From positions 1 to 64,000 of the forward strand of contig CACLQI010000005.1 of assembly GCA_902608975.1 (NCBI GenBank): a DNA stretch of 64,000 bases, read 5' to 3'. The stretch comes from an uncultured Pelagibacteraceae bacterium (GTDB lineage: Bacteria > Pseudomonadota > Alphaproteobacteria > Pelagibacterales > Pelagibacteraceae). The notes beneath the pieces were generated by a model. That model had not been told where the DNA came from. It saw only the letters and a program-made list of their open reading frames with translations, and did not search any database. This document shows positions 1 through 64,000 of the stretch, in pieces (position 1 is the stretch's first letter; each line of letters begins with the position of its first letter). The position numbers were made by a program, and so were the translations under genes.

Positions 1-277
1 ATATTAGAAATCCTAAAACAATAGCATAAAAAAAATAACCTGTTGAATGCCAAAATCTAATATTAAAAAAGGATAAAAATATCATCATTGTAAAAAAAAC
101 AAAAAATCTAATAATATGACTTTTGCTATGATATAATAATTCGCCTCCATCAGTTGAGTACATTGAGTAACAACTAATTATTCCAATTAGAAAAATACAT
201 CCCAACAATATAAAATCAAAAGATCTTAATTTCTGAAAAAAAGTTAATTGGTTTGTAATTGTTCTTGCTTGATACAT
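1..277 (-). CDS. rodA: RodA, lipid II polymerase of the elongasome (5' part only)
   Basis: The N-terminal 92 codons of a SEDS-family polytopic membrane protein, cut by the window edge. It begins MYQARTITNQ at 277, and hydrophobic segments follow from about residue 23. A short periplasmic-type stretch contains the SMYSTDGG motif seen in RodA N-termini. RodA polymerises glycan strands with PBP2 in the elongation complex. The start codon directly abuts the stop of the PBP2 gene, as expected for the mreBCD-mrdA-mrdB order. The C-terminal catalytic region is outside the window, so intactness cannot be judged. Confidence 0.85.
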   Translation of the reverse strand, partial: MYQARTITNQLTFFQKLRSFDFILLGCIFLIGIISCYSMYSTDGGELLYHSKSHIIRFFVFFTMMIFLSFFNIRFWHSTGYFFYAIVLGFLI

Positions 278-2263
278 TTATGAAATTGTTAAGTATTGTT
301 TTATAGTTTTTTCTCTTTCTTCGTGACGATCAATTATTAATTTAAATAGTTTTTTTGCCATAGGTGCTGCAACCTTACTTCCTGTTCCACCATGCTCTAT
401 AATAATGCTAAGCGCATAGCGTGGGTTTTTATATGGACCGAAAGCAACATATAATGCATGGTCTCTTTCTTCGTAAGGTACATCTTTTGCTTTTAGTTCT
501 AGTTTTCTATGTAGTTCTGAAATTTTTTTAACTTGAGCTGTTCCAGTTTTTCCTGCAAATTGATATTTTTTATCATCAATTCTAGAACGAAATGAAGTTC
601 CCATTACCTCGTTAGTTGACCCCCACATTGCCTCTAATACAAATTTAACATTTTCAGGATTTCTATAAAGAGGAGTATGTTCTTTTTGGTCAGTTTTCAA
701 AAAATTTCTTGCATTAATTATTGGAGTGATTTTTTGATTTTCTTTTTCTTCTTTTTTAATAGCCTGTTGAAGCATTTTATTTTTTATTTTTTCAGCGGTA
801 TCTTGGCCTTTTTCTACTCTAATCCTTGGATAAATTTTATAACCTCCATTTGCTAATTGAGCGGTCATCAAGCATAGTTGTAATGGGGTAGTTTGAATAT
901 ATCCCTGTCCAATACCAGTAATTAAAGTTTCTCCCAAAACCCATCCAGAACCAAGATTGTTTTTTTTCCACTCAGTGCTTGGTACAAGACCTTTTTTTTC
1001 ATCAATAAATGTTTTTCCAAAAACTTTTTTACCCAGACCAAATTTTAATCCAGTTTCATTCAAACGATCTACACCCAGCTTTCTTGCTGTTTCGTAAAAA
1101 TAAGTATCACATGATTGTTTAATAGCATTTCTTAAATTCATATATCCATGACCTTTTTTTTTCCAACAATGGTATGTTTGACCATACATTTCCATTTTTC
1201 CTGTACATCGAACTGTAAACTTAGGAGAAATAACATCATTTTCTAATGCCGATAAAGCTACTAAGGGTTTAATGGTTGAACCGGGAGAATATAAGCCCGC
1301 AACAGTTTTATTGATTAATGGCTTTAATGGGTTTGCTCTAATATCTTGCCAGTCTTTGTGGCTAATCCCGTATAAAAATAAATTGGGATCAAAAGATGGT
1401 GAGGAGTGCATGGCTATTATATCACCAGTATAAATATCCATAACACTAATTGATCCAGATTTATCTACTAATAATTCATTGGCGAGCTTTTGAACTTCTG
1501 TATCAACAGTTAATCTTAAATTTTTACCCTTTTTTCCTTCCAAATGGTCGATTTGATTTATTCTTTTTCCATATGCATTAACTTCATATCTCTGTATTCC
1601 ATTAGATCCAAGCAGATCATTTTCAAAAGCCTTTTCTAAACCAATCTTTCCTACTCTTAATCCAGGGACATGATTTTTTTTAATTAATTCATTGTTAGCT
1701 AAGTCACTTTCGCTAGCCTGAGCAACATATCCTAAAACATGTGTAAATTTTTCTTTTTGGGGATAGCTTCTTGCTACAGATAAAACTGGTTTTGCTCCAC
1801 CAAGTTCATGTAAATAAAAATTTACTTTAGAAAATTGATCCCAACTCAAATTTTCTGATATTACTAAAGTTTCCCAAGGTTTTTGTTTTTTTTTCTTTTT
1901 TAAAATTTTTGAAAATTGCTTTTCATCTAAATCTAAAATATCTTTTAATCTTATCATTAAATATTTAAAATCTTCAACTTGTTCAGGAACTACATGGAGC
2001 TGATATACTTTAAGATTGCCTGCAATAGTGTTCCCAAAAAAATCAAAAAATTCTCCACGTTCTGGCGGCAACTTCCATTCTCTAAGACGATTTTTGTCAG
2101 AAAGGGTTAAATATTTTTTATTTTCATTAATTTGAAGAGAAAAAAGTCTTGTTACAATTCCTGCAAAAACTACAACTTTTGCAGCAGAGATAATAAACAT
2201 TCTTCTATTGATCGTATTTAGTTTTCTAAAACTTGTATCTCCACCACTAATCATTTTTTTCAC
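278..2263 (-). CDS. mrdA: Penicillin-binding protein 2 (elongasome transpeptidase)
   Basis: A 661-aa class B PBP that cross-links peptidoglycan during cylinder elongation. It has one N-terminal membrane anchor (about residues 22-42) and a dimerisation region. The transpeptidase domain has all three motifs: STIK with Ser329 as nucleophile, SCD at 384-386 (the SxD form usual in PBP2), and KTGTA at 572-576. Length fits the family. It overlaps the end of mreD by 17 nt and abuts rodA, so it sits in a mreBCD-mrdA-rodA operon. The Lys-rich stretch around residue 122 is typical of this AT-rich genome. Confidence 0.95.
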   Translation of the reverse strand: MKKMISGGDTSFRKLNTINRRMFIISAAKVVVFAGIVTRLFSLQINENKKYLTLSDKNRLREWKLPPERGEFFDFFGNTIAGNLKVYQLHVVPEQVEDFKYLMIRLKDILDLDEKQFSKILKKKKKQKPWETLVISENLSWDQFSKVNFYLHELGGAKPVLSVARSYPQKEKFTHVLGYVAQASESDLANNELIKKNHVPGLRVGKIGLEKAFENDLLGSNGIQRYEVNAYGKRINQIDHLEGKKGKNLRLTVDTEVQKLANELLVDKSGSISVMDIYTGDIIAMHSSPSFDPNLFLYGISHKDWQDIRANPLKPLINKTVAGLYSPGSTIKPLVALSALENDVISPKFTVRCTGKMEMYGQTYHCWKKKGHGYMNLRNAIKQSCDTYFYETARKLGVDRLNETGLKFGLGKKVFGKTFIDEKKGLVPSTEWKKNNLGSGWVLGETLITGIGQGYIQTTPLQLCLMTAQLANGGYKIYPRIRVEKGQDTAEKIKNKMLQQAIKKEEKENQKITPIINARNFLKTDQKEHTPLYRNPENVKFVLEAMWGSTNEVMGTSFRSRIDDKKYQFAGKTGTAQVKKISELHRKLELKAKDVPYEERDHALYVAFGPYKNPRYALSIIIEHGGTGSKVAAPMAKKLFKLIIDRHEEREKTIKQYLTIS

Positions 2264-2768
2264 TTACAGTAATTAATTTTTGATAAAACTGGAAAATACT
2301 TGCAAAAATAATATATAAAAAAAATGTAAATATTATATTTATAATAATATCCAAATAACTAATTTTTAATTTAAAAAATAAAACTAACATTGAGTAACTT
2401 AAAGAACTAACCGCTAAAATCGTGAATAAAAAAAACAGCCATTCTTTTAGAATACTTGACCTTAAAGTAATGTTTTTTAAATAAGCTGCAAAACCACATA
2501 TAAAAAGATAAGTAAAACTGCTAGTTCCTATTGGAAAACCAATAACTACATCATTAATTATTCCAGCAAAAAATATTAATCCATAACCTAAATTTTCAGG
2601 TTTTTTTAAGCTCCAATAAAAAATGAGAATGAAAGGAAAGTTAAAAGAAAAATAAGCTAGATTTAAATAATTAAAATCAAATTCATTTAAAACTGAAATA
2701 TAAAGCAATATGATTGGTGCTAATTCAAATAGTCTGTTTAAAAATTTTCCCTTTCCAAATCTACTCAT
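2247..2768 (-). CDS. mreD: Rod shape-determining protein MreD
   Basis: A 173-aa, almost entirely hydrophobic protein with about five membrane segments. Family sequences diverge strongly, so the call rests on size, topology and position between mreC and mrdA. MreD is an inner-membrane partner of MreC in the elongation complex. It shares one base with the mreC stop and overlaps mrdA by 17 nt, indicating translational coupling. The segment around residues 65-85 (FFAGIINDVVIGFPIG) resembles the D-x(5)-P-x-G region of MreD. Confidence 0.85.
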   Translation of the reverse strand: MSRFGKGKFLNRLFELAPIILLYISVLNEFDFNYLNLAYFSFNFPFILIFYWSLKKPENLGYGLIFFAGIINDVVIGFPIGTSSFTYLFICGFAAYLKNITLRSSILKEWLFFLFTILAVSSLSYSMLVLFFKLKISYLDIIINIIFTFFLYIIFASIFQFYQKLITVSEKND

Positions 2769-3601
2769 TAATTTTCTCCTTTTTCAAAAGCTATAATTTT
2801 AACAAATCTAAGCTGTGAAAAGTCTGAAAAATAAATAACATTTTTTTTTTCTAGAATTTTTCCTATAGGTATTCCTGATTTAAAAATAGCTCCTGATCCT
2901 GAAGTATAAACTGTATTACCATCTTCTAACGAAATGTTTTCTTTTGAATATTGTATAACGCCATCATTTTTTCCGGTTCCTGATAATATTGATTGGTATC
3001 CTTCAGGTTCTATTGTAACTGGAATTTTGCTATTTAAATCAGAAAGCAATAAAACTCTTGATGTAGTATAATTTACCTCTACTATTTTTCCTACAAGAAA
3101 CTCCCCATCTAAAACAGCCATTCCTAATTTTATCTTGTCTTTACTTCCTTTATTAATAATTATCGATCTAAGAAAAGGACTTTGCTTATCAATTAGAACT
3201 TTAGCAATTATTTCGTCAGAAACTATTATGTAGTCGTCAATAATTTTTTTTAATCTATCATTTTCAGAAATAATATAATTATTATTTTCAATATTGGATT
3301 TTAATTTTTTATTTTCTTTTTTTAATTCTTGGTAATGATCATAATAAGTAAAATGATCTGTTAACTTTATATAACTATCAATTAAATAGTTTTCAGGGAC
3401 AGAAACTATAAATGAAGATCTATAAACAAGTTCGTTGACAGAAACCTTAATATAATTGATCGCTGAAAAGTTAAATCTTCCTAAAACTAAAAGTAAAATT
3501 GATAAAATTAATAAAAAAAATAAAGAAAATCTTTGTTTGTTACCTCTTTGAATAAAAGCGGAGCGAATTGCAATGACGAAATCGTCTCGGCTCGCTTCCA
3601 T
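2768..3601 (-). CDS. mreC: Rod shape-determining protein MreC
   Basis: A 277-aa bitopic protein: short cytoplasmic N-terminus, one membrane helix (about residues 25-42), a coiled coil around residues 85-115 (LKKENKKLKSNIENNN), then the beta-rich periplasmic MreC domain with typical motifs such as VLIDKQSPFLRSIIINKGSKDKIKLGM and an LLSDLNSKIPV stretch. It links MreB filaments to the periplasmic synthases. It starts 6 nt after the mreB stop and overlaps mreD by 1 nt. Confidence 0.93.
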   Translation of the reverse strand: MEASRDDFVIAIRSAFIQRGNKQRFSLFFLLILSILLLVLGRFNFSAINYIKVSVNELVYRSSFIVSVPENYLIDSYIKLTDHFTYYDHYQELKKENKKLKSNIENNNYIISENDRLKKIIDDYIIVSDEIIAKVLIDKQSPFLRSIIINKGSKDKIKLGMAVLDGEFLVGKIVEVNYTTSRVLLLSDLNSKIPVTIEPEGYQSILSGTGKNDGVIQYSKENISLEDGNTVYTSGSGAIFKSGIPIGKILEKKNVIYFSDFSQLRFVKIIAFEKGEN

Positions 3602-3607
3602 TTTTTT

Positions 3608-4642
<1,035 letters not shown>

Positions 4643-6226
4643 TTAAATTCCTCTCACTTTTTGTTCAAAATTTTGCTCTGCGGTTTGTCCAGGAGCAGTT
4701 TTGTCTCTTTTAATAATCATTTTATTCAACGCATTAATGTATGCGTTAGCTGATGCAACTAATGTATCAGTATCTGCTGCTTGTCCAACAGTTGTTTTGC
4801 CATTTTCCTCAATTCGGACACTTACTGTGGCCTGAGCGTCTGTTCCTTCAGTCACAGCATGAACTTGATACAATTGAAGCTTAACATCATGAGGATATAA
4901 TTTTTTGATACATTTAAAAATAGCGTCAACAGGACCATCACCAGTCTCTGTTGCGTTTTTGACATCACCATAAACATCTAAAATCATTTCAGCTTTTTGA
5001 GGTTCTCCTGTGCCAGCATAAACTTTTAATGATTTTAAATTAATAGCATTTACTTTGTTGTCTATAATTAAGCTATCATCTACCAAAGCAATAATATCTT
5101 CATCATAAACGTGTTTTTTCTTATCCGCTAAAATTTTAAATTTTCCAAATGCACTCTCAATTACATCGTCAGTTACATCTTTATAGCCAAGGCTTGTTAA
5201 TTTATCTTTAAATGCATGTCTTCCTGAATGTTTTCCCATAACTAATGACGTTTGTTTAACTCCAACACTTTCAGGTGTCATTATTTCATAAGTATTTCTA
5301 TTTTTAAGCATTCCATCTTGGTGAATACCCGATTCATGTGCAAACGCATTTTTACCTACTATTGCTTTATTGTATTGAACAGGAAAACCAGTTGCATTTG
5401 AAACAACTTTTGATGCTTTGCTCAAAAGTGTAGTGTTAATTCCAGTTTCGTAAGGCATTAAGTCAGGTCTCGTCTTCATTGCCATCACCACTTCCTCTAA
5501 TGCTGCATTACCTGCTCTTTCTCCAATTCCATTAATAGTACACTCTATTTGTCTCGCTCCAGCTTGAACTCCCGCTAATGAATTTGCTACAGCTAAACCT
5601 AAATCATTGTGGCAGTGTGTAGATAAAATTGCTTTGTCAATGTTTGGAACTTTATTTAATAAAGTTTGAATGATTTTTGTAAATTCTGAAGGAACAGTGT
5701 AACCAACTGTATCAGGAATATTTATTGTTTTTGCCCCACATTTAATTGCAAGCTCTACAGTTTTACACATATAATCCATATCAGTTCTTGTTCCATCTTC
5801 ACATGACCACTCAACATCATCGGTAAATTTTCTTGCGTAAGTTACATGTTCTTTTATTGATTCGTAAACTTCTTCTGGAGATTTATTTAATTTATGTTTC
5901 ATGTGTAATGGACTTGTGGATATGAAAGTATGAATTCTAAATCTCTCTGCATGTTTTAAAGACTCATAACATCTATCTATATCTTTTTTTGAATGTCTTG
6001 ATAATCCTGCTGGAATAGATTTTTTTAGTATTTTACTAATTTCAGTTACAGCTTCAAAGTCTCCTGGAGAAGCAATAGGAAATCCTGCTTCAATTATATC
6101 AACTCCTAATTCATCAAATACTCTTGCGATTTGGATTTTTTCTTCTAAGCTCATAGATGCGCCTGGTGATTGTTCACCGTCACGCATTGTAGTATCAAAT
6201 ATGTAAACCCTATTATTCTCTGACAT
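4643..6226 (-). CDS. leuA: 2-isopropylmalate synthase
   Basis: The committed step of leucine synthesis: acetyl-CoA plus 2-oxoisovalerate gives 2-isopropylmalate. The HMGL-like TIM barrel opens with FDTTMRDGEQSPG and carries the metal-binding HCHND. A C-terminal regulatory domain for leucine feedback follows (about residues 385-515). The open frame extends upstream to 6277, but those 17 codons run through a good -35/-10 pair. The ATG at 6226 (MSENNRVYIFD) matches the family N-terminus, so I chose it. The product is 527 aa. Confidence 0.95.
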   Translation of the reverse strand: MSENNRVYIFDTTMRDGEQSPGASMSLEEKIQIARVFDELGVDIIEAGFPIASPGDFEAVTEISKILKKSIPAGLSRHSKKDIDRCYESLKHAERFRIHTFISTSPLHMKHKLNKSPEEVYESIKEHVTYARKFTDDVEWSCEDGTRTDMDYMCKTVELAIKCGAKTINIPDTVGYTVPSEFTKIIQTLLNKVPNIDKAILSTHCHNDLGLAVANSLAGVQAGARQIECTINGIGERAGNAALEEVVMAMKTRPDLMPYETGINTTLLSKASKVVSNATGFPVQYNKAIVGKNAFAHESGIHQDGMLKNRNTYEIMTPESVGVKQTSLVMGKHSGRHAFKDKLTSLGYKDVTDDVIESAFGKFKILADKKKHVYDEDIIALVDDSLIIDNKVNAINLKSLKVYAGTGEPQKAEMILDVYGDVKNATETGDGPVDAIFKCIKKLYPHDVKLQLYQVHAVTEGTDAQATVSVRIEENGKTTVGQAADTDTLVASANAYINALNKMIIKRDKTAPGQTAEQNFEQKVRGI

Positions 6227-6249
6227 TGTAATTAATTTATAGCAACAGT

Positions 6250-6277
6250 AATATACAACCTCTCGCCTAGATTGCAA
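6250..6277 (-). promoter_or_regulatory. Probable sigma-70 promoter of leuA (and mreBCD)
   Basis: On the minus strand, TTGCAA (6272-6277) and TATATT (6250-6255) are separated by 16 nt. The -10 lies 23 nt upstream of the chosen leuA ATG. This supports the shorter leuA start. It is sequence inference only. Confidence 0.5.
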
Positions 6278-6316
6278 AATAAATTGATTATTTTAATATA
6301 AAATTAATCGATTAAT

Positions 6317-7354
<1,038 letters not shown>

Positions 7355-7903
7355 TTATTTAAACACCTCAGCGCCTCGTGTCATTGCAACTGCTCCTGTT
7401 CTAGAAGCACTAACAAGTCCAAGTGATTTTAGTTTGATTGACACTTTATCTATATCTCTCCTCAAGGCAGTAATTTGAATTACTACCGATTTTTTTGTCT
7501 TATCTAATATAACTGCATTGTATTTTTTACAAGTATTTAAAGCTTTCTGTGTTTTTGAAGCATTTCCTACTATTTTTAATAATGCCATCTCCTTAAATAT
7601 TACTTGTTTATCCTCTCTTTTAAAATCAGCCACTTTATGAACTGGTACAAGTTTTTTTAACTGTAACTTAATCTGTTCTATGACTTGAGGAGTTCCTGTT
7701 GTTACAATCGTTATTCTAGAAAGATTTTTTTTTGAATCTATCTCTGCAACAGCTAAGGACTCAATATTGTATCCTCTTCCAGAAAATAGACCAACAACTC
7801 TAGCTAAAACACCTGCTTCATTGTCTACCCATACAACTATAATATGAGTATCCATTTTGCCAATTTTACCTGGAATACTATAAGCTGATTTTGGTTTGCT
7901 CAT
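7355..7903 (-). CDS. ilvH: Acetolactate synthase small (regulatory) subunit
   Basis: A 182-aa regulatory subunit. An N-terminal ACT domain (VWVDNEAGVLARVVGLFSGRGYNIESLAV, about residues 24-52) is followed by the C-terminal domain that activates the catalytic subunit and mediates valine feedback. A short N-terminal extension (MSKPKSAYSIPGK) precedes the ACT domain. It begins 1 nt after the ilvB stop and is followed by ilvC, so it belongs to an ilvBHC operon. Confidence 0.95.
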   Translation of the reverse strand: MSKPKSAYSIPGKIGKMDTHIIVVWVDNEAGVLARVVGLFSGRGYNIESLAVAEIDSKKNLSRITIVTTGTPQVIEQIKLQLKKLVPVHKVADFKREDKQVIFKEMALLKIVGNASKTQKALNTCKKYNAVILDKTKKSVVIQITALRRDIDKVSIKLKSLGLVSASRTGAVAMTRGAEVFK

Positions 7904-7904
7904 T

Positions 7905-9671
7905 TTAAACTAGCGTTTTTCCTTTTCCTGTTATTTTTTTTTGTTTTTGATCATTAGGACCAAGCAACATTTGATTATGTGGTTTTCCTGAAGGTATCAT
8001 TGGAAAACAATTTTCAATTTTGTCAACTCTACAGTCAAATATTACGGGCCTTTCGGTATTAAGCATCTCGATAATTTTATCGTCAAGTTCTTCGGGGGTT
8101 GTTGCTCTTATACCAACGCATCCGTAGGCTTCTGCTAATTTAACAAAATCTGGCAAGGCAGCAGTATAACTTTCTGAATAGTTTTTATCGTGCAACAGTT
8201 CCTGCCACTGACGAACCATTCCCATATATTCGTTATTCAAAATAAAAATTTTAATAGGCAAACTATACTGAACTGCTGTAGACATTTCTTGCATAGTCAT
8301 TAAAACAGATGCTTCACCTGCAATATCAATGACTAATTTATTTGGATTTGCAACCTGAACTCCTATTGCAGCTGGTAATCCATAACCCATTGTTCCTAAA
8401 CCACCAGAGGTCATCCATCTATTTGGTTTATTAAATTTATAATGTTGAGCGGCCCACATTTGATGCTGTCCAACTTCAGTCGTTATAAAAGTATCTTTAT
8501 CTTTTGTTAATTCATAAAGTCTTTGAACAGCGTACTGAGGTTTTATAGTTTCTGTACTATTTATATAATCAAGAGAATTTATAGAACGCCACTTTTCAAT
8601 CTTTTCCCACCATTTAGAAATTTTTTGTTTATTTGATTTTGTAAAAGTTGGTTTATTTTTTTTTATTGATTTTAAAGTTGAGCTAATAACTTCTGTTACA
8701 TCTCCAACAATAGCTAAATCTACTTTAACATTTTTATTAATTGAAGATGGATCAATATCAATATGAACCTTTTTTGATTTTGGCGAGAATTCATCTAGCT
8801 TTCCAGTTATTCTATCATCAAATCTTGCTCCAACATTAATCATTAAATCACAATCATGCATTGCATTGTTTGCTTCATAAGTCCCGTGCATACCTAACAT
8901 TCCTATAAATTGATTATCTTCTGCTGGAAACGCGCCAAGTCCCTGAAGAGTAGAAGTTATTGGAAACCCGGTAGCAGAAACTAGTTCTCTAAGTAGCTCG
9001 CTTGCTTTAGGTCCTGAATTAATAACGCCTCCACCTGTATAGAAAATTGGTTTAGATGCTTTGCTCATTAACTTTATTAAATCTTCAATTTCAGACTGTT
9101 TAAAATTACTTTGAGCTTTGCCATTTAATTTTTTTTGTTTTTTATATTTTGTATAAGTTGTTTTTTGAAACTGAATATCTTTTGGAATATCAACTAAAAC
9201 TGGTCCTGGTCTTCCTGTTGTTGCAACTTCAAATGCTCTATGAATAACTTTTGAAAGATCTTTTACATCTTTAACTAACCAATTGTGTTTAGTGCATGGT
9301 CGAGTAATTCCTGTAGTGTCACATTCTTGAAAAGCATCAGTTCCAATTAAATGTGTCGGTACCTGTCCAGATATACAAACAATTGGTACAGAGTCCATGT
9401 ATGCATCAGTTAGTGCAGTTACTATATTTGTTGCGCCAGGGCCGGATGTAACTAAGGCAACTCCTGGTTTTCCAGAAGATCTTGCGTATCCCTCAGCAGC
9501 ATGTCCAGCACCTTGTTCATGTCTAACTAAAAAATGTTTAACTGACTGAAAATTTTTTAACTCATCATAAATAGGAAGCACAGCTCCACCTGGATATCCA
9601 AAAATAGTATCTACTTTCTGATCCTCCAGACATTTAAATACAATCTCAGCTCCTGAATATAATTTTGACAT
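7905..9671 (-). CDS. ilvB: Acetolactate synthase large (catalytic) subunit
   Basis: A 588-aa ThDP- and FAD-dependent enzyme condensing pyruvate with pyruvate or 2-oxobutyrate. The N-terminal ThDP pyrimidine domain has the activating Glu in RHEQGAGHAAEGYA. The central FAD-type domain has the MLGMHGTYEAN segment. The C-terminal ThDP diphosphate domain has GLGTMGYGLPAAIG and the metal site in DIAGEAS...NNEYMGMV. Note the GEAS where many homologues have GDGS or GDAS. It is 19 nt downstream of miaA. Confidence 0.95.
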   Translation of the reverse strand: MSKLYSGAEIVFKCLEDQKVDTIFGYPGGAVLPIYDELKNFQSVKHFLVRHEQGAGHAAEGYARSSGKPGVALVTSGPGATNIVTALTDAYMDSVPIVCISGQVPTHLIGTDAFQECDTTGITRPCTKHNWLVKDVKDLSKVIHRAFEVATTGRPGPVLVDIPKDIQFQKTTYTKYKKQKKLNGKAQSNFKQSEIEDLIKLMSKASKPIFYTGGGVINSGPKASELLRELVSATGFPITSTLQGLGAFPAEDNQFIGMLGMHGTYEANNAMHDCDLMINVGARFDDRITGKLDEFSPKSKKVHIDIDPSSINKNVKVDLAIVGDVTEVISSTLKSIKKNKPTFTKSNKQKISKWWEKIEKWRSINSLDYINSTETIKPQYAVQRLYELTKDKDTFITTEVGQHQMWAAQHYKFNKPNRWMTSGGLGTMGYGLPAAIGVQVANPNKLVIDIAGEASVLMTMQEMSTAVQYSLPIKIFILNNEYMGMVRQWQELLHDKNYSESYTAALPDFVKLAEAYGCVGIRATTPEELDDKIIEMLNTERPVIFDCRVDKIENCFPMIPSGKPHNQMLLGPNDQKQKKITGKGKTLV

Positions 9672-9690
9672 CCAAGCAATCTATCGGACT

Positions 9691-10629
9691 TTATATTAAT
9701 TGGTCAAGTTTAAGAGGTAATTTATTTTTTTTAAACCAAGATTGAAAGTCGTTAGGATCTACCTTTATCCATGTTGTCATCTTACTTCTTGCCCATGTGG
9801 CCTGTCTCTTAGCATATTGTCTAGTTCTTATGACTATCAATTCTTTAGCTTTATCTATTTTTATCTCTTTTTCTAAAAATTTGCTCAATTCTTGAATTCC
9901 TATAATTTTGTTAATACTGGATTGTTTGGAGGATTTTAAATCTCTGAATTTTTTAACTTCTCTTATTGCTCCCGATTTAATCATTTTTTTAGTTCTTTCT
10001 TCAATCTTTTCAATTAATTTTTTTCTATCAAAACTAATATATAATTTTAAAAATTCACTATCCTTAAAGTGGGGTTTTGTTTGAGCTAACCAATCATACA
10101 TTGATTTTTTACTATAAGACTTAATTTCATAAGCTCTGATAGATCTTTGAGAGTCGTTGCTATTAATCTTACCTTTTATCTTTGGATCAATTTTTAAAAG
10201 TTTTTTATAAAATTTTTTTTGACCGTTTTTTTTTTGCATTAATCTTATTTTATTTCTAAATTTTATTGGAATATTTGGAATTTTTACTAAACCGTTCACT
10301 AAAGAATTAAAATAAAGTCCCGTCCCTCCAACTAAAATTGGTACTTTTTTTTTCTTTCTGATTTCATGAATTTTTTTAATTGCAAGTTTTAACCAATGTC
10401 CTGTTGAAAAATTAGACCTTAAATTTGCTACTCCGAAAAGATGATGTTGTATTTTTTTTTGATCTACTTTGGATGGTCTTGCAGTTAGTATTTTAAACTG
10501 TTCATATACTTGCATACTATCTGCATTTATAATTTCTCCATTTATTTTGTTCGCAAGTTTAACAGCAAAATTTGATTTTCCTGACGCTGTAGGTCCAGAA
10601 ATTAAAATAATTTTGGACTTTATGTCCAT
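9691..10629 (-). CDS. miaA: tRNA dimethylallyltransferase
   Basis: A 312-aa enzyme that prenylates A37 in tRNAs reading UNN codons. The P-loop is GPTASGKSNFA (about residues 13-23). Conserved NADSMQVY and VGGTGLYFNSL motifs and the C-terminal RTRQYAKRQATWAR block are all present. Length is normal. It lies between the protease gene (2 nt gap) and ilvB on the same strand, so co-transcription is likely. Confidence 0.96.
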   Translation of the reverse strand: MDIKSKIILISGPTASGKSNFAVKLANKINGEIINADSMQVYEQFKILTARPSKVDQKKIQHHLFGVANLRSNFSTGHWLKLAIKKIHEIRKKKKVPILVGGTGLYFNSLVNGLVKIPNIPIKFRNKIRLMQKKNGQKKFYKKLLKIDPKIKGKINSNDSQRSIRAYEIKSYSKKSMYDWLAQTKPHFKDSEFLKLYISFDRKKLIEKIEERTKKMIKSGAIREVKKFRDLKSSKQSSINKIIGIQELSKFLEKEIKIDKAKELIVIRTRQYAKRQATWARSKMTTWIKVDPNDFQSWFKKNKLPLKLDQLI

Positions 10630-10631
10630 TA

Positions 10632-12032
10632 TTAATCCAATTTAATACCAATATATCGTCTTTGGTTTTGATTGTTATAAATTGCGACAAGAATAGTTTT
10701 CTCGCTTGAATTCTTTGTTACTTTAATTATTCTCTCAAATTCATCAATAGATTTAATCTTTTTCTTTTGAACCTCAACAATAATATTATTTACGTTGAGG
10801 TAATTGATTGGACTATCAGTATCAATATCAGTTATCACTAAACCTGTAGTGCCTTTTGGAAGTTTTCTTTCATCAATATCTCTATTGTTTAAAAGCCTTA
10901 CTGTTATTTTTAGTTCTTCTATTCTTGAAAGATCGGGAGCTTTTGCTGGCTTTTCCGCTTTAAAATCTTCTGAGGTTTCTAATCTTCCTAATTTTATTTT
11001 TTTTATTATTTCTTTTTGATTTCTCCAAACTTTAACGTTTACTATTTTTCCTACTTCTGTTTGTGCAACAATTTTTGGTAATTCTTTCATTTCTTTAATT
11101 AAAGTTCCGTTAAATTCTAAAATAATATCACCAGCTTTAATTCCAGCTTTATCGGATGGACTATTTTTAGCAACACTTGCAACTAATGCTCCACGAGGTT
11201 TATCTAATTTTTCTAAATCAGCAATTTCTTTAGATACATCTTGAATTCTTACTCCTAACCAACCTCTTTTAGTTTCACCAAACTCAATTAACTGATCTAT
11301 AACTATTTTTGCACTGTTGGCTGGAATGGAAAAACCAATTCCAATTGATCCTGCTTGTCCCAAGATTGCTGTATTAATTCCTATAACATTTCCTTGCATA
11401 TCAAAAAGAGGTCCACCAGAATTTCCAATATTTATAGATGCATCGGTTTGAATATAATCTTCATATCTTGATAAACCGATTGATCTATTTCTTGCAGAAA
11501 TAATTCCTGAAGTAACAGTTCCTCCTAAGCCAAAAGGGTTACCAATTGCTATAACCCAATCACCAATTCTTGCTTTATCTGAATCTCCAAACTTAACTGG
11601 TTTAAATTTATCTTTTGAGTCTATTTCTAGAACTGCAATATCTGATAATGGGTCTGCTCCTATAACTTTTGCTTCATACTCTTTATCTCCATCAACTCTC
11701 ACTAAAATATCCTCAGCTCCTTGAATAACATGATTGTTTGTAACCACTATTCCTTTGGCATCTATGATAAACCCAGAACCAAGTGCGCTGGCTTTTCTTT
11801 CTTGAGGTGTTCCAAACTCTTTAAATAAATCTTCAAATGGTGAGCCAGGAGGAAATTGAAAAGGGAAAGGATTAGAACTTGTCACAACCGTTTGTGTGGT
11901 TGATATATTTACTACAGATGGCATTAGCTCTTCTGCTAGATCTGCAAAAGATGGGGGCAGTTCTTTACTTAATGAAATAAATGAATAATTTATGAAAAAA
12001 ATCGCAAATAATATTAATTTTATTTTTTTCAT
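10632..12032 (-). CDS. htrA: Periplasmic Do/HtrA serine protease
   Basis: A 466-aa envelope quality-control protease. An N-terminal signal peptide (residues 1-22) is followed by a trypsin-like domain with catalytic triad His101 (TNNHVIQG), Asp131 (SDIAVLE) and Ser205 (GNSGGPL), then two PDZ domains (about 255-345 and 380-460). Neighbouring hflK and hflC also act in membrane and periplasmic proteolysis, a grouping seen in many proteobacteria. DegP and DegQ cannot be told apart from sequence alone. Confidence 0.95.
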   Translation of the reverse strand: MKKIKLILFAIFFINYSFISLSKELPPSFADLAEELMPSVVNISTTQTVVTSSNPFPFQFPPGSPFEDLFKEFGTPQERKASALGSGFIIDAKGIVVTNNHVIQGAEDILVRVDGDKEYEAKVIGADPLSDIAVLEIDSKDKFKPVKFGDSDKARIGDWVIAIGNPFGLGGTVTSGIISARNRSIGLSRYEDYIQTDASINIGNSGGPLFDMQGNVIGINTAILGQAGSIGIGFSIPANSAKIVIDQLIEFGETKRGWLGVRIQDVSKEIADLEKLDKPRGALVASVAKNSPSDKAGIKAGDIILEFNGTLIKEMKELPKIVAQTEVGKIVNVKVWRNQKEIIKKIKLGRLETSEDFKAEKPAKAPDLSRIEELKITVRLLNNRDIDERKLPKGTTGLVITDIDTDSPINYLNVNNIIVEVQKKKIKSIDEFERIIKVTKNSSEKTILVAIYNNQNQRRYIGIKLD

Positions 12033-12033
12033 A

Positions 12034-12219
12034 TCAATTTTTAATATACCAAATAATTAAAAACCCAATTAAAGCAAAGATCATTCCTCCGGTTCTTAAC
12101 TGTGAGTTTTTAACCATTTCTAGTTTCTGTAACATATTTTTCATTTTTGCTGGAAATAAGGCATATAAAATACCTTCTATAAAAAGGAAAAGTCCAAAAG
12201 CTATTATAAGCTCTTTCAT
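12034..12219 (-). CDS. DUF2065-family small membrane protein
   Basis: A 61-aa protein with two membrane helices (residues 2-20 and 43-59) separated by a basic loop with the LFPAKMKNML motif typical of DUF2065 (YjeT-like). It is usually found beside hflC, as here (11 nt downstream of hflC, 1 nt before the protease). Function is unknown. Membership is judged from size, topology and context. Confidence 0.8.
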   Translation of the reverse strand: MKELIIAFGLFLFIEGILYALFPAKMKNMLQKLEMVKNSQLRTGGMIFALIGFLIIWYIKN

Positions 12220-12230
12220 TTTTATATTAT

Positions 12231-13103
12231 TTATTGTGATGATCTTGGCTTTATGTTTCCAAAGAATTTAAAAAATTCACTATCTGGAGATAAAATTAAA
12301 GAAGTATCTCCTCCTATTAAAGCTTTTTCATAAGCTTGCATTGCTCTATAGAAAGCAAAAAACTCGGGGTCCTTTCCAAATGCGTCAGCAAATATTTTAT
12401 TTCTTAACCCGTCACCTTCACCTTTCATAATTTCAGAATTTTTATTTGCTTCAGCTAATATAACAGCTACTTCTTTATCTGCAGTAGAGGTAATTGTTAC
12501 AGCCATTTCTGCACCTCTAGCTCTGAATTCTTTAGCTTCTCTTTCTCTTTCAGTTTGCATTCTTCTATAAATCGCATCACTGTTTGCTTGAGGCAAGTCT
12601 GCTCTTTTAATCCTGACATCAACTATTTTTATTCCAAATTTATTTGCTTCATTATTAACACCTTCTTGGATCAAAGCCATTTGCTTATTTCTGTCTTCAG
12701 ATAACAATGTTTGTAATCTTTGCGTTCCCAAAACACTTCTTATTCTTGAATTAATAATTGTTGAAAGTCTAGACCTAGCTACTCTTTCATTCCCAACCGA
12801 AATATAGAATTTGAGAGGATCAACTATTTGAAATCTTGCAAATGCATCAACGATTAATCTTTTTTGATCTGACGCAATAACTTCTTCTGGTGGAGCGTCT
12901 AAGTTTAATATTCTCTTATCTAAAAATACTACGTTTTGTATAAATGGAATTTTAAAATTTAGACCAGGTTTTAAAATAATTCTTTTTGGGTCACCGAACT
13001 GTAGAACAATTGCTTGATTTATTTCCTTTACTATAAAAATAGAAAAAAACGCAGTTACAGCTAAAACAATAATTATTGGTAAAATAAATTTTCCAGCTTT
13101 CAT
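12231..13103 (-). CDS. hflC: HflC, FtsH-associated membrane protein
   Basis: A 290-aa SPFH/band-7 protein. There is one N-terminal membrane anchor (residues 5-25), the prohibitin-like domain (QFGDPKRIILKPGLNFKIPF onward), and an alanine- and charge-rich helix with REREAKEFRARGAEMA around residue 190. With HflK it forms the large periplasmic cage around the FtsH protease. Its ATG overlaps the hflK stop by 1 nt. Confidence 0.95.
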   Translation of the reverse strand: MKAGKFILPIIIVLAVTAFFSIFIVKEINQAIVLQFGDPKRIILKPGLNFKIPFIQNVVFLDKRILNLDAPPEEVIASDQKRLIVDAFARFQIVDPLKFYISVGNERVARSRLSTIINSRIRSVLGTQRLQTLLSEDRNKQMALIQEGVNNEANKFGIKIVDVRIKRADLPQANSDAIYRRMQTEREREAKEFRARGAEMAVTITSTADKEVAVILAEANKNSEIMKGEGDGLRNKIFADAFGKDPEFFAFYRAMQAYEKALIGGDTSLILSPDSEFFKFFGNIKPRSSQ

Positions 13104-14200
13104 TAGTTTGACCTCTTTTTAGTTAATTCTGGTAATGGCAAGTAAGGAACTACTCCTGATCCAGAATTTTTATCGATTATTACTTTATCAATATCAGCAA
13201 GTACTTTTTCCATCGTTTCCAAATACATTCTTTCTTGAGTCACTTCTTTTGCTTTGGCATACTCTGTATATATTGCAATAAACCTGCTTGCTTCACCTTC
13301 TGCTTTTGCAACAACTTCTTTTTTGTATGCTTCTGCTGCCTGTAAAATTTTTTGTGCTTCTCCTCGTGCTCTTGGTATTACATCATTAGCATAAGCTTCA
13401 GCTTCATTTTTTGATCTTTCCATATCTGCCCTTGCAGCTTGCACATCTCTAAATGCATCAATAACTTGATCTGGAGGATCGGCCTTTTGAGTTTGAACTT
13501 GAGTTATTTGAATTCCACTATTGTATTCATCTAAAATTGATTGAATAATTTCTTCCGTCTCGGCCTCAATTATTGCTCTTCCCTCTGTTAAGATCGGCTG
13601 TAATTGACTTTTTGCAATTACTTCCCTCATTGCTGTCTCTGCTGCTGCTTTTACAGTTCCTTGAGGATCTTGAATTTTAAATAAAAAGTTTCCAGCATCT
13701 TTAATTACCCAAAAAACTGAAAAGTCAATATTAACAATATTTTCATCTCCTGTTAACATTAAGCTTTCTTCTGGAACGTCTGCGACTCCTCCAGAAGTAA
13801 AACCTGAATCTCTCTCTGACCTAAAACCAATATCCATTCTATTTACTTTTGTAACTTTTGGTGTTTGGACAGTTTCTATTGGAAAAGGAATATGATAATT
13901 TAATCCTGGTTGAGTTGTTTTTACAAATTTTCCGAATCTTAAAACAACACCTTGTTCATCGGGCAACACTCTATACAACCCACTAGCTACCCAAATGATC
14001 GCAACTATAACTATCCCAACAACAATTGATTTTGCTCCACCAGAATTTCCTCCTGGCAAAATATCATTAATTGTCTTTTGGATTTTTTTTATAATTTCTT
14101 CGATATCGGGTGGTCTCGGTCCTCTTCCGGATCCGTTTCCTCCACCTCCAGGGGGTGACCCCCATGGACTTCCACCTCTGCTTTTAAAATCGTCTACCAT
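13103..14200 (-). CDS. hflK: HflK, FtsH-associated membrane protein
   Basis: A 365-aa SPFH protein and partner of HflC. The N-terminus is Gly/Pro-rich (residues 8-34: GGSPWGSPPGGGG and following), characteristic of HflK. Next comes a membrane helix (about 59-79), a band-7 domain starting GVVLRFGKFVKTTQPGLNYHIPFP, and a long Ala/Glu helix. It is the first gene of a minus-strand run (hflK, hflC, DUF2065, htrA, miaA, ilvB, ilvH, ilvC), divergent from mrp with 49 nt between. Confidence 0.95.
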   Translation of the reverse strand: MVDDFKSRGGSPWGSPPGGGGNGSGRGPRPPDIEEIIKKIQKTINDILPGGNSGGAKSIVVGIVIVAIIWVASGLYRVLPDEQGVVLRFGKFVKTTQPGLNYHIPFPIETVQTPKVTKVNRMDIGFRSERDSGFTSGGVADVPEESLMLTGDENIVNIDFSVFWVIKDAGNFLFKIQDPQGTVKAAAETAMREVIAKSQLQPILTEGRAIIEAETEEIIQSILDEYNSGIQITQVQTQKADPPDQVIDAFRDVQAARADMERSKNEAEAYANDVIPRARGEAQKILQAAEAYKKEVVAKAEGEASRFIAIYTEYAKAKEVTQERMYLETMEKVLADIDKVIIDKNSGSGVVPYLPLPELTKKRSN

Positions 14201-14249
14201 GACAATGTATATAATGTCTTTAATGGGAAAAACAAGTTAAGATAAGAAT

Positions 14250-15074
14250 ATGCCAAAAGAAAAGCCTGAACTAAGTGACGCAATGAAGAAAAAAATGCAA
14301 GGAAAAACCTTTGAAAAAAACCCTATTAAAGGAACGAAATTTACAATCGCAATTTCCAGTGCAAAAGGAGGAGTTGGAAAATCTACTTTTGCAACAAACT
14401 TGGCTTTAGCTTTAAAAAAAGTTGGATGTAAAGTTGGTTTACTCGATGCTGATATTTATGGACCATCAATTCCAAAAATGTTTGATATTAATGAAAAACC
14501 AAAAAGTGACGGTCAAACTTTAATTCCAATCATGAAGTATGACATTCAATGTATGTCTATAGGTTTTCTTGCAGATCAACAAACTCCAATGATTTGGAGA
14601 GGACCAATGGTGACAAGTGCTATAAAAACTTTTACACAAAAAGTATCATGGAAAGAATTAGACTTTATTATAGTAGATATGCCACCAGGGACAGGAGATA
14701 CACAATTAACATTTGCACAAGAAATTAAATTAGATGGGGCAATTATTGTATCTACTCCTCAAGAAGTTGCCTTAATAGATGTTAAAAGAGGAATAAAAAT
14801 GTTCGATAAACTTGGTGTTAAAATTTTAGGTCTTGTAGATAATATGAGCTACTTCAAAGGAGATGATGGAAAAAAATATAATATATTTGGAGAAGGGGGT
14901 GTAAAAAAAACTGCTGATGAATTCAGCAAAGAATTTTTAGGAGAAATCCCAATTAACCCTAAAGTTGGGAAAAGTGGAGATCAAGGTAAACCAATAGTTG
15001 AGTCCAACCCAGAACATGAAATATCTAAAATTTATTTAAATTTTGCAAATAAAATTAAATCAACTTATCTTTAA
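14250..15074 (+). CDS. mrp: Mrp/ApbC-type P-loop ATPase, iron-sulfur carrier
   Basis: A 274-aa protein with the deviant Walker A motif KGGVGKST (residues 39-46), the [12 protein letters not shown] signature and [13 protein letters not shown]. The family delivers Fe-S clusters. The form is short and lacks the N-terminal MIP18-like domain of longer Mrp proteins. A C-terminal CxxC metal motif (normally CPxC after DNMSYF) is absent: here the sequence reads [18 protein letters not shown], so cluster binding by the usual cysteines is doubtful. It converges on thyX with 20 nt overlap. Confidence 0.9.
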
Positions 15075-16002
15075 AATCAAAAGCAGTCATTAATTCATTC
15101 CATTCTCTTTTTGACAGACCAGAGTCTTCAACTTTAACATCTTCACCTTTGATAAGTTTTTGAATTACAATTTTTCCTTTAGCTGAAACTTCTGTACCTC
15201 CAACTCTGTAATCCATAAAAGCCTCATAAGTAATTGGAACCCATTTTTTTACTGTATCTAACATTGCATCGGCGTATGCTCTTATTTCGTATTGTGCGTG
15301 GCTATCTGCCCTAAGTCTTAAAAAATTCATTAAATTTAATAAATCTGTTTTCCAATACCACTGGGTATAAGTATTTAAAGTTAAATTCATTCTAGCAAGT
15401 TCTCTTGCTAATCCTTTTTTATTTTCATCGATAGTTGTGCCATCAAACCTTTGATTAAGCATCTCCTCATAATTTTTATAGGTACGTTCAGCATCATTTT
15501 TTAATAGATCTAAAACCTGCTTTGCTTGGTCTCCTTCGATAATCTCTCCTCTGCCTTGCCTATTACTTTGTGATTGTGCAGCTAAATTTTCTGATGAAGG
15601 CAAATAAAATTCTTTATCTAAAATTGAATACCTTGCTGAATATTCATTTACATTTGCAGTTCTATGTCTAATCCATTGACGTGCAATAAAAATAGGTAGT
15701 TTTACATGATATTTTATTTCACACATTTCAAATGGAGTGCTATGCCAATGTCGCATTAAATATTTTATCAATCCACTATCAGTAGAAACTTTCTTTGTTC
15801 CTTTTCCATAAGACACTCTAGCTGCTTGAACAATTGAACTATCATCACCCATATAGTCAACCACTCTTATAAATCCATGATCAAGAATGGGCATTGCTTC
15901 ATAAAGAATATTTTCAAGTTCTGGGGCTGTAACTCTTTTTGTCTTATTTTCCTGTTTTTGTTGATCTTTTATTTCTTGTGACTGCTCTTTAGTTAATTTC
16001 AT
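15055..16002 (-). CDS. thyX: Flavin-dependent thymidylate synthase
   Basis: A 315-aa enzyme making dTMP from dUMP with FAD, NADPH and methylene-THF. The ThyX signature RHRxxxxNExSxR is complete at residues 112-124. The N-terminus adds about 25 charged residues. ThyX replaces ThyA in SAR11-type and other alphaproteobacteria that lack a standard DHFR-ThyA pair. Its 3' end overlaps mrp. Its start faces the tmRNA region, and the transcripts diverge. Confidence 0.95.
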
Positions 16003-16012
16003 GATTTAGTTA

Positions 16013-16042
16013 TTGAATCTCAGTTAATACGTTTTATATTAT
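16013..16042 (+). promoter_or_regulatory. Possible promoter of the tmRNA gene
   Basis: TTGAAT (16013-16018) is followed by a TATATT/TATTAT box (16035-16042) with 16-18 nt spacing, a few bases before the start of the tmRNA acceptor segment. Inferred from position and consensus only. Confidence 0.4.
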
Positions 16043-16220
16043 TAATGTTGGTTTTCCAACTATGACGATAAACGAATTTCGTAATAACCATTACGGACGT
16101 GGGGGCAGTACCCACCACCTCCACCATTTACAACTTGCGGGGGTGAATTAGGATCGACGGATGTCTAAAGGCTATTCTTTCGTTCGGTATTGTTCCGCCG
16201 CGACGGGCTAAATTATAATT

Positions 16221-16250
16221 GCAAATGATAAATTTGCTCTTGCTGCTTAA
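16221..16250 (+). other. tmRNA proteolysis-tag reading frame
   Basis: The codons read ANDKFALAA and then TAA. The AND start and the LAA end are typical of SsrA tags. The stop codon lies in the 5' arm of a perfect 9-bp hairpin (CTTAATTAA/TTAATTAAG, 4-nt loop). The tag is short: nine residues counting the first Ala as the resume codon. Confidence 0.85.
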
Positions 16251-16279
16251 TTAATTTATTAATTAAGTAACGGGGTTTT

Positions 16280-16304
16280 GGGGCACCTGGCAACAGAACG
16301 CCCC
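16280..16304 (+). repeat. tmRNA 3'-terminal hairpin, copy 1 (putative attachment site)
   Basis: Stem GGGGC/GCCCC encloses the 15-nt loop ACCTGGCAACAGAAC. Identical loops recur at 20029-20053 and 20150-20174, and a truncated one at 18172-18190, all on the plus strand. This copy closes the intact tmRNA; the others lie downstream of accessory genes. Confidence 0.75.
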
Positions 16305-16349
16305 TTTCCAAAGGTTTCCATTGTCCCCAGTCATTTTCCAAAAGGAATT

Positions 16350-16382
16350 TACATTGAAGTTTACATTGAAGTTACAATGAAG
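16350..16382 (+). repeat. Left iteron cluster of accessory segment A
   Basis: Three direct copies of a 10-mer: TACATTGAAG at 16350-16359 and 16362-16371, and TACAATGAAG at 16373-16382. The same 10-mers recur in the opposite order at 18063-18129 beyond the membrane-protein gene. The start-to-start spacing of 11-12 bp suggests a protein-binding array. Nothing else recognisable lies between the tmRNA end and the stop of the next gene at 16445. Confidence 0.6.
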
Positions 16383-16444
16383 TTAGAAAACAAAATTTGA
16401 CCGTTATACGCGCAGATGCGTCTAATAACATTGTTTAAAAAAAC

Positions 16445-18019
16445 TTATACTAAAGGTTTATAAAATAATTGTTTTATATCCTTTTGATTATCATTTTCAT
16501 GTGTCGAAACATTTAATAAGAAACTACTTAGTAAAAACCATCCAAATATTGGACCCATTAAAGTTAACATTATAATTCTGTTTAAAGTTCTAGATGTAAC
16601 ATCTGGAACAAATCTTTTAACAGCGATCATAAATTGTTCTTTATCTATATTTCCCCTAAAGTAATGAACAAAAAAAGGAAATAAGTGGATAGATAGAACT
16701 ATCATTCCTGCAGATGCTGCTCCTTCTTGTAAATAAAAACCATGTTTAGTGTTTAGAAGTTTCTCAAAATTTTCATTTGATAGTTTTATTACTTCATCAG
16801 TTTTATATTTTCCTCCTGCAACCAAAGGATTATTCATTTTTTCGGCAGTTTCAGGAGATGTTATTACTGGTGTGTCTGGGTATCTATCAAGATGATGCTC
16901 TATATAATTTTTATCATCTGTTAATTTATAATTTACTTCATAGGTTTGGTTAGTTTTAGTATTGTAAAACCTTACATCTGTTGCTGGGTGAGCAGGATCA
17001 GTGAATAATTCTGCTGTCCAATAATCTCCATCCATATTTTCATAATTAGATTCTAAAATTTCGTAAAATTTTGATTGAACTAAATTATCTACACCAGGTA
17101 ATTGCTCTATATTATAACTCTTTGCAAGAGTCCTTATTTCATCAATCGAGGCATTAGGATTAAGTTTGTTAGTAAAAGACATTCTCCATGCATCTAACCA
17201 CATTTGACTAATTGGTCCCTCAAAACTATCTGTTCTTCCATCAAGTAAATACGCCATACTAGCAGCAAAAAAAACTTCCCCTTTTACTTTTTTTTTATAA
17301 TCAATATTTAATTGAATGAATGACTTAACATTATCCTTAATTTGATTAAATAAACTAGGCATATCTTTTAATAACAAAGTCATTAAACTTTTTCCTATCT
17401 TGTATGTGAAAGTTGATGCATTAGTTGCTATTCTTCCTAGCGAACTTAATTTAAGTTTTTCTTTTCCAGAGTTTTTTATTTCTGTGAAAGAAAGATAACA
17501 AAAGATACCTAAAAATAGGTTTGTAATAACAACAGAAACAAATGATGCAGGAGTTGCTGCCGGTAAATGTGTAATCAATTTAAAGATAACTTGTAATACT
17601 TTTTCAAAAGCATAAAGAACTACTATAGAGGAAAGACCAACTGCGCCTAAAAGTTTGAAGACATTTTCTCTTTTAAAATCTAGACCTACTAATCTAGCAA
17701 TATTCACTGCCATAGTAAATTCAAGCGCTTGTGCAACGTATAACCCAACTCCAATATCGCCAGGTATAGCAACCAATATACCAATAACTATCGAGCAACC
17801 TATGATAAATCTAAATATTTGTTCTTCAGATTTTTTATTAATTATACTGGATGCAACATTAATTAAATCATAAGGAATAATAGCATCTGTCAAAAATCTA
17901 TTTGTAAAAAATGTCTTTAGATCTTCATAATACTTTAACCATTTATCTTTACTGTTTAAAAAACCAAAAATATTTTTTTTTACAAAATCAAAAGTGCTTT
18001 TAAAGTATTTAAAAACCAA
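16445..18019 (-). CDS. Unknown multi-pass membrane protein, island cargo
   Basis: 524 aa, not recognised. Hydrophobic stretches lie at about residues 88-115, 140-165 and 180-200, and near the C-terminus (about 430-450 and 485-510). Between them is a polar region of roughly 200 residues containing DPAHPATDVRFYNTKTNQ and HHLDRYPDTPVI. The N-terminal membrane part (AIPGDIGVGLYVAQALEFTMAVNIARLVGLDF) faintly recalls DUF697-type membrane domains; this is weak. It is flanked on both sides by matching iterons and lies between copies of the tmRNA terminal hairpin, so I infer mobile cargo. No transposase or integrase accompanies it. Confidence 0.7.
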   Translation of the reverse strand: MVFKYFKSTFDFVKKNIFGFLNSKDKWLKYYEDLKTFFTNRFLTDAIIPYDLINVASSIINKKSEEQIFRFIIGCSIVIGILVAIPGDIGVGLYVAQALEFTMAVNIARLVGLDFKRENVFKLLGAVGLSSIVVLYAFEKVLQVIFKLITHLPAATPASFVSVVITNLFLGIFCYLSFTEIKNSGKEKLKLSSLGRIATNASTFTYKIGKSLMTLLLKDMPSLFNQIKDNVKSFIQLNIDYKKKVKGEVFFAASMAYLLDGRTDSFEGPISQMWLDAWRMSFTNKLNPNASIDEIRTLAKSYNIEQLPGVDNLVQSKFYEILESNYENMDGDYWTAELFTDPAHPATDVRFYNTKTNQTYEVNYKLTDDKNYIEHHLDRYPDTPVITSPETAEKMNNPLVAGGKYKTDEVIKLSNENFEKLLNTKHGFYLQEGAASAGMIVLSIHLFPFFVHYFRGNIDKEQFMIAVKRFVPDVTSRTLNRIIMLTLMGPIFGWFLLSSFLLNVSTHENDNQKDIKQLFYKPLV

Positions 18020-18062
18020 TTTTATTCCTTTTTTTAATAACCAATTAAATTTATCCTTGATT

Positions 18063-18129
18063 TACAATGAAGTCGAGAAACAAGGTTCCTGCCAAAAACG
18101 CTAAACTTACATTGAAGAATACATTGAAG
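18063..18129 (+). repeat. Right iteron cluster of accessory segment A
   Basis: TACAATGAAG at 18063-18072 and TACATTGAAG at 18108-18117 and 18120-18129, in the same orientation as the left cluster. The TACAATGAAG copies on both sides continue into similar sequence (AGAAAACAA at left, AGAAACAAG at right), so the two ends of the segment are related. Confidence 0.6.
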
Positions 18130-18171
18130 TGTTTCAAAAAGTCTTTATTTTCTGTTAGTATTTAAATTATA

Positions 18172-18190
18172 GGGGGAAACAGAACGCCCC
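18172..18190 (+). repeat. Truncated copy of the tmRNA 3' hairpin
   Basis: GGGGG, then AAACAGAAC, then GCCCC. The 3' half of the ssrA-end hairpin loop is kept, the 5' half (ACCTGGC) is lost or altered, and a short stem can still form. It separates the membrane-protein segment from the regulator/HNH segment. Confidence 0.5.
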
Positions 18191-18215
18191 TACTTATTCT
18201 AATATTTTATTGATT

Positions 18216-18518
18216 TTATCCTACAGATTTAATCTTTGGCACACTGGTGGCACACTTTTCATCAAAATTTAAAATGTATTCACAACCGTTACCTTTTTTA
18301 ATTTTTTTAATTAATTTAATTCTATTTAAATGATGAGTTGATTTTTGAATTGATGATCTGGCTAAACCAATCAACTTGCTAATTTCTATATATTGAAAAT
18401 TTGATCTGTCTTTATACTGATCTAATAAAGCAACAAGGGCAAAATAGACTATCCTATCATTTGAGCTCAACCTCTTATCGGTTAAGATATTTTTATCTAC
18501 AAGAATATGATTATTCAT
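18216..18518 (-). CDS. Small winged-helix DNA-binding protein
   Basis: 100 aa. Residues 18-75 read like a winged helix (LSSNDRIVYFALVALLDQY, then IEISKLIGLARSSIQKSTHHLNRIKLIKKI with a beta-wing), as in phage and plasmid HTH_36-type replication or regulatory proteins. It overlaps the end of the upstream repressor-like gene by 8 nt, so the two are coupled. Its last ten or so codons lie inside a repeat that recurs at 19946-19973, so the present C-terminus may be set by the recombination site. Confidence 0.65.
   Translation of the reverse strand: MNNHILVDKNILTDKRLSSNDRIVYFALVALLDQYKDRSNFQYIEISKLIGLARSSIQKSTHHLNRIKLIKKIKKGNGCEYILNFDEKCATSVPKIKSVG
18231..18258 (+). repeat. GGCACA double-motif repeat, left copy
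   Basis: It starts AATCTTTGGCACA and continues to TGGCACACTT. The same arrangement recurs in the same orientation at 19946-19973, with a small difference between the two GGCACA units. The repeats bracket the regulator, tRNA-remnant and HNH block. Confidence 0.6.
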
Positions 18519-19062
18519 TCTGGAAGTGAGTTCTTTTATATAGATATTGTATCTCTGAAAGGTTGCCTAATATTGGAGTTTCAAAATTATTAGCATTAGA
18601 CACACTAAATGAACCTGATTTAAGTACATTTATATATCCACAATACTTTATATTTTCTAAATAAATCAAATAAATTTTATTTGGATTTATTAAGTTTATA
18701 GAAATTTCATTATTATCAAAAAGGTGAAATCCACCTTCTATTGAATTGCTATAATTATAAACAACTATTTTGTTGCTTAATTCAAAAGGTAGTTCAATTT
18801 CTTTATGATCTTCATCAAAAACCCTATCCTCGACATAGCAATCGTTATCACAAAATAATTTAACTTTTGTCAGGGTGATATCATTAAAAATCTCTATTGG
18901 GTGACACTTTATTATCTTTGCTACTCTCACAGCATTATCCCATGAAATACATCTCGAATCTTCAGCCCAACGATTTATTGTAGATGCATCTTTATTAAGT
19001 AGTTTTGCTAAAGCGCTTTGTTTAATATTTTTTTTTATAAGTATATTTTTAAGTTGTGTCAT
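18511..19062 (-). CDS. Phage-repressor-like transcriptional regulator
   Basis: 183 aa. The N-terminal HTH (residues 1-58) has the XRE/Cro layout: IKQSALAKLLNKDASTINRWAED, then ISWDNAVRVAKIIKCHPIEIF. The C-terminal half is beta-rich and may be an S24/LexA-like dimerisation fold, but I see no clear catalytic Ser-Lys pair. It probably controls the small downstream wHTH gene and itself, as in phage or satellite lysogeny modules. Confidence 0.7.
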   Translation of the reverse strand: MTQLKNILIKKNIKQSALAKLLNKDASTINRWAEDSRCISWDNAVRVAKIIKCHPIEIFNDITLTKVKLFCDNDCYVEDRVFDEDHKEIELPFELSNKIVVYNYSNSIEGGFHLFDNNEISINLINPNKIYLIYLENIKYCGYINVLKSGSFSVSNANNFETPILGNLSEIQYLYKRTHFQNE

Positions 19063-19152
19063 AAGAATAAATTAATAAGCAAATATTTTATTTCAACAAT
19101 TAAAACAAAAAAAATGAAAATAGTTTCAATGTGTAGTTTAGTTTTCTTCCCA

Positions 19153-19187
19153 GGGGGTCGCAGGATTCGCACCTGCGACCCCGACCA
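19153..19187 (-). pseudogene. tRNA 3'-end-like remnant
   Basis: On the minus strand a variable-loop-like GGGTC, a T-stem GCAGG/CCTGC with loop TGCGAAT (consensus TTCGAAT) and a GACCCCC acceptor strand occur in tRNA order. The next bases are TGG, not a discriminator base plus CCA, and no 5' tRNA half exists upstream, where the HNH gene's stop codon lies. The element also forms a perfect 11-bp hairpin (19154-19182). It is most likely a tRNA end carried by an integrating element. A terminator-like hairpin is the alternative. Confidence 0.5.
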
Positions 19188-19190
19188 TAA

Positions 19191-19925
19191 TCATTTATTT
19201 GATTTTTTTATATTTTCTTCAGCCCATAAAGGTTGTAGATTTTTATAATTAAAACATTTCTTTTGCTGATCTGGATCACTTAAATCAAACTTAGAACAAG
19301 GCTTTATATGATCAATATGCCAACCATAACGACCTTGGTTTTTCCAATTCATACCTTTTTTAAATTTATTTTCTAAGTATTTTTTTAAAAAAGGTATCGA
19401 ACAACCTACTAAATCAGTTGTTGTATTTCTTTTTGTTAAATTTTGCTCCTTTAAAGCTAGTCTCATTCTTAAAGATAAATTATCTCTTATCCTTGTATGA
19501 GGGTCAGTTTTTCGTCTAATTGCTCTTCTTGCTATGTTTTTTTGATTTAATTCAACTCTATTTTTATCATAAAATTTTTTTTGAGATATTTTTTTCTTCC
19601 CAGAAATTGCATAATTTTTTTCATATTTTTGTTTAAGTTTTTTCCCTTTTTTAGTTTTATAAAATTCGATAACTTGTTTTCTTTCACAGGGACGACAAAC
19701 AGGTCTAAAAGTTAAAATATTCTTTTTTTTGCTTTTATATCTAAAATTCTTTGAATTTTTTTCTAAAAGTTTGCCACAAGATGTACAATTTTTATTTTTG
19801 CTTTTAGGTTTTTTAATATATTTTGCTCTTTTTTTAGCATTAATTTTGTCTTTATTTTTATTATAATATCTACGTTTAGCAGCAAGTCTTTCTGCTCTAT
19901 TTTTATATTTTTTAGGAGCCGCCAT
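19191..19925 (-). CDS. HNH endonuclease with zinc ribbon
   Basis: 244 aa, very basic. Repeated Lys/Tyr-rich segments occupy the N-terminus (residues 7-40). A CTSCGK...CRPC four-cysteine zinc ribbon spans about 48-80. The C-terminal HNH motif reads WHIDHIKPCSKFDLSDPDQQ...NYKNLQPLWAEENIKKSN. This is the phage and homing-endonuclease style of HNH protein. It may promote spread of the segment it lies in, or act as a phage packaging or defence nuclease. Its stop codon lies directly against the tRNA-like remnant. Confidence 0.85.
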   Translation of the reverse strand: MAAPKKYKNRAERLAAKRRYYNKNKDKINAKKRAKYIKKPKSKNKNCTSCGKLLEKNSKNFRYKSKKKNILTFRPVCRPCERKQVIEFYKTKKGKKLKQKYEKNYAISGKKKISQKKFYDKNRVELNQKNIARRAIRRKTDPHTRIRDNLSLRMRLALKEQNLTKRNTTTDLVGCSIPFLKKYLENKFKKGMNWKNQGRYGWHIDHIKPCSKFDLSDPDQQKKCFNYKNLQPLWAEENIKKSNK

Positions 19926-19945
19926 TAAATAATTTTAACACAAAA

Positions 19946-19973
19946 ATCTTTGGCACAATACTGGCACACTTCT
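19946..19973 (+). repeat. GGCACA double-motif repeat, right copy
   Basis: AATCTTTGGCACA followed by ACTGGCACACTT: the partner of the repeat at 18231-18258. It lies just upstream of the HNH start codon. A further GTGCC follows at 19984-19988. Such paired motifs resemble arm-type integrase sites. Confidence 0.55.
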
Positions 19974-20000
19974 CTTTAAATTTGTGCCTTTTCAATTCAA

Positions 20001-20016
20001 ATTATTCGCGAATAAT
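20001..20016. repeat. 16-bp perfect palindrome
   Basis: ATTATTCGCGAATAAT lies 12 bp before hairpin copy 2 of the tmRNA end. It could be a protein-binding site or a remnant of the AT-rich hairpin that precedes the terminal hairpin in the tmRNA itself. Confidence 0.5.
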
Positions 20017-20028
20017 GGTACAAAGTTC

Positions 20029-20053
20029 GGGGCACCTGGCAACAGAACGCCCC
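20029..20053 (+). repeat. tmRNA 3'-terminal hairpin, copy 2
   Basis: Identical to copy 1 over the whole 25 nt (stem GGGGC/GCCCC, same 15-nt loop) but 3.75 kb downstream and without tmRNA sequence before it. Read as an attachment-site duplication. Confidence 0.7.
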
Positions 20054-20087
20054 TTACTATATAATGGATCTGTTGAAAGGAGTCGAA

Positions 20088-20135
20088 ATGGAAATCGTAA
20101 TAGTTCTTGCAGTTGCCTACTGGCTTATGAATTAA
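20088..20135 (+). CDS. Possible 15-aa hydrophobic micropeptide
   Basis: A strong ribosome site (AAAGGAG, five bases before ATG) precedes MEIVIVLAVAYWLMN and TAA. Such an SD is rare in this window. The peptide would span a membrane once. The ORF fills the 96-bp interval between hairpin copies 2 and 3. It could be a real micropeptide or a leftover gene start. The stop is followed by a GAATT/AATTC hairpin and GGGG, similar to the layout after the tmRNA tag. Confidence 0.35.
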   Translation: MEIVIVLAVAYWLMN

Positions 20136-20149
20136 AAAATTCGGGGTTT

Positions 20150-20174
20150 GAGGCACCTGGCAACAGAACGCCTC
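20150..20174 (+). repeat. tmRNA 3'-terminal hairpin, copy 3 (compensated stem)
   Basis: Stem GAGGC/GCCTC around the same 15-nt loop ACCTGGCAACAGAAC. The A and T replacements relative to copies 1 and 2 keep the pairing. The preceding CGGGGTTT also matches the tmRNA context of copy 1. It ends 14 nt before the stop codon of the next host gene. Confidence 0.7.
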
Positions 20175-20188
20175 TAGAACTTATACTT

Positions 20189-20560
20189 TTATTTTAAAAA
20201 TTTAGACAAATCAGGCTTAAAATAATTAGGTCCTTTCATAACCTTGCCAGCTTCGTTATAAATTGGTTTGCCATCTTCACCTAATTTGCTCATATTAGAT
20301 TTTTGCACTTCATCGAAACATTTATCAAGATTAACACCAAAAGCATGTCCAGCTCCATAAGTAACATATAAAATATCGGTCAAAGCATCGACCACCTCTT
20401 TTAAATCATTATTTTTCATTGCCTGTTTAAGCTCTTCCAATTCTTCATTTATTAAACTAATTCTTAAATTATTTATTTTTTCAGAACTAAAACCTGGTTT
20501 ATTTTTTACTTCTTGACCGAATGTTTTCATGAAAAGACCAACTTTTCCAAAATTTGTCAT
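20189..20560 (-). CDS. MazG-like / phosphoribosyl-ATP pyrophosphohydrolase-like protein
   Basis: A 123-aa all-alpha NTP-pyrophosphatase fold. The metal-binding EExxE motif is at residues 39-43 (NEELEELKQA) and the second helix contributes Asp58 and Asp62 (VVDALTDILYVTYGAG). Family members hydrolyse nucleoside triphosphates or act in histidine synthesis. It stands alone, divergent from fumC, so house-cleaning of nucleotides is more likely than a his role. It is probably the host gene that flanked ssrA before the island formed. Confidence 0.8.
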   Translation of the reverse strand: MTNFGKVGLFMKTFGQEVKNKPGFSSEKINNLRISLINEELEELKQAMKNNDLKEVVDALTDILYVTYGAGHAFGVNLDKCFDEVQKSNMSKLGEDGKPIYNEAGKVMKGPNYFKPDLSKFLK

Positions 20561-20626
20561 AGTGCTCCTATATGATTTTTATGAAATTTAATGTATAAGA
20601 TTTAACAGGTTGTATTCAAACAAAAT

Positions 20627-22015
20627 ATGAAATTTAGAAAAGAATTTGATAGTATTGGTAGCATCAAGGTGCCCTCTGATAAATATTGGGGAGCATCAAC
20701 ACAAAGATCAAAAAAATACTTTGATATTGGCGACTTTTTAGTAAGACCAGTTTTAATAAAATCGATCGCAATTGTTAAAAAATCAGCTGCAATTGTTAAT
20801 TATAAAAATAAAGATCTCGATAAAAAAATTTCTGGAGCAATTGTTAAAGCATCAGATGAGATAATAAAGGGAAAAATGAGCGATAACTTTCCACTAAAAA
20901 TTTGGCAAACAGGCTCTGGAACTCAAACTAATATGAATGTCAACGAAGTAATTGCAAATAGAGCAATTGAAATATTAGGAGGAAAAAAAGGTACAAAAAA
21001 ACCGGTACATCCCAATGATCATGTTAACAAATCACAATCTACCAATGATGTTTTTCCTACAGCTATGCATATTGCAATTGTATTACAGGCTAAGAATTCA
21101 TTAATTCCTTCCCTAAGTTTGTTAAATAATGAACTAAAAAAAAAAGTTAAACAGTTTAACAAGATTATAAAAATTGGAAGAACTCATCTTCAAGATGCCA
21201 CTCCATTATCACTCGGTCAGGAATTTTCTGGTTATCAATCTCAACTAGAAAAAAGTATTGATAGAATCAAAAATGCTTTAAATGAAATTTATTATTTAGC
21301 GCAAGGCGGTACAGCTGTAGGTACTGGTATAAATACAAGAAAAAATTTTGATAAACAAATTATAAATGAGATAAAAAAAATCACTAAACTGCCTTTCAAG
21401 CCTGCAAAAAACAAATTCGCAGCTCTTGCAGCTCACGATGCAATAGTGAATTTTTCTGGAACTTTGAATACAACGGCGGTTTGTTTAATGAAAATTGCTA
21501 ACGATATTAGATTTTTGGGGTCGGGTCCTAGAGCAGGATATGGAGAATTAATTTTACCAGAAAATGAACCGGGTTCATCAATTATGCCAGGGAAAGTTAA
21601 CCCAACACAATGTGAAGCGGTAACTATGGTTTGTGTTAAAGTAATTGGAAATCACAATGGAATTACCATGGCTGGATCGCACGGTCATTTTGAACTAAAT
21701 GTTTTTAAACCTTTAATTATACATAATATACTTCAATCAATTAAAATTTTGTCTGACAGCACAAAAAGTTTTTCTAAATATTGTATTTCTGGACTTAAGG
21801 CTGACAAAAATAGAATTAAAGAATTATTGAATAATTCATTAATGTTAGTAACTGCCTTATCTCCAAAAATTGGTTACGATAATGCTGCAAGGATTGCAAA
21901 AAAAGCATTAAAAAATAAAACTACATTAAAATTTGAAGCTTTAAAAACAGGTTTAATAGATGAAAAAGAGTATAATAAAATAATTAACCCGACAAAAATG
22001 ATTTATCCCAAGTAA
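20627..22015 (+). CDS. fumC: Class II fumarate hydratase
   Basis: A 462-aa TCA-cycle enzyme, fumarate to malate, without an iron-sulfur cluster. The superfamily signature [15 protein letters not shown] is intact, as are [14 protein letters not shown] near residue 100, [14 protein letters not shown] and the [10 protein letters not shown] block. Length is typical. It converges on the AsmA-like gene with a 13-nt overlap. Confidence 0.97.
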
Positions 22016-23520
22016 TGAAAAGTGAAAAGTTTATTTACAAAATTTTTAAAATCTATCCAACTATCAATTTTATTATTTTCATTATTGTAGGAATTTAAAA
22101 AATCTAGTAGATCATCTTCAGACTTAACTTTTCCTGGTTCAAACATTAAATTATTTATTTCAAATGTATTTTTAGTTAAATTAATTTCAACATCAAAATA
22201 AAAGTTATTTATTTTTTTTCTTTCATTTTTTGAAATTTGAAATAATCTATAAAATTCATTTTCTGACTTAATTGTAAATTTAAAATTACCATTAAATACT
22301 AAATCATCTTTAAAATTTTCTATAGAACTATTAATTAAATTTAAAGTTCCTACTTTTCCTTCAAAAACTGTATTATTAAAATTAATAAAACCATTATTTA
22401 AGTTGACTAGCATTTTTGAATTATTAAACAGTCTATTTTTTTTTAGTTTGTTGACATTGAGTGTTATTTGAGAACTAAGATTTTCATTATATAAATGTCT
22501 TAATTCAAATAAATTTTGTAGTAGATTGTTATAAAAAATATCTCTTTTAAAATTTAGTTTTTCTAAATCAATATCCATAATTAAATTAAACGGATTTAAA
22601 TCAATTTTACCATCATAGGTTAAGATACTTTTTTTTGTTTTTGGATTTTGAGCAGAACTTATTTTTATCCAGTCTTTATTAACTAAAATATCTGATTCAA
22701 TTTCCAGACTTCTAAAAAAAATAAAATTTTTGATCAATAAATCAGAATTTTTTATTTTTGATTGATTTTCTAATTTTAAGTTTAATTTATTAATCTTTAG
22801 CAATGTTGAACTTAAATTATTTTTAAAATTTTTATTCCAATTTAAGGAATATGGCATTGCAAAAATTTCTCCTTTAGAAGCAATTAAATTTTTAAGATTT
22901 TTCACGTCAAAAAATAAACTAAATTTTAAAACAGGAAATATAGCAATTACATTTTTATTCTTATCTATATAAAAAAAATTGCTATTAGTTATGGCAATTT
23001 TTTTAGTTGAAAATCTTTTTTCTACAAATTTTTTAAAATAACCCAAATCTTCTTGCTGAATTGAAAAATTTGCTTCGTCAAAAAGAATTTTTTTTATTTC
23101 TAGATTATTAATTTTAAATAAGTTTTTTTGACTGATAAATATTTTCAATTTTTTTATTTGAGCGAGTTCTTTTGGTTCTTGTAAATTATTTGTATAAAAT
23201 TTTACATTTTTAACTATTATATGTGGTTGAGGTAAAATGTTATAATTTAGATCTGGGGATAAGCTTAAATTAATATTATATTCTTCATTAATCATATTAT
23301 TTAATTTAGTTTGAATGATTCCTTTGTCATACAAGCTAGGAATGGATAGATAAAATAAATAAAGAAACAATATTGTTATTAAAAAGATTAAATACTTGTT
23401 AAAACTACTAATATTTTTATATTTAGTATTTATAATCTTAATGAAATCATTTATTTTATTAAAAAGAGAGACAAAAAAATTGTTAATTTTTGCTATTTTT
23501 TTAAAAAGAATATTTTTCAT
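22003..23520 (-). CDS. AsmA-like envelope protein
   Basis: 505 aa with an N-terminal cytoplasmic segment, one membrane helix (about residues 42-62) and a long, mostly beta-strand periplasmic part. The start of that part ([35 protein letters not shown]) matches the AsmA N-terminal layout. AsmA-like proteins are thought to bridge inner and outer membranes for lipid transport or to influence outer-membrane assembly. Composition is extremely Asn/Lys/Ile-rich. It is divergent from uvrD. Confidence 0.7.
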
Positions 23521-23554
23521 GAAAATTTAATTGATTTATAATGATAATTTATAA

Positions 23555-25597
23555 ATGATAAACTCTGAATATTTAAAAAAATTAAATAAAGCTCAAAAAG
23601 AGGCAGTTTTGCACTTGGATGGGCCTTTGCTGATTGTTGCTGGAGCTGGTTCTGGGAAAACCAAAGTATTAACTTCAAGAATTGCACATATTATTAAAGA
23701 AAAAAAAGCTTTCCCCAATCAAATACTAGCAGTAACTTTTACTAATAAAGCGGCAAGTGAGATGCGAAGTAGAGTTAGTTCAATTTTAAGCAAAGATGCA
23801 GTTGGGCTATCTTGGCTAGGAACATTCCATTCAATTAGTGCCAAATTATTAAGAAAGCACGCCCAAGCCGCTGGTTTAAATTCTAACTTTTCAATAATAG
23901 ACCAGAATGACCAAATAAGATTAATTAAAAATATTTGTAAAACAGAAAATATAGACACAAAAAAAATTTCACCTAATTTTATTCTGGCAATTATAGATAA
24001 GTGGAAGAATAAAGGATGGTATCCTGAAGATGTAATTATAAAAAAAAAAGATATTTTAGAAAAAGGGTTTTTAAAAATTTATAAGATTTATCAATCTAAA
24101 CTATTAGATCTGAATGTATGTGATTTTGGTGATTTAATTTTACATTGTGTTAAAATCTTTGAAAAAAATAAAGATATAGCCGAATTATATTCCAAAAATT
24201 TTAAATATATACTAGTAGATGAATACCAAGATACAAATCACATACAAAGTAGATGGCTCAATTTTTTAGCATATTACCATAAAAACTTATGTTGTGTTGG
24301 TGATGATGATCAATCAATTTATAGTTGGCGTGGTGCAGAAATTAAAAATTTTTTAGAATTTGATAAAATTTATGAAAATACAAAAGTTATAAGATTAGAG
24401 GAAAATTATCGTTCTACTCAAAATATTTTAACAGTTGCTTCAAAATTAATTGAAAATAATAAGAATAGAGTAGGAAAAAATTTATATACTAATAGTAACG
24501 ATGGGGAATTAGTTTCGCTTGAATGTTTTAGAAATGGAAAAGATGAAGCAATTGGAGTTGGTGACAGAATTGAAAAACTCAAAAATAAAATTTCCTTAAA
24601 TAGCATTTCAGTTTTGGTCAGAGCTATATTTCAAACTAGAGAATTTGAAGAGAGATTTCTTAAAATTGGTTTACCTTATAGAATTATAGGAGGTATAAAA
24701 TTTTATGAAAGAGCCGAAATAAAAGATTGTATTTCCTATCTTAGATTAATTTATCAAAGTAAAGATGACTTAGCTTTTGAGCGTATTGTGAATACACCGA
24801 AAAGGTCAATTGGAGACACTACAATTAAGCAAATTAATGAATATCGAGCAAAAAATTTATTAAGTCTTGAATCTGCATCAAAAAAATTAATTGAATTAAA
24901 TTTAATAAAACCAAAAACAAAAATTGGACTTAACTCTTTTCTCAATATGATAACCAAATGGAGAGATGACTTAACAATAAAAAAAATGAATCATGTAAAA
25001 TTAATGCAAACAATACTTGATGAGTCAGGGTACTCCTCAATGTTGAAAAATAAAAAAGATTTGGAAAATGAAAATAGAATAGAGAATATTAAAGAACTTT
25101 TGAATGCTATGAAAGAATTTGATAACTTGGAAAGTTTTCTTGAACATGTTTCTTTGGCAACTTCTATTGACCAAAAATGGGATGGAGAAAAAGTAAATTT
25201 AATGACAATGCACGGATCAAAAGGTTTAGAATTTGATGTTGTTTTTTTACCTGGATGGGAAGAAGGTTTATTTCCTCACCAAAAATCTATTGATGAAAAA
25301 GGACAGAACGGCCTTGAAGAAGAAAGACGACTAGCTTATGTAGGCATAACAAGGGCAAAAAAAATTGCAATAATTTCATTTTCAATGAATAGATTTTATC
25401 AGGGTGACTGGATTGATAGTATGGCATCGAGATTTTTGGATGAGCTACCTGAAAAAAATTTAGAAAAAAATAACTACTTTGATGAAGATCAAATTAATAA
25501 TGATGTAGAATTCGATTTTAACCAGGACCTTGAGACAAATAAACCAATTAGAAGTCCAGGCTGGATAAGATATCAAAAAAAATTAAATGATAAATAA
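23555..25597 (+). CDS. uvrD: UvrD/PcrA-type superfamily 1 DNA helicase
   Basis: A 680-aa 3'-5' helicase of nucleotide-excision and mismatch repair. Motifs in order: LNKAQKEAVLHLDGPLLIVA (Q-motif), GAGSGKT (Walker A, about residues 31-37), FTNKAA (Ia), VDEYQDTN (II), GDDDQSIYSWRGA (III), NYRST (IV), TMHGSKGLEFD (V), and ITRAKK (VI). The C-terminus is somewhat shorter than in E. coli UvrD. It overlaps pepP by 11 nt. Confidence 0.95.
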   Translation: MINSEYLKKLNKAQKEAVLHLDGPLLIVAGAGSGKTKVLTSRIAHIIKEKKAFPNQILAVTFTNKAASEMRSRVSSILSKDAVGLSWLGTFHSISAKLLRKHAQAAGLNSNFSIIDQNDQIRLIKNICKTENIDTKKISPNFILAIIDKWKNKGWYPEDVIIKKKDILEKGFLKIYKIYQSKLLDLNVCDFGDLILHCVKIFEKNKDIAELYSKNFKYILVDEYQDTNHIQSRWLNFLAYYHKNLCCVGDDDQSIYSWRGAEIKNFLEFDKIYENTKVIRLEENYRSTQNILTVASKLIENNKNRVGKNLYTNSNDGELVSLECFRNGKDEAIGVGDRIEKLKNKISLNSISVLVRAIFQTREFEERFLKIGLPYRIIGGIKFYERAEIKDCISYLRLIYQSKDDLAFERIVNTPKRSIGDTTIKQINEYRAKNLLSLESASKKLIELNLIKPKTKIGLNSFLNMITKWRDDLTIKKMNHVKLMQTILDESGYSSMLKNKKDLENENRIENIKELLNAMKEFDNLESFLEHVSLATSIDQKWDGEKVNLMTMHGSKGLEFDVVFLPGWEEGLFPHQKSIDEKGQNGLEEERRLAYVGITRAKKIAIISFSMNRFYQGDWIDSMASRFLDELPEKNLEKNNYFDEDQINNDVEFDFNQDLETNKPIRSPGWIRYQKKLNDK

Positions 25598-27278
25598 AAT
25601 TAAAAACTTAATTAATTTAAATAACTTAAATGGATACGTTGTTCCAAAAAATGATGAATTTTTTACTGAATATTCAAAAACAAATAAACTTCAAATAGTT
25701 GCAAATTTTACAGGTTCAGCGGGGTTTATATTAATTTTAAAAAGCAGCAACCACCTGTTTGTAGATGGTAGATACACAATACAAGCAAAGCAGCAATCTG
25801 GTAAGAAATTTACAATTCATGAAATACCTTATGTGTGGCCTAAAAATATCTTAAATAAATATAAGTTTTTTAATATTGGATTTGATCCTAAAATTTTTAC
25901 AAAGGATACTTTAAAACTATATTTCAATGATACATGTAATCTTATTCCTATAAATAAAGATTTGTTTGTAAATAAAATTGAAAAAGTAAATAAAAACAAT
26001 TTAGTTTATTCAATTGATAGTTTGGTAGCAGGAGAAAGCATAAAAAGTAAAATTAAAAGATTAAAGAAAATTATTAAAAATGAAAAAATAGATAATTTAT
26101 TCATAAGTTCAGTTGAAAATGTTTGTTGGTTGTTAAATATTAGAGGAAAAGATCTCCCAAATTCACCTGTAGCTAATTTTCAAGCAATAATAACAAAGAA
26201 AAAAGAAATTATTATATTTGGAAATATCAAAAAACTTAAAAATATAAGAAAGAAATTTATAAAAGAAAAAATAAGTTTTTTTGAAAATTATAAGTTTTTC
26301 GAAATATTAAATTCTTTAAAAGGTAAAAATTTTTGTATAGATGGTAAAACTTGCTCAGTATTTAACGAAAATCTAATAAATTCAAAATTCTTTATTAAAA
26401 AAAGAACTGATCCAATTTATGATCTTAAATCAATTAAAAATAAAATTGAAATTAAAAATATGATCAATGCACATATTGAAGACGGAGTAGCTCTTACTAA
26501 ATTTTTATATTGGATTAAACACTCAAATATTAAGAATTTAGATGAGATTAAAGTTGAAAAAAAATTAGAAAATTTTAGAAGACAAAGTAAGAATTTTCTT
26601 TATCCCAGCTTTAATACCATCGCTGGCTCAGGACCAAATGGAGCAATCATTCATTATAGATCTAATAAAAAGTCTAATCGTAAATTAAATAGAAATCATT
26701 TACTTTTAGTTGATTCAGGTGGTCAATATAGGTGGGGAACAACAGATGTAACTCGAACCATATCTTTTAACAATCCAAATAAAAAAATAAAAGAATTATA
26801 TACTAGAGTTTTAAAAGGGCATATTGCAGTTGCGATTTCTCAAATTGAAAAAATAAAGAATGGAAATAATTTAGATAAACTTGCAAGAAAAAGTCTTCAT
26901 TCAAAAAAACTAGATTATAAACATGGTACAGGACATGGGGTTGGTTTTTTTATGAATGTCCATGAGGGTCCACAAAGTATTTCTAAAAATAATTTTGTTA
27001 AACTTAAAAAAGGTATGATTGTTAGTAATGAGCCAGGATACTACTTAGAAAATAAATTTGGAATTAGAATAGAGAATCTTGTTTATATAGATGGAAGTAA
27101 AAATAATCTTTTTTTAAAAAACTTAACCTACGCACCTCTTGAAAAAGATTTAATTGAAGAAACTCTACTTTCAAAAAATGAAAAAGATTATATTCTTAAA
27201 TATCACTTAGAAACTTACTCAAAAATTTCGCCATATCTAAAAGAAAAAGAGAGAAAATGGCTTGCAAGATTAATTTAA
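25587..27278 (+). CDS. pepP: Xaa-Pro aminopeptidase (M24B)
   Basis: A 563-aa dimetal peptidase that removes N-terminal residues preceding proline. It has creatinase-like N-terminal domains (about 1-300) and a C-terminal pita-bread domain. Metal ligands are visible: Asp in LLVDSGGQY, Asp in GTTDVTRTI, His in HGTGHGVGFFMNVHEGP, Glu in NEPGYYLENKFGIRIEN. The length of about 560-600 aa with an extra middle domain matches the eukaryotic-like APP1 type found in alphaproteobacteria. Confidence 0.93.
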   Translation: MINKIKNLINLNNLNGYVVPKNDEFFTEYSKTNKLQIVANFTGSAGFILILKSSNHLFVDGRYTIQAKQQSGKKFTIHEIPYVWPKNILNKYKFFNIGFDPKIFTKDTLKLYFNDTCNLIPINKDLFVNKIEKVNKNNLVYSIDSLVAGESIKSKIKRLKKIIKNEKIDNLFISSVENVCWLLNIRGKDLPNSPVANFQAIITKKKEIIIFGNIKKLKNIRKKFIKEKISFFENYKFFEILNSLKGKNFCIDGKTCSVFNENLINSKFFIKKRTDPIYDLKSIKNKIEIKNMINAHIEDGVALTKFLYWIKHSNIKNLDEIKVEKKLENFRRQSKNFLYPSFNTIAGSGPNGAIIHYRSNKKSNRKLNRNHLLLVDSGGQYRWGTTDVTRTISFNNPNKKIKELYTRVLKGHIAVAISQIEKIKNGNNLDKLARKSLHSKKLDYKHGTGHGVGFFMNVHEGPQSISKNNFVKLKKGMIVSNEPGYYLENKFGIRIENLVYIDGSKNNLFLKNLTYAPLEKDLIEETLLSKNEKDYILKYHLETYSKISPYLKEKERKWLARLI

Positions 27279-29291
27279 CAAATCAGTCCATTCTTTTTGT
27301 GAAATAATTTTAATACCCAAATTTTTTGCTTGATCAATTTTTCTATTGGTAGGTTTTTCACCTATTACCAAATAATCTAATTTCTTTATTACACTACTAA
27401 CGATATTTCCAGAATTTTTCTCAACTAAACTTTTTGCCTCTGCTCTACTTATATTTTGTAATTTTCCAGTAAACATGAAAGTTTTATTTTTTAATAACCC
27501 GGATTGACTTATTTGAACAGCGTCGGTTATTTCTAAAATTTTTTTTAATTCAAATAAAAATTCTTGGTTAGTTTTATTTAAAAAAAAATTTATAATTGAA
27601 TTAATTTGAGTATCTCCAATTCCATCAATATTTTTTAGTTCATTTGCATCTTTTTTTAAAGACAGTTTAAAAAAATTATTTGCTGATTTTAGGTGCCTTG
27701 CTAAAAGCTTTGCATTTTCTTGCCCTATATGCCTTATACCTAAAGAATAAATAAACTTATCTAATGGGATCTTTTTTTTACTTTCTATCGCATATTTTAA
27801 ATTGGAAGTTGATAAATTTCCCCATCCATCTAAATATCTTATTTTTTCATAATCTAATTTAAAAATGTCCTGTGGAAATTTTATTAATTTAAGCATCCAA
27901 AAATTTTCAACTATTTTTTTTCCAAATCCATCAATATTAAATGCTTCTTTTGAAACAAAATGTTTAATTTTCTCCTTTGCAATTTGATCACATTCAAAAC
28001 CTTCGCTAGAACATCTTCGTACCGCATCATTTTTTTTTGTAATTTCATTAAAATCTTTAACAGTTGTAGAGCCACAAGAAGGACATTTAGTTGGAAAAAT
28101 AAATTTTTTTGAATTTTTTTTTCTTTTTTGTAAATTGATTGAAACTACATGGGGTATTACATCGCCTGCTCTTTCAACAGTTACGGTATCACCAACTCGA
28201 ATATCTTTTCTATTAATTTCATCTTCGTTATGAAGAGTTGCGTTTGAGACCATAACTCCACCAATGTTCACTGGTTTAATTTTAGCCACAGGTGTTAATG
28301 CTCCTGTCCTACCTACTTGGATTTCTATATTTACAATTTCTGAGATTGAACTATTAGCAGAAAATTTATGTGCAACAGCCCATCTTGGTGCGTTTGTTAC
28401 ATATCCAAGTCTTTTTTGTAAATCAAAGTCATTTACTTTATATACGATTCCATCAACGTCGAATTTCATCTCTTTTCTTTTTTTTTCTAAATATTCATGA
28501 TTTAAAATTAAATTTTTTATACCTGTTATATTTTTATTATATTCGTTTGTTTTAAAACCCCATATTTTTAAATTTTTTAAGAAATTAGATTGTGATTTTA
28601 TATTCATACCTTTTGCAGACCCAAATGTATAAGCAATAAATTTTAATGGAATCTTACTTGTTGCGGCTGGATCTTTTTGTCTTAAACTTCCAGAAGCAGC
28701 ATTTCTTGGATTGGCAAATTTTTGACTTATTTTTTTAAAATCATTGTTTTGAATATAAACTTCTCCCCTTATATCAATTTCAATGGGAAATTTTTCTATA
28801 TTAATAACTTTTGGTATATCCTTAATAGTCTTTAAATTTTCTGTTATATCTTCACCTTCTTTTCCATCGCCTCTTGATAAACCTTGAACAAATTTTCCAT
28901 TTTTATAAGTTAACGAAGCTGAAATCCCATCTATTTTTGGTTCAGCACTATATTCTATTTTAATATTTTCCTTTAAACTTAAAAAATTACGTATTTTTTT
29001 TTCAAAGTTTTTTAAATCATCTTCATTAAAAGCATTTGATAACGATAACATTTGAATTTTATGTTTTATTTTTTTAAAATTTTTTGATGGAGTAAAACCT
29101 ACAGATTTTAATGGAGAATTATCAGAATTTAAAAATTTGTATTTTTTTTCAAGTACAATTATTTCTCTTTTTAAGGCGTCAAATTCGCTATCAGTTACTA
29201 AGGGATCGCTATCGTCGTAGTAAAATTTGTTATATTTCTGAAAAAGTTTAATTTTTTTTAAATATTCTTTCTCGATTTTTGAATTTTTCAT
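27270..29291 (-). CDS. ligA: NAD-dependent DNA ligase
   Basis: A 673-aa replicative ligase. Domains in order: Ia, adenylation domain with active-site Lys in EPKIDGISASL (about residue 116), OB fold, four-Cys zinc finger (CPSC...RRC...FEC, about 405-435), helix-hairpin-helix repeats (about 450-580), and a BRCT domain (about 595-673). All key parts are present. It converges on pepP with 9 nt overlap and lies 3 nt behind bamD. Confidence 0.97.
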   Translation of the reverse strand: MKNSKIEKEYLKKIKLFQKYNKFYYDDSDPLVTDSEFDALKREIIVLEKKYKFLNSDNSPLKSVGFTPSKNFKKIKHKIQMLSLSNAFNEDDLKNFEKKIRNFLSLKENIKIEYSAEPKIDGISASLTYKNGKFVQGLSRGDGKEGEDITENLKTIKDIPKVINIEKFPIEIDIRGEVYIQNNDFKKISQKFANPRNAASGSLRQKDPAATSKIPLKFIAYTFGSAKGMNIKSQSNFLKNLKIWGFKTNEYNKNITGIKNLILNHEYLEKKRKEMKFDVDGIVYKVNDFDLQKRLGYVTNAPRWAVAHKFSANSSISEIVNIEIQVGRTGALTPVAKIKPVNIGGVMVSNATLHNEDEINRKDIRVGDTVTVERAGDVIPHVVSINLQKRKKNSKKFIFPTKCPSCGSTTVKDFNEITKKNDAVRRCSSEGFECDQIAKEKIKHFVSKEAFNIDGFGKKIVENFWMLKLIKFPQDIFKLDYEKIRYLDGWGNLSTSNLKYAIESKKKIPLDKFIYSLGIRHIGQENAKLLARHLKSANNFFKLSLKKDANELKNIDGIGDTQINSIINFFLNKTNQEFLFELKKILEITDAVQISQSGLLKNKTFMFTGKLQNISRAEAKSLVEKNSGNIVSSVIKKLDYLVIGEKPTNRKIDQAKNLGIKIISQKEWTDLLN

Positions 29292-29294
29292 CTC

Positions 29295-30128
29295 TTAAAA
29301 AAAAGACTTAATTCTATCTCTAAGTTTCTTTTTTTCCTTTTTTGAAGTATTTCTATCAATTTTATAATCTTTATTAAAAACTCTGTACGATTCTTTATAC
29401 CATTTACTTGATAAATAATTATAGCCTAAAGTGTTGGCATACATTTTAGCTTCATTTACTAGTCCAATTCTATAGTGAATTTCAACCAATCTATGTAGAG
29501 CTTCCTCTATATACACAGTTGTATCATAATTACCGACCACAATTTTTAACCTATTAATAGCAGGTATCCATTTTTCTTTTTTTATATAATGTCTTGCAAT
29601 GTACATTTCTTTTGCCGCTAACAAGTCATTTATCAAACCAAGTTTATATTTTGCATCAATAGCAAAATCAGTTAAAGGAAATTTTTCAATAACTAAATGA
29701 AAGCTGTCTCTAGCTTGCAAAAGTGGTTTTAAATCTTTTTTTTCATCAACAATGCTCTCATAATGACACATGGCTAAAAGATAGTATGCATAATCCAAAT
29801 TTTTATCATTTGGATATTTTTTTATAAATCTATCAAGTTCTTCTGCAGCATTTTTGTAATATGCCTGCATATAAAATGCAAAAGATGCCATTAAAATAGA
29901 TTTGGGAGCCCAATGTGATTGGGGATATAATAGTTCTGCTTCATTAAATTTTTTTGCTGCATAATAAACATCTCCATCTTCTAATGCTTTTACTCCCTCC
30001 CTATAGGCTGCTATCATTTGAAGATCCAAATCTTCTTCTTCTATTATAGATATTTCTTTTTCTGAATTTCCTGAACACGAAGACAAAAATAGAAAAAATA
30101 TAATTAAATATTTCTTTAAATTGCTCAT
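29295..30128 (-). CDS. bamD: Outer-membrane assembly lipoprotein BamD
   Basis: A 277-aa lipoprotein of the BAM complex. The signal peptide ends in lipobox LSSC (Cys18). Five TPR-like repeats follow, with motifs such as AAKKFNEAELLYPQSHWAPKSILMASFAFYMQAYY and AAEELDRFIKKYPND. Its placement between lpxC and the ligase gene, same strand, is a familiar alphaproteobacterial order (lpxC, bamD, recN or ligA). Its start is 38 nt from the lpxC stop, with a weak AT-only hairpin between. Confidence 0.94.
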   Translation of the reverse strand: MSNLKKYLIIFFLFLSSCSGNSEKEISIIEEEDLDLQMIAAYREGVKALEDGDVYYAAKKFNEAELLYPQSHWAPKSILMASFAFYMQAYYKNAAEELDRFIKKYPNDKNLDYAYYLLAMCHYESIVDEKKDLKPLLQARDSFHLVIEKFPLTDFAIDAKYKLGLINDLLAAKEMYIARHYIKKEKWIPAINRLKIVVGNYDTTVYIEEALHRLVEIHYRIGLVNEAKMYANTLGYNYLSSKWYKESYRVFNKDYKIDRNTSKKEKKKLRDRIKSFF

Positions 30129-30165
30129 AAAAACTTTTAACAGATTTTTGAAAAAATCTAAACTT

Positions 30166-31086
30166 TTAAGCTATTGATTTTAGATATCTTTTGTTAATAA
30201 ATGAATGAGGAACTTTATTTTCTTTAACTTCTATAACAGAAAAGTTTGCATCATTTTCAAAAACTTTTCTTAATAGTTGATTTGTAAGCTTATGGCCACC
30301 TTGAGAACATTTTAGCTTCCCAATTATTTTATAACCTGACAAATATAAATCCCCTATACAGTCGAGAATTTTATGATTTACAAATTCTAGTTTATTTCTC
30401 AAACCATCGTCATTTAAAACTTTTTTATCATTTACTACAATTGCATTTTCTAAAGATCCACCTTTAACCAAATTCATTTTTTTTAACTTTTCTATGTCAG
30501 CATATACACAAAAAGTTCTTGAATTAAACACATCAGTTAAATCATCTTCATAAACTTTAACAAGGTTTCTTTGTGTACCAATTAAAGAATTTTCATAAAC
30601 AATCTCAAAATCTATATCCAAGCTTAATTTGCTAGGCTCAAATGAAATAAATTTTTTTCCTTCTCTAAGAGTAATTTTATTTTCAATCTTAATCACTTTA
30701 ATCGGAGAATTACTAAACACTACTCCTGAATGACTTATTTCTTCAACATATATTTTAGCTGATCCATCCAAGATTGGTAATTCATCACCATCAACTTCAA
30801 CTAATGCATTATCAATTCCCATTCCATAAAATGCTCCCATTAAATGTTCGATCGTAGAAATCTTCGCTCCATAATCATTTGAAATCGTAGTACAAAAAAT
30901 TGCACTGCTAACATTAAAAATTCCAGGAATTATTATATTATTAGATTTTAAATCAGTCCTCTTAAAAATTATTCCAGTATTTGGTTGAGATGGTTTAATC
31001 TCCATGTGAACCATTTTTCCTGAATGGAGAGCAACGCCATTTAAAACAATATTTTTTTTAATTGTTTTTTGATTTAAAACTGACAT
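30166..31086 (-). CDS. lpxC: UDP-3-O-acyl-N-acetylglucosamine deacetylase
   Basis: A 306-aa zinc enzyme committing UDP-GlcNAc to lipid A. Zinc-ligand motifs are visible: TIEHLMGAFYGMGIDNA (first His) and FVNHKILDCIGDLYL (HKxxD). Its presence implies a lipopolysaccharide outer membrane. It is the last gene of the division cluster, 65 nt behind the shortened ftsA-like gene, as lpxC follows ftsZ in many proteobacteria. Confidence 0.96.
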   Translation of the reverse strand: MSVLNQKTIKKNIVLNGVALHSGKMVHMEIKPSQPNTGIIFKRTDLKSNNIIIPGIFNVSSAIFCTTISNDYGAKISTIEHLMGAFYGMGIDNALVEVDGDELPILDGSAKIYVEEISHSGVVFSNSPIKVIKIENKITLREGKKFISFEPSKLSLDIDFEIVYENSLIGTQRNLVKVYEDDLTDVFNSRTFCVYADIEKLKKMNLVKGGSLENAIVVNDKKVLNDDGLRNKLEFVNHKILDCIGDLYLSGYKIIGKLKCSQGGHKLTNQLLRKVFENDANFSVIEVKENKVPHSFINKRYLKSIA

Positions 31087-31151
31087 GAGAACTTATAAAA
31101 GTTTAGAGAAAAAATTCAAAAACAACAAATGTTTCAAAAAAATACGGATTG

Positions 31152-31862
31152 CTATTTAAAAAAGTAGAAAAGTTTCTCAAAAAAACCTTTTTTTTCTACT
31201 TTTTTGGGAACTATTACAATTTCTTGTTTATTAAAACCTTTATTTAAATTATACCCAGCCTTGCATATACTCTCACTAGAATTATGGTTAACAAACAATT
31301 TGGCGTAATTTGAGCAAATAACTTTATCAACTGAAATTTGAAAATTATTAAATACTTCCTCAATTTTTTTTATTAAATTCTTTGGAAAACAAATAAACTC
31401 AATGTCGGCAGAAATTTTATTACAATTTATATCTGTTGGTACAAAAACATAATCTAAATCATTAATTATATATTTATTTACAATGATATGAACAATATCT
31501 TTTGTTGGATATGATCTAATAATTTGTTGCTTCGCATCACGAATAAGATTTTGGATATCTTTTTTTTGAATGATTTTATTATCAAGTTTTTTTAATAAAG
31601 AAATATGAATAGATATTGTTTCATTTGTATCTATCATTAAGAATACATTATTAACAAATTCATTAATATTTTTTTCTACTTTCTTAATATTTTTTTCTAT
31701 TATTTTTTCTAATTCCTCAAAATCAGTATATTCGTTTATAGAGTTTATTCCTAAATTATCTTCAAAAAAAAAAACTAAATTATCTTCAGATTTTTTAAAA
31801 ACGCTTACATTTAGTTTTTTTTCTTCTAGGCTAAAATAAACATCAAATTCTTTTTTACTCAT
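31152..31862 (-). CDS. ftsA: Shortened FtsA-like protein (mini-FtsA)
   Basis: 236 aa in the ftsA position behind ftsQ (8-nt overlap). Residues 1-205 follow the FtsA 1A-1C layout: an N-terminal beta pair; a helix after INEYTDFEELEKIIEKNI; then a 1C-like stretch with IQKKDIQNLIRDAKQQII, DIVHIIVNKYIIND, an IEFICFPK strand, a second helix and VDKVICSNYAKLF. At that point normal FtsA (about 420 aa) continues with the phosphate-2 motif and domains 2A-2B; here these are absent. The C-terminus KKGFFEKLFYFFK resembles FtsA's membrane-binding amphipathic helix. The phosphate-1 loop is degenerate, so ATP binding is not expected. Homology is my reading by eye; an unrelated protein is possible. Confidence 0.7.
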   Translation of the reverse strand: MSKKEFDVYFSLEEKKLNVSVFKKSEDNLVFFFEDNLGINSINEYTDFEELEKIIEKNIKKVEKNINEFVNNVFLMIDTNETISIHISLLKKLDNKIIQKKDIQNLIRDAKQQIIRSYPTKDIVHIIVNKYIINDLDYVFVPTDINCNKISADIEFICFPKNLIKKIEEVFNNFQISVDKVICSNYAKLFVNHNSSESICKAGYNLNKGFNKQEIVIVPKKVEKKGFFEKLFYFFK

Positions 31863-32541
31863 AGCTATTAATTATTTTATTTTTAAATCTTAAATCAATT
31901 ACTTTTATATTTTTAAAATTTTCATTTTTATACAGTTCATAAATTAAATTAAGTTTAAGCTCTATATTTTCTGCTGGTAACTTAAATAATTTATCATCAG
32001 AGGTTTTTATATCCCAGCGACCTGATGGAAAAAAATAAATCTCTTCTATTATATTAAAATTAAATTTTGATTTATTAACAAATTTTACAAATTCAATATA
32101 ATCGTTAATATTAATTTTTCCAAAAACATATGGCAAGTTTTTTTCTGACTCATTATAATCAATTAGTTTTCCGTTAGAACCTATAAAAAAAAAATTACCA
32201 TCAATATTTGTGATTCCTAAAAATTCGGTTTTTTTAATTTTAATTTCTATTATGTTTGGATAAATTTTTTTTATTTCAAATGAATTTATTAAATTATTTT
32301 TCTGTAGTATTTTTGTTAAAAATTCTTTTCTAATAAAAAAAATATTTTCTATTAATTTTTTTTTTATTTCCTGTGAAACTTCCAAATTTTTTTTTTTCGT
32401 AAGACCCGAAACTTTTATCTGTTCAATATTAAATTTTAAGAATTTAAAATTAATTATATTTGTATTGTTAAATGTGCTTAATAACAAAAAAATAAATAAG
32501 TAGATATAAATTTTATTTTTCTTACCTATTTTTTGAAGCAT
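31855..32541 (-). CDS. ftsQ: Cell division protein FtsQ
   Basis: A 228-aa bitopic protein: N-terminal membrane helix (about residues 9-28), then a POTRA domain (INFKFLKFNIEQIKVSGLTKKKNLEVSQ and following) and the beta domain with FPSGRWDIKTSDDKLFKLPA. FtsQ scaffolds FtsB and FtsL at the septum. It overlaps ddl by 20 nt and the ftsA-like gene by 8 nt, in the usual ddl-ftsQ-ftsA order. Confidence 0.9.
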   Translation of the reverse strand: MLQKIGKKNKIYIYLFIFLLLSTFNNTNIINFKFLKFNIEQIKVSGLTKKKNLEVSQEIKKKLIENIFFIRKEFLTKILQKNNLINSFEIKKIYPNIIEIKIKKTEFLGITNIDGNFFFIGSNGKLIDYNESEKNLPYVFGKININDYIEFVKFVNKSKFNFNIIEEIYFFPSGRWDIKTSDDKLFKLPAENIELKLNLIYELYKNENFKNIKVIDLRFKNKIINSYE

Positions 32542-33439
32542 CTTTTAAAATCCATTCAATTAAATTAGCAAAATTGATCCCTCTAAAATTTGCAATTTCA
32601 GGAACTAAAGATAATTTAGTCATGCCAGGTTGTGTATTTATCTCTAACAAATAAAATTTATTTTTATAAAATTTAAAATCTGATCGTGTAACACCTTTGC
32701 AACCAATTAACTTATGTGCTTTAAGTGCTAAATTCATTATTTCTTTTATTTTTTTTTTATCTAAATGAACAGGTATTATATGTTTGGTTCGCGCTTGCAC
32801 ACTATATTTTGCTTTATAGTCATAAAATTTTCTTCTTGGTTTTAATTCAATGGCGCCAAGTTTTACATTTCCCATTATTGCTACCTGAATTTCTCTGCCA
32901 GGAATAAACTCCTCAATTAAAATTTCATTATAAACTGATAACTTTTTTAGATTCCTGATTAAATTTTTTTTTGTACAAATAAAAACATTTACGCTTGATC
33001 CTTCGTTAATTGGTTTTATTACAACAGGAAATTTCAATTTTTTTTTAATTAATGAAATTATGTTTTTATTCTTTTTATTGAAATAGTACTTAATATATTT
33101 TGGGGTTAGAATTTTGTTATTCAAAAAAATCTTTTTCGATATTTCTTTATCCATTGCTATTGCTGAAGCAAGAACTCCAGAATGAGTATACTTAACTTTT
33201 TGCGACTCTAAGATTGTCTGAATATAACCATCTTCACCAAATTGACCATGGAGAGCATTGAATATTATATCTGGTTTAAAAAACTTAACTTTTTTTAAAA
33301 AGCAACTGTCTGGTTCTACAATAATTGATTTATAATTTTTGTTTTTTTTAAGTTCATTGTAAACACTTCTGGCTGTTTCTAAACTTATAAGTCTTTCTTT
33401 GGAAATTCCCCCGCCTAGTATCATGACTTTTTTTTTCAT
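32522..33439 (-). CDS. ddl: D-alanine-D-alanine ligase
   Basis: A 305-aa ATP-grasp enzyme producing the D-Ala-D-Ala end of the peptidoglycan stem. Visible are the N-terminal GGGISKERLISLETA, the NALHGQFGEDGYIQ block, the ATP-grasp EEFIPGREIQVAIMG and the catalytic LLEINTQPGMTKLSLVP, in which the usual N-T-x-PGMT motif is intact. It overlaps murB by 4 nt. Confidence 0.96.
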   Translation of the reverse strand: MKKKVMILGGGISKERLISLETARSVYNELKKNKNYKSIIVEPDSCFLKKVKFFKPDIIFNALHGQFGEDGYIQTILESQKVKYTHSGVLASAIAMDKEISKKIFLNNKILTPKYIKYYFNKKNKNIISLIKKKLKFPVVIKPINEGSSVNVFICTKKNLIRNLKKLSVYNEILIEEFIPGREIQVAIMGNVKLGAIELKPRRKFYDYKAKYSVQARTKHIIPVHLDKKKIKEIMNLALKAHKLIGCKGVTRSDFKFYKNKFYLLEINTQPGMTKLSLVPEIANFRGINFANLIEWILKDASKNR

Positions 33440-34347
33440 TTTACTATCTCAATCTCCGTTTCTATGTCAATTCCTGTTTTAGATTTAACGCTTTGTTTAA
33501 CGAAATCTATTAAATTTTTCATATCTGTGAATGTTGCGTTATTTTTATTAACGAAAAAATTACAATGTTTTTTTGAAATTTCAGCACCGCCAAATTTAGT
33601 ATCTAATGAAACTGATTTTTTAATTAACTCCCAAACTTTTTCATTTGTTTGATCCTTAGGATTCTTAAAAGTGCTTCCTCCCGTTTTAATTTTGGTGGGC
33701 TGTGATTGGTCTTTTTTGACTTTAAGGGAATTTATATTATTTTGAATTATCTGCTTATCTTCAAATTTTCCTTTAAATGAAGCGCTCAAAAAAATTATAT
33801 CTTTACTTAGATCATTCCCTCTATAAGTAAATTTTATTTTAGATGATGGAATTGTTAAAATTTTACCATCTTTATCTACTGCTTGAATCGATAACAATAT
33901 ATCCTTAAATTCTTTATGGAAACATCCAGAATTCATTCTCAATCCTCCTCCGATAGTTCCAGGTATACAGGACAAAAATTCAAATCCACCAATATTATTT
34001 TTACAGGCAAATTCTGACAACTTTTTATCAATAGTTGCACTGCCTGCCACCAAAGTTGTTTCAGTTAATAAAGAAATATTAGAAAAATTTTTTCCCAATT
34101 TAATTATAACCCCTTTAAAATAATTATCTTCAATAAGAACATTCGATCCCGCACCTAAAACAAATATTTTTTCTTTAGATCCAAATTTTTTTAAAAAAGC
34201 AATTAATTCACTGAGACTTTCAGGTTTGAAATATGCTTTGGCAATACCACCAATATTAAACCAATTTGTTTTTTTTAAATCATAGTCAAAAATAATTTTT
34301 CCTTTTATATTTTCTGAAAAAATTTTTAGTTCGTTAACTTCATTCAT
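33436..34347 (-). CDS. murB: UDP-N-acetylenolpyruvoylglucosamine reductase
   Basis: A flavoenzyme reducing UDP-GlcNAc-enolpyruvate to UDP-MurNAc. FAD-binding motifs VLGAGSNVLIED and the substrate region GFEFLSCIPGTIGGGLRMNSGC are present. The catalytic Ser lies in KTGGSTFKNP and the Glu near the C-terminus. This is the short type II MurB. The frame opens at 34374, but the ATG at 34347 gives a typical 4-nt ATGA overlap with murC and a better N-terminus, so I chose it (303 aa). Confidence 0.93.
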   Translation of the reverse strand: MNEVNELKIFSENIKGKIIFDYDLKKTNWFNIGGIAKAYFKPESLSELIAFLKKFGSKEKIFVLGAGSNVLIEDNYFKGVIIKLGKNFSNISLLTETTLVAGSATIDKKLSEFACKNNIGGFEFLSCIPGTIGGGLRMNSGCFHKEFKDILLSIQAVDKDGKILTIPSSKIKFTYRGNDLSKDIIFLSASFKGKFEDKQIIQNNINSLKVKKDQSQPTKIKTGGSTFKNPKDQTNEKVWELIKKSVSLDTKFGGAEISKKHCNFFVNKNNATFTDMKNLIDFVKQSVKSKTGIDIETEIEIVK

Positions 34348-35738
34348 ATTAATTTTGCTAGATCTTTCATCCAACTAGAAATTGAACCAGCTCCCATTCC
34401 AATAACAACTTTATTTCCGTATATACATTGCTTAACAAATTTACTTAATTGATACTGATTTTTGACCATGTAAACTTTTACCTTTGATTTTTTAGCAATT
34501 TCTTTTGCAAAATTTAAATAACTAAATCCTAATTTTATTTTTTCTCCTGCTTTATAAATTGGACACAAAATAACAGCTTCAGCTTTCTCAAAGCATAAGG
34601 CAAATTCTTCTCTTAAATCTTTGAGTCTAGATATTCTATGAGGTTGAAAAACACAAAATATTTTTTCTTTTTTATACACTTTGCTAACACCCTTAATTAA
34701 TTCTTTAATTTCTGTAGGATGGTGAGCATAATCATCAAAGAAATTTATTCCTCTGTATGAAAATATTTTATTGAAACGTCTTTGTACTCCTTCGAAATTA
34801 CTAAGGGATTTTTTTATAATTTTTTTCGAGATTCCAATTGTTAATCCTACGGCTACAGCAGCGGAGGCGTTTCTTATGTTATGTAAACCAAGTAAAGGAA
34901 TTCTTATATCCTTTAAAATTGTTTTTTTTTTTGCTGGCAAAGATACATCTATATCAAATATAGATAATTCTTTATACTGTCGAACATTTTTAACTCTAAA
35001 GTTAGAATTTTTATTAACTCCATAAGTATAAAAATTTTTTGTTTTAATTTTTCTAATTATTTTATTATTAATCTTATCATCAAGGCAAATAAAAGATTTA
35101 CCAAAAGATGGAACTTTATTTATAAATTGTAAAAAATGACTTTCTAATTTATCCATTGACTTATAGTAATCCATATGTTCTCTGTCTATGTTTGTAACAA
35201 CAGAATACGTAGGAGGAACTTTGATAAAACTTCCATCTGACTCGTCTGACTCTAATACACACCACTTACTTTTTCCTAATTTTGCTGAGTTCTGTAAAGA
35301 ATTTAGTACACCTCCATTTATTATTGTTGGATCCAATTTTGCCCTAGCAAAAATTCCAGAAATTAGAGAAGTAGTAGTTGTTTTTCCATGGGAACCTGCC
35401 ACAACAATATTTTGAGTTAACGAAACAATATGAGCCAACATATCTCCCCTTTTGTAGATAGGTAGATTTTCAATTTTGGCTCTCTGGACTTCAGGGTTAT
35501 TTTTTTTAATTGCCGAGGAAATAACTAAAATTGTAGCTTTATCAATATTTTTTCTGCCGTGACCTATAGAAATTTTTATTTTATTTTTTTTTAATCTTTC
35601 TATGTTTTTATTTGTCGATATATCACTTCCCTGAATTTTAAATCCCATTCCCTTCATAATCAGTGCAAGACCACTCATGCCAATTCCACCGATACCTACG
35701 AAATGAATGTTTTCATTTTTTGCTAATTCAATTTTCAT
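34344..35738 (-). CDS. murC: UDP-N-acetylmuramate-L-alanine ligase
   Basis: A 464-aa Mur ligase adding L-Ala to UDP-MurNAc. The N-terminal Rossmann motif is HFVGIGGIGMSGLALIM. The ATP site is VAGSHGKTTTTSLI (about residues 115-128). The DESDGSF and NIDREHMDYY blocks and the C-terminal FDDYAHHPTEI complete the enzyme. It overlaps murG by 11 nt. Confidence 0.97.
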   Translation of the reverse strand: MKIELAKNENIHFVGIGGIGMSGLALIMKGMGFKIQGSDISTNKNIERLKKNKIKISIGHGRKNIDKATILVISSAIKKNNPEVQRAKIENLPIYKRGDMLAHIVSLTQNIVVAGSHGKTTTTSLISGIFARAKLDPTIINGGVLNSLQNSAKLGKSKWCVLESDESDGSFIKVPPTYSVVTNIDREHMDYYKSMDKLESHFLQFINKVPSFGKSFICLDDKINNKIIRKIKTKNFYTYGVNKNSNFRVKNVRQYKELSIFDIDVSLPAKKKTILKDIRIPLLGLHNIRNASAAVAVGLTIGISKKIIKKSLSNFEGVQRRFNKIFSYRGINFFDDYAHHPTEIKELIKGVSKVYKKEKIFCVFQPHRISRLKDLREEFALCFEKAEAVILCPIYKAGEKIKLGFSYLNFAKEIAKKSKVKVYMVKNQYQLSKFVKQCIYGNKVVIGMGAGSISSWMKDLAKLI

Positions 35739-36801
35739 CTATTACCTGTATAATTTTTTGATTTATATTATTCCAGCTATTTTGGTAACTAAAATTTTTC
35801 ATATTTTTTTTTTTTTCCATATAATCATCTTTATTTTCAATAATTTGTATTAATTTTTCGGAAAGTATATCGCCTGTTATATTGTTTTGATCAAGCATCC
35901 AACAACAATTTTTATTTTTATAAAAAAGCGCATTTTCATATTGATGATTATCTTTTGCAAAAGGATAAGGTATTGCTAAATAAGGAACATTTAGAAAGGT
36001 TAATTCTGAAAGAGTGGAGGCACCTGCTCTAGTTATACACAAGTTAGAGTCTAAAATAAAATCAAAAACATTTTCTTTATAATCAAATAATTGATAATCA
36101 ATATTTTTTGAATAATAAAAATTACTCAACGCCTCATGGTTTTCACTATTAATTTGTTGGTATACTTTTAATTTATATTTTTTAGATAAATTTAAAATAG
36201 CATTTTTAATTTTCAGATCAAAAAATTTTGCACCCTGACTTCCACCTATAATCAATAAATTTACATTATCTACAATTTTTTTATCTAAGGACTTTAACGA
36301 ATAAAAATTTTTTCTTAATAATGGATCTATTACGATAATTTTATCTAAGTGGTTTTTAGGAAAATTTTTTATATTATTTGAGTAACAAAATATTTTTTCA
36401 CACAATTTTATGAAAAAAATATTTGCTCTACCAATAACCATATTTGGTTCAAATAGATATATTTTTAAGTTTAAAATCTTTGCAGAAATACATAACGGTA
36501 ATGACATATAGCCACCAGTAGATATCAAAACGTCAATGTTATTTTTTTTTATAAAAAAAAATGATTTTATAGACAAAAAGATAATTAAAAAAAAATTAAA
36601 AGGTAGTAAAAAAAGATTATTTTTTATTTTTGGAGTATTTATGATTTGTACACTATACTTTTCTAAATTCAAAAATTTCATTCCTCTTTTGTCAGAGGAT
36701 AAGTAAACATCAAAATTATTTTTTAAGTGTTCAAAAAATATGCTGGCAGGAATAACATGTCCTCCTGTACCGCCAGTGCTGATTAAAATTTTTTTTTTCA
36801 T
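35728..36801 (-). CDS. murG: UDP-GlcNAc transferase MurG (lipid II synthase)
   Basis: A 357-aa GT28 glycosyltransferase on the inner face of the membrane, converting lipid I to lipid II. The N-terminal glycine loop is STGGTGGHVIPA. The middle ISTGGYMS and LIIGGSQGA motifs are intact, as is the C-terminal donor site TRAGASTLSELTFLNVPYLAIPYP with its AKDNHQYENA. It shares one base with ftsW. Confidence 0.97.
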   Translation of the reverse strand: MKKKILISTGGTGGHVIPASIFFEHLKNNFDVYLSSDKRGMKFLNLEKYSVQIINTPKIKNNLFLLPFNFFLIIFLSIKSFFFIKKNNIDVLISTGGYMSLPLCISAKILNLKIYLFEPNMVIGRANIFFIKLCEKIFCYSNNIKNFPKNHLDKIIVIDPLLRKNFYSLKSLDKKIVDNVNLLIIGGSQGAKFFDLKIKNAILNLSKKYKLKVYQQINSENHEALSNFYYSKNIDYQLFDYKENVFDFILDSNLCITRAGASTLSELTFLNVPYLAIPYPFAKDNHQYENALFYKNKNCCWMLDQNNITGDILSEKLIQIIENKDDYMEKKKNMKNFSYQNSWNNINQKIIQVIDEN

Positions 36802-37925
36802 TAATAAACAATTCTTCTTTTAGTAAGATTTAATATTATTCCTGATAAAATTGCTGTACCAACAATCGAAGAACCTCCGTAGCTTAAAAAAGGTAAAGTC
36901 ATGCCTGTCGTTGGAAATAATCTAATGTTAACACCAAGATGAATTAACGTTTGAAATAGTATAATAGATGCAGAACCAACAAGAATTAATTTTATTTTAT
37001 CATTTTTTTCAAAATAAAGTTTTTTAAATACTTGATATATAAAAAATAAAAAAATAATCATTAACAAAATTATAACTATCGCTCCAAATTCTTCTGAGAT
37101 GACTGACACAATATAGTCAGTATGAGCTTCGGGAACTCTGTTTTTTAAAACACCTTCTCCAATTCCTTTGCCGAAGAATCCTCCATTTATTATTGCTTCA
37201 GATGCCCTTTCAGATTGATAGTTATTTCCGGAAGATGGATCAAAAAAAGATTTAAGCCTAACTAAAATATATGAAAATTTAGGAATAAAAAAAATTAAAT
37301 AAAGTAATAAAAAAAGAATTAATCCAAAAAAAATAAAAAATATTATTAAATTAATTCCAGATATAAACACTAAGCTTAACCAAGTTAAAAGTACTAAAAA
37401 AGTTTGTCCTACATCTGGTTGGGTTATCAAAAAAAATATAATTGGTGCAATTAAAATAAAACTCAAAAAATATTTATAATAAGTATTACTACTTTTTCCT
37501 GAACTTAAAATTGAGGCAACCATTATAATTATAAATGGTTTTAAAACTTCAATTGGTTGAAATCTTGGCAAAAATAATAAATCAACCCATCTTTTAGACC
37601 CTTTAACTTCAACACCAATAATTGGCACTAAAGCTAAAAAAACAAAACAAATCAGAAATAATATAAATGATATTTTATACAAATTTTTTTGATTTAGTGC
37701 AGAAAAAAAAATTATAAAAAAAATTCCAATAAAAGTATAAAATAGATGCCTTAAGAAAAAATAATAACTATTAGTATTTAATTTGTCTGATGCTATAAGC
37801 GATGTGGAGACCAAAGAAAAAAATAGTCCTAACGAAAATAATGTTATTATTAAAAAAAAAATAGGTTTATCAATATTTTTCCACCATTCATAATAAAGTT
37901 TATTAATTAAACTAATTTGATACAT
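36801..37925 (-). CDS. ftsW: FtsW, septal lipid II polymerase
   Basis: A 374-aa SEDS protein with about ten membrane segments. Conserved features are KGSKRWVDLLFLPRFQPIE (about residues 128-146, the catalytic-loop region), QPDVGQTFLVLLTW, and the C-terminal GMTLPFLSYGGSS. With FtsI it makes septal peptidoglycan. Its position between murD and murG is standard. Confidence 0.97.
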   Translation of the reverse strand: MYQISLINKLYYEWWKNIDKPIFFLIITLFSLGLFFSLVSTSLIASDKLNTNSYYFFLRHLFYTFIGIFFIIFFSALNQKNLYKISFILFLICFVFLALVPIIGVEVKGSKRWVDLLFLPRFQPIEVLKPFIIIMVASILSSGKSSNTYYKYFLSFILIAPIIFFLITQPDVGQTFLVLLTWLSLVFISGINLIIFFIFFGLILFLLLYLIFFIPKFSYILVRLKSFFDPSSGNNYQSERASEAIINGGFFGKGIGEGVLKNRVPEAHTDYIVSVISEEFGAIVIILLMIIFLFFIYQVFKKLYFEKNDKIKLILVGSASIILFQTLIHLGVNIRLFPTTGMTLPFLSYGGSSIVGTAILSGIILNLTKRRIVY

Positions 37926-37928
37926 AAA

Positions 37929-39236
37929 TTATTTTTTTAAATTAAAATATTCGAAAAATTCATTAAATTTTTTTCCTCTTTCTTCAAAATTTTTATAAGT
38001 ATCAAATGACGCTCCGGAAGGACTAAAAAGAATAGTATTACGAAATATATTTTTTTTGCTTTTAATATCAAAAATAATTTTTTTAAGAGCAGATCGCATA
38101 TTTTGAAAACTTTCATATCTTAATTTGCTTTTCAATTGCTTTATAAAAAAAAATTTATTTTTTCCATATATGTAAGCCTTAAAATTTTTACATTGTTTCT
38201 TTGTCATAAAAAATTTATCGCCAGATTTAGGAATTCCACCAACCATCCAATATACTTGATCAAGCGACTTAAGAATATTTATACTTGATGAAAAACTTGT
38301 TGCTTTGGAGTCATTTATCACAGTAAGTTTTTTGCTATTATAAATAACTTGTTGTCTAAAATTTAAACCCTTAAAATTATTTATTGTGTTAATTAAATAA
38401 TTTTTATTTAATTTAAACTTATTTGCTAATGAAAAAATAAATCTTAGGTTTTCTTTATTACCCCTTGTATAAAAATATGGATTTTTAATTTTGTTAATAT
38501 CTTTTGTAAATGATTTGTCACTAACATCAATTATTTTTGTATTTAATTTATATTTATTTAAAAATTTTTTAAGATATTGATTTTTAATATTAAAAAATGC
38601 AAAATCTTTATTTGTTTGATTTTTTACTAGCTTAAATTTTACTTTTATATAATTATATAAATTGCCATGACGTTCTAAATGATCTGGTGAAATATTCAAA
38701 ATAACTGCATAATTTGCTTTAAAATATTTACTATATTCAATTTGATAAGATGAAATTTCGACAACAAAAATAGTTTTTCTAGAAATTTTCTTTTCATTCA
38801 AAATTGCATTTCCAATATTACCTACAAGTCTAACATCCTTTTTTTGATCTCTCAAAACATTGAATAAAATTTGCGCGGTAGTTGATTTTCCATTTGTACC
38901 GGTAATTGATATATTTATATTGTCATAATAGTTACAATAAAAAATATCTAAATCCGTAATAATCTTTTTTGAATTTTTTTTTATATATTCTTTAAGAACA
39001 CATTTTTTGATATTTATGCCTGGACTTATTAGAATATAATCATAAGTATCTTTAAAAATATTACTTTTATTAATTATTAGCTTTTTTATTCTTTTATTAC
39101 TTATGGCCTTTTTATCATCATCAAATAAATAAACTTTGTTATTTTTTTTTAAAAATATGTAACTAGATATTCCAGTTTTTCCTAAACCATAAATTAAAAT
39201 TTTTTTTTTAAAAAAAATTTTTTTTTTTTCAATCAT
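37929..39236 (-). CDS. murD: UDP-N-acetylmuramoyl-L-alanine-D-glutamate ligase
   Basis: A Mur ligase adding D-Glu. The N-terminal YGLGKTGISS and ATP loop SITGTNGKSTTAQIL are visible, then NISPDHLERHG and the C-terminal SPSGASFD. The open frame extends to 39323, but the ATG at 39236 makes a TAATG overlap with the mraY stop and starts the family-like MIEKKKIFFKKKILIYGLG, so I chose it (435 aa). The first 30 nt include long A and T runs. Confidence 0.94.
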   Translation of the reverse strand: MIEKKKIFFKKKILIYGLGKTGISSYIFLKKNNKVYLFDDDKKAISNKRIKKLIINKSNIFKDTYDYILISPGINIKKCVLKEYIKKNSKKIITDLDIFYCNYYDNINISITGTNGKSTTAQILFNVLRDQKKDVRLVGNIGNAILNEKKISRKTIFVVEISSYQIEYSKYFKANYAVILNISPDHLERHGNLYNYIKVKFKLVKNQTNKDFAFFNIKNQYLKKFLNKYKLNTKIIDVSDKSFTKDINKIKNPYFYTRGNKENLRFIFSLANKFKLNKNYLINTINNFKGLNFRQQVIYNSKKLTVINDSKATSFSSSINILKSLDQVYWMVGGIPKSGDKFFMTKKQCKNFKAYIYGKNKFFFIKQLKSKLRYESFQNMRSALKKIIFDIKSKKNIFRNTILFSPSGASFDTYKNFEERGKKFNEFFEYFNLKK

Positions 39237-40321
39237 TATCTGAATTTTAAAGTAGCCAAACCTATCATTGCTAAAATTATTGATATTATCCAAAATCTGA
39301 CAACAACAGTCGACTCTGGCCAACCCTTTTTCTCAAAATGATGATGGATAGGTGCCATTTTAAAAACCCTTTTTCCTGTAAGTTTATAGGATCCAACCTG
39401 AATAATTACTGAAATAGCCTCTAATACAAAAAGACCTCCAGTTATTGCTAAAACTATTTCATGCTTGGTAATAATTCCTACCGCTCCTAAAGAGCCTCCT
39501 AGCGCCAACGAACCAGTATCACCCATAAAAATTTTTGCAGGTGGTGCGTTAAACCATAAAAAACCTATACATGCACCAATTATAGAACCACAAAAAACAG
39601 AAACTTCTCCGATCCCCTTAATGTATGGTATTTGTAGGTATTCAGAAAAAACTATATTTCCAGTAACATAACTAATAAATGCAAAGCAACTAGCAACCAA
39701 TATAACTGGAACTGTAGCAAGTCCATCAAGACCATCTGTTAAGTTTACCGCATTTGATGAACCAACTATTATGAAAACAGCAAAAGGTATAAAGAACCAA
39801 CCTAAGTTAATTATTAAATTTTTAAAAAAAGGAAAATATAAATATTCTAGCTCGGAATGATCTGAAAAATAAGTTAGAAAGACTATGCCCGTAATAGCAA
39901 TCAATATTTGTGTGGTTAATTTAAATCTAAATGAAACCCCTGAAGAATTTTTATATTTTATTTTTCTATAATCGTCGTAAGCTCCTAATAAACCAAAGCC
40001 GCCTACTATAAAAATTAAAAACCAAATAAGATAGCTAGACAAATCTCCCCAAAGTAAAATACCTGAAAAAAGGCCTAATAAAATTAAAACACCTCCCATT
40101 GTTGGAGTGCCAATCTTTTTAATAATATGATCGCTGGGGCCGTCTTCTCTTATTGGATCTAAAATTTGACGTGCTGAAAAAAAATTGATAAATGGCGTAC
40201 CAATTAAAAAAACCACAAACATAGATGTGAAAACTGCTAGACCTGTTCTTACAGTTAAATACTTAAATACATTGAGAAATGAAAATGTATCTACAAAATT
40301 AGTTAATAAACTATAAAGCAT
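39236..40321 (-). CDS. mraY: Phospho-MurNAc-pentapeptide transferase MraY
   Basis: A 361-aa polytopic enzyme making lipid I on undecaprenyl phosphate. Hallmarks are DDYRKIKYKNSSGVS (catalytic Asp pair region), NAVNLTDGLDGLA, WFNAPPAKIFMGDTGSLALGG, and the HHH-containing MAPIHHHFEKKGWPE. Ten membrane segments are evident. It overlaps murE-murF by 11 nt. Confidence 0.97.
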   Translation of the reverse strand: MLYSLLTNFVDTFSFLNVFKYLTVRTGLAVFTSMFVVFLIGTPFINFFSARQILDPIREDGPSDHIIKKIGTPTMGGVLILLGLFSGILLWGDLSSYLIWFLIFIVGGFGLLGAYDDYRKIKYKNSSGVSFRFKLTTQILIAITGIVFLTYFSDHSELEYLYFPFFKNLIINLGWFFIPFAVFIIVGSSNAVNLTDGLDGLATVPVILVASCFAFISYVTGNIVFSEYLQIPYIKGIGEVSVFCGSIIGACIGFLWFNAPPAKIFMGDTGSLALGGSLGAVGIITKHEIVLAITGGLFVLEAISVIIQVGSYKLTGKRVFKMAPIHHHFEKKGWPESTVVVRFWIISIILAMIGLATLKFR

Positions 40322-43157
40322 TTTTAATTCTTTTTAGTTGATGAGTAAATTTGTTAAGTCCTGTTGAATTAGATCCTTTGATCATTAGATAATCATTATT
40401 ATTTAATTTGTTTTTAATCAAATCATTTATTTGTGAACTTTCTTTTAAAATTAAACCTTTTTTAGATGGACTAATATTTCTATAGGTTTCCTTTATATGA
40501 TTACCAATTACATTAACTTGATTTATTGAGGTTAAATTAATCACTGGTGTTATTTGCCGATGTAACACTTTTGAATGTTTACCTAATTCTAACATATCTC
40601 CTAGAATCATATGTTTTTTATTTTTAGTTTTTATTAAATGAAAATTTTCTATTGCTGATTTAAGAGATAATGGATTTGAATTGTAGCTCTCATCAATTAA
40701 ATAAATGTTTTTTTTCTTAAACTTTATTTTAGAAATATCCCCTCTTCCCTTTGGAACATTAAATTTGTAAAAAATATTTTTGTTTAGCTTTAAAGGATCC
40801 TCAAAAATAGAGGTAATTGCAATTGTAGCCAATAAATTTTTAATAAAGTTTTTATAATTACTAGAAATATAATAATCCTTATTTTTATTATTTATTTTTA
40901 TTGAAATTTTAAATTTATTATTTTCTTTATTTATATATTTAAATTTGACATTTGCTTTTTTATTGATCCCAAAAGAAACAATCTTTAGTTTCCTCTTTTT
41001 TGCAATCTTTTTGTGTAAATTAAAAAAATAATCATCGGCATTTAATACTATAACTCCGTTCGCATTAATATTATTAATAATTTCTGATTTAGCTAATGCA
41101 ATTTGTTTTATATTTGTAAAATTTTTAGCGTGTGCATATGAAATATTTGTAATAATACCAACATCGGGTTTAATTATTTTGGATAAGAAATCTATTTCCC
41201 CTTTTTTATCCATGCCAACTTCAAAAATTCCATAATCGTGCTTTGGATTTAAGTTAAACAAACTTAACGGAACCCCATATTTATTGTTAAATGATTTTGG
41301 TGAAGAAGATATTGTGCCAAATTTACCGAGTGTTTCTTTTAACATTTCCTTTAATGAAGTTTTTCCACAACTACCGGTTATTCCAATAATTTTGGAAGAA
41401 CAAGTTTGTCTAATAATTTTTGAAGTTTTTGTTAAAAATTCTAGACTATTTTTGACTTTAATTTGCTTATAGTTTTTCTGCGATTTACTAATTTTGTTTA
41501 CAACAGCTAAGCATGCTCCTTTTTTAAATGCTTCATTAACAAATTTATTTCCATTTTTATTTTTTCCTTTTATAGCAAAAAAAATATCATTCTTTTTTAC
41601 TTCTTTTGAATTAATCGATGCTTTTCTAATTTTGGTTTTTATAGAAAAATTTTTATTTTTAGAAGTTTCTTTTAAAATATTAAATTTTAAATCACTTTTT
41701 AAAATTTTATTCTTTTTCTTTATAGATCTAGTAATACAGTTTTTATCTGAAAAAAAATTTTTTATCCTCCCATAGTCCTGAATTTTTTCATGTCCCCTAC
41801 CTGCAACAACTAAAATTTCACCGGTTAATAAATTTTGTATTCCTTGGTCAATGGCCTCTCCTCTATTTGGGATTTCAAATAATTTTGATTTACTAATTTT
41901 CTTTTTTATAGTTTCTCTTATATTTTTAGGATTTTCAGTTCTAGGATTGTCATCAGTTAAATAAATTTTTTCACAATAATCATTCGCAATTTTTCCCATT
42001 GATATTCTTTTAAACTTATCTCTATCTCCACCACAACCAAATACAATTGATATCTCTTTATTTTTAAATTGATCTTTTATGTTTTGAAGACACGTTCTTA
42101 ACGCGTCGGGTGTATGAGCGTAATCTAATATTACAGAAGAGTTATTTTTTATTGTGCCAATTTTTTCCAATCTTCCATAAACAGGTTTTATTTTGTGGAT
42201 GACGTTTACAATATTCTTAAAATCAATATTACTAATATTTGAAGCAATCATTGCCATTAAAATATTTTTTAATTGAATTTTACCAATTAAATTTAATTCA
42301 AGATTATATATTTTTTTTTTATATTTTATTTTGACAAGCTGCTTTTCACTAAAATATTTGTGAGATACAATTAATAAATCTCCATTTTTACTTGATATCG
42401 TATTAAGCTTTAATTTTTTTTTTTGAGCGATTGACTTGATTTTTTTATACTCTGGTATGTCTGTGTCTGTAATTACATTTGAGTTTTTGATTACTAATTT
42501 TCTGAATAAGTGTAATTTTGCATCTAAATAATTTTTGTAAGATTTGTGATAATCCAAATGATCATGAGATAAATTTGTGAAAATTCCAGTTTTAAATTTT
42601 AAACCGTCTAATCTGTGCTGTTTAAGGCCATGGCTAGATGCCTCTAATATTATATTGTTAATATTTTTTTCTTTCAATTTCATTAAATGCTTATTCAGTT
42701 TTAATGGGTCTAAAGTAGTATTTTGTACTTCAATTTTTTTTGAGTTTGTATAAATCCCTAAAGTTCCAATAGATGCAACTTTTTTTTTATTAAGTTTAAG
42801 TATTTGTAAATAAAAATTAACAACTGAAGATTTTCCATTTGTACCTGTAACTGCAATTAAGTTTTTGGGTTTTTTTTTATAAATTTTTGACGAAACTTCT
42901 GATAGCAATCTTCTTACATTTGAAGATTTTATAAATAGCACATTATTTTTTATACCTTCATATTTGTTGCTAGAGACTATTGTTCTAGCACCTTTTTTTA
43001 TCGAATGATTAATAAACTGATTACCATCAAAATGATTTCCTTTTATCGCAAAAAAAATATGGTTTTTTTTACATTTAGAACTATCAAAACTTAAACCTGA
43101 AAAAAAATGGTTTTTAAATTTAAAATTAATATTTTTAAAATAATCTCCTATTAGCAT
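40311..43157 (-). CDS. murE-murF: Fused MurE-MurF ligase
   Basis: 948 aa holding two complete Mur ligases in one frame. Residues 1 to about 480 are MurE, with ATP loop AVTGTNGKSSV, the LEASSHGL and NLSHDHLDYH blocks, and DNPRTENP, the meso-diaminopimelate recognition motif. Residues about 485-948 are MurF, with FFAIKGKNKNGNKF, ATP loop GITGSCGKTSLKEML, a Mur central block ending TNISYAHAKNF, and DESYNSNPLSLKSAI. There is no internal stop or plausible separate start at the junction. The fusion would perform two successive additions (meso-DAP, then D-Ala-D-Ala). It lies in the normal ftsI-murE-murF-mraY order. Confidence 0.94.
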   Translation of the reverse strand: MLIGDYFKNINFKFKNHFFSGLSFDSSKCKKNHIFFAIKGNHFDGNQFINHSIKKGARTIVSSNKYEGIKNNVLFIKSSNVRRLLSEVSSKIYKKKPKNLIAVTGTNGKSSVVNFYLQILKLNKKKVASIGTLGIYTNSKKIEVQNTTLDPLKLNKHLMKLKEKNINNIILEASSHGLKQHRLDGLKFKTGIFTNLSHDHLDYHKSYKNYLDAKLHLFRKLVIKNSNVITDTDIPEYKKIKSIAQKKKLKLNTISSKNGDLLIVSHKYFSEKQLVKIKYKKKIYNLELNLIGKIQLKNILMAMIASNISNIDFKNIVNVIHKIKPVYGRLEKIGTIKNNSSVILDYAHTPDALRTCLQNIKDQFKNKEISIVFGCGGDRDKFKRISMGKIANDYCEKIYLTDDNPRTENPKNIRETIKKKISKSKLFEIPNRGEAIDQGIQNLLTGEILVVAGRGHEKIQDYGRIKNFFSDKNCITRSIKKKNKILKSDLKFNILKETSKNKNFSIKTKIRKASINSKEVKKNDIFFAIKGKNKNGNKFVNEAFKKGACLAVVNKISKSQKNYKQIKVKNSLEFLTKTSKIIRQTCSSKIIGITGSCGKTSLKEMLKETLGKFGTISSSPKSFNNKYGVPLSLFNLNPKHDYGIFEVGMDKKGEIDFLSKIIKPDVGIITNISYAHAKNFTNIKQIALAKSEIINNINANGVIVLNADDYFFNLHKKIAKKRKLKIVSFGINKKANVKFKYINKENNKFKISIKINNKNKDYYISSNYKNFIKNLLATIAITSIFEDPLKLNKNIFYKFNVPKGRGDISKIKFKKKNIYLIDESYNSNPLSLKSAIENFHLIKTKNKKHMILGDMLELGKHSKVLHRQITPVINLTSINQVNVIGNHIKETYRNISPSKKGLILKESSQINDLIKNKLNNNDYLMIKGSNSTGLNKFTHQLKRIKNAL

Positions 43158-43161
43158 GAAT

Positions 43162-44850
43162 TTAATTAATTTTGATATACTTTGTGGCTAAAATAGGTCC
43201 AATTTTTTCTATGATTTTGCCTGCAACTTCAACTGAAGTCCATCCTGCGGTATTATACGCAGTTCCTTTATATTTCCAACCTGAACCATCTTTATAGTGG
43301 TAAACGTATTCTTTATTTGGCTTAGGCTCGTCTAATAAAACTATCAAAACATATTTTGGTTTGGATGTTGGAAAAATGGCTGCAAAAGTGTTTACTTTTT
43401 CTTTAGTGTAACTACCATCAAGTGTTTTTTGTGCTGTGCCTGTTTTACCTCCAACCTGATACCCTTTAATATTAGCAAAACCTGCGGTACCTTCCTTGTT
43501 AGATACGATTTTTCTCAGAATTGGGTTTATTTTCTCTGAAACATCGTCATTCAAAATTTTATTTTTAAATTTTGTTTTAGTATATTTTTTTTTTATTAAT
43601 GTTGGTATTACATCATACCCGCCATTAGTTATAATCGCATAACCTTTAGCGAGTTGCAAAGGTGTAGTTGTTATTCCATGTCCAAAAGATGATGTTGCAA
43701 GTTTACATTTTCCCCATCTAAATTTTATGGGTTGACCAACTTCTTCGATATCAAATTCAATTTTATTTAAAACTCCAATTTTTTCCAAGAAAGATTTAAA
43801 TTTTTCAATTCCTATTTTTTGTGCAACTCTTACAGAGCCAATATTTCCAGATCTTATTAAAATTTCCTCTACAGTTAAATTAGGAGGAATTTTATTATCA
43901 TATTCTCTAATTGGTCTTCCAGCGCATATAAGGTTTTTTGGTAAATTTTTGAACTCTGTCGTTGGTTCTATTTCTTTTTCATGTATCCCTGCTGCAATAG
44001 TAAAAGTTTTAAAAACAGAACCAAGTTCATATACCCCTTTGGTAGCTCTATTAATAAATTTTACATCCTTAATTTCCTCTCTTTTATTTAAATTAAAGTC
44101 AGGTAAAGAAACCATTGAAATTATATTGCCATTATCAACATTCATTAAAATTCCAGCACTTCCTTTGCTTTTAAAAATACCTTGAAATTTTAAAAGCTCT
44201 TCTCTAACTAAAAATTGAATATCTGTATCAACTGTCAATTCCAAAGGTTCTTTTCTGGTTTTTAGTTCGTAATCAAAAAATTTCTCAATTCCTGAAATTC
44301 CATTATTATCATCATCTATTTGTCCAATTATATGGCTAAATAAATTTTCTTGGGGATAAACTCTCGATAATTTTTCTTCAGTGATAATAGACTTTTCACC
44401 TAGTAAACGCAATTTTTCATATTCTTCTTGGCTAATTTTTTTTTTTAAATAAAAGAATCTTTTCTTATTAAGTTTTTTTTTAATCTCAGAAAAATCCTTA
44501 TTTGGAAAAATTAGCTTTAAGTTTATAAGTAATTTCTTTTTATCTAAAACAAAATTTGGATTTATTCCTATATCTATTGTATTTACAGTTTTTACTAAAA
44601 AATTACCACTTCTATCAATTATATCAGCTCTATAATTTGATTTAATAACGGCATTAGAATTTTCTATTTTAGAATGTAAGCTTCCTAAATACAAAATTCT
44701 TGTTGAATAAATGCCACATATTAATAAAAAAATAAAGAATATAAAAGCAATTCTATTAAATGTTATATTTAAATTAGATTTATTCTTTTTAAACGAAAAT
44801 TCATTTTCATAATTTTCTAATACTATTTTTTCAAAATTGTCACTACTCAT
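43162..44850 (-). CDS. ftsI: FtsI (PBP3), septal transpeptidase
   Basis: A 562-aa class B PBP. N-terminal membrane helix about residues 30-50, then the dimerisation domain (RADIIDRSGNFLVKTV). The transpeptidase motifs are SVFK in YELGSVFKTFTIAAG, SGN in LIRSGNIGSVRVA, and KTGTAQ. Length is typical of alphaproteobacterial FtsI. It overlaps the ftsL-like gene by 8 nt and lies 4 nt before murE-murF. Confidence 0.96.
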   Translation of the reverse strand: MSSDNFEKIVLENYENEFSFKKNKSNLNITFNRIAFIFFIFLLICGIYSTRILYLGSLHSKIENSNAVIKSNYRADIIDRSGNFLVKTVNTIDIGINPNFVLDKKKLLINLKLIFPNKDFSEIKKKLNKKRFFYLKKKISQEEYEKLRLLGEKSIITEEKLSRVYPQENLFSHIIGQIDDDNNGISGIEKFFDYELKTRKEPLELTVDTDIQFLVREELLKFQGIFKSKGSAGILMNVDNGNIISMVSLPDFNLNKREEIKDVKFINRATKGVYELGSVFKTFTIAAGIHEKEIEPTTEFKNLPKNLICAGRPIREYDNKIPPNLTVEEILIRSGNIGSVRVAQKIGIEKFKSFLEKIGVLNKIEFDIEEVGQPIKFRWGKCKLATSSFGHGITTTPLQLAKGYAIITNGGYDVIPTLIKKKYTKTKFKNKILNDDVSEKINPILRKIVSNKEGTAGFANIKGYQVGGKTGTAQKTLDGSYTKEKVNTFAAIFPTSKPKYVLIVLLDEPKPNKEYVYHYKDGSGWKYKGTAYNTAGWTSVEVAGKIIEKIGPILATKYIKIN

Positions 44851-45151
44851 TATTTAATTGTTTGAAATCTTCAATAATTATTTTATTTTTTTTTACAGTT
44901 AATTTTTTAATATCATTTATATCAATTTTAGATAATTCCTTTTCAAAATATTGATACTGATAGTCCATTAATTTTTTTGGGCTAGTTAGGTAATTATAAT
45001 CTAGTAAAATCAGTTCGTATTTATCTTTTAGAATGCTAATATTTTCCTTTGTGGTAAAAATATAATTTTCTAATTTTATTGTAGAATTTTTAATTAAAGT
45101 TGTTGTAATAATTAAAAAAATTACAGCAAAAAACAAAAATATTTTTTTCAT
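44843..45151 (-). CDS. ftsL: FtsL-like division protein
   Basis: A 102-aa bitopic protein: membrane helix at residues 4-20, a heptad-like region, then [21 protein letters not shown], which matches the E/D-x-x-YLxxPxRL pattern of alphaproteobacterial FtsL. FtsL joins FtsB and FtsQ to activate FtsWI. Primary sequence is poorly conserved in the family, so context (rsmH-ftsL-ftsI, with 4-nt and 8-nt overlaps) carries much of the weight. Confidence 0.82.
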
Positions 45152-46158
45152 AATTTTTTTGAATAATTTTCAATATCTATTAAATATTTAAATTTATCTA
45201 AAATATCAGTTTCAAAATCATAAAAATTTTGCTTTTTAATTGCATACCTAAGCTTTGCTGATCTTGAAGGTGGATTTTCTTTTATTTCTTTGAGTGATGG
45301 TAAAATTGGTTTTTTTATAAAAACATTAAGCAATTTTTTTTCAGGAGTAATTTTTGGTACATATCTTGAAATACTTTTTGCTTCGGACAGACTCTTGAAA
45401 AAATATTTCACTATTTTGTCTTCTATTGAATGAAAACTAACTATAATAATTTTACCATCCTTTTTTAAAACTTTTGTTGCATTTATAAGTCCGTAAATTA
45501 ACTCGCTGATCTCCTTGTTAACAAACATTCTAAGGGCTTGAAAAATTTTTGTAGCACTGTGGATTTTATAATTTTTTATTTTTTTAGTTGATTCAATTAT
45601 TTTTACCAAATTTTCAGTGTTTATTTTTTCTTTATTTCTTTCTTTGACAATCTTTCTCGCAATCTTTTTGCTTTCTCTTTCTTCGCCAAAAAATTTAAAA
45701 ATATTTTCCAACTCTTTTTCACCAAGTTTATTAATTACATCCGAAGCCGAAAAATCATTAAGACCCATTTTCATATTTAGTTCTCCCTTTGCATCAAAAG
45801 AAAGTCCTTTTTTTTTATCTTTTATTTGTAAGTATGAATAACCAAGATCAAATATAACGGCTTTTATATTTTCATTTTTAAGCTTTAAGTTACTTAACTG
45901 ACTAAATTTTAAATTTTTATATGTAAATCTATTTTTAAAAATTTGTTTTATATCAAGAGATTTTTTAAATGTATCTTTGTCTCTATCCAGAGCGATTATT
46001 TTAGTATTAGTAAATTCTAAAATTTTTGATGAATAACCACCTTGTCCAAAAGTGCAGTCAATAAATGTGCCACCATATTGAGGGGAAATAATGCTAATAA
46101 TTTCATTTAGCAATACCGGGTAATGCATATGCTTTTCCGGTATTATGGTGGCACACAT
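45148..46158 (-). CDS. rsmH: 16S rRNA (cytosine1402-N4)-methyltransferase RsmH
   Basis: A 336-aa AdoMet-dependent enzyme. Motifs: [13 protein letters not shown] (N-terminus), [34 protein letters not shown], and the C-terminal [14 protein letters not shown] and [14 protein letters not shown]. The frame starts at 46158, but the family usually begins just before HxPVLL. The ATG at 46128 (MHYPVLL) is a serious alternative and lies in the loop of an inverted repeat. Confidence 0.95.
46112..46144 (-). repeat. Inverted repeat at the rsmH start
   Basis: AATACCGG (46112-46119) and CCGGTATT (46137-46144) form a perfect 8-bp stem around 17 nt. The alternative rsmH ATG at 46128 lies inside the loop, in the palindrome GCATATGC. 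It could modulate rsmH initiation downstream of ftsZ. Confidence 0.5.
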
Positions 46159-46176
46159 TTTTTTTTTCGAAGACCA

Positions 46177-47607
46177 TTAATTCTTCTGTCTCCGTAAAAA
46201 AGCTGGTATTTCTAAATCATCTTCCTCTTCTTCATTTTCAGAGGATGATATTTCATTAACTGAACTATCTTCATCAGAACTAAAAAGATCTGGCGTTTCT
46301 TGTTCAATTCCAAAATTTTCTAAGCCATTTGAAGATTGTTCATTTATTTCCTCAACTACTGGCTTTGAAGTTTCACCTTCATGATTTTCAATATTAGAGT
46401 TTATATTTGTGTCTTCTGAATTTAGCATATGCGCATCAACTAAATCAGCTGATGATGTTTCAGCTTCTGTTAAAACTTCATTTTCAAGTTTTAATGCATT
46501 TGCTCCACTTGTCATCGTATTTGTCATTGTGGCTGATAAATTTAATGCACTTGAATTACTGATATTTGAAAAATCAGAATAACCAGGATTTCGATTTTGT
46601 ATTCTATGAACCATATTAATAACTGATTTTGATTCAGGCTGTTGTCCATCAAGCGCAGTTGCAACTATTGATACTCTCATAATACCTTCAAGAGCAGGAT
46701 CGGTAATTGCACCTATAATTAACTCTGCCTCAGGATCAACTTCAGCTCTTACCTTGTTAACAGCTTCATCAACCTCAAAAAGTTTTAGATCTTTTCCTCC
46801 AGTAATATTAACCAATAATCCTTTTGCACCTTTTAAAGTGTAGTCATCAATCAACTGATTAGTTATAGCCATCTCTGCAGCTTTTGCTGCTCTACCTTCA
46901 CCTTCAGCCTCGCCTGTTCCCATCATAGCTTTACCCATAGAGCTCATAACATGTTCGACATCTGCAAAATCCAAATTAATAAGACCTGGTCTTACCATCA
47001 AATCAGTTATACTTTGAACTCCATGAAGTAATACATGATTTGATAGTTCAAACGATTCTTCAAAAGTTGTTTGCTCGCTTGCAACTTTAAATAAGTTTTG
47101 ATTTGGTATAACTATAATTGTATCAACATGTTTTCTTAGCTCTTCCAAACCTTGTTGAGCCCTTCTCATTCTAGAAGGTCCTTCATATAAGAATGGTAAA
47201 GTAACTACTCCTACTGTTAAAATATTTAATTCTTTGGCCGCTCTTGCAATTACATGTGCAGATCCAGTTCCTGTTCCTCCTCCCATTCCCGCTGTTATAA
47301 AAACCATATTTGCACCTTGCAGAACATTTATAATATCATTTAAGGACTCGTCGGCCGCAGCTTGACCAATGTCTAATTTTGATCCTGCCCCTAAACCTTT
47401 TGTTAAGTTTAAACCTATTTGAATTTTTTGTTTTGCTTTACTATGTTTTAAATCTTGAGCATCAGTATTAACTGCTATGAATTCAACTCCCTGAAGACCA
47501 TTATCAATCATTCCATTAATTGCATTGCCGCCTGCTCCTCCAACGCCTAGAACTAATATTCTCGGTTTCAATTCTCTTATATCTGGTGTTTTAAAATTTA
47601 TTGTCAT
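46177..47607 (-). CDS. ftsZ: Cell division tubulin FtsZ
   Basis: A 476-aa GTPase forming the Z-ring. Motifs: [14 protein letters not shown] (about residues 21-34), the tubulin signature GGGTGTGSA (about 108-116), and NVDFADVE-like [12 protein letters not shown] long acidic Ser/Asn/Glu-rich linker (about 335-460) ends in the conserved FtsA/ZipA-binding tail [10 protein letters not shown]. It lies between mraZ and rsmH instead of after ftsA. It overlaps the upstream 62-aa ORF by 17 nt. Confidence 0.97.
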
Positions 47608-47779
47608 TTATCCCCTCTCTATTTTTTATTAAGTTGTAGTGTTTTTCTAACCTATCGAAGGTATTGGTCCAAAAATTATATGCCCAAGAACCTTCGATAG
47701 TTTTTTCTATCGCGGTTAAACAATTGTTTTGTAGACTTTCTATCTTTTGCATTAAAATAATTTGTTCCATCTTTCTCAT
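47591..47779 (-). CDS. Unknown 62-aa protein between mraZ and ftsZ
   Basis: Not recognised. It starts in a TAATG overlap with the mraZ stop and its 3' end overlaps ftsZ by 17 nt, so it sits in a translational relay mraZ, ORF, ftsZ. The sequence is mostly helical with no membrane segment: an N-terminal [16 protein letters not shown] helix, a Trp/aromatic [12 protein letters not shown] patch and a basic tail. A perfect 11-bp inverted repeat lies inside the coding region. It could be a small FtsZ regulator, or merely a coupling ORF. Confidence 0.6.
47652..47700 (-). repeat. 11-bp inverted repeat upstream of ftsZ
   Basis: CTATCGAAGGT (47652-47662) and ACCTTCGATAG (47690-47700) pair perfectly around 27 nt, within the 62-aa ORF and 45-93 nt ahead of the ftsZ ATG. 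On the plus strand TTTTTT follows directly, which resembles an intrinsic terminator for antisense transcripts. On the coding strand it is a plain stem-loop. Confidence 0.65.
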
Positions 47780-48234
47780 TATTTTTTACCCATCTCTTCC
47801 CATTTAAGGCTTGCTCGATTTATATTAGATTTTTTTCTTGCCTGGACCTTAAATTTTTCAAATGCAGTTGGCTCCCAAATTTGAAATGTCTTTCCTTGGC
47901 CAACAAATAACATGCTATTTTTAATTTTAGCATGTTTTAATAGTTTTGATGTTAAAGAAATTCTTCCTTCACTATCAAACTGTAAATTAATACTTTCAGA
48001 CAGTATTGATGTTGCAAAATAATCTTTCTTTTCTTCAAAAGGATTTAAAGCATCAATTGTGTTTGAAATTTTTTCTATTCTGTCTTGTGGCCAAGCTTCT
48101 ATTGATTGATTGTTAAATGATGGATAGCAAACTACTCCATTGTAGCCTAAGTTTGAAAGGTGTGATCTAAAGCTAGCAGGCACAGACACCCTCCCTTTTT
48201 TGTCCAGTTTGTTTTCGTACGTCGATAAAAACAT
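47779..48234 (-). CDS. mraZ: Transcriptional regulator MraZ
   Basis: A 151-aa protein with two AbrB-like MraZ repeats: residues 6-50 (YENKLDKKGRVSVPASFRSHL) and about 75-120 (ESINLQFDSEGRISLTSKLLKHAKI, with VGQGKTFQIWEPTAF). MraZ represses the division cluster it heads by binding TGGGN repeats, and three such repeats lie just upstream at 48263-48287. Length and domain order are normal. Confidence 0.95.
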   Translation of the reverse strand: MFLSTYENKLDKKGRVSVPASFRSHLSNLGYNGVVCYPSFNNQSIEAWPQDRIEKISNTIDALNPFEEKKDYFATSILSESINLQFDSEGRISLTSKLLKHAKIKNSMLFVGQGKTFQIWEPTAFEKFKVQARKKSNINRASLKWEEMGKK

Positions 48235-48262
48235 ATCTCATAAGTTCCCTTATTCCCTTATT

Positions 48263-48287
48263 TGGGAATATATGGGATATTATGGGT
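48263..48287 (+). promoter_or_regulatory. MraZ-type operator: three TGGGN boxes
   Basis: TGGGA at 48263-48267, TGGGA at 48273-48277 and TGGGT at 48283-48287, each separated by exactly 5 nt. This equals the spacing known for MraZ boxes. The array overlaps and follows the -10 region of the mraZ promoter, consistent with autorepression. Confidence 0.8.
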
Positions 48288-48305
48288 TTTCAACCTGTGC
48301 GTCAA
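48277..48305 (-). promoter_or_regulatory. Sigma-70 promoter of the division cluster
   Basis: On the minus strand TTGACG (48300-48305) and TAATAT (48277-48282) are separated by 17 nt. The -10 lies 42 nt ahead of the mraZ ATG and coincides with the spacer between MraZ boxes 2 and 3. No other promoter of this quality was noticed within the following 18 kb of same-strand genes. Confidence 0.75.
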
Positions 48306-48476
48306 TATCTAATTTTAACTTGTTTTTGCTGGTATTTTTGGTTTTTTTAGTTATCCCCAATGAAGATCTATTTTTTGTTAAAACAACTAATTAAAGAAAA
48401 AAAAGAACGAACAATACTCAAGCATGAATCAAAATGTGAACACTGTAATTTAATCTTTTCAAATGTGAATAAAAAT

Positions 48477-48833
48477 GCCAGATAAACTGTAAGCCGGGTT
48501 CTGTCGTTTAAACCTATCATTTATCTAGGCTTAAGATCACTCTTAAGCTCAAGCAACTAACCCTGATGACTAGCCAAAGACAGCTTTTAGTTTTTTTAAC
48601 AATGTCATCTCTACTCAGTCTTGCTCCCAGTGGGGTTTTCCATGCGCTAATTGTTACCAATATAGCCGGTGTGCTCTTACCACACCTTTTCACCCTTGCC
48701 TTGATGAGGCGGTTTATTTTCTGTGGCACTATCCCTGGGGTTGCCCCCGCCAGGCATTACCTGGCACTGTGTCTTTGTAGAGCCCGGACTTTCCTCTTTA
48801 AATTACTTTAAAGCGATAAGTCGTTTATCTGGC
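48477..48833 (-). ncRNA. rnpB: RNase P RNA (bacterial A type)
   Basis: On the minus strand the ends GCCAGATAAAC and GTTTATCTGGC pair (P1). The universally conserved GAGGAAAGTCCGGGCTC follows P1, and near the 3' end lies ACAGAACCCGGCTTAC, its P4 partner. The length of 357 nt fits. The catalytic RNA matures tRNA 5' ends. Any ORF across it is spurious. Confidence 0.97.
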
Positions 48834-48839
48834 ATACAC

Positions 48840-48867
48840 AAAATATGCTTAAATATTTAGTTTTCAA
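48840..48867 (-). promoter_or_regulatory. Probable rnpB promoter
   Basis: TTGAAA (48862-48867) and TATTTT (48840-48845) with 16-nt spacing. The -10 ends 6 nt before the mature 5' end of the RNase P RNA. Confidence 0.5.
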
Positions 48868-48886
48868 GTAAATAATAGATATATTT

Positions 48887-49603
48887 CTATGCCAAATTTT
48901 TGCTTATTAACAAGCATTCTTGATCAATTTTACCATTGATAAGCTGAGGTCTAAATCTTCTTTGAAAGGCTTTTATAAGAAGTTTTTCGTTTTGATTCTT
49001 ATAATTTTTAGAATACCCAATTTTATATAAATAAGTAAAAAATTTATTCTCTAATATTTTATTACATTTTTTATTTCTATATTTATTCAATTCTTTTTTT
49101 GTTAAATTGTGCCAAAAACCTATTTTTTTTTTCGCCAAATATTCCCACGGAAATTTTTCTCCCGGATCTTTTTTCCTAAGTGGAGCTACATCTGAATGAC
49201 CTAAAATATTTTTTTTATTTATTTTGTATTTTTTTATTAAAAATCTACATAAATATATTAAAGAGTTGATTTGTTTTAATGAAAATTTTTTATAACCAAA
49301 ATCATGGCCGGGATTACTTATTTCTATTCCAATAGAATTTTTATTTAAAAAATTATATTTTTTCCAAGCTGAAACTCCTGCGTGCCAAGCAACGTACAAA
49401 TCAGGTACAAAAATAACTATTTTTCCATTATTTTTAATTAAATAATGACTTGCAACTTCAGATTGAACATTTGTTAATCTTTGGATTGCTCTTTTTTCAC
49501 TCTTCATTCCAGTGTAGTGAAAAACCAAAAATTTTATGCTTTTTTTCGACCTTTTTTTTATATTAAAATTTGGCGAATAGTTTATTCTTGCATTTAAAAG
49601 CAT
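48887..49603 (-). CDS. ampD: N-acetylmuramoyl-L-alanine amidase (AmpD-like)
   Basis: 238 aa: an Amidase_2 zinc amidase domain (residues about 23-165) with ligands in LVFHYTGM and LGHSDVAPLRKKDPGEKFPW, then a C-terminal region resembling a peptidoglycan-binding domain (YKNQNEKLLIKAFQRRFRP). No signal peptide is seen, so a cytosolic muropeptide-recycling role is plausible. It is divergent from mlaA. Confidence 0.88.
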   Translation of the reverse strand: MLLNARINYSPNFNIKKRSKKSIKFLVFHYTGMKSEKRAIQRLTNVQSEVASHYLIKNNGKIVIFVPDLYVAWHAGVSAWKKYNFLNKNSIGIEISNPGHDFGYKKFSLKQINSLIYLCRFLIKKYKINKKNILGHSDVAPLRKKDPGEKFPWEYLAKKKIGFWHNLTKKELNKYRNKKCNKILENKFFTYLYKIGYSKNYKNQNEKLLIKAFQRRFRPQLINGKIDQECLLISKNLA

Positions 49604-49662
49604 AAGTATTAATTAGTAAATTTGTATTAAAAATAATGTTATTATACACATACTTTATTAAA

Positions 49663-50424
49663 ATGAAAAAAATTTTGATTATATCTTTATTTGCCTTTTG
49701 TATGGCTTTTACTGCAAGTGCTGATAATAGTGATCCAACGAATATTAAAGATTGCTCAGAAGGTTTTAATAGAGCAAGTTTTAAATTTAATCAAGGTTTA
49801 GATAAAGCTATTTTACGACCAGTTGCAATAGGTTATAGAAAGCTACCAAGTGGTATAAGAACAATAACTAGCAATTTTCTTAACAACCTTTCAAACTTAG
49901 TTACAATACCAAACAATGCTCTTCAAGGAGACCTGAATAAAGCAGGAACAAATCTAGCAAGATTAGGTATAAACTCTACTGTCGGAATATTGGGATTGTT
50001 TGATGTGGCAAAGGGTATGGGATTTGAAAAATATGAAAAAGAAGACTACGGACAAACATTTGGGGTAATGGGTTCTGGGCCTGGATGTTATTTGGTTTTG
50101 CCAATTCTAGGTTCTTCTACTGCAAGAGATGCTTTGGGAACGGTAGTAGGAATGTTTGGTGGCGATCCTTGGTATAATGTTACAGTAAAAAATAATACTC
50201 ATTATTTTAAAGATTCTGATTACTATATAAGCAAAGGAACTAGTGGAGTTGATTTTAGAGCAAAAAATTTAGAAGCAATAGATAATTTAGAGGAAAACTC
50301 AATGGATTTTTATGCGTCGGTAAAAAGCTTATATCTGCAAGACAGACAGCAAAAAATATTAAATTCAAAACAAACAACGGAAACCCAGGATGATAGCGAC
50401 TGGGACGAAGTAAGCTCAGATTAA
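49663..50424 (+). CDS. mlaA: MlaA (VacJ) outer-membrane lipid-asymmetry protein
   Basis: A 253-aa protein after the start chosen here (ATG 49663, MKKILIISLFAFCMAFTASA signal peptide; the frame opens nine codons earlier). The MlaA core is evident: EGFNRASFKFNQGLDKAILRPVAIGYRKLP, FLNNLSNLVTIPNNALQGD, and GSGPGCYLVLPILGSSTARDALG. It removes misplaced phospholipids from the outer leaflet. A convincing lipobox is missing, unlike E. coli MlaA. mlaC follows 13 nt later. Confidence 0.92.
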   Translation: MKKILIISLFAFCMAFTASADNSDPTNIKDCSEGFNRASFKFNQGLDKAILRPVAIGYRKLPSGIRTITSNFLNNLSNLVTIPNNALQGDLNKAGTNLARLGINSTVGILGLFDVAKGMGFEKYEKEDYGQTFGVMGSGPGCYLVLPILGSSTARDALGTVVGMFGGDPWYNVTVKNNTHYFKDSDYYISKGTSGVDFRAKNLEAIDNLEENSMDFYASVKSLYLQDRQQKILNSKQTTETQDDSDWDEVSSD

Positions 50425-50437
50425 TCCTTAAATATCA

Positions 50438-51037
50438 ATGTATTTAAAAAAGAAAATCTATTTAATAATTATTTTATTTTTATTTTTTATTCCCATACAA
50501 AACTCATACTCTATAGAGCCAAATATTTTTGTTCAGTCTACAGTTAATAGAGCTTCAGCCATACTAAGCAATGATCTTTCAAAGGAAGAAAAAATTGAAA
50601 AACTTAAAGAAGTTGCATTAGAAACGGTTGATATTAAAGGAATAGGTTTTTACACACTTGGAAAACACAGAAAAACATTAAACGATCAGCAAAAAAAAGA
50701 ATACTCTCAACTTTTCAATAAATATTTTCTAAAGAGTTTTTCAAGTAGATTAGCTGAATATTCAAATCCTAAAATTGACGTAAATTCACAAGAAAAAATA
50801 AGTGAAAAATATACAATCGTAACAAGTACATTGATTGGTACTAATGAAAGACCAGAAGTTAAAATTGATTGGAGGATTTATACAAAAAATCCAGAGAAAC
50901 CTTTAATAAGAGATTTAATTATAGAAGGTCTTAGTCTCGCAAGAACTCAAAAAGAAGAGTTTAACTCAATTATTCAAAGTAATGATGGAGATATAAATGC
51001 ACTCTTCGCTAGTTTAAAAGAATTTATTAATAAGTAG
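50438..51037 (+). CDS. mlaC: MlaC-type periplasmic phospholipid carrier
   Basis: A 199-aa protein with a signal peptide (residues 1-25). The Ttg2/MlaC fold shows in VDIKGIGFYTLGKHRKTLNDQQKKEYSQLFNKYFLKSFSSRL and the strand-rich second half ending in LIIEGLSLARTQKEEFNSII. It ferries phospholipid between MlaA and the inner-membrane Mla complex. The mlaA-mlaC pair forms a likely operon; the mlaFED genes are not in the window. Confidence 0.92.
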   Translation: MYLKKKIYLIIILFLFFIPIQNSYSIEPNIFVQSTVNRASAILSNDLSKEEKIEKLKEVALETVDIKGIGFYTLGKHRKTLNDQQKKEYSQLFNKYFLKSFSSRLAEYSNPKIDVNSQEKISEKYTIVTSTLIGTNERPEVKIDWRIYTKNPEKPLIRDLIIEGLSLARTQKEEFNSIIQSNDGDINALFASLKEFINK

Positions 51038-51040
51038 ATT

Positions 51041-51117
51041 TGGTGGGCCCGCCAGGACTCGAACCTGGGACCAATACATTATGAGTGTACTGCTCTAACC
51101 AACTGAGCTACAGGCCC
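51041..51117 (-). tRNA. tRNA with CAT anticodon (Ile2 or Met)
   Basis: A full cloverleaf on the minus strand: acceptor GGGCCTG/CGGGCCC, D-arm GCTC...GAGC, anticodon loop CTCATAA, T-arm CCAGG-TTCGAGT-CCTGG, encoded CCA. The acceptor/D-arm start GGGCCTGTAGCTCAG and the CTCATAA loop resemble isoleucine tRNAs with a lysidine-modified CAT anticodon. Elongator Met cannot be excluded by eye. Confidence 0.93.
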
Positions 51118-51178
51118 AAAATTAGATATTTATTTACAACATATCTTAACACTAATCAATTTAAGATAAATTTTTTTA

Positions 51179-51253
51179 TGGTGGGCCGTGTTGGTTACGC
51201 TCCAACTACCCCTGCAATGTCAATGCAGTACTCTACTATTGAGCTAACGGCCC
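51179..51253 (-). tRNA. tRNA-Val (GAC) with unusual D- and T-loops
   Basis: A minus-strand cloverleaf of 75 nt: acceptor GGGCCGT/ACGGCCC, anticodon stem CTGCA/TGCAG with loop TTGACAT (anticodon GAC), T-stem GTTGG/CCAAC, encoded CCA. The D-loop AATAGTA lacks the usual GG, and the T-loop is AGCGTAA instead of TTCRANN. All stems pair, so it looks functional but atypical. Confidence 0.9.
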
Positions 51254-51255
51254 AA

Positions 51256-53100
51256 TTAACTTTCCAAGAAACTTTTTAGCTGTTTTGACCTACTTGGATG
51301 TTTTAATTTTCTAAGAGCTTTAGCTTCTATTTGTCTTATTCTTTCTCTGGTAACTGAAAACTGCAATCCAACTTCTTCCAATGTATGATCTGTGTTCATC
51401 CCAACTCCAAACCTCATTCTTAAAACTCTTTCTTCTCTTGGTGTTAAAGTAGATAATATTTTTGTTGTAGCTTCACTTAAGTTTGATTTAATTGCTTGTT
51501 CTAGTGGAGCTAAAGCTTTTGTATCTTCTATAAAATCACCTAAACTGCTATCTTCTTCGTCACCAACAGGTTTTTCTAATGACACGGGTTCTTTAGAAAT
51601 TTTTAAAACTTTCCTTACTTTTTCTAAAGGCATTCTCAATTTTTTGGCTAACTCTTCGGGTGTTGCCTCTCTTCCAAATTCACTCAAAATTAATCTTTGG
51701 GTTCTAACTATTTTATTAATTGTTTCAATCATATGAACGGGAATTCTTATTGTTCTAGCTTGATCTGCAATTGATCTTGTTATTGCTTGCCTTATCCACC
51801 AAGTTGCATATGTTGAAAATTTATAACCTCTTCGATATTCAAACTTATCTACCGCCTTCATTAAACCAATATTACCTTCTTGAATTAGATCTAAAAATTG
51901 CAATCCTCTATTTGTATATTTTTTCGCGATAGAGATTACCAGCCTTAAATTAGCTTCAACCATTTCTTTTTTTGCAATTCTAGACTCTTTTTCTCCTTTT
52001 TGTATTCTGCTAACTAGCTTTTTAAAATCTGTTACTGAAATTCCAAGTTTATGGCTAATCTCAACTAATCTATCCCTTATATTTTTAAATTCATTTTTAT
52101 TTTTTTGAAAGAAATTTTTCCAAGCTTGATTAGTATCTAGAAAGGATTTTAAATTTGGATTAATTTCATTTCCAACATAAAATTTTATAAATTCATTTCT
52201 TTGAATTTTATTTTCTAACGCTAGTCTTAAAAGATTTCCCTCTAAAGAAATAATTTTTTTATTTTCAATATAATGTTTTTGAACTAGTTCCTCTAATATA
52301 GAAGGAGATAATTGAAGTGATTTTATATTCTCAAGTATATTTGCAACAATTTTTTGATAATTTTTTTCTTTCGAATTTGAAAAACTAACTGATTTTAAAA
52401 TACAGTCTAATTTTTCTTTTTGATATTTTGTTAACTTTAAATAATCTTTTGTTAAAGTATTTACAGTTTCTAAAACTTTTGGTTTAATTTCGCTCTCCAT
52501 GGCAGCAAGAGTTGGGTTAAACTCATCATCAGATTCGTCTCTGGTTTCATTGTCTTCTTCTAATTTTTCTTTTTCATCATTTTCTACTGGATTTTTTTGC
52601 TTTGTAGATGAACTATTTGATTCATCTTCCATATAATTTGTATCTATATCAATTATTTCTCTAACTAAAATTTCGTCATTTTGAAGCTTGGTATTCCACT
52701 CATAAAGTTGCTGCGCTGTAATTGGGCTTTGAGATAATGCATTTAACATGACATCTTTTCCAGCTTCTATTCTTTTTGCAATTGCAATTTCCCCCTCTCT
52801 AGAAAGTAATTCAACACCACCCATCTCTCTAAGGTACATTCGTATAGGGTCATCACTTTTCTCAACTGTTTTTCCATCTTCTTTTGAAGAAGTTTCTTTT
52901 TTTCTTAGAACTTTGAAATCTGATTTTTTTTCTACTAAAGTTATTTTTTCATCAAGCATATGTATAAATGCTTGCTCGAGATTATCACCGCTGAGGTTTC
53001 TTTTGCCTAAAGCCTTACTTAGCTCTTCGTAGGTTATAAAACCTCTATGGACACCTCTGCCCATTAATCTCGCAAATGATTTTGTAATAATTCTTTCCAC
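51256..53100 (-). CDS. rpoD: Primary sigma factor RpoD (sigma-70)
   Basis: About 614 aa. Region 1.1 ([14 protein letters not shown]), region 1.2 ([30 protein letters not shown]), an acidic non-conserved insert, region 2 ([57 protein letters not shown]), region 3, and region 4 with the [30 protein letters not shown]. The start is uncertain. The frame opens with TTG at 53136; I chose GTG at 53100, because region 1.1's first helix would be cut by the ATG at 53064. It follows dnaG on the same strand. Confidence 0.95.
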
Positions 53101-53168
53101 AATAAATATAAGTCTGGAAGACTTATATAATGACAATTTTAAAAAAATCTACGTTTAATTTGAATGAT

Positions 53169-54944
53169 TTAGTTGATATTTTGTAATTTTTTTAACTCTC
53201 TAATTTCATTAAAGGTACTCTCACTAAGGTCTTTAGAAAATTTCGATTCTAACTCTTCTATTCTATATTCTAACTCATAGTTCTTTAAATCTCTTTTGAT
53301 CTCTTCTAATAACTCTAACACTTGTTGCTCATCATTTTTATTATTATTTAAAATATGTTTAATAGACGCAAATTTGAAAATTTTATCTATTAATTGCTTG
53401 TCTATTAGTAAGTCATCTATTTTCAAATTATTTTTATTTTTTAATTCTTGTAAAACTCTTTCTAAAACTAATTTATTTTCATTGGTAAAAAATTTTATAT
53501 TTTCAATCAAATGTATATTTAAATTAAAAATGTTAAGATTATTCAATACAATATATAAAAGAGAAAACTCTTTTAGTTCTACTGGGCTTAAAGATTTACT
53601 TTCGTTAAAATATTTTTGTGTAGTTTTTAATGATTTTTCCTTTTTATAATAAATGTTTTTTTTTCTAAAGCTTGAATGGGGAGTTAATGAAGAAATCTGC
53701 TCTAAAAAGAATTCCAAAACGTATTTTTTAATAAAATTATCTTTTATAGTGTTTGCAATACTTCTTAATGTTTTTTCGAAAACAGCCATTGAAGATGGAT
53801 CATCATTAGTCTCTTTAATGTAATGTTTAAAAATAAACTTGTGTATTGGTACTTTGTTTTCTTTTGTAAATTTTATGAAAGTATCCTTGCCATTTTTATT
53901 GGCAAAACTATCTGGGTCTTCTTTATCTGGTAAAAATAAAAAAGAAATTTTTTTTTCGGGCTTTAATTCTTTAATAGAGCTTTCCGCTGCTCTTAAAGCT
54001 GCCTTATAACCGCTCTCGTCTCCATCAAAACAAATAATTATATCATCAAAGAACTGATTCAAAATTGATATTTGTCTCTCTGTAAGTGAGGTTCCTAGGT
54101 TTGCAACAACATTTTCAATTCCATTTTTACTTAACCCAACAACATCCATATACCCCTCAACAAGATAAACGTGGTCTATTTTATTTGATAGTTTTCTTGC
54201 TAAATCTAAATTATATAAATTAGAACCTTTTTTAAAAAAAAGAGTTTCAGGAGAATTTATATATTTTGCTAAATAATTTTTTTCTTGGAATGTCCTTCCC
54301 CCAAGTGCTATTGGTTGTCCAGATATATTATTTATAGGAAAAATTATTCTGTCTCTAAATCTTTCAACAAAAATTTTATTTTTTTCATCAAAATAAAAAA
54401 GTCCACTTTCTATTAAAACTTTTTCGCTGAATTGGTTTTTAAGTTTTTCATAAAAACTTGGTTTTCTTTTTACATAACCAATTTTAAATTTTTTCACTTC
54501 TTCTTTTGAAAGATTTCTTCTTTTTAAATATTCTCGAGCTATACCTGCATCTTCATTTTTTAAAATTTCTTCGTGATAAAACTGAACATACTGATTATAA
54601 ATTGAAATATATTCTTTCCATCGTTTTTCTCTTTCTTCATCTTGTTTTGAAAATGTGTAAGGACGCATGCCAGCTAAATTAGCTAAAAATTTTACAGCTT
54701 CGCCAAACTTAAGATTTTGGGTTTTCATGACAAAATCAAATATATTTCCATGTTCTGATGTTGCAAAACAATGATAAAATTCTTTTTCATCATTAACCGT
54801 AAACGATGGTGTTTTTTCTGTTTTAAAAGGAGACAAACCTACAAATTCTTTTCCCCTTTTTTTTAAATTTACATTTCTTGACACAACTGTAGAAACTTTT
54901 AAACGTGTTTTTATTTCATCTAAATATTCTTTTGGATACTTCAT
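53169..54944 (-). CDS. dnaG: DNA primase DnaG
   Basis: 591 aa. The N-terminal region aligns with the CHC2 zinc ribbon, but only one of four ligands remains (LSPFK.EKTPSF...YHCFAT instead of CPFH...CxxC). The catalytic core is intact: LVEGYMDVVGL and FDGDESGYKAAL are the TOPRIM acidic motifs. The C-terminal DnaB-interacting region is helical and divergent. It lies between a YqeY-like gene and rpoD, echoing the dnaG-rpoD macromolecular-synthesis operon. Confidence 0.93.
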   Translation of the reverse strand: MKYPKEYLDEIKTRLKVSTVVSRNVNLKKRGKEFVGLSPFKTEKTPSFTVNDEKEFYHCFATSEHGNIFDFVMKTQNLKFGEAVKFLANLAGMRPYTFSKQDEEREKRWKEYISIYNQYVQFYHEEILKNEDAGIAREYLKRRNLSKEEVKKFKIGYVKRKPSFYEKLKNQFSEKVLIESGLFYFDEKNKIFVERFRDRIIFPINNISGQPIALGGRTFQEKNYLAKYINSPETLFFKKGSNLYNLDLARKLSNKIDHVYLVEGYMDVVGLSKNGIENVVANLGTSLTERQISILNQFFDDIIICFDGDESGYKAALRAAESSIKELKPEKKISFLFLPDKEDPDSFANKNGKDTFIKFTKENKVPIHKFIFKHYIKETNDDPSSMAVFEKTLRSIANTIKDNFIKKYVLEFFLEQISSLTPHSSFRKKNIYYKKEKSLKTTQKYFNESKSLSPVELKEFSLLYIVLNNLNIFNLNIHLIENIKFFTNENKLVLERVLQELKNKNNLKIDDLLIDKQLIDKIFKFASIKHILNNNKNDEQQVLELLEEIKRDLKNYELEYRIEELESKFSKDLSESTFNEIRELKKLQNIN

Positions 54945-54946
54945 AA

Positions 54947-55408
54947 TTATTTATTTAATAACTCTTTAAGTAGGGAACCAGCTTTAGCAAAATCTAAATT
55001 ATCCGAATAATTTTTCTTTAGCTCACCCATCACTTTGCCTATATCTTTTATTGAATTTGCTCCTAGAGAATTAACTAATTCAGAACAAATTTTCTTTGTC
55101 TCTTCTTCTGTTAATTGTTTGGGTAAAAAACTTGATAAAATATCATGCTCTTTTTGCTCTACTTCTAATAAGTCTTGTCTGTTATTTTTTTTATAAATAT
55201 CTATCGACTCAACTCTCTGCTTAATCATTTTTTTTAACAGTTTTTTAATATCAGTATCGTCAGTCTCTTTCTTATCTGGTCCAGAGCGATTGGAAATATC
55301 TAGATCTTTTATACCTGATAGTATTAACCTATAGGTTGATATCTCGGCTTTGTCTTTATTTTTTAAAGAATTTTGATAGCTATTATTGATTTCATCTTTT
55401 AATGACAT
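54947..55408 (-). CDS. GatB/YqeY-family protein
   Basis: A 153-aa helical protein with the YqeY pattern: RLILSGIKDLDI, then LKKMIKQRVESIDIYKKNNRQDLLEVEQKEHDILSSFLPKQL, and the C-terminal GKVMGELKKNYSDNLDFAKAGSLLKELL. It resembles the tRNA-binding tail of GatB. The function is not firmly established. It commonly precedes dnaG in alphaproteobacteria, as here (2 nt gap), divergent from carA. Confidence 0.9.
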   Translation of the reverse strand: MSLKDEINNSYQNSLKNKDKAEISTYRLILSGIKDLDISNRSGPDKKETDDTDIKKLLKKMIKQRVESIDIYKKNNRQDLLEVEQKEHDILSSFLPKQLTEEETKKICSELVNSLGANSIKDIGKVMGELKKNYSDNLDFAKAGSLLKELLNK

Positions 55409-55475
55409 TTTTTTAATCTACTTTAAAGATAATGCTGTTCAAAAGAAAATTTTTTAATTTTTCCACATTAGATCG

Positions 55476-55504
55476 TTGCGGTAATTAAGGTTTTATTGTA
55501 TTAA
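55476..55504 (+). promoter_or_regulatory. Probable promoter of carAB
   Basis: TTGCGG (55476-55481) and TATTAA (55499-55504) with 17-nt spacing, about 21 nt upstream of the chosen carA start. No attenuator or PyrR-type hairpin is visible in the short leader. Confidence 0.45.
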
Positions 55505-55525
55505 CCTTTAACTCATGAGTTGTAA

Positions 55526-56722
55526 TTGAAGAAAAAAGCAAAAAAAAATAACTCAAAAAAAATCTCTAGGATTCATACAGGCGTTTTGGTTCTTGAAAAC
55601 AGAACAGTGTTTAAGGGTATAGGTATAGGCTACCAAGGCACAGCAACTGGAGAGGTGTGTTTCAATACATCTTTAACTGGTTACCAAGAAATTATTTCTG
55701 ATCCTTCGTATGCTGGGCAAATAATTAACTTTACCTTTCCTCACATAGGCAATGTGGGTACCAATAAAGATGATCATGAATCCAATAAAATATGGACAAA
55801 AGGAGTAATTTTTAATTCAGAGATTACAAACCCTTCAAACTATAGATCTTTAGAAAATTTAGATTTGTGGCTAAAAAAAAATAAAGTTGTTGGGATAACA
55901 GGTTTAGATACTAGAAGTTTAACTAATTTGATTAGAGATAAAGGTGCACCCAAAGGAACAATTTCTTTATCGAAAAATGGAAAATTCAATATTAGTAAAT
56001 TAGTGAATTTAACCACGAAGTGGAATGGTTTAAAAAATTTAGATTTAGCAGAAAAAGTAACAACAAAAAAAAATTATATATGGAATGGGTTTAAAACTTG
56101 GAAAAAAGAAAGTGGATATATAAAAAATAAGACTAAATCGCTTAATGTTGTTGCTGTAGACTATGGAATAAAAAAAAATATTTTAAGATATTTTTCAGAT
56201 TTTAACTGTAAAGTTAATATCGTTTCATGCAAAACCAGTGTTGAAAAAATACTAAAGTTAAAGCCAAATGGTATTTTTTTATCTAATGGACCTGGTGACC
56301 CTGCCGCAACAGGAAAATATGCAATTGGAATAATAAAAGAACTAATAAAAAAAAATTTACCTGTTTTTGGAATATGCTTAGGCCATCAAATATTAGGCTT
56401 AGCACTCGGAGCAAAAACAAAAAAAATGAAACTAGGCCATCGAGGAGCAAATCACCCTGTAAAAAATTTAATTAAAAATAAAGTTGAAATTACTAGCCAA
56501 AATCATGGTTTTGAAATAGTTAGAGAAAATTTACCAAAAAATATTCAGATAACTCACACATCCTTATTTGATAATAGTATTGAGGGAATTAGATTAAAAG
56601 ATAAACCTGTATTCTCTGTTCAATATCATCCCGAATCTAATCCTGGACCTCAAGACAGTGTTTATTTATTTCAAGAATTTATTAACAGTATGAAGAAAAA
56701 TGCCAAAAAGAAAAGATCTTAA
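55526..56722 (+). CDS. carA: Carbamoyl-phosphate synthase small subunit
   Basis: A 398-aa glutaminase subunit. N-terminal CPSase domain ([39 protein letters not shown]) and C-terminal class I amidotransferase with nucleophile Cys in [15 protein letters not shown] and His/Glu in [10 protein letters not shown]. The only start compatible with the full N-terminus is TTG at 55526; the ATG just upstream is followed by an early stop. It feeds ammonia to CarB for arginine and pyrimidines. It overlaps carB by 23 nt. Confidence 0.94.
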
Positions 56723-59700
56723 GAAAATTTTAGTTGTTGGTGCAGGGCCTATAGTAATTGGTCAAGCATGTGAGTTCGATTATTCAGGAACGCAAGCTTG
56801 CAAAGCTCTTAAAGATGAAGGCTACAAAGTCATTTTAATTAATTCAAATCCAGCAACAATCATGACTGACCCTAATGTTGCAGATAAAACATATATAGAG
56901 CCTATTACTTTAGAAATTTTAGAAAAAATAATTCAAAAAGAAAAACCTGATGCAATTTTACCAACAATGGGAGGACAAACAGCTTTGAACTTAGCAATGG
57001 AAGCTGAAAAAAAAGGCATTTTAAAAAAATATAATATTGAACTTATTGGAGCAAAGTCAAAAGCTATTTCAAATGCTGAAGATAGAAAAAAGTTTAGAAA
57101 AAATATGCTTGATATTGGGCTCGATCTCCCTAAATCAAAAATTATCAATAATTATAAAGACTCTGCTAAAGCCTTAAAAAAAATCGGTTTGCCTGCTATA
57201 ATTAGGCCTGCGTATACTTTAGGTGGACTTGGTGGTGGTATTGCCAAAAATAAAAATGATTTTTTTAAAATAGTCAAAAATGGTTTGCATGAATCGCCTG
57301 TTAATCAAGTTTTAATAGAAGAGTGTCTAGAGGGATGGAAAGAATTTGAAATGGAAGTCGTTAGAGATAAAAATGACAATTGTATAATAGTCTGCTCAAT
57401 TGAAAATGTAGACCCTATGGGTATTCACACAGGTGACTCAATTACAATTGCTCCAGCCTTAACACTAACTGATAAAGAATATCAAGTTATGAGAAATGCA
57501 TCGATCGCATGTTTAAGGAAAATTGGCGTTGAAACAGGTGGATCAAATGTTCAGTTTGCAATAAATCCAAAAAATGGAAGAATGGTTATTATTGAAATGA
57601 ACCCAAGGGTTTCAAGGTCGTCAGCTTTGGCATCTAAAGCAACCGGCTTCCCTATTGCAAAAATTGCAGCAAAATTAGCGGTGGGATATACGCTTGATGA
57701 ATTAAAAAATGAAATAACAAAAGTAACACCTGCTTCGTTTGAACCAACAATAGATTATGTTGTGACTAAAGTTCCAAGATTTACATTCGAAAAATTTTCT
57801 CAATCACCAGCTATTTTAGGAACATCAATGAAATCTGTGGGGGAAGCAATGGCGATTGGTAGAAACTTTAAAGAATCTCTTCAAAAAGCTTTGTCATCTT
57901 TAGAAATTGGCCTTTCTGGATTAGATAAAATTTTTAAATTTAGCAAAAAAGAAATAGAGAAAAAACTAAAAATAAATATTCCAAATAAAATACTTTTAGT
58001 TGCCGAAGCAATAAGAAAAAAAATAAACCTAAAAAAAATCCAAAGATTTTCTGGGATTGACCCATGGTTTTTAGAACAAATAAAAGAAATTGTAGAAGAG
58101 GAGAATAAATTAAAAAAAAAGGGAATACCCAAAAAATTTGAAGATTTTAATAAGTTAAAATCTATGGGTTTTTCTGATAAAAAAATTGCTGAACTCTGTA
58201 ATAATAGTGAAAAAATTGTTAGATCAAAAAGAACCGCTCTTAAAGTTTTTCCAGTTTACAAAAAAGTCGATACATGTGCAGCTGAATTTAAATCGTTCAC
58301 TCCATATATGTATTCTACATACCAAAGAAACTTTTCAATAAAAACCGAATGTGAATCAAACCCAACCTCAAAAAAGAAAATTATTATTTTGGGTGGAGGG
58401 CCAAATAGAATAGGTCAAGGAATTGAATTTGATTACTGCTGTTGTCAAGCAAGTTTTGCTTTAAAAGAATCTGGATTTGAAACCATTATGATAAACTGCA
58501 ATCCAGAAACAGTTTCCACTGATTATGATACTAGTGATAGATTGTATTTTGAACCATTAATAGAGGAATATGTTTACAACATAATATTAAAGGAAAAATC
58601 AAAGGGAAATTTGATTGGAATAATCGCACAGTTTGGAGGTCAAACTCCTATAAAATTGGCAAAATTTCTTCATGAAAATTCTCTTCCAATAATTGGAACA
58701 CAATATTCATCGATCGATCTAGCGGAAGATAGGGATAGATTTAGAAATCTCTTAATAAAACTAAAATTAAAACAAGCAGAAAGTGGAATTGCAAAAACAT
58801 ATAATGAAGCGATTGATATTGCACTAAAAATAGGATTGCCTTTAATGGTCCGCCCGTCATACGTGCTTGGTGGTAGAGCGATGGAAATAGTATATGAAAA
58901 GGATCAACTTAAAGAATTTGTTGAGGAAGCATTCAGGGCTAGTGAAAATAACCCAATTTTAATCGACAAATTTATAAACAATGCAATGGAAGTTGACGTA
59001 GATGCTATTTCAGATGGAAAAGAAGTCTTTGTTGCAGGAATTATGCAGCACATCGAAGAAGCAGGTATACACTCCGGTGACTCGGCATGCTGTTTACCCC
59101 CAGTTGCAATTAAAAAAGAACTAATCGAAGAAATTAAAAATCAAACTAAAAAATTAGCCTTAGCATTAAAAGTCAAAGGTTTTATGAATGTTCAATATGC
59201 AATTAAAAATGATGAAATTTTTATAATTGAAGTAAACCCAAGAGCCAGCAGGACTGTGCCATTTGTATCAAAAGCAAAAGGTATTCCTTTGGCTAAAATT
59301 GCTTCAAGAGTTATGGCAGGCGAAAAATTAAATAAATTTAACTTGAAAAATAAAAATAAAAATATGTATGCTGTTAAAGAAGCTGTTTTTCCTTTTAATA
59401 AATTTCCTAATGTTGATGTCTTGCTTGGGCCTGAAATGAAATCTACAGGAGAGGTAATGGGATTTGATAAAGATTTTGGTATTGCTTACGCAAAAAGTCA
59501 AATTGCAAGTTCAAATTCTTTGCCAATTAAAGGCTTGGCATTTATTTCTTTAAAAAACAGTCATAAAAAAGAAGGTGTTGAACTAGCCAAACAATTATTA
59601 AAATTAAATTTCACATTATGTGGTACTGAAGGTACTGCAAATTATATACGTAATCATGGTATGAGATGTAAAAAAATAAATAAAGTTAGTGGAGGATCTC

Positions 59701-59924
59701 CACATATAGTTGATGTGCTAAATTCAAAAAAAATCGCTTTAGTAATAAATACTGGTGGAGGCAGAAGCGAACATCGTCTAAATGATGCTATTGCTTTAAG
59801 AAGAGCGACTCTTGTAAATAAGGTTCCCTATTGTACAAATATGTCAACTGCTCAAGCTTGTTTGCAAGGAATTAGATCTTTGAAAACAAAAAAAATAAAT
59901 GCAAATTCTCTTCAGGATATTTAA
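56700..59924 (+). CDS. carB: Carbamoyl-phosphate synthase large subunit
   Basis: 1074 aa with two homologous ATP-grasp halves: [27 protein letters not shown] at the N-terminus and [31 protein letters not shown] near residue 560. Each half has its ATP-grasp core ([19 protein letters not shown]-type and [19 protein letters not shown]). The oligomerisation domain lies between, and a C-terminal MGS-like allosteric domain (from about 935) ends the protein. It is full length. Confidence 0.97.
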
Positions 59925-60587
59925 CTAATCAACTTTCCAATCTGTTGGAAATGAAACATAGTTTACTTGTAAACATCTTCTTTCTTTAACTATTTCTTTC
60001 TTTTCCATGCCGTGCCAGGTATTTGGTCCACTTGAAAAAAAATAACCATAATTATCTTTGTATGGGATAGTCTTGACTTTTTCCATTCTAGAATTGTAAA
60101 AATCCGTGCCTAAACTTTCTGATTCATTAAATTTATTAATAAATAAAAGACACGATAATAATTTTTCTTTAATATCGCAATGTGGTTTAAGCCAAAATCC
60201 TTGCCTATCGCATATTACCTCAATTCTTACATAAGAATTTGATAAATCTTTATTAATAAGCTGTGAAATTTTTTCGTGTGTTTTTTTTGATTGTAGTTCT
60301 TTAATAAACTTAATTAGATTTGGAAATTTTTCAGCATTTTCTTTAGTAATAAAACATCTAAACTTTATAGCCTTACCTCCTGAAGCAATGCCTTTCCTAA
60401 ATTCCGGTGCGCCATCATCGATTGCGCGTGTTCCATCATATTTTAAGTTGTGTTCCTCTACGTTTGGAATGTCTGCATTCAGAATTTCTTCAATAGCTCC
60501 ATTTGATAAAGGTTCGTTTAATTCCCAATGTGTAAATGGTTCATTGTGTTGCCTAGAATTATTTAAAACAGAATTAAGAAAAGTCAT
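59925..60587 (-). CDS. 2-oxoglutarate/Fe(II) oxygenase-like protein
   Basis: 220 aa with the double-stranded beta-helix facial triad in order: H136-C-D138 (WLKPHCDIKEK), H192 (PNTWHGM), and Arg203/204 eleven residues later (ERRCLQVNYV) for 2-oxoglutarate. Similar proteins occur near polysaccharide and glycan genes, and some hydroxylate proteins. The substrate is unknown. It overlaps the ELM1-like gene by 14 nt, so the two probably act together. It converges with carB with no gap. Confidence 0.7.
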   Translation of the reverse strand: MTFLNSVLNNSRQHNEPFTHWELNEPLSNGAIEEILNADIPNVEEHNLKYDGTRAIDDGAPEFRKGIASGGKAIKFRCFITKENAEKFPNLIKFIKELQSKKTHEKISQLINKDLSNSYVRIEVICDRQGFWLKPHCDIKEKLLSCLLFINKFNESESLGTDFYNSRMEKVKTIPYKDNYGYFFSSGPNTWHGMEKKEIVKERRCLQVNYVSFPTDWKVD

Positions 60588-61527
60588 ATTTATTAATTTT
60601 CTCCTTTATATAACTTGATACTCTTTTAGTTTCATCTAATTTTTGATAATTCCATTCCTCAACAGAGGCTTCAAGATTTTTAATAATATTCAAGCTCTCA
60701 AATAACTTAAAAAAGTCCCTAAATCTCTGATTGTTTTTTTTTGTTGGCATTTGCGCAACATATATTGGCTTGCCTGTTAAAGCTGCTTCAGAAATCATTG
60801 ATGTAGAGTCACATGTGATAACAATATGATCCGCCAATTGTAGAGATGAAAGATAAGCATTTTTATCAATATTGGATATTACAATTTGGTTTTTATCAAA
60901 ATAATTTCGAGCTTTTTCAATAATTTTTTTTGGTGTTCTCATCGATGGTATAATAATTGCTTGATAATTATTTTGTATAAAGTTTTTTTTAATTTTCAGA
61001 AAAATATTATCCAATAAACTCTCATCATAACTATAGTATTTATTTGGGCCACCAATAATAAAAGCAACTATCTTTTTTTTTGCGTCTATTTTGGACTTAA
61101 GGTAATTTTGACTTAGAACTAATTCATCTTTTGTAAGATAATGTATTGCGCCCTTGGTAGATATAACATTTTCTCCCTTTAAATTATCATGTTCTGGAAC
61201 AACAATAAAATCAAAATTTTCTATAGATACTTTGGGATCTTGTATGTGAATATTAATAATTTTGTTTTTATATTTATTTTTTAAATATATCGAGGGAATT
61301 ACACTTTTTCTTCCACAGGAAATTATAATATTAAAATGTTGATCTAGTTTATTTTTAAAAATAAAACTTTTTACTGGTGTTATTTTTGGAGGAAAAAAAT
61401 TCCAAAGATTGTTGAGTTCAATTTTTTCGTGTATAAAATCTAAATCTAATCCTTTTGCTAAGCCTTCGGTTTGGCTTATCATTCCATGCATACCTTCTGT
61501 TAATAATAACCCTTTTAATTTAGACAT
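60574..61527 (-). CDS. ELM1/DUF1022-family glycosyltransferase-like protein
   Basis: 317 aa. It fits the mitochondrial-fission ELM1 (DUF1022) family: LTEGMHGMISQTEGLAKGLDL at the start, IISCGRKSVIPSIYLK, NIHIQDPKVSIENFDFIVVPEHD, AFIIGGPNKYYSYD, and VITCDSTSMISEAALTGKPIYVA, which resembles a GT-B nucleotide-sugar site. In alphaproteobacteria its role is unclear, possibly in the envelope. It is divergent from trxB. Confidence 0.82.
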   Translation of the reverse strand: MSKLKGLLLTEGMHGMISQTEGLAKGLDLDFIHEKIELNNLWNFFPPKITPVKSFIFKNKLDQHFNIIISCGRKSVIPSIYLKNKYKNKIINIHIQDPKVSIENFDFIVVPEHDNLKGENVISTKGAIHYLTKDELVLSQNYLKSKIDAKKKIVAFIIGGPNKYYSYDESLLDNIFLKIKKNFIQNNYQAIIIPSMRTPKKIIEKARNYFDKNQIVISNIDKNAYLSSLQLADHIVITCDSTSMISEAALTGKPIYVAQMPTKKNNQRFRDFFKLFESLNIIKNLEASVEEWNYQKLDETKRVSSYIKEKINKYDFS

Positions 61528-61548
61528 AAATTACTATATAGCTTTGAT

Positions 61549-62493
61549 ATGAATCAAAATCCAACTAAACACACAAAAGTGTTGATAATTGGATCTGGCC
61601 CAGCTGGATATACTGCAGCTGTTTATGCTGCAAGAGCTATGTTGAAACCTATTATGGTCTCAGGTATGGAACCGGGAGGACAATTAACAACTACTACAGA
61701 TGTAGAAAATTACCCAGGATTTGCAAAAGTAATACAGGGCCCTTGGTTAATGGAACAAATGAAAGAACAAGCAGAAGCAGTGGGAACGGAAATGGTTCAG
61801 GACCAAATCTCATCCGTAAATTTAAAATCTAAACCTTTTGAAGCTATAGGAGATGGTGGTCAAAAATATACTGCTGACTCAATAATTATCTCAACTGGAG
61901 CACAAGCAAGATGGCTAAACATAGAGACTGAACAAAAATTTAGAGGTTTTGGAGTTTCTGCGTGCGCAACATGCGATGGTTTTTTCTTCAAAAACAAAAC
62001 AGTTGCGGTTGTTGGTGGAGGAAATGCTGCAGTTGAAGAAGCAATGTTTCTTACAAAATTTGCTTCAAAAGTACAATTAATTCACAGAAGAAATTCTTTG
62101 AGAGCTGAAAAAATGCTCCAAAACAAATTAATGGCTAACAAAAAAATTGAAATTATTTGGGACAGTGTTGTTGAAGAAGTTATAGGAAATAATGATCCAA
62201 AAAATGTTAAGGGATTAAAAATTAAAAATGTAAAAACGAATAAAATTGATGAATTAAAAATTGATGGATTATTTATTGCAATTGGACATGATCCAGCAAC
62301 TCAACTATTTAAAGATCAATTGGATATGGATAAAGAAGGTTATTTAACAACCAAACCAGACTCAACAGAGACAAATATACCGGGTGTTTTTGCTGCAGGA
62401 GATGTTAAAGATAAAATATTTAGACAAGCTGTTACTGCTGCGGGAATGGGCTGTATGGCTGCTCTAGAAGCTGAAAAATTTTTGTCTAAATAA
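61549..62493 (+). CDS. trxB: Thioredoxin reductase
   Basis: A 314-aa FAD/NADPH disulfide oxidoreductase. FAD motif IIGSGPAGYTAAVYAAR (about residues 13-29), redox-active C139-A-T-C142 followed by DG, NADPH motif VVGGGNAAVEEA, and the C-terminal GVFAAGDVKDKIFRQAVTAAGMGCMAA. It is complete. A small CxxC membrane protein follows 6 nt later. Confidence 0.97.
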   Translation: MNQNPTKHTKVLIIGSGPAGYTAAVYAARAMLKPIMVSGMEPGGQLTTTTDVENYPGFAKVIQGPWLMEQMKEQAEAVGTEMVQDQISSVNLKSKPFEAIGDGGQKYTADSIIISTGAQARWLNIETEQKFRGFGVSACATCDGFFFKNKTVAVVGGGNAAVEEAMFLTKFASKVQLIHRRNSLRAEKMLQNKLMANKKIEIIWDSVVEEVIGNNDPKNVKGLKIKNVKTNKIDELKIDGLFIAIGHDPATQLFKDQLDMDKEGYLTTKPDSTETNIPGVFAAGDVKDKIFRQAVTAAGMGCMAALEAEKFLSK

Positions 62494-62499
62494 AAAATT

Positions 62500-62826
62500 A
62501 TGTGTCCTATATGCTGGATTAGTGGATTTATAGCAGCCTTGCTTGGAGGATCTTTTATAGCTGTTGTGAATCACCCAATATCTTGGATTTTAAGTATAAT
62601 TTTAATTTCTTATGCTTGTTATAAGTTTTATGAAGCTAAGAAAAGAGGAAATAAAATGAGTCAAGAAACAAAAGGCAGAAATAAAAAAACAATATTTAGA
62701 TTTATTCAAGGTGTAGTTGTAGGTTCAGTTTTTACCGTAATTATTTTTTATGGCCTAACTTATAAAGAGCATCAAAGAATGCATAATCTTTTAGAGAAAC
62801 ATGGTATTGAAAAGCACGAACATTAA
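62500..62826 (+). CDS. Small membrane protein with N-terminal CxxC
   Basis: 108 aa, not recognised. It starts MCPICWISG (Cys2 and Cys5), then membrane helices at about residues 7-25, 28-44 and 65-87, and a His-rich tail (KEHQRMHNLLEKHGIEKHEH). It is 6 nt behind trxB, so it is likely co-transcribed. The CxxC and His tail could bind metal or exchange thiols. That is inference from context only. Confidence 0.65.
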   Translation: MCPICWISGFIAALLGGSFIAVVNHPISWILSIILISYACYKFYEAKKRGNKMSQETKGRNKKTIFRFIQGVVVGSVFTVIIFYGLTYKEHQRMHNLLEKHGIEKHEH

Positions 62827-62850
62827 ATTTTAAATGTATATAAGTAATTT

Positions 62851-64000
<1,150 letters not shown>

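Follow-up and report, generated by a model that had tools for sequence, protein, structure and literature searches.

FtsA is usually treated as an ATP-dependent, polymerising anchor of FtsZ, and it is not settled which of these activities are essential. In the 64,000-nucleotide stretch of DNA from an uncultured Pelagibacteraceae bacterium analysed here (hereafter the window), the gene that follows ftsQ encodes a protein far shorter than FtsA. The locus thus raises the question of which parts of FtsA have been lost, and of how FtsZ could be held at the membrane without them.

The initial annotation had described a short gene of 236 amino acids behind ftsQ, and this reading frame is confirmed at positions 31152-31862 on the minus strand, with an ATG start. 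Its product, denoted mini-FtsA, consists of domain I of FtsA alone (subdomains 1A and 1C) and a C-terminal amphipathic helix. Upstream lies ftsQ (31855-32541, minus strand), with matches to FtsQ_DivIB_C and POTRA_1 over their cut-offs, and downstream lies a gene (30166-31086, minus strand) which, from familiarity with its sequence, we take to be lpxC; its position is conserved across the genus, and it was used as the marker of the locus. The 5′ end of mini-ftsA overlaps the end of ftsQ and 65 bases separate its stop from lpxC, leaving no room there for a separate domain II. The same ftsQ-ftsA-lpxC locus is common to species of the genus with the mini and with the full form.

These genes belong to a division and cell wall (dcw) cluster on the minus strand, which comprises mraZ, ftsZ, mraW, ftsI, a murE-murF fusion, mraY, murD, ftsW, murG, murC, murB, ddl, ftsQ, mini-ftsA and lpxC; except for ftsQ, the names were assigned by sequence familiarity and are presumptive. 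In the window ftsZ sits between mraZ and mraW, apart from ftsQ and ftsA, and in the other members of the genus whose fetched region was long enough it likewise lies upstream within this cluster. The open reading frame resembling a MurE-MurF fusion (40311-43157, minus strand) has 948 amino acids and a similar length across the genus (about 940-963 aa), the best matches in the outgroup family having 472-477 aa. Elsewhere in the window, at 16445-19925 (minus strand), reading frames resembling a membrane protein of 524 amino acids, a helix-turn-helix regulator and an HNH nuclease were seen by eye amid housekeeping genes, and possibly form a small variable island. The genome from which the window comes is a 1.0 Mb draft in 35 contigs, 85% complete, and the nearest named relatives of mini-ftsA are in uncultured Pelagibacteraceae single-cell genomes, e.g. 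AG-439-C02, which places the bacterium in SAR11.

Anatomy of mini-FtsA

From its N terminus the protein begins with the first part of subdomain 1A (residues about 1-70; 31653-31862, minus strand, as are all positions in this paragraph), which contains a degenerate phosphate-1 loop near residues 12-16; both were placed by alignments and residue counts. Subdomain 1C, an SHS2 domain, follows at residues about 71-162 (31377-31652), as placed by a Pfam match and a structural model, the boundaries of this and of the first 1A part being approximate. Alignment and model agree that the chain then returns to 1A with a strand (residues 177-183) and a helix (184-188), up to a deletion junction near residue 191 (31290-31376). 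Shortly past the junction the model places the last 1A helix (residues 199-207; 31242-31268), domain II (2A and 2B) being missing between the two. A linker motif, GxNxxEV (residues 209-216; 31215-31238), leads to the C-terminal amphipathic helix GFFEKLFYFFK (residues 226-236; 31155-31187), the presumed membrane anchor, which is recognised from the sequence, the model and the hydrophobic moment. The mean hydrophobic moment of this tail is 0.55 in the mini proteins, compared to 0.31 for other stretches, and the helix modelled at residues 227-235 is predicted to be the amphipathic membrane-targeting feature of FtsA.

Aligned with full forms, mini-FtsA matches over two stretches, one reaching from the N terminus to residue 191 or so and the other running from the last 1A helix through the C-terminal tail; the position of the deletion junction hardly varies among the minis. 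The missing block amounts to about 140 residues when compared with the nearest full-length relatives (residues 189-330 of the relative G030), and not to the 190 or so estimated initially, and the FtsA-like stretch that had been drawn to residue 205 ends near residue 191. The resemblance of the end of the protein to the C-terminal segment of FtsA, amphipathic helix included, holds good, but the last 1A helix is retained as well. Since an actin-fold chain returns to subdomain 1A at its end, the missing block corresponds to the whole of domain II, and what is left is an entire domain I. Mini-FtsA is, with hardly any room for doubt, FtsA without domain II, in which domain I and the C-terminal amphipathic helix are retained.

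Profile matches, the alignment and an AlphaFold model all bear out the original description of the protein as FtsA-like, with 1A and 1C. Pfam SHS2_FTSA (PF02491, subdomain 1C) matches residues 91-157 (E 4.7e-7; 30.5 bits against a gathering cut-off of 25.4). Of 51 aligned members only 17 are matched by this profile at E <= 0.01, and the 1C domain of SAR11 is therefore divergent. The TIGR01174 ftsA profile is matched over its first half only (residues 46-187 against positions 44-183 of 371, E 2e-13), and the score of 50.2 bits lies below the equivalog cut-off of 175.85, as do the scores of the full-length FtsA proteins of the SAR11 genus. The best sequence matches in the PDB, which are weak, are to FtsA of Escherichia coli and Xenorhabdus; a scan of genome contigs with a single mini-FtsA protein as the query gave no match.

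An AlphaFold2 model built on an alignment of 51 relatives has a pLDDT of 88.3 and a pTM of 0.82 (the model of the full-length relative G030 has a pLDDT of 85.7). It contains the actin-like fold of 1A, subdomain 1C and the last 1A helix, as judged from the model itself, Foldseek and VIA-align. Against the PDB, each of the 19 best matches given by Foldseek is an FtsA, and in VIA-align the FtsA structures score above all other chains (Z 14.5-17.8), with model residues about 3-209 pairing with FtsA residues about 6-388 and domain II skipped.

Nucleotide site, FtsZ and division partners

Like known FtsA (TIGR01174, PF02491 and PF14450; structures 7Q6D, 7Q6F, 7Q6I, 4A2A and 3WQT), mini-FtsA is encoded behind ftsQ and has the 1A and 1C folds, the last 1A helix and the C-terminal amphipathic helix. 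It differs in having neither domain II nor the phosphate-1 motif. The degeneracy of the phosphate-1 loop, already remarked on in the initial annotation, extends to the minis as a group: the Asp of the motif is present in all 24 full forms but in only 2 of 35 minis, and the Gly in all 24 and in 5 of 35, respectively. The phosphate-2 and adenosine motifs fall in the part that is missing, and the ATP-binding motifs of FtsA are not found in mini-FtsA. The decay of phosphate-1 is as expected if a nucleotide site dependent on domain II has been lost. With domain II absent and phosphate-1 lost, mini-FtsA therefore has no ATP pocket, no IIA-IIB longitudinal interface and no 2B site for the FtsZ tail. 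Judged by its sequence, it is a descendant of FtsA that lacks two of the defining features of the family, domain II and the ATP site. The full-length FtsA proteins of SAR11 (e.g. G030, G025, G427 and HTCC9565) come from the same locus, the nearest having about 41-47% identity over the shared part, and carry the same C-terminal tail (KQEVVIVPKK..GFFEKLFHFF), but they keep domain II and an invariant phosphate-1 Asp and Gly.

Weaker fold matches are found with PilM and the cytoplasmic domain of GspL/EpsL, actin-like relatives which have an IC-type domain. GspL is not known to have an ATP site and is a precedent for a degenerate FtsA-like adaptor, but it keeps both RNase-H-like lobes, whereas mini-FtsA has one. 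PilM and GspL act in pilus formation and type II secretion, whereas mini-ftsA lies in the dcw cluster between ftsQ and lpxC and not in a pilus or type II secretion operon.

The ftsZ gene (46177-47607, minus strand; 476 aa) has kept the sequence for its C-terminal tail, as the initial annotation stated, and the tail EIPAFLRRQ is conserved in mini and full genomes alike, so that some partner must still read it. In known FtsA this is subdomain 2B, which binds the FtsZ tail (structure 4A2A). Among the other partners whose presence had been in question, SepF (PF04472) and ZipA (PF04354) were found in none of 20 genomes, with positive controls in Bacillus subtilis and E. coli, and no known alternative FtsZ anchor is therefore at hand. 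ZapA is present in 18 of the 20, regardless of the form of ftsA; it binds FtsZ but does not itself anchor to the membrane. SPOR searches of 20 genomes found only lipoproteins resembling RlpA, encoded between lytic-transglycosylase-like and DacA-like genes. Their RlpA-type appearance led to their rejection as FtsN candidates, and these genomes gave no recognisable FtsN carrying a SPOR domain.

The filaments of gammaproteobacterial FtsA are held together longitudinally by IIA-IIB contacts and laterally by IC-IC contacts, and the tail of FtsN binds the cleft between IA and IC (PMC7613929). Since domain II is gone, mini-FtsA is left with the membrane helix, the lateral interface and the cleft. We think it probable that this one-lobed actin homologue is a nucleotide-free division adaptor, with FtsZ attached via a new surface or another protein. 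From the computed anatomy we infer how it may bind, assemble and localise. Mini-FtsA would sit on the membrane through its C-terminal helix, would bind no ATP and would be unable to make IIA-IIB longitudinal actin contacts. The retained IC, which makes the lateral FtsA-FtsA contacts, and the IA-IC cleft would gather septal-synthesis proteins at the division site, and the FtsZ tail, gripped by 2B in known FtsA, would owe its membrane attachment to another protein. For the reading of mini-FtsA as a non-ATPase membrane adaptor without actin-type polymerisation, FtsZ being tethered otherwise, the sequences leave the case evenly balanced. Against an adaptor role it can be said that the SPOR proteins yielded no candidate for what is presumed to bind in the IC cleft, and that GxNxxEV might provide a new site for FtsZ binding, in which case a tether would be favoured.

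Mini-FtsA could indeed still tether FtsZ itself, through a new surface such as a 1A face remodelled and uncovered by the loss of domain II, or through the GxNxxEV linker. The FtsZ tail is kept in the mini species while SepF and ZipA are absent, and the linker after the last 1A helix, which would be expected to vary in FtsA, holds a motif that is nearly invariant in the minis and present in the nearest full forms. Its E214 is found in all 35 minis and in 13 of 24 full forms, and residues 214-215 are modelled as a strand. However, because GxNxxEV also occurs in full-length relatives which have 2B, it did not arise to replace 2B, and we regard direct tethering as a tentative alternative, a good deal short of probable. 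It is unlikely that IC-IC contacts on their own still enable mini-FtsA to assemble into filaments or sheets, scaffolding the division site in the manner of FtsA minirings or double filaments. The lateral contacts of the double filaments of Vibrio FtsA are almost all IC-IC (PMC7613929), and IC is the part that is retained, but with the IIA-IIB longitudinal contacts missing only limited assemblies would be expected unless a new interface had evolved.

Distribution, selection and origin in SAR11

A profile of the part shared by mini and full forms was run over 399 genomes of the genus, of which 275 matched, and 197 genomes of the order. Counted by hand from the rows listed in the order survey, the genus Pelagibacter has about 67 minis that are intact, of 220-245 aa, and 31 genes of full length (370-401 aa), with some 10 more cut by contig ends or frameshifted, the short form being the commoner. 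No mini form was seen in the other genera of the order surveyed, in which intact genes are about 378-420 aa, including those of a second family. Minis are found in single-contig genomes such as G322, G409, G106 and G424, and full forms in HTCC9565 and in G427 (369 aa), which is presumably HTCC1062. No earlier description of a short FtsA in SAR11 was found in the open-access literature, subscription journals lying outside the scope of the search.

Neither a second full-length ftsA nor a separate domain II was found in the window genome or in the four single-contig mini genomes named above. In these mini genomes PF14450 matches only a protein which, from its length and sequence, is presumably MreB, with a sub-threshold match in some to what we take on the same grounds to be DnaK. 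Eight even shorter "micro" forms proved to be genes cut by contig ends. Most of the checked genomes in which ftsA had no match were also without lpxC, the locus being absent from the assembly; in G142 lpxC is at a contig end, and G430 has a contig-cut full form. In one single-contig genome (G012; 1,343,202 bases) mini-ftsA is interrupted by what looks like a single-base frameshift in a poly-T/poly-A run, where a sequencing error, slippage and a real mutation would look the same.

In six close pairs of minis dN/dS is 0.09-0.21, similar to ftsQ and mostly above lpxC and murG, and by this measure the minis are under purifying selection. Six residues (E63, I157, Y186, E214, F228 and F232) are identical in all 35 minis. 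Were FtsA dispensable in these streamlined cells, the short form might be en route to loss, and evolution faster than that of lpxC or murG in most pairs, together with the apparent frameshift in G012, would be in keeping with such decay. However, the low dN/dS, the consistent length across dozens of species, the six invariant residues and the fact that no clean loss of ftsA was seen in genomes with an assembled locus make decay very improbable. The window genome is a draft and normal-length genes do exist in relatives, but within the genus the majority of species have the short form, which recurs in dozens of independent genomes including single-contig ones, so that a local deletion or an assembly or gene-calling artefact in the window can be set aside as next to impossible. 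As far as sequence goes, the interpretation in the initial annotation, i.e. a non-ATPase FtsA that tethers by a different route or leaves FtsZ to another anchor, is supported, and none of the three findings that might have overturned it (a second full-length ftsA, a model without the 1C fold, or a merely local deletion) was made.

In a tree of 13 genes the minis are found in several places, requiring at least 4-5 changes. A tree of ftsA built on all shared columns groups them instead, with modest support (81/97), and the shared-column alignment rejects the 13-gene topology. Extensive lateral exchange in the dcw cluster within SAR11 appears likely, since each of the dcw genes tested gives a tree in strong conflict with the concatenated one, and for lpxC the topology of ftsA is preferred. 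When 1C columns only are used, a choice made post hoc after the first tree, the window lineage groups with full-length relatives and not with the other minis (97/94), and a single mini clade has an AU p of 0.039. The short form may have arisen by one deletion followed by lateral spread, or domain II may have been deleted at least twice in parallel, with 1A changing convergently.

Significance for FtsA function

SAR11 provides a natural deletion series, in which close species carry FtsA with or without domain II at one locus and the FtsZ tail is unchanged. This series allows the contributions of ATP binding, polymerisation and FtsZ tethering to be told apart. If HTCC1062, a reference strain, has the full form, this may explain why the short form has gone unnoticed. 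Mini-FtsA points to another FtsZ anchor, or to a new contact between FtsA and FtsZ, in a bacterial group that is among the most abundant on Earth. If its reading as a one-lobed adaptor is true, ATP binding, actin-type polymerisation and the contact between 2B and FtsZ would be dispensable for FtsA-dependent division in some bacteria that rank among the most abundant in the sea.
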